Below are positions 1-42,312 of a stretch of DNA of 42,312 nucleotides, piece by piece; within the stretch, counting starts at the first letter, position 1; each line of letters begins with the position of its first letter. Made by a program: the position numbers and the translations under genes. Origin of the DNA: an uncultured Opitutaceae bacterium (GTDB lineage Bacteria; Verrucomicrobiota; Verrucomicrobiia; Opitutales; Opitutaceae). The notes beneath the pieces were generated by a model. It did no database searches and had not been told where the DNA came from. It worked only from the letters and a program-made list of their open reading frames with translations. The stretch lies in NCBI GenBank assembly GCA_937902925.1, contig CALFNN010000001.1, positions 1 through 42,312 of the forward strand, in the 5' to 3' direction.

Positions 1-1439
1 CCGCCGCGGGCGGTGAGGATGCCCTCGGCCGCGATCATGCCGCGGAGGTCCTCGGGCGAGGTCTCGATGCGGACGAGGAGGACCTTTTCGCCCTTCTCGG
101 CGGCGACGACCGCGCGGTCGGCGTTGAGGTAGATCTGGCCGGAGGCCGCGCCGGGGCCGGCGGGGAGGCCGGTGGCGATGACGCCCGCCTTCTTCACGTC
201 GGCGAGGTCGAACACCGGGGCGAGCAGCTGCTCGAGCTGGTCGGCCGGGTTGCGCGCGATGGCGGTCTTCCAGTCGATGAGCTTCTCCTTGACCATGTCC
301 ATGGAGAACTTGAGCGCGGCCATCGCGGTGCGCTTGCCGTTGCGCGTCTGCAGCATGTAGACGACGCCTTCCTGGATGGTGAACTCGAAGTCCTGGACGT
401 CCTTGAAATGTTTCTCGAGGTTCTGGCGGATGCGCTCGAGCTCGTGGTAGGCCTTTGGCATCTGCTTCTTCAGCTCGGCGACGGGCTCGGGGGTGCGGAC
501 GCCGGCGACGACGTCCTCGCCCTGCGCGTTGATGAGGAACTCGCCGTAGAATTCCTTGATGCCGTTGGCCGGGTTGCGGGTGAACGCGACGCCGGAGCCG
601 GAGGTGTCACCGGTGTTGCCGTAGACCATGGCCTGCACGTTGACGGCGGTGCCCCACTCGGTGGGAATGCCGTATTTGCGGCGGTAAACGATGGCGCGGT
701 CGTTCATCCAGGAGCCGAACACGGCGCCCGCGGCGCCCTCGAGCTGCTCCCATGGCGTGGCCGGGAAGGCCTTGCCGGCGCGCTCCTTGACGAGAGCCTT
801 GAAGCGGACGACGAGTTCCTTCAGGTCGTCGACGGAAAGCTTGGTGTCCTCGATCTCGTGGTTGCCGTAGCGCTCGTCCTTGAGCTTGCCGATGACCACC
901 TCGAACGGCTCGTGGTCCTCGTCGGGGCGTTTCTGGACGCCGAGCACGACGTCGCCATACATCTGGACAAAGCGGCGGTAGCAGTCCCAGGCAAAACGCT
1001 CGTTGTTGGTCTTCTTGGCGAGGGCGACGACGGTGTTGTCGTTGAGGCCGAGGTTGAGGATGGTGTCCATCATGCCCGGCATGGAGTCGCGGGCGCCGGA
1101 ACGGACGGAGACGAGCAGCGGGTTGACGAGATCGCCGAACTTCATGCCGGTCTGGGCCTCGAGGCTGGCGATGCCGGTTTCCATCTGGCCGCGGAGGGCG
1201 GCGGGGTAGGTGCGCTTGTTGGCGTAGTAGTAGGTGCAGACCTCGGTCGTGATGGTGAAGCCCGGGGGCACCGGCAGGCCGATGCGGCACATCTCGGCGA
1301 GGTTGGCGCCCTTGCCGCCGAGGAGCGGCTTCATCGAGCCGTTACCGTCGGTCTTTTTCCCGAAGAGGTAGACGTATTTGAGCGCCTTCGCGGCGGGAGT
1401 TTTTTTGGCGGGTTTTTTCGCTTTGGATTTGGCGGCCAT
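1..1439 (-). CDS. ppdK: Pyruvate phosphate dikinase, N-terminal part (cut by window edge)
   Basis: Interconverts pyruvate, ATP and phosphate with phosphoenolpyruvate, AMP and pyrophosphate in the cytoplasm. About 479 codons are present of a family length near 900. Translation of the minus strand shows the nucleotide-binding start KYVYLFGKK (residues 21-29), [10 protein letters not shown] (41-50), [11 protein letters not shown] (57-66), the ATP-grasp segment [18 protein letters not shown], and near the edge GILTARGG, which leads into the phosphohistidine loop. The catalytic His itself lies just outside the window. The ATG at 1439 is preceded by no better start. The first 20 residues are an unusual Lys/Ala/Pro-rich extension that precedes the normal family start. 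The gene is divergent from tatC, so promoters for both should lie in 1440-1674. The family assignment is firm; the direction of the reaction in this organism is not visible. Confidence 0.95.
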
Positions 1440-1602
1440 GATAGTGGTTTTCGGATTTAGACTGCGGGGTCCCGTCGGGAGACGCACAGGGAACGAGGGC
1501 ATAGCCCGGCGGCGGGGTGTGTCAACGGCGCAGCAATCGCCGGCCACCGGGCGCGCAGCTTTTGGCAAAATATGACACAAACTTCGCCCGCCGGAGGGGC
1601 CC

Positions 1603-1623
1603 CGCCGCCGTTAGACGGCGGCG
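1603..1623. repeat. Perfect 8-bp inverted repeat between ppdK and tatC
   Basis: CGCCGCCG and CGGCGGCG flank the 5-base loop TTAGA. It lies about 50 bases upstream of the tatC start and 160 bases upstream of ppdK. There is no T-run on either side, so it is not a standard intrinsic terminator. It could be a leader hairpin of tatC or a chance GC-rich palindrome. Confidence 0.4.
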
Positions 1624-1674
1624 TCGGATACCGGCCGAGCAAACGCGCTTCCGTTTTTTGGAAAACTTCCCACG

Positions 1675-2502
1675 ATGCCGGTTCCCCTCATCACTGTGAG
1701 CGATTCCGACGACCATCCCGACCTAGTCGAGCCTGCCGAACCGCCGCCGGCGCGCGAGAAACCCATGGGATTCTGGGGCCATCTCGAGGAGCTGCGCTGG
1801 ACGCTGGTCAAATGCGCGGTGGTTTTCACCGTTTTCGCCTCGCTGATCGGCATCTATCTGAAGGAGTTCAACGACGTTCTCCTCTGGCCGATGGTCACGG
1901 CACAGGCGAAGTATCCCGACGTGGTGATGCAGCTGGGCACGATCACGATCATGGAGGGCTTCAATGTCGTCATCCAGATGTGCGTCCTGGGGGGGCTCGT
2001 CCTGTCGGCGCCCTTCATGTTGTTTTTCATCGGTCAATTCGTGGCGCCGGCGTTGACGGAAAAAGAGTTGAAGGCGGTGCTGCCCATCTGCGGGTCGGCG
2101 CTCGTGCTGTTTCTCTCGGGGGCGGCGTTCAGCTTTTTTCTGCTGGTGCCGAACACGATCGGCGTGGCGGTGCAGATCAACCAGATGTTCCACTACGCGC
2201 TGAACTGGACGCCCGCCAGCTATTACAGCCTGCTGATGTGGCTCGTGCTGGGGGTCGGCGCATCGTTCGAATTTCCGCTCGTGATCGTGCTGCTCGTGTG
2301 GCTGGGCTTGGTGACGGTGGAATTCCTGCGGAAATACCGCCGCCACTCGTTCGTGCTTTGCTTCATCATCGCGGCGATCGTGACGCCGACGCCCGACCCG
2401 TTCACGCAGACGATTTTTGCGGTTCCGCTCTACTTGCTCTACGAACTTGCGATCATCGCATCGACGCGCGTGGAAAAGCGGAAGCGCCGCGACAGGGTCT
2501 AA
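1675..2502 (+). CDS. tatC: Sec-independent (twin-arginine) protein translocase subunit TatC
   Basis: Inner-membrane core of the Tat translocase, which binds twin-arginine signal peptides and recruits TatA to export folded proteins. The 275-residue product has the N-terminal cytoplasmic signature HLEELR (residues 36-41), the conserved F-E-x-P segment (FEFPLV, 199-204), the late-loop motif TPTPDPFTQ (237-245) and hydrophobic stretches consistent with six transmembrane helices. The tail KRKRRDRV is basic and cytoplasmic. Length fits the family (about 240-280). The ATG at 1675 gives an acidic 30-residue leader; ATG at 1765 (MGFWGHLEELR) is an alternative start. No tatA or tatB is next to it, so those subunits must be elsewhere. 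It converges on the lipoprotein gene downstream. Confidence 0.95.
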   Translation: MPVPLITVSDSDDHPDLVEPAEPPPAREKPMGFWGHLEELRWTLVKCAVVFTVFASLIGIYLKEFNDVLLWPMVTAQAKYPDVVMQLGTITIMEGFNVVIQMCVLGGLVLSAPFMLFFIGQFVAPALTEKELKAVLPICGSALVLFLSGAAFSFFLLVPNTIGVAVQINQMFHYALNWTPASYYSLLMWLVLGVGASFEFPLVIVLLVWLGLVTVEFLRKYRRHSFVLCFIIAAIVTPTPDPFTQTIFAVPLYLLYELAIIASTRVEKRKRRDRV

Positions 2503-2504
2503 CG

Positions 2505-2523
2505 CGGCGGCCACTGGCCGCCG
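2505..2523. terminator. Possible hairpin between the convergent genes tatC and the lipoprotein
   Basis: CGGCGGCCA and TGGCCGCCG form a perfect 9-bp inverted repeat around a single C, starting 3 bases after the tatC stop. There is no T-tract, so it is at best a non-canonical transcript end. Its position between two converging genes is the main support. Confidence 0.35.
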
Positions 2524-2574
2524 ACGGAGGCGGGTGAAGCTGCGCTTTCCGCGGCCGGGCGGGAGGCCCGCGAC

Positions 2575-3327
2575 CTACATGCCCTTTTTCACGAAGGCCA
2601 CGTCAGGGCTGCCGTCCTTGATGTGGATGACTTTTTGCCCATGCGTGTCCTTGCCGATGTATTCGATGCTGGCCGCGACGAGGATGGGCAGGTTCTTGCG
2701 AACGTCGTGGCTTTCGCCTTCGCTCGTGGCATCGATGGTCCAGATCTCGGCCGGCGGCCGGCCCTCTTCCCCGGTCTTGTTTTCGCGGGCGGAAAGCTTG
2801 AGGTATTTCTCGTAGACGACCGTGGTGACCTCGTATTCGTGGTAGCCGGCCATCTCGGTTGTCGGCGGTTCCTGACGTGTGATGGTCGAGTAGATGGGAT
2901 TGCCCGCGCGGTCGGTGCCGACCTGAACGGTCTCCTGGTAAATGCGACCGGGGACGGTGATGTAGACGGGCTCGGACACCGTGTCCCGGCGCATCTGCGG
3001 CGGGCCAATCCCGTAGTCGAGATCGACGACGACGTCGGCCTTCTGGCCGTCGGGCGCCTCATACATGCCCTTGCCGGAGAGCGCGGTTTTGACGAAGCCG
3101 GCCGCCTCCTTGTAACGCAGCGAATCGTCGGCGACCAGCGGATTGGCGTTGTGGATTTCGTAAGAGACCGCGTCTTCCGCCTTGGGCTTCGCGAGGGAGT
3201 CGATTTTGACCTCGTAGCTGTTCGCGCAGCCGGAAAAGAAGAGGCCGGCCACCGCAGAGAGGGTGCCGGTTGTCAGCAGACCGGCGGACGCGAGGCGACG
3301 ACGGGCCGGTGGGCGGTCGGGTTTCAT
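2575..3327 (-). CDS. Putative lipoprotein, DUF4136-like
   Basis: Function not known. The 250-residue product starts with an Arg-rich n-region (MKPDRPPARRR), a hydrophobic stretch and a lipobox-like LFFSGC with Cys34 as the probable lipidated residue, so it should be anchored to a membrane facing the periplasm. The body contains ADVVVDLDYGI and repeated beta-type segments that resemble DUF4136 lipoproteins; that link is weak and made from motif impression only. I chose the ATG at 3327 because it puts the Arg-rich n-region directly before the hydrophobic core; an upstream TTG at 3363 would add 12 residues. It lies after the terminator of the small membrane gene, so it is probably transcribed on its own. 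Confidence 0.75.
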   Translation of the reverse strand: MKPDRPPARRRLASAGLLTTGTLSAVAGLFFSGCANSYEVKIDSLAKPKAEDAVSYEIHNANPLVADDSLRYKEAAGFVKTALSGKGMYEAPDGQKADVVVDLDYGIGPPQMRRDTVSEPVYITVPGRIYQETVQVGTDRAGNPIYSTITRQEPPTTEMAGYHEYEVTTVVYEKYLKLSARENKTGEEGRPPAEIWTIDATSEGESHDVRKNLPILVAASIEYIGKDTHGQKVIHIKDGSPDVAFVKKGM

Positions 3328-3410
3328 GGGGACTCGTGGATTTGTAGCCAGAAAATCCGACAACGCAACCGGAAGTTGGGTTCCCGCGCTGTCCTGCCGG
3401 CGGATCCACG

Positions 3411-3443
3411 AAAAAGCAAAAAGCGCGCCGGTCCGGGCGCGCT
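3411..3443 (-). terminator. Intrinsic terminator for the small membrane protein gene
   Basis: On the minus strand AGCGCGCC and GGCGCGCT form an 8-bp GC-rich stem with a 6-base loop, followed directly by TTTTTGCTTTTT. It begins 25 bases after the stop of the gene at 3469-3708. This is the clearest Rho-independent terminator in the window. Confidence 0.85.
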
Positions 3444-3468
3444 CGAGTTCCGACCGGTGGCTGGCCGG

Positions 3469-3708
3469 TTATTTCTTGCGGGCCGCGCGCTGGGCGCGGA
3501 ACACGACGCGAAACATCTGGAGGGCCAGCCAGAAGACCCCGGTCATGCAACCGGCGGTCAGGGCGCCCCACAGCATGATCATGTGCGGATTGGTCGACGG
3601 CACGTGGGTGGAGACGACGCTATAGAGGTAGGCGAAAAACGCGATTAAGAGCACGGCGTCGACCGCCAGGCTGGCGGGCGAGGTGAGTTTTTGTTCGGGC
3701 TGACTCAT
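3469..3708 (-). CDS. Small two-helix membrane protein
   Basis: Unknown function. The 79-residue product starts at the ATG at 3708 (MSQPEQKLTS). A longer frame extends upstream to 3837, but its N-terminus is an Arg/Pro-rich stretch typical of non-coding GC-rich DNA. Two transmembrane segments are clear: around residues 14-32 (VDAVLLIAFFAYLYSVV) and 42-70 (a stretch containing LWGALTAGCMTGVFWLALQM). The C-terminus RAQRAARKK is basic, placing both ends in the cytoplasm by the positive-inside rule. A strong intrinsic terminator follows 25 bases after the stop, which supports it being a real transcribed gene. It is divergent from the flavin reductase gene. Confidence 0.75.
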   Translation of the reverse strand: MSQPEQKLTSPASLAVDAVLLIAFFAYLYSVVSTHVPSTNPHMIMLWGALTAGCMTGVFWLALQMFRVVFRAQRAARKK

Positions 3709-3908
3709 GCCCGCAAGGAGACGGACAACGCCGGATTTGTCCACGGAAAATTTGGTGAGGGCAACGGCGACACCGGTCCGACGTGCTGGCGGTCGTGGTG
3801 AGGTTCGCATTCCGCGGCAAGGACCTCGCGGACGCACCCTGAGCAGGCTGGGTGGCTCCGGCCGCGTCGCGGCTTGCAGTGGCGCAGACGGACGGCGAGC
3901 TTGGGGTC

Positions 3909-4520
3909 ATGCGCCTCGATTTTTCCGCGCTTTCCGCGCGCGACACGTATGGCTGGATGGTGGGAACGATTCTCCCGCGGCCGATTGCCTGGGTCTCCAC
4001 GATTTCCAGCGAAGGCAGGACCAACCTCGCACCGTTTTCGTTTTTCCAGGGCGTCTGCGCGAACCCGCCCACGCTGATGTTCGTGCCGGTCAATGCCCGC
4101 GATGGCACGAAGAAAGACACCGTGCGCAACATCGAGGAAGTGCCCGAGTTTGTGGTGAATCTGGTGTCCTTCGCCGTGGCGGAGCAGATGAACGCCACCG
4201 CCGCTTTGCTGCCTTACGGAGAGAGCGAGTTTGAGAAATTCGGGATCGTCGCGACGCCCAGCGAACGCGTGCGGCCGCCGCGCGTGGCCGCGGCGCCGGT
4301 GGCGTTCGAGTGCACGCTCGACCGGATCGTGCACATCGGCACAGGCTCGCTCGCGGCGAACGTGGTGTTTGGCCGCATCCAGCTCGCGCATGTGAGCGAC
4401 GCCGTGGTGGGCGCGGACGGCAAACCCGATGCGGCGAAACTTGACCTCATCGGCCGGCTCGGCGGCGAGGCCTACACGAAGACGCAGGATACGTTCGCAT
4501 TGAAGCGGCCCGACCGCTGA
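3909..4520 (+). CDS. Flavin reductase-like domain protein (FMN-binding split barrel)
   Basis: Member of the flavoredoxin / DIM6-NTAB flavin reductase-like family, which binds FMN and serves as the reductase partner of oxygenases or as a redox carrier. The 203-residue product has the typical N-terminal segment YGWMVGTILPRPIAWVSTIS, then NLAPFSFFQGVCANPPTLMF, then KDTVRNIEEVPEFVVNLV, all in the order seen in the family. The ATG at 3909 (MRLDFSAL) matches the usual start; an ATG at 3852 in frame would add 19 poorly conserved residues. The electron partner and substrate cannot be told from the sequence, and no oxygenase is adjacent. It converges on the helicase gene, with 16 bases between the stops. 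Confidence 0.85.
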   Translation: MRLDFSALSARDTYGWMVGTILPRPIAWVSTISSEGRTNLAPFSFFQGVCANPPTLMFVPVNARDGTKKDTVRNIEEVPEFVVNLVSFAVAEQMNATAALLPYGESEFEKFGIVATPSERVRPPRVAAAPVAFECTLDRIVHIGTGSLAANVVFGRIQLAHVSDAVVGADGKPDAAKLDLIGRLGGEAYTKTQDTFALKRPDR

Positions 4521-4536
4521 GCGGCCGGACCACCCG

Positions 4537-7113
4537 CTACGCGCCGACGGGGCCAACGCCCTCGAAGCGAACCACGGCGCGGTTCGCCGCCCGCGACTCG
4601 GCGGGCGAAACGACGAAGCGGGACTCCCAGTCGTTGTGCTCTTCCGGATCGATCAGCATTTGCGCGACCGTCCATTCGCCGGCATCAGAATTTTCGCCCC
4701 AATGGGTGTGTTTCGCGGAGCGGCCCTCGGGGTCGAGGCGAAAGCGGACGCGGGCATCAAAAAAGGACTCGAAGACCGCCGCGATCCGGCGCGCCTCGGC
4801 CGGCAGCGGCTCGCCTTCCGCCGGCGCCGTTGCTTCACCGGTCGCGAGACGCGACACGGCACTCGCCCAATCGCGGGCCGCCACATCCTGGAGAAAGCCG
4901 AGGATCGCCGTGCGCACGAGCCGGCGGAACGCCGCGGCGTCGCGCGTGATGTCGAACGTCGCCGGCCGCGCCGGCTTGTCGACCGCCGGCGCGGCGGCGA
5001 CGAAATCGGGATTGCGCAGTCGTTCCCATTCCTCGAGCAGGCTCGAGTCGACGCCACGAATCAGTTCGCGAAAGTAGTCCTCCATCTCGACGACCTCGTC
5101 GGTCTTGGCGGTTTCCGGGACGGTCTGGCTCAGGACCTTCCAGACCTGGGAGAGATGGCGGAGCAGCAGGCCCTCGGAGCGTTCAAGCCCGTAGTCGCGC
5201 ACATAATCGCCGAACGACAGATAGCGTTCGAACATCTCGCGCGCGATGGATTTTGGGCGGACGTTTTCCTGTCCGACCCACGGGTGGGCGGCGGCAAAGG
5301 CGTTGAAGGTGTCGTAGAGAAACTCGCGCAACGGCTTCGGGTGTTCGACCTCCTCGAGCTTTTCCATCCGTTCCTCATAGGCCACGCCGGCGGCTTTCAA
5401 CTCGTTGATCTTTTCGCCTTTCAGCTTGTCGACCTGTCGCCGGAGAATCTGGTCGGGGTCCTCGACGATGGCCTCGCAGAGCGTGAGCACGTCGAACGGA
5501 TAGTCGGGCGAGGTGCGATCGAGGAGCGGCAGCGTGTCGATCAAGTAGAGCGACAACGCCTGGTGGAGGGAAAAGTCGTCCTGCAGTTCGACATTTACGC
5601 GCAGCTTGCGGCCGGTGGCCCGGGGCGGAATCCACTCGACGATTTTCCGGTCGAGCAGTGCGCGGAAAAGCTGCCACGCGCGATGGCGCAGCGCGCGTTT
5701 CTTGTGGGGTGTCTCGTGGCAGTCGGCGATCAGCCGTCGCATCGCGCGGCAGCCGTCGGTGTCCCGGCTGAGCACGAGCAGCAGCATGCCGTGCGACACG
5801 TCGAAGCGCGACACGAGTCCCTCGGGCGGAGCGGTCCGGAGACGCTCGAAGGTCTTCGCATCCCAGCCGACCGCGCCCTCCGGGGCGCGCTGCTTCACGA
5901 GTTTTTTTTGCTTCTTCGGGTCGCCCGCGGCCTTCTCCTCGGCGCGCTTGTTTTCGACGATGAAGTCCGGCGCCTGGGCGACGACGTAGCCGCGGTCATC
6001 GTAGCCCTTCCGGCCCGCGCGGCCGGCGATCTGCCGGAAATCGCGCACGCTGAGGATGGCCGCCTTGGTGCCATCGTATTTCCAAAGCTGCGTAAAGACA
6101 ACGGTGCGAATCGGCACGTTGATGCCGACGCCGAGCGTGTCGGTGCCGCAGATGAGCTTGAGCAGGCCCTTCTGGGCGAGCTGTTCGACGAGGATCCGGT
6201 ATTTGGGGAGCAGCCCCGCGTGATGCACGCCGATGCCGTGGCGCAGCCAGCGGCGCATTTCCCTGCCGTAGGGGCTGCTGAAACGCGCGCGCTCCAGTTC
6301 GACCTGCAGGGCGGCCTTCTCCTCCTTGGTGCAGACGTTGAGGCTCATCAGGCTCTGCGCCGCCTCGGACGCCGAGCGCTGCGTGAAGTAGACGAGATAG
6401 ACGGGCGCCCGCTGATCGGCCAGCAGCGCCGCGACGCGTTCCGTGAGCGGCGTCTCCGAATACTCGAACTCGAGCGGCACCGGCCGGCGGTCGCTGCGCA
6501 CGGTGACGCTCGGTGCGCCGGTGACGCGGGTCATTTCCTTTTCGAAAAACTCCGTCGCACCCAGCGTCGCCGACATCAGCAGGAAACGCGCGTTCGGCAT
6601 GGTCAGCAGTGGCGCCTGCCAGGCGTAGCCGCGTTCGGTGTCGGAGTAGTAGTGGAATTCGTCCATGATCACCGCGCGGATGTCACTGTCCGCGCCGCGG
6701 TGCAGCGCGATGTTGGCGAGGATTTCGGCAGTGCAACAAAGCACGGGGGCGGCCGGGTTGACGCTGGCGTCGCCGGTCATCATGCCGACGTTTTCGGGAC
6801 CGAAGTCGCGGCAGAGGGAGAGGAATTTTTCGTTAACGAGCGCCTTGATCGGGCAAGTGTAAACCGACCGTTCGCCGGCGCAGAGCGCCTTGAAATGAAA
6901 CGCCGCGGCCACGAGCGACTTGCCCGAGCCGGTCGGTGTGTTGAGCACGACGTTGCGGCCGGCAAACAGTTCGAGAACCGCTTCCTCCTGTTCGGGGTAA
7001 AGTTCGAGTCCGCGTGCCGCCGCCACGGCGAGAAACCGGTCGAGCACCGCGTCCGCGCCGGAGTCGTGCGGGAGCGGCGCGAGCGGGGCCGAGGACGTGC
7101 GTGGCGGCGGCAT
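4537..7113 (-). CDS. Ski2/Mtr4-like DExH-box helicase with DUF3516-type C-terminus
   Basis: An ATP-dependent superfamily 2 helicase, probably acting on RNA. The 858-residue product has the Q-like start LYPEQEEAV, Walker A TPTGSGKS (residues 59-66), motif Ia [11 protein letters not shown], the DExH box DEFH (151-154), SAT (181-183), [12 protein letters not shown] near 295-306, [13 protein letters not shown] and motif [12 protein letters not shown] (361-370). The C-terminal half (about 450-858) lacks helicase motifs and fits DUF3516, a domain found attached to such helicases in actinobacteria and other bacteria. A Lys-rich patch ([10 protein letters not shown]) links the two. No frameshift or missing motif is seen. 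RNA turnover or ribosome-related work is an inference from the Ski2/Mtr4 relationship. The gene seems to be a single unit. Confidence 0.92.
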
Positions 7114-7205
7114 TCAGCCCACAAGGGCCGCGGTTGCCTCGTGTGACAAGCCCGGCGCGCTATGGGGAAACTCGCGCGGGGTTTCTGCCGGAATATTGCG
7201 CGGAA

Positions 7206-8540
7206 TCAGTTCGGCGCGGCCCGCCGGCCGTTGTCGCCGTTCCAGCGCCGCTTTTCTTCCTCGGAAGCGGGTTGGGCCGGAGCGGCAGGCGGTGGAGGGG
7301 GCGGCGCGGCGCGCGCTTGCGGCGGTGGCGTGGCCGGAGCGGTATACGCACGGCTCGGCGGGGGCGTTGCCATGTAGGGTGCCTGCCGGGGCGGAACGAT
7401 CGCATGTTCGGCCGGAGGCTGCCCTGGCACCGATGGCGGATAGCTTGGACGACCATGGTATTCGACCCCGTGGTTACCCGGGTCACGGAAATCGTGCGGA
7501 GCGTCACCGCCGCGGCGGTTGGCGAACGCGGGGGCTGCGACAGTTGGGTTTGGCGCGGCGTTGACGGTGGCGGGCACCTGAGGGGGCGTTTGGTTGAGTC
7601 GGCTGAAATTCGACGGATGGTCGCTCCGTCCGTCAGCTCGCGACTGCTCGTTGCCGTGCCACTGGCGTCCGTCTTGATGGGCGAACGGCGGCGACTGGGA
7701 CGAGCGTATCACCGGTGTGGGCCGGGCGATCGCCATGTTGGCCTGATAAAAGGACGACCGGGGCAGGCGCGGGTAGTTGGGGGCCGGTTTCCAAGGGTGA
7801 CGGTTCGGGTCGCTGACATACCCCGGCCGACCCGGAAAGATGGGATGGCGCCAGTCGCGATGCGCCTGCCAGTTCCAGTGGCGCTCCGCCGTCCAGATAG
7901 TGTGGTGCCCCCAGTCGCAATCGAACGAGAGCCAGTTACCCACGGGAAACCCGACGCTAAACGTCAGAAACGGATCCGCATAGTAGCCGGGTTGACTCAC
8001 GTAGACCACGGCCGGGTCGTAATACGGCACGTAGATCACATTGGGCTGCGCGGGAATGATGCTGACCTCGCCAGCATCGACGACGACCTGTTGCTGGGGC
8101 GTGTCGACCAGTGCGCCGCTGGCCTGGGCGCGAGCCCGCAGCCGTTGCACGGCGTTCATCACGTCGGCCGGCTGGTCAAGGAACGCCTCGCCGAGCTGCT
8201 TCGTCCAGGTGAGGTTTTCGTCCATCCACTTCAGCACTTCCGGGTAATGGACGAGTGCCGTGACGCTGTCATCCCAAGCGCGGGAAGCCGCCTCGTCGGG
8301 ATTGCCGTTGTCTCGCAGGTAGCGCGCCGCCAGCACCACGTCCGCCGGCTCGGTGGCCGCGGGTAGAATCAGGGCGACCAGCGCATCCGGGTAGAGCGCG
8401 ATCGGCCCGAGCAGTTGGTCGAGTTGGTCGGCGGCGAGCCTGGTGGTCGCGGCCGGCGGGACGACCGGAGCGGTATCCTGGGCGGCGAGCGGGAGGACGA
8501 GTGCGAGGACGAGACCGAGGTGGAGGAGGAGTTTTTTCAT
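7206..8540 (-). CDS. DUF3300 secreted protein with Pro-rich tail
   Basis: Exported protein of unknown function. The 444-residue product starts with a signal peptide (MKKLLLHLGLVLALVLPLAAQ); the ATG at 8540 was chosen for this reason, although the frame is open to 8768. The DUF3300 region covers about residues 36-260 and includes LDQLLGPIALYPDALVALIL and QPNVIYVPYYDPAVVY. After it comes a Trp/His-rich segment (DWGHHTIWTAERHWNWQAH), then about 180 residues rich in Pro, Ala, Asn and Gln that look disordered, ending in RRWNGDNGRRAAPN. The tail is much more repetitive than the domain, suggesting a flexible periplasmic or surface linker. Nothing in the neighbourhood suggests a pathway. Confidence 0.88.
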   Translation of the reverse strand: MKKLLLHLGLVLALVLPLAAQDTAPVVPPAATTRLAADQLDQLLGPIALYPDALVALILPAATEPADVVLAARYLRDNGNPDEAASRAWDDSVTALVHYPEVLKWMDENLTWTKQLGEAFLDQPADVMNAVQRLRARAQASGALVDTPQQQVVVDAGEVSIIPAQPNVIYVPYYDPAVVYVSQPGYYADPFLTFSVGFPVGNWLSFDCDWGHHTIWTAERHWNWQAHRDWRHPIFPGRPGYVSDPNRHPWKPAPNYPRLPRSSFYQANMAIARPTPVIRSSQSPPFAHQDGRQWHGNEQSRADGRSDHPSNFSRLNQTPPQVPATVNAAPNPTVAAPAFANRRGGDAPHDFRDPGNHGVEYHGRPSYPPSVPGQPPAEHAIVPPRQAPYMATPPPSRAYTAPATPPPQARAAPPPPPPAAPAQPASEEEKRRWNGDNGRRAAPN

Positions 8541-8776
8541 CGTCGTGCTTGAGCCCACGGGTTTCGGCCAAGCGGCGTCCAACGTGTGCTCATCCGTATG
8601 ACGTGGGGACCCGGCCCAATATTCACCTTGTTTTGGGCAAATAGCAATTTGGGTGCGCCAAGTTCGGACCATGGGCCGCGCGTGGCGAGCTTCACGACTT
8701 CGCGACTGATTTGTGCCAACCCGGGAAAATTTTCGGACGGTGAACAAATTTTGTTTCGTGGCGTCCATACCCCGTC

Positions 8777-8965
8777 ATGCCGTCGAACCACGATCCCCAA
8801 CAAAAAGAAATCCTCAGGGAAGATCTGCAGATCGTGCAGGTCACGCTTGAGACCATCTCGGGCGACGTGCGCCGTTTTTCCGGCCACGCCGCGGACGCCA
8901 TCGAGGAAGCAGTCGGCAAGCTGGAACGCGCGCAACACGAGTTTGCCCGCGCCAGCGACGCTTGA
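8777..8965 (+). CDS. Small hypothetical helical protein
   Basis: Not recognised. A 62-residue product with a predicted mostly helical, charged sequence (EDLQIVQVTLETISGDVRRF, then EEAVGKLERAQHEFARA) that could form a short coiled coil. It has no signal peptide or membrane segment. Third codon positions are strongly GC-rich, as in real genes here, while the competing longer frames across the same bases read as Arg/Ser-rich shadows. No obvious Shine-Dalgarno sequence is present before the ATG. It lies divergent from the DUF3300 gene and 263 bases before the catabolic operon. Confidence 0.55.
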   Translation: MPSNHDPQQKEILREDLQIVQVTLETISGDVRRFSGHAADAIEEAVGKLERAQHEFARASDA

Positions 8966-9228
8966 GCGCGCTTCTTCAAGGCGGTCGTTAACTGGGCTCC
9001 GCGCGCATTTTTGGGCGACGGGGCGGGGAGGTTCGCGCACCCCGGCCCCGACGTGAAGGTTGCGAATTGCGCGACTCAAGGCGGGGGCTGGCGCCCGGGC
9101 GTTGGGCCATCGACGGCCTGCGGCGGGTTCAGGGAAAAAGACCGATAGGGAGAGAATTTATTCGCGCGCGCCGCCCGTGCGCGTTTGCATGGGCGGAACG
9201 TTTGGCTTTTTCACCCTGAGGAATTCGC

Positions 9229-10104
9229 ATGTCCGCTCCACTCTCGATCGCATTCATCGGCACCGGCGTCATGGGCCGCAGCATGGCCGGCCATCTGCAG
9301 AAAGCCGGTCATCCGCTGCACGTGCACAACCGCACGAAGGACAAGGCCGCGGCCTTGCTCGCCGCCGGCGCCACGTGGCACGATTCCGCCGGTAGCGCCG
9401 CCGCCGCGGCGGATGTCGTCGTCACCATCCTCGGATTTCCGACCGACGTGGAGGCGACTTACCTCGGCGCGGGCGGCGTCGTCGAGCGGGCGAAGCCGGG
9501 TGCGCTGCTCATCGACATGACGACCTCGAGCCCGGTGCTCGCCCGGCGCATCGCCGGAGCCGCGGCGCAACGCGGGCTCGCGGCGCTCGACGCGCCGGTT
9601 TCCGGCGGCGACATCGGGGCGCGCGAGGCGCGGCTCGTCATCATGGTCGGCGGCGACGCCGCGGCGTTCGCCCGGGCGAAGCCGCTGTTCGAACTGATGG
9701 GAAAAAACATCGCGCTGCTCGGCGGGGCGGGCGCCGGCCAGCATTGCAAGATGGCCAACCAGATCGCGGTTGCGGTCGGCATGGTGTCGTGGTGCGAGGC
9801 GCTGGCCTACGCGAAGAAGGCCGGCCTCGATCCGGCGGCCGTGCACGCGAGCATCAGCGGCGGCGCGGCGGGCAGTTGGGCGATGACGAACCTCGCGCCG
9901 CGCGCCCTGGCCGAAAATTACGCTCCGGGTTTTTACGTGAAGCACATCCTGAAGGATATCCGCATCGCGCTCGACAGCGCCGCCGAGATGAAGCTCGACG
10001 TGCCCGGGCTGGCCGGTGCGAAGAAACTCTACGACCAGGTCGCCGCGCGCGGTTGGGAGGATTGCGGCACCCAGGCGCTCTACCGACTCTACACCTCGCT
10101 CTAA
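9229..10104 (+). CDS. garR: NAD(P)-dependent 3-hydroxyacid dehydrogenase, probable tartronate semialdehyde reductase
   Basis: Beta-hydroxyacid dehydrogenase family (3-hydroxyisobutyrate dehydrogenase / 2-hydroxy-3-oxopropionate reductase). The 291-residue product has the Rossmann motif GTGVMG (residues 11-16), the substrate-binding signature DAPVSGG (121-127) and the catalytic lysine segment GQHCKMANQ with Lys174. A well-placed GAGG at 9218-9221, 7 bases before the ATG, fixes the start. The next gene starts 7 bases after the stop. The family alone does not fix the substrate; the assignment to tartronate semialdehyde reduction to glycerate comes from the adjoining GarL-type aldolase and GudD-type dehydratase, the same three activities as the enterobacterial glucarate pathway. 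A 3-hydroxyisobutyrate or other 3-hydroxyacid role remains possible. Confidence 0.85.
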   Translation: MSAPLSIAFIGTGVMGRSMAGHLQKAGHPLHVHNRTKDKAAALLAAGATWHDSAGSAAAAADVVVTILGFPTDVEATYLGAGGVVERAKPGALLIDMTTSSPVLARRIAGAAAQRGLAALDAPVSGGDIGAREARLVIMVGGDAAAFARAKPLFELMGKNIALLGGAGAGQHCKMANQIAVAVGMVSWCEALAYAKKAGLDPAAVHASISGGAAGSWAMTNLAPRALAENYAPGFYVKHILKDIRIALDSAAEMKLDVPGLAGAKKLYDQVAARGWEDCGTQALYRLYTSL

Positions 10105-10111
10105 CCAAAAC

Positions 10112-10879
10112 ATGAAAGTCTCCGGACAACTTCGCTCCCGTGTGCTCGCCCGTGAATGGGTTCCCGGCACGTGGCTCAACCTCGGCTCGCCGATCACCGC
10201 GGAAATCGCGGGCCTGCTCGGCTTCGACTGGGTCCTGATCGACCATGAACACGGCGCGGGCGGCGACGACACCATGCTGGCGCAACTCCAGGCGGTCGCC
10301 AGCACACCGGCGGTGCCGATCGTCCGGATCGCGGCCAACGAGGCGCCGCGTTTCAAGCGCGCGCTCGACATGGGTGCGCATGGCATCATGGCGCCGTATG
10401 TGAGCACGGCCGCCGAGGCCGCCGCGGCGGTTGCCGCGGTGCGTTATCCGCCGCACGGCACGCGCGGCGTGGCGAAATTTCACCGGGGCGTCGCGTTCGG
10501 CGGCGATTTCGAGGAATACTACCTGCACGTCCACGAGTGGCTGCTGACGGTCGTCCAGCTCGAGACGCCCGAGGCGATCAAGAACGCCGACGACATCGCC
10601 GCGGTCGACGGGGCCGACGTGCTGTTCGTCGGCCCGACGGACCTCAGCTACAACATGGGCATGCGCGACCAGATCGAGTCCCCGGCATTTGTCGAGGCGC
10701 TCAAGCGCGTCGTCACCGCCGCGAAGAACCGCGGCAAGGCGGCCGGCATCCTCGTGCACAACGCCGCGCTGGTGCCGAAATGCCGCGACTGGGGTTTCAC
10801 GTTTGTCGCATTGGGCAGCGATGGCGGCGCGGTGCGCGCCGGCCTGCAGCAGTTTCATACGGCGCTGCGCGCAAAGTAA
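10112..10879 (+). CDS. garL: HpcH/HpaI-family aldolase, probable 5-keto-4-deoxy-D-glucarate aldolase
   Basis: Class II metal-dependent aldolase that splits a 2-keto acid into pyruvate and an aldehyde. The 255-residue product shows FDWVLIDHEHG (residues 38-48, with catalytic-type His47), the conserved Arg in PIVRIAANE, RYPPHGTRGVA (111-121), the metal ligand Glu151 in VVQLETPEAI and Asp177 in VGPTDLS. These occur in the same order as in E. coli GarL, which gives pyruvate and tartronate semialdehyde; a rhamnonate- or hydroxyheptanedioate-type aldolase is the alternative. The ATG at 10112 begins MKVSGQLRSR and lies 7 bases after the garR stop, so the two are surely co-transcribed. The open frame extends upstream into garR, but that part is not aldolase-like. 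Confidence 0.87.
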   Translation: MKVSGQLRSRVLAREWVPGTWLNLGSPITAEIAGLLGFDWVLIDHEHGAGGDDTMLAQLQAVASTPAVPIVRIAANEAPRFKRALDMGAHGIMAPYVSTAAEAAAAVAAVRYPPHGTRGVAKFHRGVAFGGDFEEYYLHVHEWLLTVVQLETPEAIKNADDIAAVDGADVLFVGPTDLSYNMGMRDQIESPAFVEALKRVVTAAKNRGKAAGILVHNAALVPKCRDWGFTFVALGSDGGAVRAGLQQFHTALRAK

Positions 10880-10891
10880 CGCTTCGCCCTC

Positions 10892-12178
10892 GTGCGGATC
10901 GCGGAGTTTCACATCACGCCGGTCGCACTGGGCGATCCGCCGTTGCTCAATGCCGCCGGCCTTCATGCGCCTTACTGCCTGCGGACGGTTGTCGAGTTGG
11001 TGACCGACGACGGCTGGCGCGGACTCGCCGAGGTGCCGGGAAGCGCGGCGGTCGACACCGCACTCGCGGCGGTGCGCGACACGGTGATCGGCGCCGATCC
11101 GCTGAACTGGAACGCGCTGCGCGCGAAGCTGGCCGAGCGTTGCTCGCCGGAGACCTCGGCGGCGCGGGGCGACAAGCCGTGGGACGGCCGCACGCGCGTG
11201 CAGGTTTTCAGCGCGCTCGACGTGGCGTGCCTCGATTTGCAGGGGCGGGCGTTCGGCGTGCCGGTGGCGGCGCTGCTCGGCGGCGTCGTGCGCGAGCGCG
11301 TGCCGTATTCGGCCTACCTGTTCTACAAATACGAGGGCGCGGGCGGTGAACTCGGGTTTGGCACCGAGCCGCGGGCGAGCGGTTGGGCGGCTGCGCGGCA
11401 AAAGCCAGCGCTCGATCCGGCGGGCGTCGTCGCGCAGGCGCAGGCGATGGTGGAGGAGTTCGGCTTTCAATCGATCAAGCTCAAGGGCGGCTGTTTCGAG
11501 CCGGCGCAGGAGGTCGCTGCGATCAAGGCGCTGCGCGAAGCGTTCGGCCCCGGCGTGCCGCTGCGCCTCGACCCGAATGCCCTCTGGACAGTCGAGACCT
11601 CGATCCAGTGGGGCCGCGAACTCGAGGGCGTGCTCGAATATCTCGAGGATCCCGCGCGCGGCCAGGAAAGCATGGCGACGGTGCGGCGGGCGTTGAAACT
11701 GCCGCTCGCGACGAACATGTGCACGACCTCGTTCGACGATCTGCCAGGCAGCGCGCGCCACGGCTCGGAAGATATCATTCTCACGGATCACCATTATTGG
11801 GGCGGGCTGCGCGCCTCGATGGAGCTGGCCGCGCATTGCCGGATTTTCCACCGCGGTGTCTCGATGCATTCGAACAATCACGCGGGCATCTCGCTGGCGG
11901 CGATGACGCATCTCGGTGCGGCGATGCCGAACCTCGGTTACGCGCTCGACACACACTACCCGTGGCAGTCGGAGGAAATCATCGTCGGCGGCCGGATCAA
12001 ATTCGAGGAGGGCTGCGTGGTGCTGCCGAAGGGCCCGGGGCTTGGCGTCGAGCTCGATCGTGCGGCGCTGGCGCGGGCGCATGCGACTTATCTGCGCTGC
12101 GGCCTGCGCGAGCGGAACGACGAGATCGAGATGCAGAAAAAAGTGCCGGGATGGAAGTTTTCCGCGACGCGTTGGTGA
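10892..12178 (+). CDS. gudD: Glucarate dehydratase-like enolase superfamily enzyme
   Basis: Mandelate-racemase/enolase superfamily enzyme, most like D-glucarate dehydratase, which makes 5-keto-4-deoxy-D-glucarate from glucarate. The 428-residue product has the catalytic KLK (Lys196, Lys198, followed by GG), metal ligands Asp227 (RLDPNA), Glu252 (YLEDP) and Asn275 (ATNM), then Asp299 (LTDHHYW) and the catalytic-type His326 in HSNNHAGISLA. The C-terminus also follows the glucarate dehydratase pattern: DTHYPWQ, GPGLGVELD and VPGW. The start is a GTG at 10892, 12 bases after the aldolase stop. Lys-x-Lys plus the HSNNH motif point to the glucarate dehydratase subgroup, but the substrate could be another aldaric or aldonic acid. 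It is the central gene of the operon. Confidence 0.87.
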   Translation: MRIAEFHITPVALGDPPLLNAAGLHAPYCLRTVVELVTDDGWRGLAEVPGSAAVDTALAAVRDTVIGADPLNWNALRAKLAERCSPETSAARGDKPWDGRTRVQVFSALDVACLDLQGRAFGVPVAALLGGVVRERVPYSAYLFYKYEGAGGELGFGTEPRASGWAAARQKPALDPAGVVAQAQAMVEEFGFQSIKLKGGCFEPAQEVAAIKALREAFGPGVPLRLDPNALWTVETSIQWGRELEGVLEYLEDPARGQESMATVRRALKLPLATNMCTTSFDDLPGSARHGSEDIILTDHHYWGGLRASMELAAHCRIFHRGVSMHSNNHAGISLAAMTHLGAAMPNLGYALDTHYPWQSEEIIVGGRIKFEEGCVVLPKGPGLGVELDRAALARAHATYLRCGLRERNDEIEMQKKVPGWKFSATRW

Positions 12179-12240
12179 ACGGGTGACCGTCCGAAGATTC
12201 CCGGCTCGAAATGCGCGACGATTCGGGCGAACTTTGCGCA

Positions 12241-15200
12241 ATGCCCCGCCTCGCCGTCCGTGTGGTTTTCGGTTTCATCTGCGCGCTCTGCGCCGGTCGC
12301 GCCCAGACGCAAATCAGCGCGTCGCGCATCACGCCCAACCTTGTCACGAACATCGACCGGCCGCTGCGCTACCGGCCCGATGGCGCGGATTTCGTGATCG
12401 AGAATGGCGCGGAGTTTTTCAACCGACCGCTTTACGGCGGGAACACGGCGTTCCGTGTCGACGGCGGCGACAAGCCGGAGTTTGTGCTCTACCTGCCGGG
12501 TCGCGGCGGCAATTTGCGGCTCGGGTTGCGCTCGGCGACGGGCGCGAAATGGCTGCATGACGCGGCCCGCGTCACCGCGCGCTACCGGCCGGGCGAGTTG
12601 CTCTACGAGATCCGCGATCCGTTGCTTGGTGACGGCGGCGTGCTGCATTTGACCGCAATCGCCTACAGCCAGACCGAGGGATTGATCGTGCGGGCGGAGG
12701 CGGAGGGAGTTGCGGCGGGCGTCGAACTGGTCTGGGCCTACGGCGGCGTCAACGGCCAGCGGGGCTCGCGCGACGGCGACATCGGGACCGAGCGGGTGCC
12801 GATCAGCGAATGGTTTCAGCTCAAGCCGGAGTTCTGTCGCGACAACGCGTTCGAACTCGGGGCGGGCACGTTCACGCTGCGGGCGAAGGCGGCGACGATC
12901 ATGGGCGCCGTGCCGGCCGGCACGCAGCTCGCCGTGGCCGACGGCGCGAAGTGGGGCGATCTGCCGGGTTTGTTCGGTTCGAGCGCGACGGCGCGGCCGG
13001 TCATGACCGGCCGGGTGGCGTTGGGCGACGGGCAATCGCTGCTGCTGTCGCTGCAACGCGTCGCGGCGGACGCCACCGCGACCGAGGACCTCGGCACCTA
13101 TCGCGAAGTCGGTGCCCCGCAGACCGCCGCGAAGATCGCGCTGGCGCCGGTCTACACCCAAGCGGAGTTGCCGGCGCGGTTCGCCGAGGCGGAGAAACAT
13201 TTTGCCGATCTTCGCGGCCGCGTGGCGGTCGACACGCCGGATGCATTTCTCAATGCGGCGGTCGGCGCGTTGAACGTCGCGGCCGATGCGGTGTGGGACG
13301 AGCCGCAGCAGGACATCATGCATGGCGCGATCGCGTGGCGGACGCGGCTGCTCGGCTGGCGCGGTCCGTATTCGCTCGATGCCTTGGGATGGCACGACCG
13401 CGCGCGGAAGCACTTTGAATACTGGGCGGGCCGGCAGAACACGAATCCGATTCCGGGCAAAATCCCGCCCGCCGACGAGAAGGCGAACCTCGCGCGCAAC
13501 GAGGCCGGGCTGCACACCAACGGCGACATGTCGAACAGCCACTACGACATGAACCTCGTGGCGATCGACGCGCTGTTCCGCCACCTGAAGTGGACCGGTG
13601 ACCTGGAGTTCGCGAAGCAGATGTGGCCGGTGATCGAGCGGCACCTGGCGTGGGAGCGGCGGTTGTTCCGGCGCGAGTTCGGACCGGACAAGCTGCCGCT
13701 CTACGAAGCGTATGCGGCGATCTGGGCGAGCGACGACCTGCAATACAGCGGCGGCGGCGCGATGCATGCGACAGCCTATAATTATTTTCACAACGTCCAG
13801 GCGGCGCGACTGGCGCGACTGATCGGGCAGGATCCGACGCGTTATTTGCACGAGGCGCAATTGATCGAGCGGGCGATGCGCGAATATCTCTGGCTGCCGG
13901 AGCGCGGCTGGTTTGCGGAGTCGAAGGACTGGTTGGGACTGCAGCGCGTGCATCCGAGCGCGGCGGTGTGGACGTTTTACCACACGATGGACTCCGAGGT
14001 GCCGACGCCGCAGGAGGCGTGGCAGATGACCGAGCAGGTCGAGTCGCAGATTCCGCACCTGCCGGTGCGCGGGCCGGGCGTCCCGGCCGGACTCTACACG
14101 CTCGCGGAAAGCGACTGGATGCCCTACGACTGGTCGATCAACAACGTCGTGATGGGTGAGGCGGTGCACACGGCGCTTGGGTTTTGGGAAGCGGGCCGGC
14201 CGGACGAGGCATGGAAGATCGCGAAGGGGTCGCTCCTGGCGGCGATGTTCATGGGGATTTCGCCGGGGAACGTCGGCTCGATGTCCTACCTTGATGTCTA
14301 CCGTCGCGAATCGCAGCGCGATTTCGGGGATGGCTCGGGCGTGCTGTCGCGGGCGATCGTCGAGGGGTTGTTCGGTGTGAGGCCGGACGCGCTCGCGGGT
14401 GAGTTGCACGTCGAGCCCGGTTTCCCGGACAACTGGGATCACGCCAGCCTGCGGCATCCGGACGTGACGTTTTCGTTCCGGCGCGAGGGCGAGGCCGACT
14501 CTTATGTCATCGAGCAGAGATTTTCGAAACCGCAGTTGCTACGGTTGCGGCTGATCGCGCGGCGCGACCGGATTTCGGCCGTGACGGTCAACGGGAAGCC
14601 GACCCCGTGGCATGCGATCGAGAGCGCGGTGGGCGCGCCGCGGATCGATGTGCTGGCGCCGGCGGCGGCGCGGCAGGAAGTCGTCGTGCACTGGGCCGGC
14701 GTGGTGCCGGCACAGACGGTGCCACTGGGCAGCCGCGGGATGTTCGTCCGGGTGGCGCAAGGAGAAATGAAATGGTGGGCGGCGCGCACACCGGAACGCG
14801 TGACAGTGTCGCCGTTCTCCGTGCCGCCGGCGGGCCCGGCGCACTTCGAGCCGGTGACGCTCGCGGACCGGTTCAACGACCGCGTGACGCAGATTTTCAA
14901 GAACGAATACCGCTCGCCGCGCTCGCCGTTTGTATCGCTCGCGCTGCCCAAGCAGGGACTCGGCGGCTGGGCGGGAGGCGTGAACGCCTCGGCGGACATC
15001 GACGACTCCGGACTGCGGGCGGCGGCCGCAAGGAATGGCGGGCGAATCGTGCTGCCGGATGGCGTTCCCTTTGCGACGCCCGGTCCCGGCAATGAGCGGA
15101 ACATCGTCTTCACCTCGCAGTGGGACAATTATCCGCACGAAGCCGTCATCCCGCTGACCGGCCACGCCAAGGTCGTCTATCTGTTGATGGCGGGTTCGAC

Positions 15201-15561
15201 CAACCCGATGCAGAGCCGGATCGACAACGGCGAGGTCGTCGTCACCTACACGGATGGCATGACGGCGCGGCTCGCGCTGGCGAACCCGGAGACGTGGTGG
15301 CCGATCGAGCAGGATTACTTCATCGACGATTTTCAGTTTCGCGACAACGCGCCGCTGCCGGTGCGCGTGGATTTGAAGACCGGCAAGGTGCGGGTGCTCG
15401 AGCGGGAGACGTTCAAGGGCAAGGGCGGAAAGGTTCCGGGCGGTGCGGCCACCGTGCTCGAGTTGCCGCTGGAGCCGGGCAGGGAATTGAAATCGCTCAC
15501 GATTCGCACGCTGGCCAACGACGTCGTGATCGGATTGATGGCGGCGACGCTGGGGCGGTGA
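12241..15561 (+). CDS. Exported DUF4450 (glycosidase-like) protein
   Basis: Large exported protein of 1106 residues, probably acting on a polysaccharide or oligosaccharide in the periplasm or outside. The signal peptide is MPRLAVRVVFGFICALCAGR, so I start at the ATG at 12241 and not at the in-frame ATG 30 bases earlier. The mature N-terminus (RYRPDGADFVIENG, then FFNRPLYGGNTAF) is the hallmark I associate with DUF4450. The centre (about residues 330-760) is rich in aromatic helices typical of an (alpha/alpha)6 glycoside hydrolase barrel, for example NSHYDMNLVAIDALF and YDWSINNVVMGEA. The C-terminus is beta-rich. The catalytic residues are not known to me. Its place inside a sugar-acid catabolic operon suggests it releases the substrate for the cytoplasmic enzymes. 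The gap to the upstream gene is 62 bases. Confidence 0.8.
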   Translation: MPRLAVRVVFGFICALCAGRAQTQISASRITPNLVTNIDRPLRYRPDGADFVIENGAEFFNRPLYGGNTAFRVDGGDKPEFVLYLPGRGGNLRLGLRSATGAKWLHDAARVTARYRPGELLYEIRDPLLGDGGVLHLTAIAYSQTEGLIVRAEAEGVAAGVELVWAYGGVNGQRGSRDGDIGTERVPISEWFQLKPEFCRDNAFELGAGTFTLRAKAATIMGAVPAGTQLAVADGAKWGDLPGLFGSSATARPVMTGRVALGDGQSLLLSLQRVAADATATEDLGTYREVGAPQTAAKIALAPVYTQAELPARFAEAEKHFADLRGRVAVDTPDAFLNAAVGALNVAADAVWDEPQQDIMHGAIAWRTRLLGWRGPYSLDALGWHDRARKHFEYWAGRQNTNPIPGKIPPADEKANLARNEAGLHTNGDMSNSHYDMNLVAIDALFRHLKWTGDLEFAKQMWPVIERHLAWERRLFRREFGPDKLPLYEAYAAIWASDDLQYSGGGAMHATAYNYFHNVQAARLARLIGQDPTRYLHEAQLIERAMREYLWLPERGWFAESKDWLGLQRVHPSAAVWTFYHTMDSEVPTPQEAWQMTEQVESQIPHLPVRGPGVPAGLYTLAESDWMPYDWSINNVVMGEAVHTALGFWEAGRPDEAWKIAKGSLLAAMFMGISPGNVGSMSYLDVYRRESQRDFGDGSGVLSRAIVEGLFGVRPDALAGELHVEPGFPDNWDHASLRHPDVTFSFRREGEADSYVIEQRFSKPQLLRLRLIARRDRISAVTVNGKPTPWHAIESAVGAPRIDVLAPAAARQEVVVHWAGVVPAQTVPLGSRGMFVRVAQGEMKWWAARTPERVTVSPFSVPPAGPAHFEPVTLADRFNDRVTQIFKNEYRSPRSPFVSLALPKQGLGGWAGGVNASADIDDSGLRAAAARNGGRIVLPDGVPFATPGPGNERNIVFTSQWDNYPHEAVIPLTGHAKVVYLLMAGSTNPMQSRIDNGEVVVTYTDGMTARLALANPETWWPIEQDYFIDDFQFRDNAPLPVRVDLKTGKVRVLERETFKGKGGKVPGGAATVLELPLEPGRELKSLTIRTLANDVVIGLMAATLGR

Positions 15562-15605
15562 ACAGAGGGATTGCCTCGCCGTCGCGTGCGGCGCAATGAG
15601 AGGGG

Positions 15606-16379
15606 ATGACACCGCTGTATCAACGTCTCGCCGGCAAATACTCGCTCGTGACCGGGGCGGGCTCCGGCATCGGGCGCGCGATTGCCGTGCGGCTCGCGGC
15701 CGAAGGGGCGCACGTGACGATCTTCGAGGCTCGGGCCGAGACGGGGGAACAAACCGCGACTCAGATTCGCGAGGCGGGCGGCACGGCGCGCGTGGTGGCT
15801 TGCGACGTCTCCGATACGGCCGCGATGCGGGCGGCCTTTGAGACGGTCGAGCAACTCGACCTGCTGGTGAACAACGCGGGCATCGCGCACGTCGGCAGCG
15901 TCCTCACGACGACGCCCGAGGAATTGGACCGCGTCTATGCCGTGAACGTGCGGGGAGTTTATCACGGGTTGCATTTCGGCGTGCCGAAGCTGCTGACCCG
16001 CGGCGGCGGCGCGATCGTCAACCTCGCGTCGACGGTGTCGAAAATCGGCGTGGCGGATCGCTTCGCCTACGGCATGAGCAAGGGGGCAGTGCACACGATG
16101 ACGCTGTCGGTGGCGCGCGATTTCGTCGGACGAAACATCCGCTGCAACTGCGTGTGTCCGGCCCGCGTGCACACGCCGTTTGTCGACGGCTACATCGCCA
16201 AGAATTATCCTGGCAAAGAGAAGGAAATGTTCGCCACGCTGTCCGCGGCGCAGCCGATCGGGCGGATGGGCGAGCCGGAGGAGGTCGCGGCGCTCGTGGC
16301 GTTCCTGTGCTCGGATGAGGCCGGATTCATCACGGGCTCGGCCTACGACATCGACGGCGGCGTGATTGCGTTGCGGTGA
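15606..16379 (+). CDS. Short-chain dehydrogenase/reductase (SDR)
   Basis: Classical NAD(P)-dependent SDR of 257 residues. The cofactor motif TGAGSGIG is at residues 16-23, NNAG at 89-92, and the catalytic Ser142, Tyr155 and Lys159 (YGMSK) are all present. The C-terminal ITGSAYDIDGG is the usual dimer-interface signature. Asp/Glu after the second strand (IFEARAE) suggests NAD preference. It follows the DUF4450 gene by 44 bases and ends the operon. In this context it may oxidise the released sugar, or its uronate, to the lactone or acid used by the dehydratase; that is inferred from position only. It converges on the PEP-CTERM gene downstream with 33 bases between stops. Confidence 0.9.
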   Translation: MTPLYQRLAGKYSLVTGAGSGIGRAIAVRLAAEGAHVTIFEARAETGEQTATQIREAGGTARVVACDVSDTAAMRAAFETVEQLDLLVNNAGIAHVGSVLTTTPEELDRVYAVNVRGVYHGLHFGVPKLLTRGGGAIVNLASTVSKIGVADRFAYGMSKGAVHTMTLSVARDFVGRNIRCNCVCPARVHTPFVDGYIAKNYPGKEKEMFATLSAAQPIGRMGEPEEVAALVAFLCSDEAGFITGSAYDIDGGVIALR

Positions 16380-16412
16380 ACGCGGGCGGCCCGCGCGGAC
16401 GGCCGTGGCGTG

Positions 16413-19400
16413 CTACGCGGAACGCCGGCGGCGCCACGCGCCAAACGCGAGGGCGGCTGCGCCCAGCGACAGCAGCGCCCAAGTGGACGGCTCGGGGACC
16501 GGCGTGAAGTCGAGGAAGAGGCTGTTTCCGACCTGACTCACTCCAAAGGTGCCGCCGGCAAGGCTGTTTTGGAACTGACTCGTGCTGAAGTCGAACACGT
16601 CCGGCGCGGTCAAGCCAGTGATGCCGGTGCTGGTGACGAATTGCCAGGAATAGGATTGGGCCGGATTGAAGTTTTGGGCGAGCCCCGGATTGTTCGCGCT
16701 GTCGAGGGATACCAAGTTGATCACAAACGGGCTCGCGCTGGTGGCCGTGATCGTGAGGGTGCCGCTGATGCTAAGCAGGTCCCAGTTCGTGCCCGGCGAG
16801 CCTTGGGCGTCGTTGAGATCAAAGGCAAACGTCGCACCGCCGGCAAAGGTGGTGGGGCCGACCGAAAGGTTGCCGGGACTGTTGCCCGGGGAAACCGTGC
16901 CACCGGCGCCCAGCACGAGCGGGCCGGAGATGAACCCCGATCCGCCGAGGATGCCGCCGCTGCTGACGGTGACGGTGCCTGTCCCCGTGGCGGAGCCGCT
17001 CGTGTTCGAAACGATGAGCTTGCCACCGGCGACCGAGGTGGGACCGCTGTAGAGATTGGCGGCGGTCAGGGTCGTCGTGCCGGCGGAGGTGGAGAGGCCG
17101 CCGGTGCCGGAGATGACATTGCTCACAACCTGACTGCCGGAATTGCCGAAACTCAGGATGCCGTTCGTCGTGATGGGCCCCGAAATCGAACCGCCCGAGG
17201 CCACGACGAGCGATGCGCCGTCGCCGACCACCGTGCCGCCGGAGTTGGTGACGCTGCCCGTAAGATTGACGATATCGTTGCCGGCGCCGCTGACCGCAAA
17301 CACGCCGTCGCCGCTGACGCTGCCGGCAAAAGTCGTCGAGGTGTTGGCCACGGGCATCGCCACGGTGAGCGTCTTGCCGAGGCCGAGAAGAATCGAGGCG
17401 CCGCTGCCGTCTGCGCCGGTGAAGCCGGCGATCGTCTGGTCGTTCGCGACATTGAGAATGGAACCGAGCGCGAGCGAAATCTGAGCGGAAGTAGGGAGGG
17501 CGTTCGTGACGCCGATCGTCAACGTGCCGCCGGATAGCGTGGTGGTGCCGCCGTAGGTATTGGCGCCGGTGAGAGTGAGATTGCCGCTGCTCTTCTTTTC
17601 GAAGGTGCCGGGGCCGGAGATGACGCCGGCGTAAGTGTTGGGGTCCGTGCGGGCGAAGACGACGGCGCCGGAGTTCGCGATGTTGCCGCTGACCGAACCG
17701 GCGGCGTTGCCCGGGCTGACCGTAAGCGTGGCGCCGCTACCGACGGTCACATCGCCCGTGCCAGTGCCGGACGAACCGGTGTTGTTGAGGATCAGGTTGC
17801 CGGCATTGACCGTCGTGCCGCCGGTGTAGGTGTTCGCATTGGTCAGCGTCAGGGTGCCCGCGCCATTCTTGACGAAAGCGCCGCCACCGGAGATCAGGCC
17901 GCCGAAGGAATTGTTCGTGGCATTGTTGAGCGTCAACGTCTGGCTGCCGGCGATGGTGACATTACCGGTGTTCGAGCCGCTCAGCCCGGCGATCAATTGC
18001 GACGCGTTGACGACCAGCGCACCGAAACTGACGGCGACCTGGGTGGCGGCGGGCAGCGTGTTGGCGGTGCCGGCGGTCAGGGTGCTGCCTTGGATGATCG
18101 TGGTGGTGCCACTGTAAGTGTTGAGGCCCGTCAGCGTGAAGTTGCCGCCGCCCTGCAACGTGAGATTGCCCGACCCGGAAATCACGCCGCCAAACGAGAC
18201 GGCGTCCGAGCGGGAAAACGCCAGTTCGGCGTTGTTGACCACGTTACCGGCGATGGAGCCCGCGGTGCCGCCGGCGCCGATCTGGAGCGTGCCGGCTTTG
18301 ACGGTGGTGCCACCCGTGTAGGTGCTGGCGCCGGTGAGGATCAACGTGCCGGTCCCGAGCTTCGCGAGGCCAAGCAGGTTTGCGCCGCCGTTGGGATTCG
18401 CGATGGCGCTGGCGTGGGTAAAGGTTCCGCCTGCGGCATTGGACGTGTCGAGCGCGAGGGTGGAACCGCTTTGGAAACCGCCGGTGGCAGAGCCGAGGGC
18501 GGCGAACGTGATGAAGTCGTTCGAGGTGAACTCACCCGTGCCGCCGACGTTGAAGGCGGCCGTTGCGCCCGAGGCCACGGTGAACTTCGCCGCGGTCCAG
18601 TTCGTGTTCTTGAGCGACGATTCCTGCGCGAACTGGACGGTGCCGGAGTTTATCGCGGTGCTGCCCGTGTAAGTGTTATTGCCGCTGAGGGTGAGCGTGC
18701 CGGCGCCGAGTTTCGTGAGCGTGCCGGTGCCGGAAATCGCGCCGCTGAAGGTCGGGGAATCGGAACGATTGAAGACCAAGGCGGCATTGTCGACGATGTT
18801 GCCCGCGACCGAGCCGCTCGTGCCGCCGTTCCCAATCTGCAGCGTGCCCGCAGAGATGATGGTGTTTCCCCCGTAGGCGTTGGCTCCGGTGAGAATCAGT
18901 GTGCCGGGTCCCGCCTTGGTCAAACTACGCGCGCTGGCTGGCTCGTCGATGACACCGCCCACGGTGAGGCTGCCGCCGTCGATGGTGACGGTGCGATTGC
19001 CGGTGAGCGAAACGGCGCCAGTGCCGAGGTTGAGATTATTGGTGCCGCCAAAGGTAAAGTTGCTGCCCCAGGTTTGCGCGTTGTTATTCGTGAGGGTGAT
19101 CGCGACTCCGCTGGTGTTGTCGATCGTGCCGCCATCGATGATCAAGGTTCCTGTGCCGGGTGCGGTGGCGCTGTTAAGGTTGAGTGTCCCGGCATTGAGC
19201 GTGATGCCACCGGTGAAACTATTGCTGCCGGAGAGCGTAAACGTGCCATTGCCAGACTTGATGAAACTGCCCGCGCCGGCTGTGCCGATCACTTCATTGA
19301 TATTCGATTCCAGCCTCACTGTGCTGTTGTCCGCGAGGCTGACCGTGTGGATGTTGTTGTCGGGGTCGCGGGCGAGCGTAATGCCGAGACTGCTCGCGAA

Positions 19401-19832
19401 GACAACATCACCGCCGCTCGTGGTGGTGGAAATTATGCCCGTGAGCGTAAACGTGCCCGGGCCGACAAAGGTGTAGGCAGGGCGGGATGCTCCGCTAAAC
19501 GTAATGTCGTCCAAGGTGAATCCGCCTGACGGCATCTTGATCGTTTGGGCTGTCCCGGCTGCGGAGAAAGTAACGTCCTGATCGAAGGCGCTCGTCGGGA
19601 CCGAGCTGCCCGACCAGTTGCCGGAATCGGTGAAGTTGCCCGTGGCGGCAGCACCAGTCCAAGTGCGCGAAGGCGGCGTCTGCGCACGCGCACTGCCGAT
19701 GCCAAGCGCGAGGCCCACCGCCAATACCGCGTTCATCCCGTTCACCCGAGCGACAAATCCCCGGTGCTTACTCGCTGGCCTCAGAAAACGGACAAGCGGC
19801 GGAGAACTACTGGAGTCTTCTTTGAAGGTCAT
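16413..19832 (-). CDS. PEP-CTERM surface protein with autotransporter-associated beta-strand repeats
   Basis: Exported 1139-residue adhesin-like protein. At least eight copies of the autotransporter-associated beta-strand repeat are visible, with the pattern G-x-G-T-L-x-L-x-G-x-N-x-Y-x-G-x-T, for example GAGTLTLSGNNTYTGST and GTGTLILTGASTYTGGT; they predict a long right-handed beta-helix. The C-terminus is a PEP-CTERM sorting signal: VPEPSTW, a hydrophobic helix and the Arg cluster WRRRRSA. No autotransporter beta-barrel follows, so export should be Sec plus exosortase processing. The hydrophobic signal segment NAVLAVGLALGIGSARA lies 33 residues after the ATG at 19832, which would give a long n-region; ATG at 19736 (MNAVLAV) and GTG at 19853 are alternative starts. 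Ser/Thr/Gly/Asn dominate the composition. Confidence 0.88.
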   Translation of the reverse strand: MTFKEDSSSSPPLVRFLRPASKHRGFVARVNGMNAVLAVGLALGIGSARAQTPPSRTWTGAAATGNFTDSGNWSGSSVPTSAFDQDVTFSAAGTAQTIKMPSGGFTLDDITFSGASRPAYTFVGPGTFTLTGIISTTTSGGDVVFASSLGITLARDPDNNIHTVSLADNSTVRLESNINEVIGTAGAGSFIKSGNGTFTLSGSNSFTGGITLNAGTLNLNSATAPGTGTLIIDGGTIDNTSGVAITLTNNNAQTWGSNFTFGGTNNLNLGTGAVSLTGNRTVTIDGGSLTVGGVIDEPASARSLTKAGPGTLILTGANAYGGNTIISAGTLQIGNGGTSGSVAGNIVDNAALVFNRSDSPTFSGAISGTGTLTKLGAGTLTLSGNNTYTGSTAINSGTVQFAQESSLKNTNWTAAKFTVASGATAAFNVGGTGEFTSNDFITFAALGSATGGFQSGSTLALDTSNAAGGTFTHASAIANPNGGANLLGLAKLGTGTLILTGASTYTGGTTVKAGTLQIGAGGTAGSIAGNVVNNAELAFSRSDAVSFGGVISGSGNLTLQGGGNFTLTGLNTYSGTTTIIQGSTLTAGTANTLPAATQVAVSFGALVVNASQLIAGLSGSNTGNVTIAGSQTLTLNNATNNSFGGLISGGGAFVKNGAGTLTLTNANTYTGGTTVNAGNLILNNTGSSGTGTGDVTVGSGATLTVSPGNAAGSVSGNIANSGAVVFARTDPNTYAGVISGPGTFEKKSSGNLTLTGANTYGGTTTLSGGTLTIGVTNALPTSAQISLALGSILNVANDQTIAGFTGADGSGASILLGLGKTLTVAMPVANTSTTFAGSVSGDGVFAVSGAGNDIVNLTGSVTNSGGTVVGDGASLVVASGGSISGPITTNGILSFGNSGSQVVSNVISGTGGLSTSAGTTTLTAANLYSGPTSVAGGKLIVSNTSGSATGTGTVTVSSGGILGGSGFISGPLVLGAGGTVSPGNSPGNLSVGPTTFAGGATFAFDLNDAQGSPGTNWDLLSISGTLTITATSASPFVINLVSLDSANNPGLAQNFNPAQSYSWQFVTSTGITGLTAPDVFDFSTSQFQNSLAGGTFGVSQVGNSLFLDFTPVPEPSTWALLSLGAAALAFGAWRRRRSA

Positions 19833-19919
19833 GTAAACAGGCGGGTGCGACACCAGCGCGCCTTTTTGGCCAAACCGAGACTCCGACGCAAGGTTTTTGC
19901 GTTTTCAATTTTGGCCGCT

Positions 19920-19953
19920 AAAAAAAGGTGACGGCGTCCATTTATTCACCGTC
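19920..19953 (-). terminator. Possible intrinsic terminator downstream of the second PEP-CTERM gene
   Basis: On the minus strand a hairpin can form either by GACGG with CCGTC or by GGTGA with TCACC, followed by a run of seven T. It lies about 160 bases after the stop at 20111 and 90 bases before the start at 19832, so it would separate the two PEP-CTERM genes. The stem is only 5 bp and the two pairings exclude each other. Confidence 0.45.
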
Positions 19954-20110
19954 GAGGCAGGGCAGGCATGGTCTGGTGCGCGTCTCCGCAGGCAAGGCGG
20001 CAGCGCGGCATTCGTGGCTGCCGGTTGGGGGTGGGAGAAACTAGGCGTCAAGTCATGCCTCGTGCTCACACTCTCGTCGCGCTGCCTGTGCGCTGCACGG
20101 CTCGAAATTA

Positions 20111-21715
20111 TCAGCGTGTCCGTGCCCGCCGTCGCGCGCCGATGGCGAGCGCGCCGAGACCCACGACCAGCAACGTCCAAGTCGAGGGCTCAGGAATGGC
20201 GCTGAAGCCGGAAAGGGTGAGGCCCGAGGGGCCGTAGGTAACGAGAAACGAGCTGACGCCATCGGAGGTGAACAAACGGGTTCCGCTTGCGACGTTGGTG
20301 AAGGCGCCACTGATCGACGACGCGGTGAGTAGCGTGAAATTGTCTGTGGGCAGGATCGTGGTTCGGGCCCCGTTAACGACATTGAGCGTCAGTGTGCCGC
20401 CGAATGTGGCGGTCCCGCTAACACTGAGGAAATCGTAAGTCACACCCTGCGTGGTCCCGCCCAGATCGAAGATCAGTTGCGAGGTGGCCAGCAGGCCGAG
20501 ATTTCCCTGGATCGTGAGCTGTCCAAGGATACTCCCGGGAGAAAGCGCGGCGGAGTTGGTGACATTGCCGGCGATCGTGCCGGAACCAGAGAGAGAACCT
20601 GCGGCGAGATTCAGGCCATTGTCGAACTGCGAAATCGCGCCGGCGGCGAGCAGGATGTTTCCGGCATTCTGCGTGAAAGTGGAGTCGAAGTGGAGGTTGC
20701 CGGCGTTGACGAGGATGGTGCCCTGATTCGTGAACGGGATCTCGATCTTCGTCTCGGTGGCGCCCGTCTTAATGTAAGTGCCCTGATTGGTGAACGTGAA
20801 GCTGCCCGTGATCCCGGAGTTGGTGATGGCGACCGCGCCGCCGGACGAGGCATCGGTGAAGGTTGCCCCGTTCGCATTGACGAACGAGCCGCTGTTGCCT
20901 GAACGAAGACTGCCACCGTCGTTCCAAATGAACTGGCCGTTGTTGACGATCGCGGTCCCGCCAAAATCATGCGAGGCATTGCCGGTGGCGGTGAAAAACG
21001 CGTCCGGGGTCACGATCAGCTGGTTCAGACTCGAGAAAACGCCGGCGCCCCAGTTCGAACCGGAGCCGGCCACGGTGAGGGAACTGGTGCCGGTGATGGT
21101 CCCACCGGTAAAGAGCAGGTCGTTGACCGTGACGGCAGAAGTGAGGGTGACGGTTCCACCGGCGATCGTCGCGGCATAGGTGGAATCGGCGGGAGTGCCA
21201 TTGTTCGGGACCACCCCGTTGGACCAGTTGGTGTTAACCTGCCAGTTGGCCGTGGCTCCGTTCCAAGTAGCCAAACCGGTCGGCACCGCGAGGGTGACTG
21301 TTGGACCGGGCGCGGTCGTCGCTGGAGATCCGGATTGATCACGGGTGACGCTTTCAGAGCCTAGCGGCTGGAGACCGGTAATGCCGCCAGGGTAGTGGAC
21401 GCTGAAACCGAACGTGGCTGGACTCGCGGGCACCGGGGTAAGCGCGTATGCCCAACCGATCGTCCCGCTGGCTCCGTTGGACGGAGTGACGTCCGGACCG
21501 CCGCTACTGGTAGAAACGTAGGTCCAATTGGCGGGGAGCGTCGTGCTGAAAGCGAGCACGGACGTCGGCGTCGAGTAAATGACCGACGCGTTGAATATCA
21601 GCGTGCCGCCGTTCACCAAATCCAACTGCGTGCTCGTCGGTGTGAGGACGACCGTTTGCGCGGCGAGCCGGGTCACTAGCACGAAGGCAACGGCGAGGAT
21701 CGATTGGCGCAACAT
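20111..21715 (-). CDS. PEP-CTERM surface protein with shared N-terminal PAxWTY module
   Basis: Exported 534-residue protein. A signal peptide (MLRQSILAVAFVLVTRLAAQ) justifies the ATG at 21715; the frame is open to 21775. Residues 21-125 form a beta-rich module with GGTLIFNASVIY, LPANWTYVS, ASGTIGWAY and ATFGFSVHYP. The same motif order is found at the N-terminus of the protein encoded at 34038-35975. The middle (about 150-470) is a Gly/Thr/Asn-rich stretch with ATWNGATANWQVNTNWSNGV and repeated short beta units, resembling degenerate PEP-CTERM/passenger repeats. The C-terminus is IPEPSTW, a hydrophobic helix and ARRRARTR, a PEP-CTERM signal for exosortase. No function is known. It shares the upstream region with the divergent giant-protein operon. 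Confidence 0.85.
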   Translation of the reverse strand: MLRQSILAVAFVLVTRLAAQTVVLTPTSTQLDLVNGGTLIFNASVIYSTPTSVLAFSTTLPANWTYVSTSSGGPDVTPSNGASGTIGWAYALTPVPASPATFGFSVHYPGGITGLQPLGSESVTRDQSGSPATTAPGPTVTLAVPTGLATWNGATANWQVNTNWSNGVVPNNGTPADSTYAATIAGGTVTLTSAVTVNDLLFTGGTITGTSSLTVAGSGSNWGAGVFSSLNQLIVTPDAFFTATGNASHDFGGTAIVNNGQFIWNDGGSLRSGNSGSFVNANGATFTDASSGGAVAITNSGITGSFTFTNQGTYIKTGATETKIEIPFTNQGTILVNAGNLHFDSTFTQNAGNILLAAGAISQFDNGLNLAAGSLSGSGTIAGNVTNSAALSPGSILGQLTIQGNLGLLATSQLIFDLGGTTQGVTYDFLSVSGTATFGGTLTLNVVNGARTTILPTDNFTLLTASSISGAFTNVASGTRLFTSDGVSSFLVTYGPSGLTLSGFSAIPEPSTWTLLVVGLGALAIGARRRARTR

Positions 21716-22163
21716 GGCTGTTTGGAAGGCAGAATAGCACGGTTTCCTAACGCAGCCCCGCAAAGCGGGGCTCAATAAGCCGTGATGTGCAGATGACTAG
21801 CAGAAAATTTGGTCGCAACAAGACCGGAATCAAAGCGCACCCGGGCTATCGTTTCTCAGGTATAGGGCCGCGACCTCATTTCCAGCTCGCAACGGATTCC
21901 GGCTTCTGGCTATTTACTTTCAATAACACCATTGAGGCGCCTTACTGCCGCAAAGGTCTTCTGCGAACTTTTCCGCCGCGTCAGAAGATTTTTGCCCAGG
22001 TTAGTGCCCGAAAATCGTCCCGCCCGTTCATGCACTCTCCAGCTGATTTGGTCGCATGGTTTGCGACGCACCTGCAGGCTGTCTTCGGATTCTTCGACGG
22101 GGATTGGTTCGGGGTATTTTTGCCAGACGAGTCCGCTGGGTTCTTTGCCCGACTGTCGCAACC
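21716..22163. other. Divergent intergenic region (448 bases)
   Basis: Lies between the start of the PEP-CTERM gene (minus) and the start of the small exported protein gene (plus), so it should hold promoters for both. I see one perfect hairpin (21754-21772) and AT-richer patches around 21895-21925 (containing TTTACTTTCAATAACACC). No convincing -35/-10 pair was found on either strand. Open frames here read as Arg/Ser/Phe-rich with no domain and are not considered coding. Confidence 0.6.
21754..21772. repeat. Perfect 8-bp hairpin upstream of the PEP-CTERM gene
   Basis: AGCCCCGC and GCGGGGCT flank AAA. The hairpin is 38 bases upstream of the minus-strand ATG at 21715, so it probably lies in the leader of that transcript or forms an operator. 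There is no adjacent T-run, which argues against a terminator. Confidence 0.55.
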
Positions 22164-22784
22164 ATGAACCGAACACATCGCGTCCGGTCGTTGTTGGGGT
22201 CGTTACTGCTGCTCGCGTTGCCGCTGCCGGCCATCGCGGACCAAGAGGCGCGCCCTGCTTCCGGCGCAAATGCTCCCGGTATGAAGGCGATCGTCTATGG
22301 ATTTTTCGACGACCGGACCGGCGCGAGGATCGGCCGGCTGCAGATTGAGAATGTCGCCTTGGAATATCAGCATCGTGGTTTCCTTCGCGTGGCGTGGGAT
22401 CCGCTCGTGGTGCTCGACGGTGTGACGCTCGAGATCGATGCGGCTGCCATCTGGCCGGACGCCGGGGTGAAAATCGTCGATGCCCTGCGGGTCACCGGTC
22501 GACAAAACGCGAGCGTGTTGCGGCACGTGCGGTTGCGGCTGGGCGGGGCGCGGCAAAGCGAGATCACGGCCGAAAGCGCGCTGCTCCGCAAGGATGGCGC
22601 CCTTGAACTCACCGGAGTGGAGCTCGCGGCCGGCTCGACCGCCGCGACGCTGCCGGCCTCCGGGAGGATGTGTTTCTGGCTGGCCGGCCCGCGTGCCGGT
22701 CAACTCACAACGGTCCCGCCGGCGTCCGCGGACATCGCGGCACTTTTCTCCGCTGGAAAAACTTTGGCTCAACCTGCACCATGA
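22164..22784 (+). CDS. Small exported protein coupled to the giant surface protein
   Basis: Not recognised. The 206-residue product starts with a signal peptide (MNRTHRVRSLLGSLLLLALP, then PAIADQ), which fixes the ATG at 22164 although the frame is open to 22056. The mature part is beta-type and begins KAIVYGFFDDRTGARIGRLQ, later RHVRLRLGGARQSEITAESA and LRKDGALELTGVELAAGS. The pattern of alternating polar/hydrophobic strands around ITAESALLRKDGALELTGV is reminiscent of LptA/LptC-type beta-jellyroll repeats, a very weak impression. It has one Cys near the C-terminus (GRMCFW). Its TGA overlaps the ATG of the 3745-residue gene (ATGA at 22781-22784), so the two are translationally coupled and the products probably act together, for example in export or anchoring. 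Confidence 0.75.
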   Translation: MNRTHRVRSLLGSLLLLALPLPAIADQEARPASGANAPGMKAIVYGFFDDRTGARIGRLQIENVALEYQHRGFLRVAWDPLVVLDGVTLEIDAAAIWPDAGVKIVDALRVTGRQNASVLRHVRLRLGGARQSEITAESALLRKDGALELTGVELAAGSTAATLPASGRMCFWLAGPRAGQLTTVPPASADIAALFSAGKTLAQPAP

Positions 22785-25700
22785 AACGAATCTTCGCCGT
22801 TTTTCTTGTTCTGTTTGTCCCGGCGTTTGCCCATGTCGGCGGATCCGCCGCCGCCGCGAAGATCGCCGCCGGCCGCGCCGCGCTGGCGACGCACGACCTC
22901 GTCGCGGCGCAGGCCGATTTTGGCGACGCCATTTCGCTGGCGGGCACGGAGGAGGACGCGTCCGCCTATCAGACGGCCAGCGCCTTGCTCGGATTCACCC
23001 GCGTCTTCGCGTTGGCGGCCGCGGCCAACACCAGTTCGGCAGCCGGCACCGCCACCAGCCAGTTCCTCGACGGTCTCAACATCGGTCCATCGGCGGGCCG
23101 CGACGTCTACAACTGGGCGGCGCAACTGCCGCACGATGGCAATGGAAACCTGATCCTCCCGGCGGGTTATAATCTGACGACGGTCGAGTCGTTGTGGCTT
23201 AATGTCCTGCTGCCGGCGACCGCGGCGGCCCGCGGAAATCTCTCCGGCGTCACGAGCCAGGGTTTTCTGCTCACGCTCTATCCGTCGGAGACGACGTCGC
23301 CCGCGACGCTCAATATCGACTACGGCGATGTGCTCATGGCCCGGGCGAGCTTGAGTGCAGTCGAGTTTGTCTTCCACTTTTTGTCCGGTCAGGATCTTCA
23401 CGCCAACCTCGATGCGATGAATCAACTGGCGCAGGGCAACATGCTCAAGCTCCAGCAGGTGCTCGCGGCCAATCCCGATTTTCTCAAGGTTGGCTCCACT
23501 TCCGAGCGCGCCGCCGCCCTGGCATCCCTGAGCAACGTCATCTCGCTCTATCGCCAGGCGTCGACGTTCATCCGCACCGTGCGGCCGGCGGGAGTGAGCC
23601 GGATGTTCATGCTCGATGCGAAGGACCTCCCGGCCGAGGCGGAATTTCGTGCGCAGCTCGACAAGATCGAGCTCTCTTTCACCGAACCCGTGTCCTCCGA
23701 CAAGGGGAATGCCGCCTTCTTCACCGGACCGCTCTTCGGTTCCTCGTGGGTGATGCGCGACAGGATTCCCGCGTTGAACGCCGTGACCGGCGGCTTCGAT
23801 CTCGAGTCCATCGTCGACGCGTCACTCGGCGGCATCGCAGCAGGCCTGACGCGCGAGCAGGTCGCCGGGTTGTTCGACCGCCCCGAGCTCGGCTGGACGT
23901 GGGTGACCCCGCTGCCGCAGGGCGGCGCACTTTACCGCTATCTGGCTCTGCCGGGTGGCAAACACGTCGCATCGGGCGACGCAGGCATGGTGCTGACGTC
24001 GAACGACGGCACGACTTGGGTGACGCATAGCATCGCCCATGAAGGCCAGATCTGGGGTCTCGCCACGAACGGCACCGCCGTGGTTGCATGCACGGACCAG
24101 GGTTCGATTTATCTCTCGAACGATTCCGGCGTGACGTGGCAGAAAACGCTGGCGACCGGCTCGGCGTTCTGGGCCGTGACTTATGGCGGCGGCACGTTTG
24201 TGGCGGTCGGCAACAATGGCAACACGGCGACCTCGAGCGACGGACAGCATTGGACCGTCAACTCCTCTCCGACCGGGGGGAATTCGTTTTACGATGTCCT
24301 CTACACTGGCAGCGTCTATCTCGCGGTCGGTCAGCTTCAGGGGACGGCGGTGATTGCTTCCTCGAACGACGGCGTCACCTGGAATACGAATTTCACCGCC
24401 AGCTCCAGCGGCTATTCATTTTTAGGCGTGGCGCAGGGCGGCGGCAAATTCGTCGCGGTGGGAGACGCCAACCACGAGGCCGTCTCGACGAATGGCACGG
24501 CGTGGACCGCGGGCACGTTGCTCGCGTCGGGCACGACCACGTTCAGCGGCGTGGGATATTTCAACGGGAAGTTCGTTGCCGCAGGCAACGCGGGCACGAT
24601 CGCTAATTCTTCGGACGGCGGCAGCGGCGCTTGGACCAGCGGAAATTCAGGCGACTCGGCGGATACTCTAAATACTGTCGGGGTCGGATCGACCGCAGTC
24701 TATGTCGCCACGCAGGCGGGGTTGATTTTGCAGTCGACCGACGGGTCGACGTTCACCCGGGCGCTCGATCCGCAGACCGTGGGTCCGCTCGGGACCGGTG
24801 CGCTGCTCTCAATCCGCGCGCTTGGCAGCGAACTCTACGCGGTTGGCGGCTCCAGCACCCTGGGCACGATTGTGCACTCCAGCGACGGCCTGACCTTTAC
24901 CCCGGTCGCCGCTTCAGGCGCAACCAGCACGCTCTGGGGCATTCTCCAGCACGGCGCCACCTACTATGCCGTGGGCAATGGTGGCGCATTGGTGACGACG
25001 ACGACGCCGTCCGGCACGTGGACCCCGGCGGCGGCGTCCCCGCTCGGCGGCGGGGCGAATCTCCGCAGCATTTCCTATCTCAATAACAGCCTCTACGTCA
25101 TCACGGGTAACAACGCCACTTTGCTCACGTCCGGCGACGGAGCGACGTGGACTTCGCGCACGACCCTGGTGAGCCACACCGGCTCCGACTTCCTCTACGG
25201 CGCGGCTTACGGCAACGGCGTGTATGTCGCGGTCGGCGGCAATAACAACAATCTCAACTATGTGTTCACGTCGACCGACGGGTCCAACTGGACCCAGCGC
25301 AGCCTCGGGATTGGCAACACGTTTCGTGCGGTCGTTTTCTATCAAGGTTACTTTACGGCGGTGGGAAATCTGGGCGCGGTGTATCGCTCGGCCAACGGCG
25401 TCAACTGGTCCTTCGTCGACGCCGGCACCGAGGCGGATTTCGGCGGCCTCAGCGTGCGCGATGGCCGCTACTATGCCGCGGCGGGTGCCTCCGGTTCGGG
25501 CTTTGGGTCCTCGTTTCCCGTCGGACCGCAAGCCGTCATGCTCGTCTCCTCCGATGGCGTGCATTGGGCCCAGACGGATCGCGGCGCGGCCAACAATGCC
25601 TACTCCGTGGAGCTGTTCAACGGCCGGCTCTATACGAGCGGCGATAATTTTTCGATCCAGCGTTCCGAGGTGATTGCCGCGTCGTCCGTGCATGCGCCCG

Positions 25701-28700
25701 TCCCGGTCACCCCCGCGCCCGCGTCATCCGTGAACCAGGGCACCAACCATGTGCTGGCTGTCACGAGCGACACCAGCGGTGGCCAGACCTTTGTCTGGAC
25801 GAAAAACGAATCCGTGATCCCTGGGGTCACGGGCCCGGCGCTGGCGCTAAAGAACGTCCAGTTTGGCGATGGGGGAACCTATCAAGTGACGGTCACCAAT
25901 GCCGCCGGGACCTCGTCTGCCGCGAGTTTCAATTTTTCGGTGTCCGAGAGTTCAGCCTCGCCGGCGATAACGCAGCAGCCCGAATCGCAGACGGTCAGCA
26001 CCGGCTTCAACGCCACGTTCTCCGTGGCCGCCAGCGGAACCGGAAGCTTCACTTACCAGTGGCAGAAGGATGGCGTGAGCGTGAGCGATGGCACGCACGC
26101 CAGCGCCGCCACGGTCGCCGGGGCGACGACCGATACGCTGATGTTGACGGGCGTGCAGGGCGCGGATGCCGGCGCGTATACGGTGGTCGTGACCGGCACC
26201 GGCACGCCCGCCACCAGCGATCAGGCGGACCTGACTGTGGACAGCAACCCGGCCTACACCTTTTCGACCTTGGCGGGTCTGGCGTTTACCTCGGGCAACA
26301 CGACCAACGTCTCCGGATCGAGTGCGCGGTTCAACGCCCCCTGCGGCGTGGCCGTCGACTCAGCGAACAACGTTTACGTGGCCGACACAAACAACGGAGC
26401 GATTCGTAAAATCACCCCGGCGGGCGCGGTTACGACGCTCGCGTCCGGCACGTTCGGCAGTCCGGTGGGAATCGTTGCGGTGGGCTCGACGCTGTATTTC
26501 ACCACGGGAGGCCACGCAGTGCGGTCGATCGGCACGGATGGCACCGGGCTGACTTTGCTCGCGGGCACCGTCGGCAGTCCCGGTTCGGCCGACGGGGCCG
26601 GGCTGACTGTCGCACGCTTCAACAATCCCCGCGGCATCGCGAGCGACGGCACCTACCTCTACGTCGCCGACACGAGCAACCACACGATTCGAAAGATTGA
26701 AATTGCCACGGGGATCGTGAGCACGCTGGCCGGCAGCGCCGGCAGCTCCGGCTTCACCAACGCGAACGGATCGGCCGCGCGGTTCAACGGTCCGCAGGGT
26801 GTCGCGCTGAGTCCCGGCGGCGCCAATCTTTTTGTCGCGGACAGCAACAACAACGTCGTTCGCAAGATCGTGGTCTCCTCCGGTGCGGTCACGACGTTCG
26901 CCGGGCAGGGTGGCACGTTTGGATTCGGGGAGGTCGATGGGCCCGGGACACTCGCGGCATTTGCCTTTCCGGTCGGCATCGCGGTCGACGCGGCCGGCTA
27001 CGTCTATGTGGGCGACAACGGCGGGGCGGCGCTGCGCCGGATCGCGCCCGACGGCAGCTACGTTCATACCATCGGCGGCCAGGCGTTCTGGCAGGGCGGC
27101 AACGACGGGATCGGAACCGACGCGCGATTCAACACGCCGGGCAGCATCGTGCTGGATGCAGCGGCCAATCTCTACATCGCGGACACGAACAGTCATACGA
27201 TCCGCAAGGGCGTGCCCTCGGCGGCGATTTCGTGGCCCGTGATCGGCGTCCTGCCGGTGGACCAGACGGTGGCGGTGGGCGGAGCGGCGGCCCTGAAGGT
27301 TTCGGCGACGGGTGCCGGGACACTTTCCTACCAGTGGAAGAAAAACGGGGTGGCGATCGGTGGCGCCACGAACGCGGCGCTTACGTTCACCAGCGTCCAG
27401 GCTGCCGATGCCGGCAACTACACCGTGACCGTGACCAGCACGGCGGGCGGATTGGCGGTTTCCCCGATCGCGACCCTGACGGTCAACCCGGGTCCCGCGA
27501 TCACCGGCCTATCCGGCCTGCCGACGATCGCTGTCGGCGCGACGCTCAACCTCGGCGTGTCGGCCCTCGGTGCGCCGGCCCTGGGTTACCAATGGTTGAA
27601 GGATGGCCTGCCGCTGACCGACGGTCTCGCAATTTCCGGCAGCACGACGTCGCAACTGACCGTAACGAACGCGCAAACCAGCGACTCGGGCCGGTATTCG
27701 GTCGAGGTGTTCAACAGCTACGCCGGCGAGATTTCGAGCCCGGTTACGGTGGTGGTCTACGCCTCCGAGCCTTACTCGTTCAGCACGTTCGCGGGCCGGT
27801 CGGCCATCGGCACGGCCGACGGCACCGGCAGCGCGGCGCGTTTCAACCTGCCGAGCGGCGTGGCGCGGGACAGTGCAGGCAATCTTTATGTGGCGGACAC
27901 CAATGGCCAGACGATCCGCAAGATCGCTTCCGGCGGGGTGGTGACGACGTTTGCCGGCATGGCGGCGGCGCAGGGGAGCGCCGACGGCAGCCTCGCCGTG
28001 GCGCGATTCAAGTCGCCCCAGTCGGTGGCCATCGACGGCAATGGCGATCTTTATGTCGCGGACGGCGGTAACGGGACGATCCGCAAGATCACCATGTCGA
28101 CCGGGACGGTGTCGACGCTGGCCGGGGTCGCGGGCAGTTTCGGCAGTGCCGACGGCGCGCTGGTCAGCGGCGTCAGCACGGCGCGGTTCGCTTTCCCGCA
28201 GGCGATCACGATCGATGGCACGGGTAACGTCTATGTCGCGGACTCCTCCAACCGCACCATCCGCAAAATCAGTCCAACGGGGGACGTGACGACACTGGCT
28301 GGATCGGCCGGACTCTCCGGGAGCGTCGATGCCACGGGAGGCGCGGCGCGATTCTCCTCGCCCGTTGGCGTTGCTGTCGACGGCGCGGGCAACGTCTACG
28401 TGGCGGACAACGGCAACCGGACCATTCGCAAAGTTACGGCTGGTGGCGTGGTCACCACGATGGCTGGTCAGGTCGGGGTTTCCGGCAGCACCAACGGCTC
28501 CGCCGGTCTTCCGCTCACGGCGCAGTTCACCAGTCCCGTCGGCATCGCGTTGAAGCCCGATGGCGTCGGTGGCAGCGTGCTCTACGTCACGGACAACCAG
28601 ACGATCCGCACGATCGCGACCTCGGATGCCTCGGCGATTTCGGCGGGCGGCGCACTCACGGTCGGCACCCTGGCCGGCGCGAACGGGGCCCTGGGGAATC

Positions 28701-31700
28701 TGGATGCCGCCACGGGTCCGGCCACGACGGCGCGTTTCAATTCGCCGGTGGGTTTGGTGGCCGACAGCTCGGGCAACCTTTTCGTGGCCGATTCGAAGAA
28801 CGACACGATTCGTTCGGTCACCGCCGCGGGCCTCGTCACGACCGTCGCCGGTTCGCCGATTGCCTTCGGGGCCAACGACAGCCCCGACGCCCTGTTCAAT
28901 TTCCCGAAGAGCGTCGCACCGGACCTCTTCGGCAACGTCTACGTGGCCGATTCGAGCAACAACACGATTCGCAAGATTGCCGCGAACGGCACCGTGACCA
29001 CCGTCGCGGGCACGCCGGGCATTTCGGGCAGCACCGACACCGCTCAGGGCAGCCCATTGTTCAACAATCCCACCGGCGTGGCGACCGATGCGGCGGGCAA
29101 CGTCTATGTCACTGATCGTGGCAATCGCACGATCCGTAAAATCACGTTCGCCGCGGGCCCACCGCCAACGGTGACGGTCACAACTCTGGCCGGCCTGGCC
29201 GGAAGTGGCAATATCAGCATCGATGGCACCGCGGGTTCGGGTGGCACGGCGCGATTCAGCGCGCCCAATGGCATCGCCGTGAATGCTCTGGGCACTATAA
29301 TCTACGTCGCGGATCAGGGTGCCCATACGATCCGCGAGATCGCGTCGGGCGGGGTGGTGACGCTGGCCGGTTTCGCGTTCAGTGCGGGCAACGCCGACGG
29401 ACGCGGCAGCGGCGCGCGGTTCAACGCCCCGGCGGACGTGGCGGTGGACAGCCACGGCAATGTCTATGTCGCCGACAATTCCAACGGCACCCTGCGCAAA
29501 ATCACTCCCGGTGGCGACGTCACGACCGTCTTTTCATTCGGAGGATTCCCGAATGGCGTCGGCGTCGATGCCGGCGACAATGTCTACGTCGCGGGCACCA
29601 ACAGCGTGGTCTTCAAGATCACGCCGGCCGGCACCGTCACGGCGATCGGCGGGCTTTATCTGAATCCGGGCAACGTTGACGGCATCGGCAGCGCTGCGCG
29701 GTTCACCGGTGGCTTCGGCGTCAAGGTCGACGGCACGGGCAAGGTCTTCGTCGCCGACGGCAACGCGAACACGATCCGGAAGGGTTTCGCCTTCGCGCTG
29801 CCGGCGATCACCGATCCACCCGCGACGTTCGCAAGCGGCGCGGTTGGCGACAGCGTCACCCTTTCCGTCGCGGCGACCGGCACCGCCCCGCTGACCTACC
29901 AGTGGCGCAAGTTTGGCCAGCCGATCGCGGGCGCGACGACCGCCACGCTGCAGCTCAACAATCTCTCGGCGTTCGATGCCGGGCTTTACGACGTGGTGGT
30001 CTCGAACGGCAGCACGCCGGCGTCCGCGGTCACGCGCGTCACCGTCAACCCGGCGCAGAATCTCCCCGCCGCGCTCACGGCGTCGGCTGGGTTTGCGCCA
30101 CTGGTCGAGCGTGGCAACGGCGACGTCGTCTGGACCCTCCGGGCCAACGACGGCAAGATCTACGTTTCCGGCGACTTTTCGAGCATGGCAGGGGCGCCTC
30201 GCGATGGCTTCGGCCGGCTGAATGCCGACGGCACGCTTGATGCCGCGTTTGTGCCCGCGCGCCCCGACGCGCTCGTGTGGGCGATGGGCGCGCAATCCAC
30301 CAACAAGGTCGTGATCGGCGGAGATTTTGAATCGGTCGGCGGAATTGGCCGCAGGTTCCTTGCCCGGCTGAATGCGGACGGCTCGCTCGATGCCTCCTTC
30401 ACCCCGACCTTCGCCTTCCCGGGGAGCGTTTACGCCCTGGTGATTCAACCCGACGACAAGATTGTCGCTGCCGGCGTGCGCGACGGCTCGAACGTCAACA
30501 TCGTCCGGCTCAACGGCGACGGCACCGTCGATTCCTCCTTCAACGTGGGCACCGGTTTCGACAACGACGTCTATGACATGCGGCGCCAGGCGGACGGAAA
30601 GCTCGTCGCGATCGGTCCGTTTACGTCATACAACGGCACCAGCGTGGGCCACATTGCGCGGCTGAATGCGAACGGCTCGCTCGACATCACGTTCAACAAC
30701 GGTGGCAGCGGATTCGACGGCAGCCCCAACGTCATCCAATTGCAGCCGGGCGACGGCAAGATCGTCATCGGCGGTTACTTCACCTCCTACGACGGCACGG
30801 CGCGCAACCACCTGGTCCGCCTCGACGGCACCACCGGCGCGCTGGATGCGGGCTTCGTTCCGGCGGCGAGCGCCAGTTCAAATGTCGGCGGCGTGTGGCA
30901 GTTCGATATCCAGACCGACGGCGCCATCGTCATCGCCGGGGAAAGCCAGCTGGGCGGCGAAGTCGTGGGAGGCGGCATCCACCGTCTGACGAGCACGGGC
31001 ACCGTCGACGCCGGGTTCAATCCCGGCACCGGCTTCGGTGGCGGGGCCGATGATGTGGTCGTGCTGTCCAACGGCCAGATCCTCGCGAATCCGGACAGCA
31101 AATCCGGCAGCTACAACAGCGTCGCGATCGGCGCGTTGGTCCGGATCAACAGCGACGGCACGCTCGACGCCACGTATGACTCCGGCGTTCGCATCCCCGG
31201 CACGGTCAACACGATCGTTCCCGCGCCCAACGGCGCGTGGATTGTCGGCGGCGATTTTGACCACGTGAACGGCGTCGCGCGGAACGACCTGGCTCGCCTC
31301 AATGCCGACGGTTCGCTTGACCTGACATTCATGAATACCGGCACCGGGTTCAACGGCGCCGTCAACGCCGTGGTCATGCAGGCCGACGGCAAGGTGATCG
31401 CCGGTGGCGCGTTCACGTGCTTCAACGGGCCGTCCGCCCATCGGATCGTGCGCTTGGACACGGCCGGCGCGCGCGACTCGTCGTTTGGCATCGGAAGCGG
31501 TTTCAACGACGACGTCCGCAGCCTGGCGCTGCAAGCGGACGGCGACGTCCTGGTGGGCGGCCGGTTTTCCTCCTATGGCGACAATTTCCAGCAACTCCTC
31601 GCGCGGCTCGGCCCCGACGGCACCTTGGATGGGGCATTCGTCGCCAACGGCGATGCCGCCGGGTGGAATGACGGAGACAAGATCGATACGCTGATGGTGC

Positions 31701-34018
31701 TGCCCAACGGCGATATTTATGCTGGTGGCCGATTCAGGGCCTACCGGAGCGGGAACGTCACCGACTCCGGGCTGATCCGTCTCCATCGTGACGGCACGCG
31801 TGACGATGGCGTCGCAGTCGGTGGAGGTTTCGACGGGGAAGTCCTCAGCCTGGCCCTGCAGTCCGACGGCAAGCTCGTGGTGGGAGGAAGCCTCAGTGAA
31901 TTCTACGACGTGGAGAACGACGATTTTGTCTTCACGGGCGATGTCGCGCGCCTCAATCCCGATCTCACGCTCGACGGTGGTTTTGCCGCCACGGACTTCT
32001 ACGACGGGAACGTGGCCTCGGTGGTCCTGCAGCCCGACGGCAAGATCGTCGCGGCGGGCAGTTTCGAAGGCTATGGCTCTCCGAGTCTGGCGATCGATGT
32101 GGCGAGCGTGGCCCGGTTGAATATCAACGGCACGATCGATCCGACGTTCCGGGTGCCAGGCCTCGCTTCGCCCGTGACCACGATGCAGTTCGGGGATGCG
32201 GGCACGCTGCTGATTGGCGGCGGGAGGTTCGACTTCCCCAATCGCGCCACCGCTGGTCTCGCGCTGCTGGAAGCGCCGCCCGATCTGTCGATCACCAACA
32301 CGGCCGCGGACGTCACGCTTGCCGTGGGCGGCTCGGCCACGCTCAGTTTCACGGGCACCGTCAGCCCAGTGCCGACATTCCAGTGGCTGCGAAATGGGAT
32401 TGCGGTGGCGGGTGCGACAAACCCGTCACTGGCGATCACCAACGTCACCTCGGCGAATTCAGGCGTCTACTCGGTGGCGATCACGAACGCCGGCGGGACG
32501 TTCCTCAGCCCAGGCACGCAGGTGGATGTGCTGGCGCGCAGCCTGCTCAATCTCAGCTCGAACACGACCGTGCCCGCCGGTGGATCAATCGGAGCCAGTT
32601 TCACGATCGAGGGCGGGACCCCGAAGCAGATTCTCATCCGTGGTCTCGGGCCGGTGCTGGGGGGCGCTCCGTTCAATTTCAGCGGCGTGCTCACCGACCC
32701 CCGGCTCACCTTGTTCGATCCCGCCGGCGTGCAAATTGCCACCAATGACGATTGGGGCTCCAGCCCGTCGGCGGTCGCGACGGCCTTTGCGGCCGTGGGC
32801 GCGCTGCCACTGCCGGATGCGAGCAAGGATGCCGCCTTGCTCGTGACGCTCAGCCCCGGCACCTACACGGCTCGACTGGATGCCGTCGACGGTTCGGGAG
32901 GCAGGGCCCTGCTGGAGGTCTATGATGTCGATACGGGAGACCTCCCGCGGATCGTGATGCTGACCATGCGCGGCCCTGTGACGGGCGAGACGCCGCTCGT
33001 GGTCGGCTTCAATCTCACGGGTGCGCCGGGCGTCGCCCGCAGCTATCTGCTCAGGGCGATGGGTCCGTCGCTCGGGTTCTCTGCCGGCGTCTTGTCCGAT
33101 CCGGTGATGGCGGTCTATGACAGCAAAAATGTCGACCTCGGTTTCAACGACGATTGGGGTAGTCCGACGGCCGAAGACTGGCGCCATGAGGAAGTCTCAG
33201 TTGCACAACCGCCGGTGAGTGGATCGGACATTAGTGCAGTGGTTGCCAATGTGGGTGCGCAGCCGTCCAACCATTCCTACGACTCGGCCCTGTTCCTCAA
33301 GCTTGCTCCGGGCACTTACACGGCCCAGATCGAGCCCTACAGCCCCGGCTACGAGTCCGGCGAAGTGGTCTTCGAACTATTCGCGGCCGACAACCAGCGT
33401 CCGGCGACAATCTCCCCGGCGATCACCTATCTGGCGCGCAACCAGACCGTGTCGCTCGGCGACACGGCTTACTTGGGCGTAAACACCGTGGCGAAGCCGG
33501 CGGCGACCTTCCAGTGGCGCAAATATGTCAACGGCGCTCCGGTCGCGATCAACGGGGCGACCGGTCCTGTCCTGGCTCTCGGCTCGATCCAGGCGTCCGA
33601 TATCACCAGCTACGACGTCGTGATCTCGAACAGTGTCGCCACGATCACGAGTCCGCAACGCGCGTTGATTCTCCTGTCCAGCTACCACTCCGCCGACATC
33701 GACAAGGACAGCCGGATCGATCTGGTTGAACTCACCCGTGTCATCCAGCTCTACAAATATGCGACGGGCGCCGTGCGCACGGGCGAATACCACACGCAGA
33801 CGGTTCCCGCCACGGAGGACGGCTTTGCCCCGGGTCCCGGCGCCATCACGACCTATCATTCGGCCGACAGTAATCACGATGGCCGGATCGATTCCGCCGA
33901 GCTTTCACGGGTGATCCAACTCTATGACTATTCGAATGGATCGGCCCGCACGGGCCAGTATCATTCGCAGAGCGGCACGGAGGATGGGTTTGCCCCGGGG
34001 CCCAACCAGACGGACTAA
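22781..34018 (+). CDS. Giant exported multi-propeller/Ig surface protein (3745 aa)
   Basis: Secreted protein with a signal peptide (MKRIFAVFLVLFVPAFAHVG). Domains by approximate residue: 27-370 helical, TPR-like start; 370-967 sialidase/Ycf48-like propeller units with S-x-D-G-x-x-W (SNDGTTW, SSDGQHW); 970-1157 two Ig-like domains; 1157-1487 first NHL block; 1487-1662 two Ig-like; 1663-2337 second NHL block with about 12 units (VYVADSSNRTIRKI type); 2340-2427 Ig-like; 2427-3163 delta-60 block with about 13 units (RLNADGSLD); 3165-3253 Ig-like; 3254-3538 a duplicated domain with ILIRGLGPVLGG and LLRAMGPSLGF; 3538-3634 Ig-like; 3635-3745 two EF-hand-like units. No enzyme motif is seen. It probably acts as a surface adhesin or scaffold. 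The ATG at 22781 overlaps the upstream stop (ATGA). The frame is uninterrupted over 11.2 kb. It lacks PEP-CTERM. Confidence 0.92.
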   Translation: MKRIFAVFLVLFVPAFAHVGGSAAAAKIAAGRAALATHDLVAAQADFGDAISLAGTEEDASAYQTASALLGFTRVFALAAAANTSSAAGTATSQFLDGLNIGPSAGRDVYNWAAQLPHDGNGNLILPAGYNLTTVESLWLNVLLPATAAARGNLSGVTSQGFLLTLYPSETTSPATLNIDYGDVLMARASLSAVEFVFHFLSGQDLHANLDAMNQLAQGNMLKLQQVLAANPDFLKVGSTSERAAALASLSNVISLYRQASTFIRTVRPAGVSRMFMLDAKDLPAEAEFRAQLDKIELSFTEPVSSDKGNAAFFTGPLFGSSWVMRDRIPALNAVTGGFDLESIVDASLGGIAAGLTREQVAGLFDRPELGWTWVTPLPQGGALYRYLALPGGKHVASGDAGMVLTSNDGTTWVTHSIAHEGQIWGLATNGTAVVACTDQGSIYLSNDSGVTWQKTLATGSAFWAVTYGGGTFVAVGNNGNTATSSDGQHWTVNSSPTGGNSFYDVLYTGSVYLAVGQLQGTAVIASSNDGVTWNTNFTASSSGYSFLGVAQGGGKFVAVGDANHEAVSTNGTAWTAGTLLASGTTTFSGVGYFNGKFVAAGNAGTIANSSDGGSGAWTSGNSGDSADTLNTVGVGSTAVYVATQAGLILQSTDGSTFTRALDPQTVGPLGTGALLSIRALGSELYAVGGSSTLGTIVHSSDGLTFTPVAASGATSTLWGILQHGATYYAVGNGGALVTTTTPSGTWTPAAASPLGGGANLRSISYLNNSLYVITGNNATLLTSGDGATWTSRTTLVSHTGSDFLYGAAYGNGVYVAVGGNNNNLNYVFTSTDGSNWTQRSLGIGNTFRAVVFYQGYFTAVGNLGAVYRSANGVNWSFVDAGTEADFGGLSVRDGRYYAAAGASGSGFGSSFPVGPQAVMLVSSDGVHWAQTDRGAANNAYSVELFNGRLYTSGDNFSIQRSEVIAASSVHAPVPVTPAPASSVNQGTNHVLAVTSDTSGGQTFVWTKNESVIPGVTGPALALKNVQFGDGGTYQVTVTNAAGTSSAASFNFSVSESSASPAITQQPESQTVSTGFNATFSVAASGTGSFTYQWQKDGVSVSDGTHASAATVAGATTDTLMLTGVQGADAGAYTVVVTGTGTPATSDQADLTVDSNPAYTFSTLAGLAFTSGNTTNVSGSSARFNAPCGVAVDSANNVYVADTNNGAIRKITPAGAVTTLASGTFGSPVGIVAVGSTLYFTTGGHAVRSIGTDGTGLTLLAGTVGSPGSADGAGLTVARFNNPRGIASDGTYLYVADTSNHTIRKIEIATGIVSTLAGSAGSSGFTNANGSAARFNGPQGVALSPGGANLFVADSNNNVVRKIVVSSGAVTTFAGQGGTFGFGEVDGPGTLAAFAFPVGIAVDAAGYVYVGDNGGAALRRIAPDGSYVHTIGGQAFWQGGNDGIGTDARFNTPGSIVLDAAANLYIADTNSHTIRKGVPSAAISWPVIGVLPVDQTVAVGGAAALKVSATGAGTLSYQWKKNGVAIGGATNAALTFTSVQAADAGNYTVTVTSTAGGLAVSPIATLTVNPGPAITGLSGLPTIAVGATLNLGVSALGAPALGYQWLKDGLPLTDGLAISGSTTSQLTVTNAQTSDSGRYSVEVFNSYAGEISSPVTVVVYASEPYSFSTFAGRSAIGTADGTGSAARFNLPSGVARDSAGNLYVADTNGQTIRKIASGGVVTTFAGMAAAQGSADGSLAVARFKSPQSVAIDGNGDLYVADGGNGTIRKITMSTGTVSTLAGVAGSFGSADGALVSGVSTARFAFPQAITIDGTGNVYVADSSNRTIRKISPTGDVTTLAGSAGLSGSVDATGGAARFSSPVGVAVDGAGNVYVADNGNRTIRKVTAGGVVTTMAGQVGVSGSTNGSAGLPLTAQFTSPVGIALKPDGVGGSVLYVTDNQTIRTIATSDASAISAGGALTVGTLAGANGALGNLDAATGPATTARFNSPVGLVADSSGNLFVADSKNDTIRSVTAAGLVTTVAGSPIAFGANDSPDALFNFPKSVAPDLFGNVYVADSSNNTIRKIAANGTVTTVAGTPGISGSTDTAQGSPLFNNPTGVATDAAGNVYVTDRGNRTIRKITFAAGPPPTVTVTTLAGLAGSGNISIDGTAGSGGTARFSAPNGIAVNALGTIIYVADQGAHTIREIASGGVVTLAGFAFSAGNADGRGSGARFNAPADVAVDSHGNVYVADNSNGTLRKITPGGDVTTVFSFGGFPNGVGVDAGDNVYVAGTNSVVFKITPAGTVTAIGGLYLNPGNVDGIGSAARFTGGFGVKVDGTGKVFVADGNANTIRKGFAFALPAITDPPATFASGAVGDSVTLSVAATGTAPLTYQWRKFGQPIAGATTATLQLNNLSAFDAGLYDVVVSNGSTPASAVTRVTVNPAQNLPAALTASAGFAPLVERGNGDVVWTLRANDGKIYVSGDFSSMAGAPRDGFGRLNADGTLDAAFVPARPDALVWAMGAQSTNKVVIGGDFESVGGIGRRFLARLNADGSLDASFTPTFAFPGSVYALVIQPDDKIVAAGVRDGSNVNIVRLNGDGTVDSSFNVGTGFDNDVYDMRRQADGKLVAIGPFTSYNGTSVGHIARLNANGSLDITFNNGGSGFDGSPNVIQLQPGDGKIVIGGYFTSYDGTARNHLVRLDGTTGALDAGFVPAASASSNVGGVWQFDIQTDGAIVIAGESQLGGEVVGGGIHRLTSTGTVDAGFNPGTGFGGGADDVVVLSNGQILANPDSKSGSYNSVAIGALVRINSDGTLDATYDSGVRIPGTVNTIVPAPNGAWIVGGDFDHVNGVARNDLARLNADGSLDLTFMNTGTGFNGAVNAVVMQADGKVIAGGAFTCFNGPSAHRIVRLDTAGARDSSFGIGSGFNDDVRSLALQADGDVLVGGRFSSYGDNFQQLLARLGPDGTLDGAFVANGDAAGWNDGDKIDTLMVLPNGDIYAGGRFRAYRSGNVTDSGLIRLHRDGTRDDGVAVGGGFDGEVLSLALQSDGKLVVGGSLSEFYDVENDDFVFTGDVARLNPDLTLDGGFAATDFYDGNVASVVLQPDGKIVAAGSFEGYGSPSLAIDVASVARLNINGTIDPTFRVPGLASPVTTMQFGDAGTLLIGGGRFDFPNRATAGLALLEAPPDLSITNTAADVTLAVGGSATLSFTGTVSPVPTFQWLRNGIAVAGATNPSLAITNVTSANSGVYSVAITNAGGTFLSPGTQVDVLARSLLNLSSNTTVPAGGSIGASFTIEGGTPKQILIRGLGPVLGGAPFNFSGVLTDPRLTLFDPAGVQIATNDDWGSSPSAVATAFAAVGALPLPDASKDAALLVTLSPGTYTARLDAVDGSGGRALLEVYDVDTGDLPRIVMLTMRGPVTGETPLVVGFNLTGAPGVARSYLLRAMGPSLGFSAGVLSDPVMAVYDSKNVDLGFNDDWGSPTAEDWRHEEVSVAQPPVSGSDISAVVANVGAQPSNHSYDSALFLKLAPGTYTAQIEPYSPGYESGEVVFELFAADNQRPATISPAITYLARNQTVSLGDTAYLGVNTVAKPAATFQWRKYVNGAPVAINGATGPVLALGSIQASDITSYDVVISNSVATITSPQRALILLSSYHSADIDKDSRIDLVELTRVIQLYKYATGAVRTGEYHTQTVPATEDGFAPGPGAITTYHSADSNHDGRIDSAELSRVIQLYDYSNGSARTGQYHSQSGTEDGFAPGPNQTD
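26250..29790 (+). repeat. NHL-repeat blocks inside the giant protein
   Basis: Coding repeats of about 50-60 residues with the core G-V-A-V-D-x-x-G-N-V-Y-V-A-D-x-x-N-x-x-I-R-K-I. About six units lie at 26250-27240 and about twelve at 27766-29790, separated by two Ig-like domains. Each block should fold into one or two beta-propellers. Conservation at DNA level is partial (for example many versions of GTCTACGTGGCGGAC), giving scope for recombination between units. Confidence 0.85.
30060..32270 (+). repeat. Delta-60 repeat block inside the giant protein
   Basis: About thirteen units of 50-60 residues with the pattern R-L-N-x-D-G-[ST]-L-D-x-x-F followed by Q-x-D-G-K-[IL]-V-x-G-G-x-F. This matches the delta-60 repeat family, which is common in myxobacterial and verrucomicrobial secreted proteins. 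The block should form one or two propeller-like domains. Confidence 0.85.
33683..34015 (+). repeat. C-terminal tandem EF-hand-like module of the giant protein
   Basis: Two copies of a 54-57-residue unit: YHSAD, a 12-residue calcium loop, E-L-x-R-V-I-Q-L-Y, a Gly/Arg segment (RTGxYHxQ) and EDGFAPGP. The loops are DIDKDSRIDLVE and DSNHDGRIDSAE; positions 1, 3, 5, 9 and 12 carry Asp/Asn/Glu and position 8 is Ile, the EF-hand/dockerin pattern. The module occupies the extreme C-terminus, where a sorting or anchoring signal would be expected. Confidence 0.85.
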
Positions 34019-34037
34019 CGTCGTCCCTCGTATTGCC

Positions 34038-35975
34038 GTGAGGTTCTGGTTCACCGCCTTCGCGGCGCTCATGGGAAGCGCCGCCGTCGTCGCGCAGACC
34101 GCCACCCTGGCGCCGGGTGCGACCACGCTTGGTTCCAGCGGCGGAGTCGTCACGCTTTCCTTCAACGTCACCTACCCGGCGCCGCCGGCGACGTTCGCGC
34201 TCGATGTCGTGGTGCCGGCCGGCTGGACCTATCAATCGGGGACGGGCGAACCCTCGCTCAAACCCGACGTGGGGGCGCAGGGGACGTTGAGCTGGCTCAA
34301 CATCAATCCGCAGGCCGGCCCGGTGCAGTTTTCGTTTGTCGTGGGCTATCCGTCGAGCGTCGCGGCGGCGACCGTCACTTCAGCCGTCGTGCTGCACCAA
34401 AATTCGACCCAGCCGGTCGACCCGAAGAATCCCACCGGACCGACGCACGTGGTCGACGTGACCACTCATCTTACGCCGACGGCCATTGCCTTCACGGTGG
34501 CCTCGACTGGCGGCGGCGGCGTTGGCTCCGGTGGCGGCGGCGGTAGTTCGGGCGGCGGCTCTTCGGGCGGTGGGGGAGGCGGCGGCGCGTCGAGTGTCGT
34601 TCCCGTCATCGCAACGCAGCCCGCCAGCCAGGCGGTCGCGATCGGATCGACCGTGACGCTCGCCGTGTCGGCGACCAGCACCGCGCCGCTGAGCTATCTT
34701 TGGCGCAAGAACGGACAACCGGTGGATGGGGCCACGACTTCGACGTTGACGCTTTCGAATGTGCAGCCGTCGGACGCCGGCGGTTATTTTGTCGTCGTGA
34801 GCAATTCCCAGGCATCGGCGACAAGCGTCACCGCCGTCCTCACGGTCGGGTTGCCGCCGACGATTCTTACCCAGCCGGCGAGTCAGACCGCGGCCGCCGG
34901 CACGCCGGTCCTCCTGAGCGCGACCGCCTCCGCGCCCGCCGGCGGGGCCGCGCCCACTTACCAATGGCGGCGCGATGGCAGCGATGTTTCCGGCGCCACT
35001 GCCGGGATGCTTGCCCTCGACAACGTGCAGCCGCTCGATGCGGGCATCTACACGGCCGCCGTGACATCCGTCGTGACCACGACCAGTGCGCCGGCCGTGG
35101 TCGGTGTCTCCACCCTGAGCAAGGTGATCGGCGCCGGCGACGAGATCGGTGTGAACATCGTCCATCCGAACGGCAATGTGTTCGACCAAGTGTTGCTCAC
35201 CGGGCCGGCGGAGGCGATCACCGCGGACTCCGTGCTCAACCAGATCACGCGGACATCCTTCATCGATCCCAACGACGACATCGTGCAGGTGGAATTGAGC
35301 GGCCCCGGGACGCTGTCGCTGGTGCTCGATGCCTCCTCCGGGCCGGCTGCGCCCGCGAACTACAACCAGCCGGCAGTCGCCTACATGAAAGGGCGGGCGC
35401 GAATCGTTGTCACCGGCGCAAACGCGAACACGAACCTCACGGTTTTCACCGTGGGGCGCGCCACCGCGTTCGATCCGACGGGCGCCTTCAACATTCTCCT
35501 CCCGATCAGTTCCACGAACAATCCGGCGAACAACGGCAGTTCGCTTTTTGCCGGACACACCGCGACCGTCTATAACGGGATCGCGGACATCGCCTACATC
35601 GCGATTCTGAGCACGGATGGGAAATTCGGCGGCCTGCGGTCCGCCAACGCGCGTTACTCTGCCGGCGCCGGCCTGACCGGCATCTACGCACCGGGCGTGC
35701 AGTTCCTCGGCCCGCTTTATCTTGGCGACATCAGCGCGACCGGGGCGGCGAGTCCGGTGATTGTCGTCGGATCCGCTGGAGACGCGCGCATCACCGGTGG
35801 CAGCCTCCTGCAGGCGAACGGCCAACCCGTGCAGGTGACCGGCGTCACGCAGCTCAAGTTTACCTCGGGACAGGATTCTGGCGGGAATGTCCTCCCCGCC
35901 CAGGCCAACCGCGCGGTGCTGCAGCAGAACGGTGTCGATGTGACGACGACGCTGGTGGTGAATCCCGGCCCGTAG
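34038..35975 (+). CDS. Exported Ig-domain protein with shared N-terminal PAxWTY module
   Basis: A 645-residue exported protein starting 19 bases after the giant gene, so most likely in the same transcript. I chose GTG at 34038, which gives a compact signal peptide (RFWFTAFAALMGSAAVVAQ); ATG at 33984 and 33924 would overlap the giant gene. Residues 21-125 form the module shared with the PEP-CTERM protein at 20111-21715 (VTLSFNVTYP, VPAGWTYQS, GAQGTLSWL, VQFSFVVGYP). Residues 158-187 are a Gly/Ser linker. Two Ig-like domains follow (about 188-271 and 273-358) with the usual LSYLWRKNGQPV and SDAGGYFVVVSN strands. The C-terminal 285 residues form an unnamed beta-rich domain containing NGNVFDQVLLTGPAEAITAD and VGRATAFDPTGAFN. 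No anchoring signal is evident. Confidence 0.85.
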   Translation: MRFWFTAFAALMGSAAVVAQTATLAPGATTLGSSGGVVTLSFNVTYPAPPATFALDVVVPAGWTYQSGTGEPSLKPDVGAQGTLSWLNINPQAGPVQFSFVVGYPSSVAAATVTSAVVLHQNSTQPVDPKNPTGPTHVVDVTTHLTPTAIAFTVASTGGGGVGSGGGGGSSGGGSSGGGGGGGASSVVPVIATQPASQAVAIGSTVTLAVSATSTAPLSYLWRKNGQPVDGATTSTLTLSNVQPSDAGGYFVVVSNSQASATSVTAVLTVGLPPTILTQPASQTAAAGTPVLLSATASAPAGGAAPTYQWRRDGSDVSGATAGMLALDNVQPLDAGIYTAAVTSVVTTTSAPAVVGVSTLSKVIGAGDEIGVNIVHPNGNVFDQVLLTGPAEAITADSVLNQITRTSFIDPNDDIVQVELSGPGTLSLVLDASSGPAAPANYNQPAVAYMKGRARIVVTGANANTNLTVFTVGRATAFDPTGAFNILLPISSTNNPANNGSSLFAGHTATVYNGIADIAYIAILSTDGKFGGLRSANARYSAGAGLTGIYAPGVQFLGPLYLGDISATGAASPVIVVGSAGDARITGGSLLQANGQPVQVTGVTQLKFTSGQDSGGNVLPAQANRAVLQQNGVDVTTTLVVNPGP

Positions 35976-35994
35976 ACCGCGGACCGCCGGTGTC

Positions 35995-36768
35995 TCACCC
36001 CGACACGAGGTTCGCCGCGACGTAGTCGAAGCTGATCCGCAGCGACTCGAACGGGTCGCCGGGGCAGGTGTCCTGCTCGACGATGAACCATTCGCAACCG
36101 CCGTGCTCCGCGGCACTGACGATCTTCGGCCAGTTGAGGGTGCCGCGCCCGAGTTCGCACCACGTCGGCCGGCGGTCGGCGGTCAGCCCGTAGTCCTTGA
36201 GATGCATCGAGCGCACGCGGCCGCGCAACTTTTCGATCCACTCGAGAATGTCGCCCCCGCCGTAGTGAACCCAATACGTGTCCAGCTCCGCGGCGACGTT
36301 TTCCGGCCGCGTGTGCGCATAGAGGTAGTCGAGCACCGGCGCGCCCTCGAACTGCGCGAACTCGAGCGCGTGGTTGTGATAGCCGAGCACGAGGCCCGCC
36401 GCGCGGAACGCGGCACCGGCGGCATCGAGTTTCCGCGCGAGGCCCCGGACCTGTTCCGCGTTCGTGAGATCGACTCCCTTCGGCGAGGGATAGGCGGCGA
36501 ACGAGCAGTCGAGCCGGCGGAGTCGTGCGATGCACGCATCCGGGTCGTCGAGGATTTGCTGCGGCGGCTCATGCGTCGCGCAAATCCGCAGGCCGGCCCC
36601 GTGCAGGATGCCGGCGATTTCCCCGTCGGGCATCGGCCCGAACCCGCTGACCTGCACCGCCGTGTAGCCGATGGCGCGGATTTTCCCCGCGGTGACGGCA
36701 AGGTCGGCCGCGGTCTGGCAATGGGCCCGCACGGTGTAGAGCTGGGCGGCGACTTGGGAGAGTTTCAT
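35995..36768 (-). CDS. Sugar phosphate isomerase/epimerase family protein (AP endonuclease 2-type TIM barrel)
   Basis: A 257-residue xylose isomerase-like TIM-barrel protein. Visible family marks are AAQLYTVR at the start, IGYTAVQVSGFG, LRICATHEP, LVLGYHNHALEF (metal-ligand region), VAAELDTYWVHYGGGD and VRSMHLKDYG, followed by ELGRGTLNWP and EWFIVEQD. Metal ligands are expected at the Glu/Asp/His residues of these segments. The exact sugar is unknown. The ATG at 36768 is the only sensible start. It lies 73 bases downstream of the Gfo/Idh/MocA gene on the same strand. This pairing is very common in Verrucomicrobiota and Planctomycetota sugar catabolism, and suggests the two act on one cyclitol or keto-sugar. 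Confidence 0.9.
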   Translation of the reverse strand: MKLSQVAAQLYTVRAHCQTAADLAVTAGKIRAIGYTAVQVSGFGPMPDGEIAGILHGAGLRICATHEPPQQILDDPDACIARLRRLDCSFAAYPSPKGVDLTNAEQVRGLARKLDAAGAAFRAAGLVLGYHNHALEFAQFEGAPVLDYLYAHTRPENVAAELDTYWVHYGGGDILEWIEKLRGRVRSMHLKDYGLTADRRPTWCELGRGTLNWPKIVSAAEHGGCEWFIVEQDTCPGDPFESLRISFDYVAANLVSG

Positions 36769-36841
36769 CAGGATGGCGCGGCTCGCGTGACTGCGCAGTC
36801 GACGCCGCGGCGCAAGCCCCGGGTGCGCGACTCCGGCGGCG

Positions 36842-37993
36842 TCACGCCACGGACTTCTTCAGATCCGCGGCCGGCGATGCGGCCCGGACTGGGTTCGGTT
36901 TCGAGTCGGCGATTTTCTTCGCCAGCTCCCGCTCGTAGACCGCGCCGTCGACGGGTAACTCGACCGCGCGGCTGCCCGTCCACGCCGAGAGCAGGATGGC
37001 GTTGGCGAGTTCGACCGAGTGGATGCCTTCCTCCGCCGGTGCGATCAACGGCACGCCGTCGAGGATCGCGTCGACGAAGTTCTGGAGAATCGCGACATGC
37101 TGGCCGCCGTGGCCGTCGGCGGGGACGGGAACGATCTCGGTGTCTGGCCGGCCGAACGGATCCGGCGAAGAGCGGCTGAACTCGCCCCCCGGCGTCTGGT
37201 TGCGGAGCCACGCGATCCGGTCGTCCTCGTAGACGAGCCGGCCGCGCTCGGCGGCGATCTCGAGGCGGTTGGTGCCGGGCGCCTCGCCGGTCGACGCGAT
37301 GAAGGTCGCGTGGCAGCCGTCGGGATATTCGAAGTAGGCGGTGACGTCGTCCTCGACCTCGATGTCGTGATAGCGGCCGAAGGTGCAGTGACCGGTGACG
37401 CGGCGCGGCATCCCGAAAATCCACTGGAAGAGGTCGAGGTTGTGCGGGCACTGGTTGAGCAGCACGCCGCCGCCCTCGCCGGCCCAGGTCGCGCGCCAGC
37501 CGCCCAGGCCGTAGTAGGCGTGGGTGCGAAACCAGTTGGTGATCGTCCAGCTCACGCGCCGGACCGCGCCGAGCTCGCCGCCCTGCACGAGCCGGCGGAT
37601 GGCCTGATAAAACGGATCCGTGCGCTGGTTGAACATCGCGGCGAAGACCTGGCGGCGGTCGCGGTGGGCCGCGATGAGCCGGCGGGCGTCGGCGCGGTGG
37701 ACCGAGACGGGTTTTTCCACCAGCACGTGCAGCCCGGCCTCGAGCGCGGCGATGCCGATCGTGGTGTGGGCGTAGTGCGGCGTGGCGATGAGCACGGCGT
37801 CGACGTCCTGCGCCGCGAACAAGTCCCCGGGCGTGGCGAAGCCGTGCAGTTGCGGAAATTTTTCCAGGCTGGCGGCCACGGGGTCGCAGGCGGCGACGAG
37901 TTCGCAGCGGGCGACTTTGCCGCCGAGGAGGTTGGCGGCGTGAAACCGGCCCATGCCACCGAAGCCGATGATGCCGAGACGAATTTTGTCCAT
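36842..37993 (-). CDS. Gfo/Idh/MocA family oxidoreductase
   Basis: NAD(P)-dependent sugar or inositol dehydrogenase-like protein of 383 residues. The Rossmann motif GFGGMG is at residues 10-15, the conserved EKPVS with catalytic-type Lys94 at 93-97, and the substrate-side segment GGGVLLNQCPHNLDLFQW contains His184. The C-terminal part has NRLEIAAERGRLVYED and FVDAIL, as usual. The start is ATG at 37993 (MDKIRLGIIGFGG); the open frame continues upstream to 38317 but that part is Arg/Ser/Ala-rich noise. No signal peptide is present, so it is cytoplasmic. It probably heads a two-gene transcript with the sugar isomerase. The substrate cannot be predicted. Confidence 0.92.
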   Translation of the reverse strand: MDKIRLGIIGFGGMGRFHAANLLGGKVARCELVAACDPVAASLEKFPQLHGFATPGDLFAAQDVDAVLIATPHYAHTTIGIAALEAGLHVLVEKPVSVHRADARRLIAAHRDRRQVFAAMFNQRTDPFYQAIRRLVQGGELGAVRRVSWTITNWFRTHAYYGLGGWRATWAGEGGGVLLNQCPHNLDLFQWIFGMPRRVTGHCTFGRYHDIEVEDDVTAYFEYPDGCHATFIASTGEAPGTNRLEIAAERGRLVYEDDRIAWLRNQTPGGEFSRSSPDPFGRPDTEIVPVPADGHGGQHVAILQNFVDAILDGVPLIAPAEEGIHSVELANAILLSAWTGSRAVELPVDGAVYERELAKKIADSKPNPVRAASPAADLKKSVA

Positions 37994-38561
37994 GAAGCGG
38001 GGAAGGGGAGCGGCGCCGCCGCCGGAAGCAAGACGCGACGAACGTTTTCGAAACCGACGGCGCGCGCGAGCCGATTGTGCGGCGATTTCAGCGGAGCGTC
38101 CGGCGGGAAGGGTGGGCGCGTTCGACGCGCTGCGCGAAATGTTCGGCACGCACCTGGCCACCTGTCCGGGTTGGACGGGGTCCGCACACGTGACAGCGGC
38201 TCGGAAGGTGCCCGAGGGAGCGAGGACGCAGGCGAGGGGGTATCTAACTAGCCTCTTCGGCGCGGCTGGGGTTGGGCGAGCGGAGCGTGCGCGCGCAGCG
38301 CGCCGCCCGGAGCCCACCCCGCGCGCGCCTTACCTTGTCATATATCAAACGGCGCTCCAACGTTATCATGCGAACGAGTTGGCGGACTTTTTCTCGGGTT
38401 ACGCATGCGTAATCGAATCCGAATACAGGCCGGAATGGCCGCTGCTGAAAGTTACGCAAGACGGTGCAGGGCAAGGAAAAAAGGCATTGACAGACGCGGT
38501 AGGACGTGATTGGATACATGGTGACGAAATATGCTCAGTCACCAACAACCAATCCAATATT
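37994..38561. other. Intergenic region at the left edge of the foreign segment (568 bases)
   Basis: No supported gene. The left two thirds are GC-rich with CG runs (38286-38304), while base composition drops from about 38335 (TTGTCATATATCAAACGG) onward. This change probably marks the left edge of the segment carrying the recombinase. A perfect -35-like TTGACA is at 38487. I could not find a direct repeat matching the right edge that would define att sites. Confidence 0.5.
38487..38515 (+). promoter_or_regulatory. Candidate promoter for the AlpA-like/recombinase pair
   Basis: A perfect -35 hexamer TTGACA (38487-38492) is followed 17 bases later by TTGGAT, a weak -10 (three of six matches). 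It is 45-75 bases upstream of the ATG at 38562 and in the right direction. The weak -10 keeps confidence low. Confidence 0.3.
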
Positions 38562-38783
38562 ATGCAAGCACCCATCCTGCCGCCGAAGGACCCTCTCCTT
38601 ACCGTTAGGCAAGCAACCCAATATGTCGGCTTTAGTCGCCGCTCTCTCGAGCGGGAGGTCGCGAGTGGGAATCTGCCGCCTCCCGTCAAGCTCCGGGGCA
38701 AGTCCATGTATTTCCTCTCTGATGTCGTTGGCTACCTCGCCCGCCTCAAGTCGCAACGCGACGGCTCCTTTTCCATGACGTGA
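38562..38783 (+). CDS. AlpA/excisionase-like helix-turn-helix DNA-binding protein
   Basis: A 73-residue protein with a MerR/AlpA-type winged helix: LTVRQATQYVGFSRRSLERE is the helix-turn-helix and GNLPPPVKLRGKSMYFLSDV is the wing, followed by VVGYLARL. Such proteins act as excisionases or activators of the integrase in phages and integrative elements. The ATG at 38562 fits the domain start; a longer open frame upstream is not domain-like. Its TGA overlaps the GTG of the recombinase (GTGA at 38780-38783), so the two are translationally coupled, a layout that fits excision/integration control. Confidence 0.8.
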   Translation: MQAPILPPKDPLLTVRQATQYVGFSRRSLEREVASGNLPPPVKLRGKSMYFLSDVVGYLARLKSQRDGSFSMT

Positions 38784-39956
38784 TCTGCTCCTTGTTCAAA
38801 CGCAGACGACGCCTTGACGGCGTGCTCACCGAATCGCGCCAATGGTTCGGGCAATTGCGCATGGACTGGGAACACGGTCGGCCGAAAGTCTGGAATCTAG
38901 GGACGATGGATGAGCGGGAGGCAAGGCGTCTGCTTCTCGAAGCGGCCACCAAGGCGGAAAAACGGCACAATGGCATGTTTGCCCCCCCCCGAAGAGTGCG
39001 AGGAGGCGCGGGAACAGGCCTTAAACGAGCTCCTAGAGGGCTTCCTTGTTCAATTGCGAGCGAGTGGGCGGACAGAGGCCACAATCAAGAAATACCGCAA
39101 TCTTCTGGTTCTGTTCAAGCGCTGCGGCTGGCAGCGGCTGGCGCACGTGACAGACCGCAGCTTTTGCGCGTGGCGGGCCGGCAGCAAACTGAGCGGGGAG
39201 AGCAAAAACGATCTGCTCAAGAACACCTGCAATTTCTTTGGCTGGATGCGTCGCGCCCGGATGGTGTTGGTCAATCCCCTTGAGTTTGTCGAACCGGTCA
39301 AGGTCACTTATCGGCAATGTCGTCGGGCACTGACCAGAGAGCAGGCGCAATGTTTGTTGCGGGTTTCTCCACCGAAGCGGGCGGCGCTTTATCTCATGGC
39401 CTTGAGGACGGGCCTGCGGCGAAAAGAGTTGGGAGGACTGACGGTGGGCGATTTTGCTTTTGATGCGCCGAAGCCGTTTGTGCGTGTCCCGGCATCGATG
39501 ACGAAGAACCGTAAAGAGGCCATGCTTTGGCTGCCCGATGAAGTGGTTGCGATGATACGGGCAACCCTCCCCGACAATGCGTTGCCCTTTGAACGGGTGT
39601 TCCCGTGCGTGCCACGCATCCGCACGTTCAAGAAAGACCTGGAGCGTGCCGGCATTCCGTTTGAGGATGCAAGCGGACGCCGGATCGACCTGCACGCGCT
39701 GCGGGTCACGTTCTGCATGGATGCCGGCGAGGTGTGCGACGATCCCCGGGTGGTTCAAGCGCTCATGCGGCACAGCGATATCCGGCTGACGATGAAAGTT
39801 TACACCGATGCGTCGTTGCTGCCGACGGCGGCGGCTGTGGCCAAGTTGCCAACGCTCTTGGATTCCGGCACACAAACCGGCACACAAATAAGCACACAAA
39901 CTGGGGACGCAGGCGGCTTCAGCGAGTCGCAAGCTGTCGCGGGAGGGCGCAAATGA
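38780..39956 (+). CDS. Tyrosine recombinase/phage integrase, frame broken at a C9 run
   Basis: Site-specific recombinase. The 5' part (GTG at 38780 to about 38990) reads MICSLFKRRRRLDGVLTESR and later MDEREARRLLLEAATKAEKR, like the N-terminus of such integrases. The 3' part is in another frame and carries the core-binding domain (RASGRTEATIKKYRNLL) and the catalytic domain: RTGLRRKEL, the hairpin Lys in TKNRKEAM, HALR, then MRHSDIRLTMKVYT with His and the nucleophile Tyr. The switch occurs at a run of nine C (38982-38990); with eight C the junction reads GMFAPPEECEEA and the whole gene is one frame of about 391 codons. Taken as written, an internal ATG (38910 or 38970) would give a shorter protein lacking the N-terminus. 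It may be a sequencing indel, a pseudogene or a slippage site. Confidence 0.85.
38982..38990 (+). repeat. C9 homopolymer at the recombinase frame break
   Basis: Nine consecutive C, preceded by ATGTTTG and followed by GAAGAG. Removing one base joins the upstream and downstream frames exactly. Such runs are prone to both replication slippage and sequencing or assembly error. Confidence 0.9.
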
Positions 39957-40069
39957 AACTCTTGCAACTTCCGGTAGCTGTCGCAATTAGACGCTTTGTG
40001 GCGTCGTCAGTCATAATTTGCCAAACGGGGAAAATGGTCGGGCCGGCACGTTTGATCAACGAACTTTAG
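39953..40069 (+). CDS. Possible 38-residue ORF overlapping the recombinase stop
   Basis: Unknown. The ATG overlaps the recombinase TGA (ATGA at 39953-39956) and is preceded at 7 bases by GGAGG, one of the best Shine-Dalgarno sequences in this window. It encodes MKLLQLPVAVAIRRFVASSV and ends INEL. There is no domain and a weakly hydrophobic N-terminus. It may be a real small gene of the element, the stump of a longer gene cut off by a deletion, or chance. Confidence 0.3.
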   Translation: MKLLQLPVAVAIRRFVASSVIICQTGKMVGPARLINEL

Positions 40070-40340
40070 TGGTGCTTATTTTCCTGGCGTCCTTGAATTT
40101 CGAGAGGAAAAGCGGTCTACCCGGCGGCGAGAAACCGTTAAACGCGGAGCGAATGAACCGGTCGATGCGCGAGGCGAATTGACTATTCTCTCGATTTTTA
40201 AGCACCAATTGCATCAATTCTCCACGGAGAGCGCGGCAATTCAAACGCCGGATGCTCGTGCCCAATACCTTCGATTGGGAAACGCGCGATTCTTAACCCA
40301 CGGCGAGCGCAATGACCAGGGCACGTTTTCAATTTGAGGG
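40070..40340. other. AT-richer intergenic region at the right edge of the foreign segment
   Basis: No supported gene. A minus-strand frame at 40056-40265 reads LVLKNRENSQFASRIDRFIR and could be a gene remnant, but it has no domain, start signal or length. The composition is less GC-rich than the flanks. The heparinase gene ends at 40341. Confidence 0.5.
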
Positions 40341-42167
40341 TTAGGGAACGTATTCCTCCGTAATGGTCGCGTCCTTCACGCCGCTCAGATGAACTGCGAT
40401 CCGGGTTACTCCGGGATTCGCCGCCTCCTTTGGCGGGTGCGGGCTGCTGGAAAGCGCCCTCGCCGGGGCCATCTCGAAACGCGCACCTGCGGGCTCCAAG
40501 AGCTTCAACGTCATGGTTTGTCCCGCTTGGTTCAGCGTCAGGATTCGCCCGTCCTCTGACGCGGTGGCGATTGCGCCCGTTTGGATGAAGGACCAGACCT
40601 CGCCCGGCTGGCGCAATCTAACTCTGTCCGTCACGCGGAGGCTCGAGCTTCGCTCATACGCAAGGGCTCTGACCACTTGCTCGGCGTCCCGATACACGTC
40701 GGTCAGGTCCGCGGTCAGGTCGACTCCGTGCGGGGTGCTGCTGAACGCGGTGATCCGACCCGCCCGCTTGTCGTCCTGATCCGGGCCCGCGCCGGGATTG
40801 AGCACAAGCGTGTTGTGGCCTTCCGCCCGAAGCCGATAGTAATTCCAGCGCGGTCCCTCGTCCTTGGCGTAACCGGGCAAGTCAGGATCGTCGCGGCCAA
40901 GGTCCAGCGCCCAACGCACGCCCTTGGCATCGAACACATAGGTGCCGATGTCCAGATGGTTGTGGCTTTCGTCCTTGTTGCCGGCCTTGAAGCCGACGAA
41001 CCACGCCTGCGGATCGCCCCAGCGGTCGCGCATCGTGGCGAGTTCCACGCCGCGGAAATACCGGTCAGTCGGGATCGTCTGCCAATCCTGATGCGCCGCA
41101 CCCGCTCCCCAGACCACATCGAGCACCTGCATCCGCCCATTGGGATGATCCATTTCAAATTGCGCGTAGCGCGGCTCGTGGTAACGGGTTGCCATCCAGA
41201 AAAGCTGCGGTCCGGATCGGATTTCACGATCGTCGCCGGCGTCACCGTAATTGAATGGCCCGTTGGGTGGGTCGTTCACGTAGAGCGGAAACCAGCCGGT
41301 CTCGCGCAGCCCGGGGATGTCGCCCAAGCCGAAATCCGTGCCGCAGGCGGTTTCAAGGGCGTCCAAGCAGAGCGCGGTGTATTCGGTCTGGTAGCCCCAA
41401 TAGCTCGGCCCCTCCGGCCATGCTCCGTCCGGGCCAAATTGCTGCAAGGAATGCGGCGCGGAGGCGAGAGCCCGCACGAGGATTTGTCCGGCTATGGCCG
41501 GTTCTTCGTCGGCAACGGCGAGGGCGCCGAGCGTCAGTCCTCCGTTGTCCACGATGTTGTGGTTGTCCCGTTGGTGCTCCCAGTTTTGGTTCTGATACGC
41601 CCAGAGCCCGGACTGGAGCCCGCGCTCCACGATTAGTTTTCGCAACTTCTGACGCTGGTCAGGCGTCCACGCGTCGTATAGCCAGTCGTAGCCGAGGGCA
41701 AAGGCTGCCGTCATCTCCGCCGTGTCCAGGAAATGAGCCCGATGCCAGTCGGGAAAGTGCGCCGCGGCGTCGAGTTCAAGCCAGCAGCGATCCAAGTAGC
41801 GGCGATCGCCGTCCAGTCGATAGAGTAAAGCCAGCGTGGAGACCCGGTCCAGGACTTGCCGGCTGCTATCCACCAGCCAATCAGTCCCGTGAAACTCATA
41901 TTTGCTCGGAGGCTGTGTCAGGAAGCGGTTGGCGCGTTGTTGCAAGTCGCGATGGTGCCGCCGCAACCACTCGTTCTTCGGCAGATCGGCGCGAATGGCT
42001 TCAAGTGTCTCCGTGGTCATCAACAGCCGCGGATGTCCCGGGCGGATTCGGGCAATAATATCGTCGGCGGACGAATGCCGTGCGCAGGCGCCCAACAACA
42101 GCAAGAAACCGAACGCGACGGCGGTCGACACGAGGAGGCGCAAACGGTCACCGGTCGGCAATTCCAT
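40341..42167 (-). CDS. Heparinase II/III-like polysaccharide lyase lipoprotein
   Basis: A 608-residue lipoprotein probably acting on acidic polysaccharide in the periplasm or at the outer membrane. The signal peptide ends in the lipobox LLGAC with Cys28 (FLLLLGACARHSS). Residues 40-340 form an (alpha/alpha) toroid-type helical domain with RHPRLL-like start GHPRLLMTTE, LDTAEMTAAFALGYDWLYD and QRDNHNIVDNGG (199-210), the segment that usually holds the catalytic Asn/His. The C-terminal beta domain has KDESHNHLDIGTYVFDAKG (398-416) and AEGHNTLVLNPG (448-459), typical of heparinase II/III and alginate lyase families PL15/PL17 and relatives. The exact substrate is not predictable, but uronate-containing glycans would suit the glucarate-type operon 24 kb away. 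The ATG at 42167 is the start. No terminator is seen. Confidence 0.88.
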   Translation of the reverse strand: MELPTGDRLRLLVSTAVAFGFLLLLGACARHSSADDIIARIRPGHPRLLMTTETLEAIRADLPKNEWLRRHHRDLQQRANRFLTQPPSKYEFHGTDWLVDSSRQVLDRVSTLALLYRLDGDRRYLDRCWLELDAAAHFPDWHRAHFLDTAEMTAAFALGYDWLYDAWTPDQRQKLRKLIVERGLQSGLWAYQNQNWEHQRDNHNIVDNGGLTLGALAVADEEPAIAGQILVRALASAPHSLQQFGPDGAWPEGPSYWGYQTEYTALCLDALETACGTDFGLGDIPGLRETGWFPLYVNDPPNGPFNYGDAGDDREIRSGPQLFWMATRYHEPRYAQFEMDHPNGRMQVLDVVWGAGAAHQDWQTIPTDRYFRGVELATMRDRWGDPQAWFVGFKAGNKDESHNHLDIGTYVFDAKGVRWALDLGRDDPDLPGYAKDEGPRWNYYRLRAEGHNTLVLNPGAGPDQDDKRAGRITAFSSTPHGVDLTADLTDVYRDAEQVVRALAYERSSSLRVTDRVRLRQPGEVWSFIQTGAIATASEDGRILTLNQAGQTMTLKLLEPAGARFEMAPARALSSSPHPPKEAANPGVTRIAVHLSGVKDATITEEYVP

Positions 42168-42312
42168 CCTCTGAGCCTAGGGCCGGCAACTATTTCTGGC
42201 AAGCAACGCCAGTGATATGACCGAGAACTTCCTCACGGCATGACTTGGCGTGATTCTAATCGGACCGGTTTAGCAACGACGCCGCGGCGGGCGCGCGTTC
42301 GAGGTAGGGATT

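Follow-up and report, generated by a model that had tools for sequence, protein, structure and literature searches.

A divergent Ig-like module of secreted proteins and a dockerin-like C-terminal tail of Ca2+-loop/helix repeats are genetically linked in Opitutae, as shown by their distribution over genomes and by the placement of their genes. The two might together constitute a docking system of the Opitutae resembling that of cohesins and dockerins, a proposal that we advance tentatively, with slightly less than even confidence. The window, i.e. the whole stretch of 42,312 nucleotides from an uncultured Opitutaceae bacterium that was analyzed here, encodes a giant secreted protein that lies between two copies of the module and ends in such a tail, itself being devoid of the type-A form of the module (see below for the two types). 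The start of the giant was assigned from the signal-peptide-like sequence MKRIFAVFLVLFVPAFA.

The shared module and the proteins that bear it

Both module copies of the window are found directly behind a signal peptide, in P0001 and P0002 (Table 1), and both open reading frames translate as the initial annotation had described. Its central claim, that the two proteins share the same N-terminal module, is borne out: the regions are homologous and display the signature residues quoted there, with 34% identity over about 126 residues and scores of 61.2 bits in BLASTP and 38.6 bits in phmmer (one-target searches, whose E-values are not database E-values). Their local alignment scores 153, when 2000 shuffles averaged 42.6 and never exceeded 89 (Z 13.5). 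The end position of 34410 proposed for the first copy is slightly short, because the module proper reaches approximately 34466. Pfam and NCBIfam scans likewise agree with the contrast drawn between the two proteins, in that P0002 terminates in a PEP-CTERM motif (PF07589, E 6.6e-8), whereas P0001 contains two Ig domains and gave no sorting-signal match in these scans.

Table 1. Positions of the module, the tail and their parent proteins in the window
Feature	Coordinates	Strand	Description
P0001, secreted	34038..35975	+	N-terminal type-B module, Gly/Ser linker, two Ig domains, unnamed C-terminal domain of ~290 residues
Module copy 1 (P0001, N-terminal; gene after the tail-bearing giant)	~34098..34466	+	type-B clade
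C-terminal domain of P0001	35061..35972	+	unnamed, ~290 residues
P0002, secreted	20111..21715	-	N-terminal type-B module and C-terminal PEP-CTERM
Module copy 2 (P0002, N-terminal)	~21281..21652	-	type-B clade
Giant secreted protein, 3745 aa	22781..34018	+	DUF5122 and NHL repeats, Ig domains
Dockerin-like C-terminal tail of the giant	33677..34000	+	two Ca2+-loop/helix repeats: HSADIDKDSRIDLVELTRVIQLY, HSADSNHDGRIDSAELSRVIQLY

A count of copies in the same genome (G000, 5,998,283 bases in 105 contigs), as suggested along with the initial annotation, recovered six: the two in the window and four on contig C47. The first of the latter immediately precedes the dockerin-like tail that ends a giant protein (a frame of 6417 aa). 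The second stands alone as a secreted protein, P0003 (160 residues), encoded after this tail-bearing giant, the third forms the N-terminus of a second giant of 3527 aa encoded after P0003, and the fourth is located about 15 kb further on (L008:3370-4989). A seventh candidate, on contig C90, was a weak match (E 0.46) that disappeared with a better profile.

Two further conserved regions are present in these proteins. The C-terminal domain of P0001 is shared with the proteins at L008:3-803 and L008:3370-4989 on contig C47; it is typified by the patterns FID.NDDIVQ.E..G.GTL and NLTVF.VG.ATA.DPTGA and matched no Pfam model over that model's cut-off. A stretch of about 100 residues, situated inside the giant near its C-terminus and before its last Ig domain, is also what ends many module proteins (L039, L046, L050, L051, L053, L062, L069 and L081). 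It shows the pattern GFVISG..PKRVLVRG.GP.L..FGV.G.L.DPQL.L...NDDW...ALIEVYE and received no Pfam name in the scan of the giant.

Predicted fold and phylogeny of the module

AlphaFold2 (66 sequences, pLDDT 87.8, pTM 0.78) predicts the window module as an eight-stranded sandwich, and from these models the module is a divergent Ig-like beta-sandwich with its closest affinity to DUF11/CLIPPER. Both this model and that of a homologous module together with its tail recovered the CLIPPER (DUF11) domain 9ifr as the top Foldseek match (E 5.1e-5 and 3.6e-6). Profile-profile comparison gives the same picture, with an hhalign probability of 92.8% against DUF11 (E 3.8e-7 over 80 columns) versus 0.5% against the Ig domains of the window, which served as a control. 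The earlier statement that the module is unnamed stands at curated thresholds: no Pfam or NCBIfam model covers it in P0001 or P0002 at E up to 10, and neither copy reaches the gathering cut-off of PF01345. At the level of profiles, however, the module is a remote relative of DUF11/CLIPPER. When all 66 modules were run against Pfam at E up to 1, NPCBM_assoc/NEW3 was hit by 23 of them (best 3.3e-4) and DUF11 by five (best 1.3e-4).

Structural alignment of the window module with VIA-align yielded Z-scores of 13.4 for integrin calf domains, 12.6 for CLIPPER (9ifr, rmsd 2.3, 112 residues aligned) and 11.7 for a cohesin (2jh2_C, rmsd 3.2, 116 aligned). For the model of module plus tail the corresponding values, from alignments spanning residues 1-123, were 13.2 for the pilin SpaD, 12.7 for CLIPPER and 11.7 for cohesin. 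Because the scores of integrin, pilin and CLIPPER domains equal or exceed those of cohesins, a cohesin-like role is allowed by the fold without being singled out by it. Comparison with an alignment of two cohesin sequences returned an hhalign probability of 0.1%, and Cohesin was absent among 25 of the 28 Pfam families shown for the 66 modules.

Matches of the module profile to antibody chains among sequences of solved structures were weak (best E 0.0068) and were taken as chance, and a Foldseek search against viral models gave nothing informative. A toxin or phage origin of the module was set aside, with nothing pointing there.

A phylogenetic tree was computed from 66 modules, comprising 41 of 43 non-tail and 25 of 53 tail-attached copies out of 96 matches. 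It splits into two deep clades (SH support 0.961; UFBoot 100 with IQ-TREE). Every one of the 25 tail-attached copies falls into type A, together with three that are C-terminal (two in L087, one in L093). The other 38, which are N-terminal, free-standing or internal, make up type B and include both copies from the window.

The affinity to DUF11 raises the alternative that the module is an ordinary stalk component, i.e. a CLIPPER/DUF11-like Ig spacer. Copies in cis with the tail would then stiffen the junction to the Ca2+ repeats, N-terminal copies would merely open an extended surface fiber as its first bead and next-gene copies would reflect duplication within adhesin operons. The profile match and the identity of the top structural hit, a domain used in adhesin stalks (PMC12617251), speak for such a spacer, which we nonetheless consider rather unlikely. 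The residues of the isopeptide bond are not conserved in the module, as no column of its alignment has K, N or D above 37%, even if some members of the CLIPPER family are also without this bond (PMC12617251). Moreover, domains of this kind usually occur in tandem, whereas the module is almost always single, either N-terminal or just before a tail, and the sorting of two deep clades by position suggests two distinct jobs.

The dockerin-like tail and its linkage with the module

The two repeats of the giant's tail take the form H-S-A-D-x-[DN]-x-D-x-x-I-x-x-x-E-L-x-R-V-I-x-L-Y. The tail passes both the EF-hand_1 model (25.5 bits, cut-off 25.4) and Dockerin_1 (PF00404; 23.1 bits, cut-off 22.9) narrowly, and a longer piece of it falls just under the latter cut-off at 22.1 bits. 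More generally, no more than 10 out of 20 tails match Dockerin_1 when E-values up to 1 are allowed, and the tail profile recovered, among sequences of solved structures, weak hits to EF-hand proteins and to one dockerin-bearing chain (4fl4_A, E 0.047). The canonical 12-residue EF loop is fitted by 216 of 272 tail units, and in the AlphaFold2 model of a homologous module with its tail (33 sequences, pLDDT 93.9, pTM 0.70) each loop is predicted to be followed by one helix (residues 137-147 and 199-209), the arrangement known from dockerin F-hands.

The proteins that carry the tail are diverse and include giants, di-haem peroxidases, a DUF1800 protein with an internal tail and small proteins. Enzymes of the di-haem cytochrome c peroxidase/MauG type (L198:1140-2690, plus strand; L200:2216-3757, minus strand) have the tail without the module. 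In 96 of 103 closed reading frames the protein ends within 15 residues of the tail, with a conserved EDGFAPGP end. This terminal position on unrelated cargo would also be expected if the type-A module and tail were a bipartite C-terminal signal for export or anchoring by a putative Opitutae machine, to which type B belongs or for which it competes. We regard this as improbable, given that some tails are internal, with about 300 or more residues behind them (L066, L075, L085 and L196), and that type-B modules are N-terminal and themselves placed on cargo. In L066, L075 and L085 the domain that follows the module and tail resembles, by eye, the formylglycine-generating (FGE/sulfatase-modifying) domain.

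The phyletic distributions of the two elements are nested. Among 120 genomes sampled evenly across the family the module was found in 15 and the tail in 13, all of them within the 15 (G051 and G064 having the module alone). In a sample of 387 genomes of the phylum, where 11 or 12 candidates were scored per genome so that the counts are lower bounds, the tail is present in at least nine and the module in at least 12 genomes, with all nine tail genomes sharing the module. Hypergeometric probabilities for this co-occurrence, which take no account of relatedness or fusion, are 1.2e-15 for the family and 4.5e-16 for the phylum. Among the best 80 of 108 matches, module and tail were found together in 77 loci of named genomes; 76 of these are titled Opitutae, Opitutia, Opitutaceae, Opitutus or Verrucomicrobia/-iia/-ota, and one is titled just 'bacterium'.

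Gene neighborhoods were assessed in the family sample for 82 tail and 102 module matches, counting modules on the same strand within 300 bp upstream or 1 kb downstream of a tail. An upstream module precedes 58 of the 82 tails. A module starts downstream of nine of the 24 tails without an upstream module (four of these nine are paralogous loci within the single genome G020, and in G042, contig C114, the tail is cut by a contig end) and of nine of the 58 tails with one. Random placement would give at most 0.10 downstream neighbors in 82 tails. Near no module are 15 of the 82 tails, several of them at contig ends, and a tail in L197 keeps the apparent end of a module and linker. Seen from the modules, 57 of 102 precede a tail and 18 follow one; the other 27 do neither, some of them again lying at contig ends.

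A count based on reading frames, using loci partly chosen by the module, found that in 96 of 109 unique tail frames the module immediately precedes the tail, in frame with it. For eight of the remaining 13 the following gene encodes an N-terminal module; these are the window giant, two in L050 and one each in L051, L062, L063, L069 and L040. In both G063 and G095 there is exactly one module and exactly one tail, encoded by neighboring genes. A chance association of two unrelated domains, both common in large, modular, repeat-rich surface proteins in which domains shuffle, thus appears very improbable: next-gene pairing far above random placement contradicts it, as does the presence of the module in nine of nine tail genomes of the phylum sample, with the counts being lower bounds.

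The linkage extends beyond the family. Four of the nine tail genomes of the phylum sample are outside it (G223, G279, G384 and G413), and in these the modules adjoin the repeats within a single chain; three of the four have modules flanking the repeats on either side. In one distant genome (L225/L216) a module-EF-module-EF-module alternation is seen within a single chain. Such alternation in distant genomes favors the stalk explanation, as opposed to the free-standing secreted proteins of about 160 residues that consist of the module and adjoin tail genes, which are less easily accommodated as stalk spacers.

The arrangement of the window recurs in another genus of the family (L040), where the same three genes are found in the same orientation: a divergent PEP-CTERM protein (PF07589, 24.4 bits) that starts with the module, a tail-bearing giant and, downstream, a protein that likewise has the module at its N-terminus. 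The L040 modules are sisters of those of P0002 (UFBoot 100) and P0001 (UFBoot 99). In L063 the type-B protein beside the tail gene has at its C-terminus a hydrophobic segment and then RRRR, an anchor recognized by eye only; no NCBIfam sorting signal was found in it.

A candidate docking system and its relation to known systems

The initial annotation had read the two module copies as pointing to a common partner or an assembly role. Genetic linkage agrees with this and supplies a candidate partner that was absent from that account, the Ca2+ tail of the giant; a physical contact between the tail and the type-B module, its need for Ca2+ and the tethering of the giant are what we infer from the linkage. 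Under the docking proposal type B would be the likely receptor, as it either directly follows the signal peptide in other secreted proteins or is secreted on its own. The type-B module of P0001 could take the tail of the giant encoded before it, joining these proteins end to end, or alternatively that of the PEP-CTERM protein P0002 could take it, tethering the giant to the surface. Type A, which immediately precedes the tail within one chain, probably steadies it by analogy with the X-module of type-II dockerins. Since the window giant is without type A and the next gene starts with type B, the arrangement agrees best with recognition of the tail.

Rather more doubtful is the fuller scenario in which the Opitutae built their own cohesin/dockerin analog out of a stalk domain of the CLIPPER/DUF11 type. 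The family would have split into a form that steadies the tail (A) and a receptor (B), with Ca2+-dependent docking chaining giants end to end and PEP-CTERM proteins providing the tether. Several observations argue against docking: the 58 of 82 tails with a module in cis are equally explained by a rigid spacer, and the module has no detected sequence relation to cohesins, its fold match to them being unspecific. The 27 of 102 modules and 15 of 82 tails that have no counterpart nearby also count against it, as do the four paralogous G020 loci and the truncated G042 tail among the nine next-gene cases.

Few known protein couplings are as tight or as useful as those between cohesins and dockerins. 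The shared module and Ca2+ tail suggest that the cell surface is built with an unrecognized system of parts that snap together. If this is correct, it would be a second, independently built pair of the cohesin-dockerin kind, one that assembles giant proteins rather than cellulases, and would point to a rule for how numerous unread repeat proteins in Verrucomicrobiota are linked together and kept at the surface. It would also offer a new orthogonal coupling for engineering, and the docking question is in itself a test for a role of a DUF11-like domain other than in stalks. The titles and abstract openings that were searched contained no description of the module and tail as a pair, which is no proof of absence.

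When placed beside known systems, the module shares with CLIPPER (PF01345, formerly DUF11) a CnaA/Ig-like beta-sandwich deployed in secreted surface proteins. It differs in being single and terminal rather than tandem, in its tie to Ca2+ repeats, in having no conserved isopeptide residues and in the window copies falling below the Pfam cut-off. Its fold is compatible with that of cohesins (PF00963; 2jh2_C, Z 11.7), though not specifically so, and like a cohesin it is genetically tied, in the manner of a partner, to a tail of the dockerin type, but no sequence relation to cohesins was detected. True cohesins can also be used in this family: P0005 (L088:252-3068, minus strand) has the module at its N-terminus and, toward its C-terminus, a genuine cohesin followed by dockerin-like repeats. 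Its C-terminal piece scores 26.3 bits for Cohesin, over the cut-off, and 19.2 bits for Dockerin_1, below the cut-off of 22.9; a Pfam scan of the full-length protein at E up to 0.01 showed no Cohesin match.

Dockerins are C-terminal Ca2+-loop repeats on diverse cargo that are bound by beta-sandwich cohesins (PMC5141474). Like type-I dockerins (PF00404), the tail has two loop-helix repeats with Ca2+ ligands in a C-terminal position on diverse cargo, but its repeats are about 60 residues apart and separated by a conserved R-T-G-x-Y ... E-D-G-F insert. Type-II dockerins, with two F-hands, are directly preceded by an Ig-like X-module that packs on the dockerin (PMC5141474). The combination of type A and tail reproduces the order of this dyad of type-II cellulosomal scaffoldins, an Ig-like domain and then the tail, the comparison being one of order and not of sequence; it differs in that the putative receptor (type B) and the putative X-module (type A) belong here to the same family. 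Finally, the 'Planctosome' proposed for freshwater Planctomycetes is similarly a non-cellulosomal assembly of the cohesin/dockerin style in a Gram-negative lineage (PMC6461901). It is formed there by recognizable cohesins and peptidases, in contrast to the DUF11-like module and giant repeat proteins described here.
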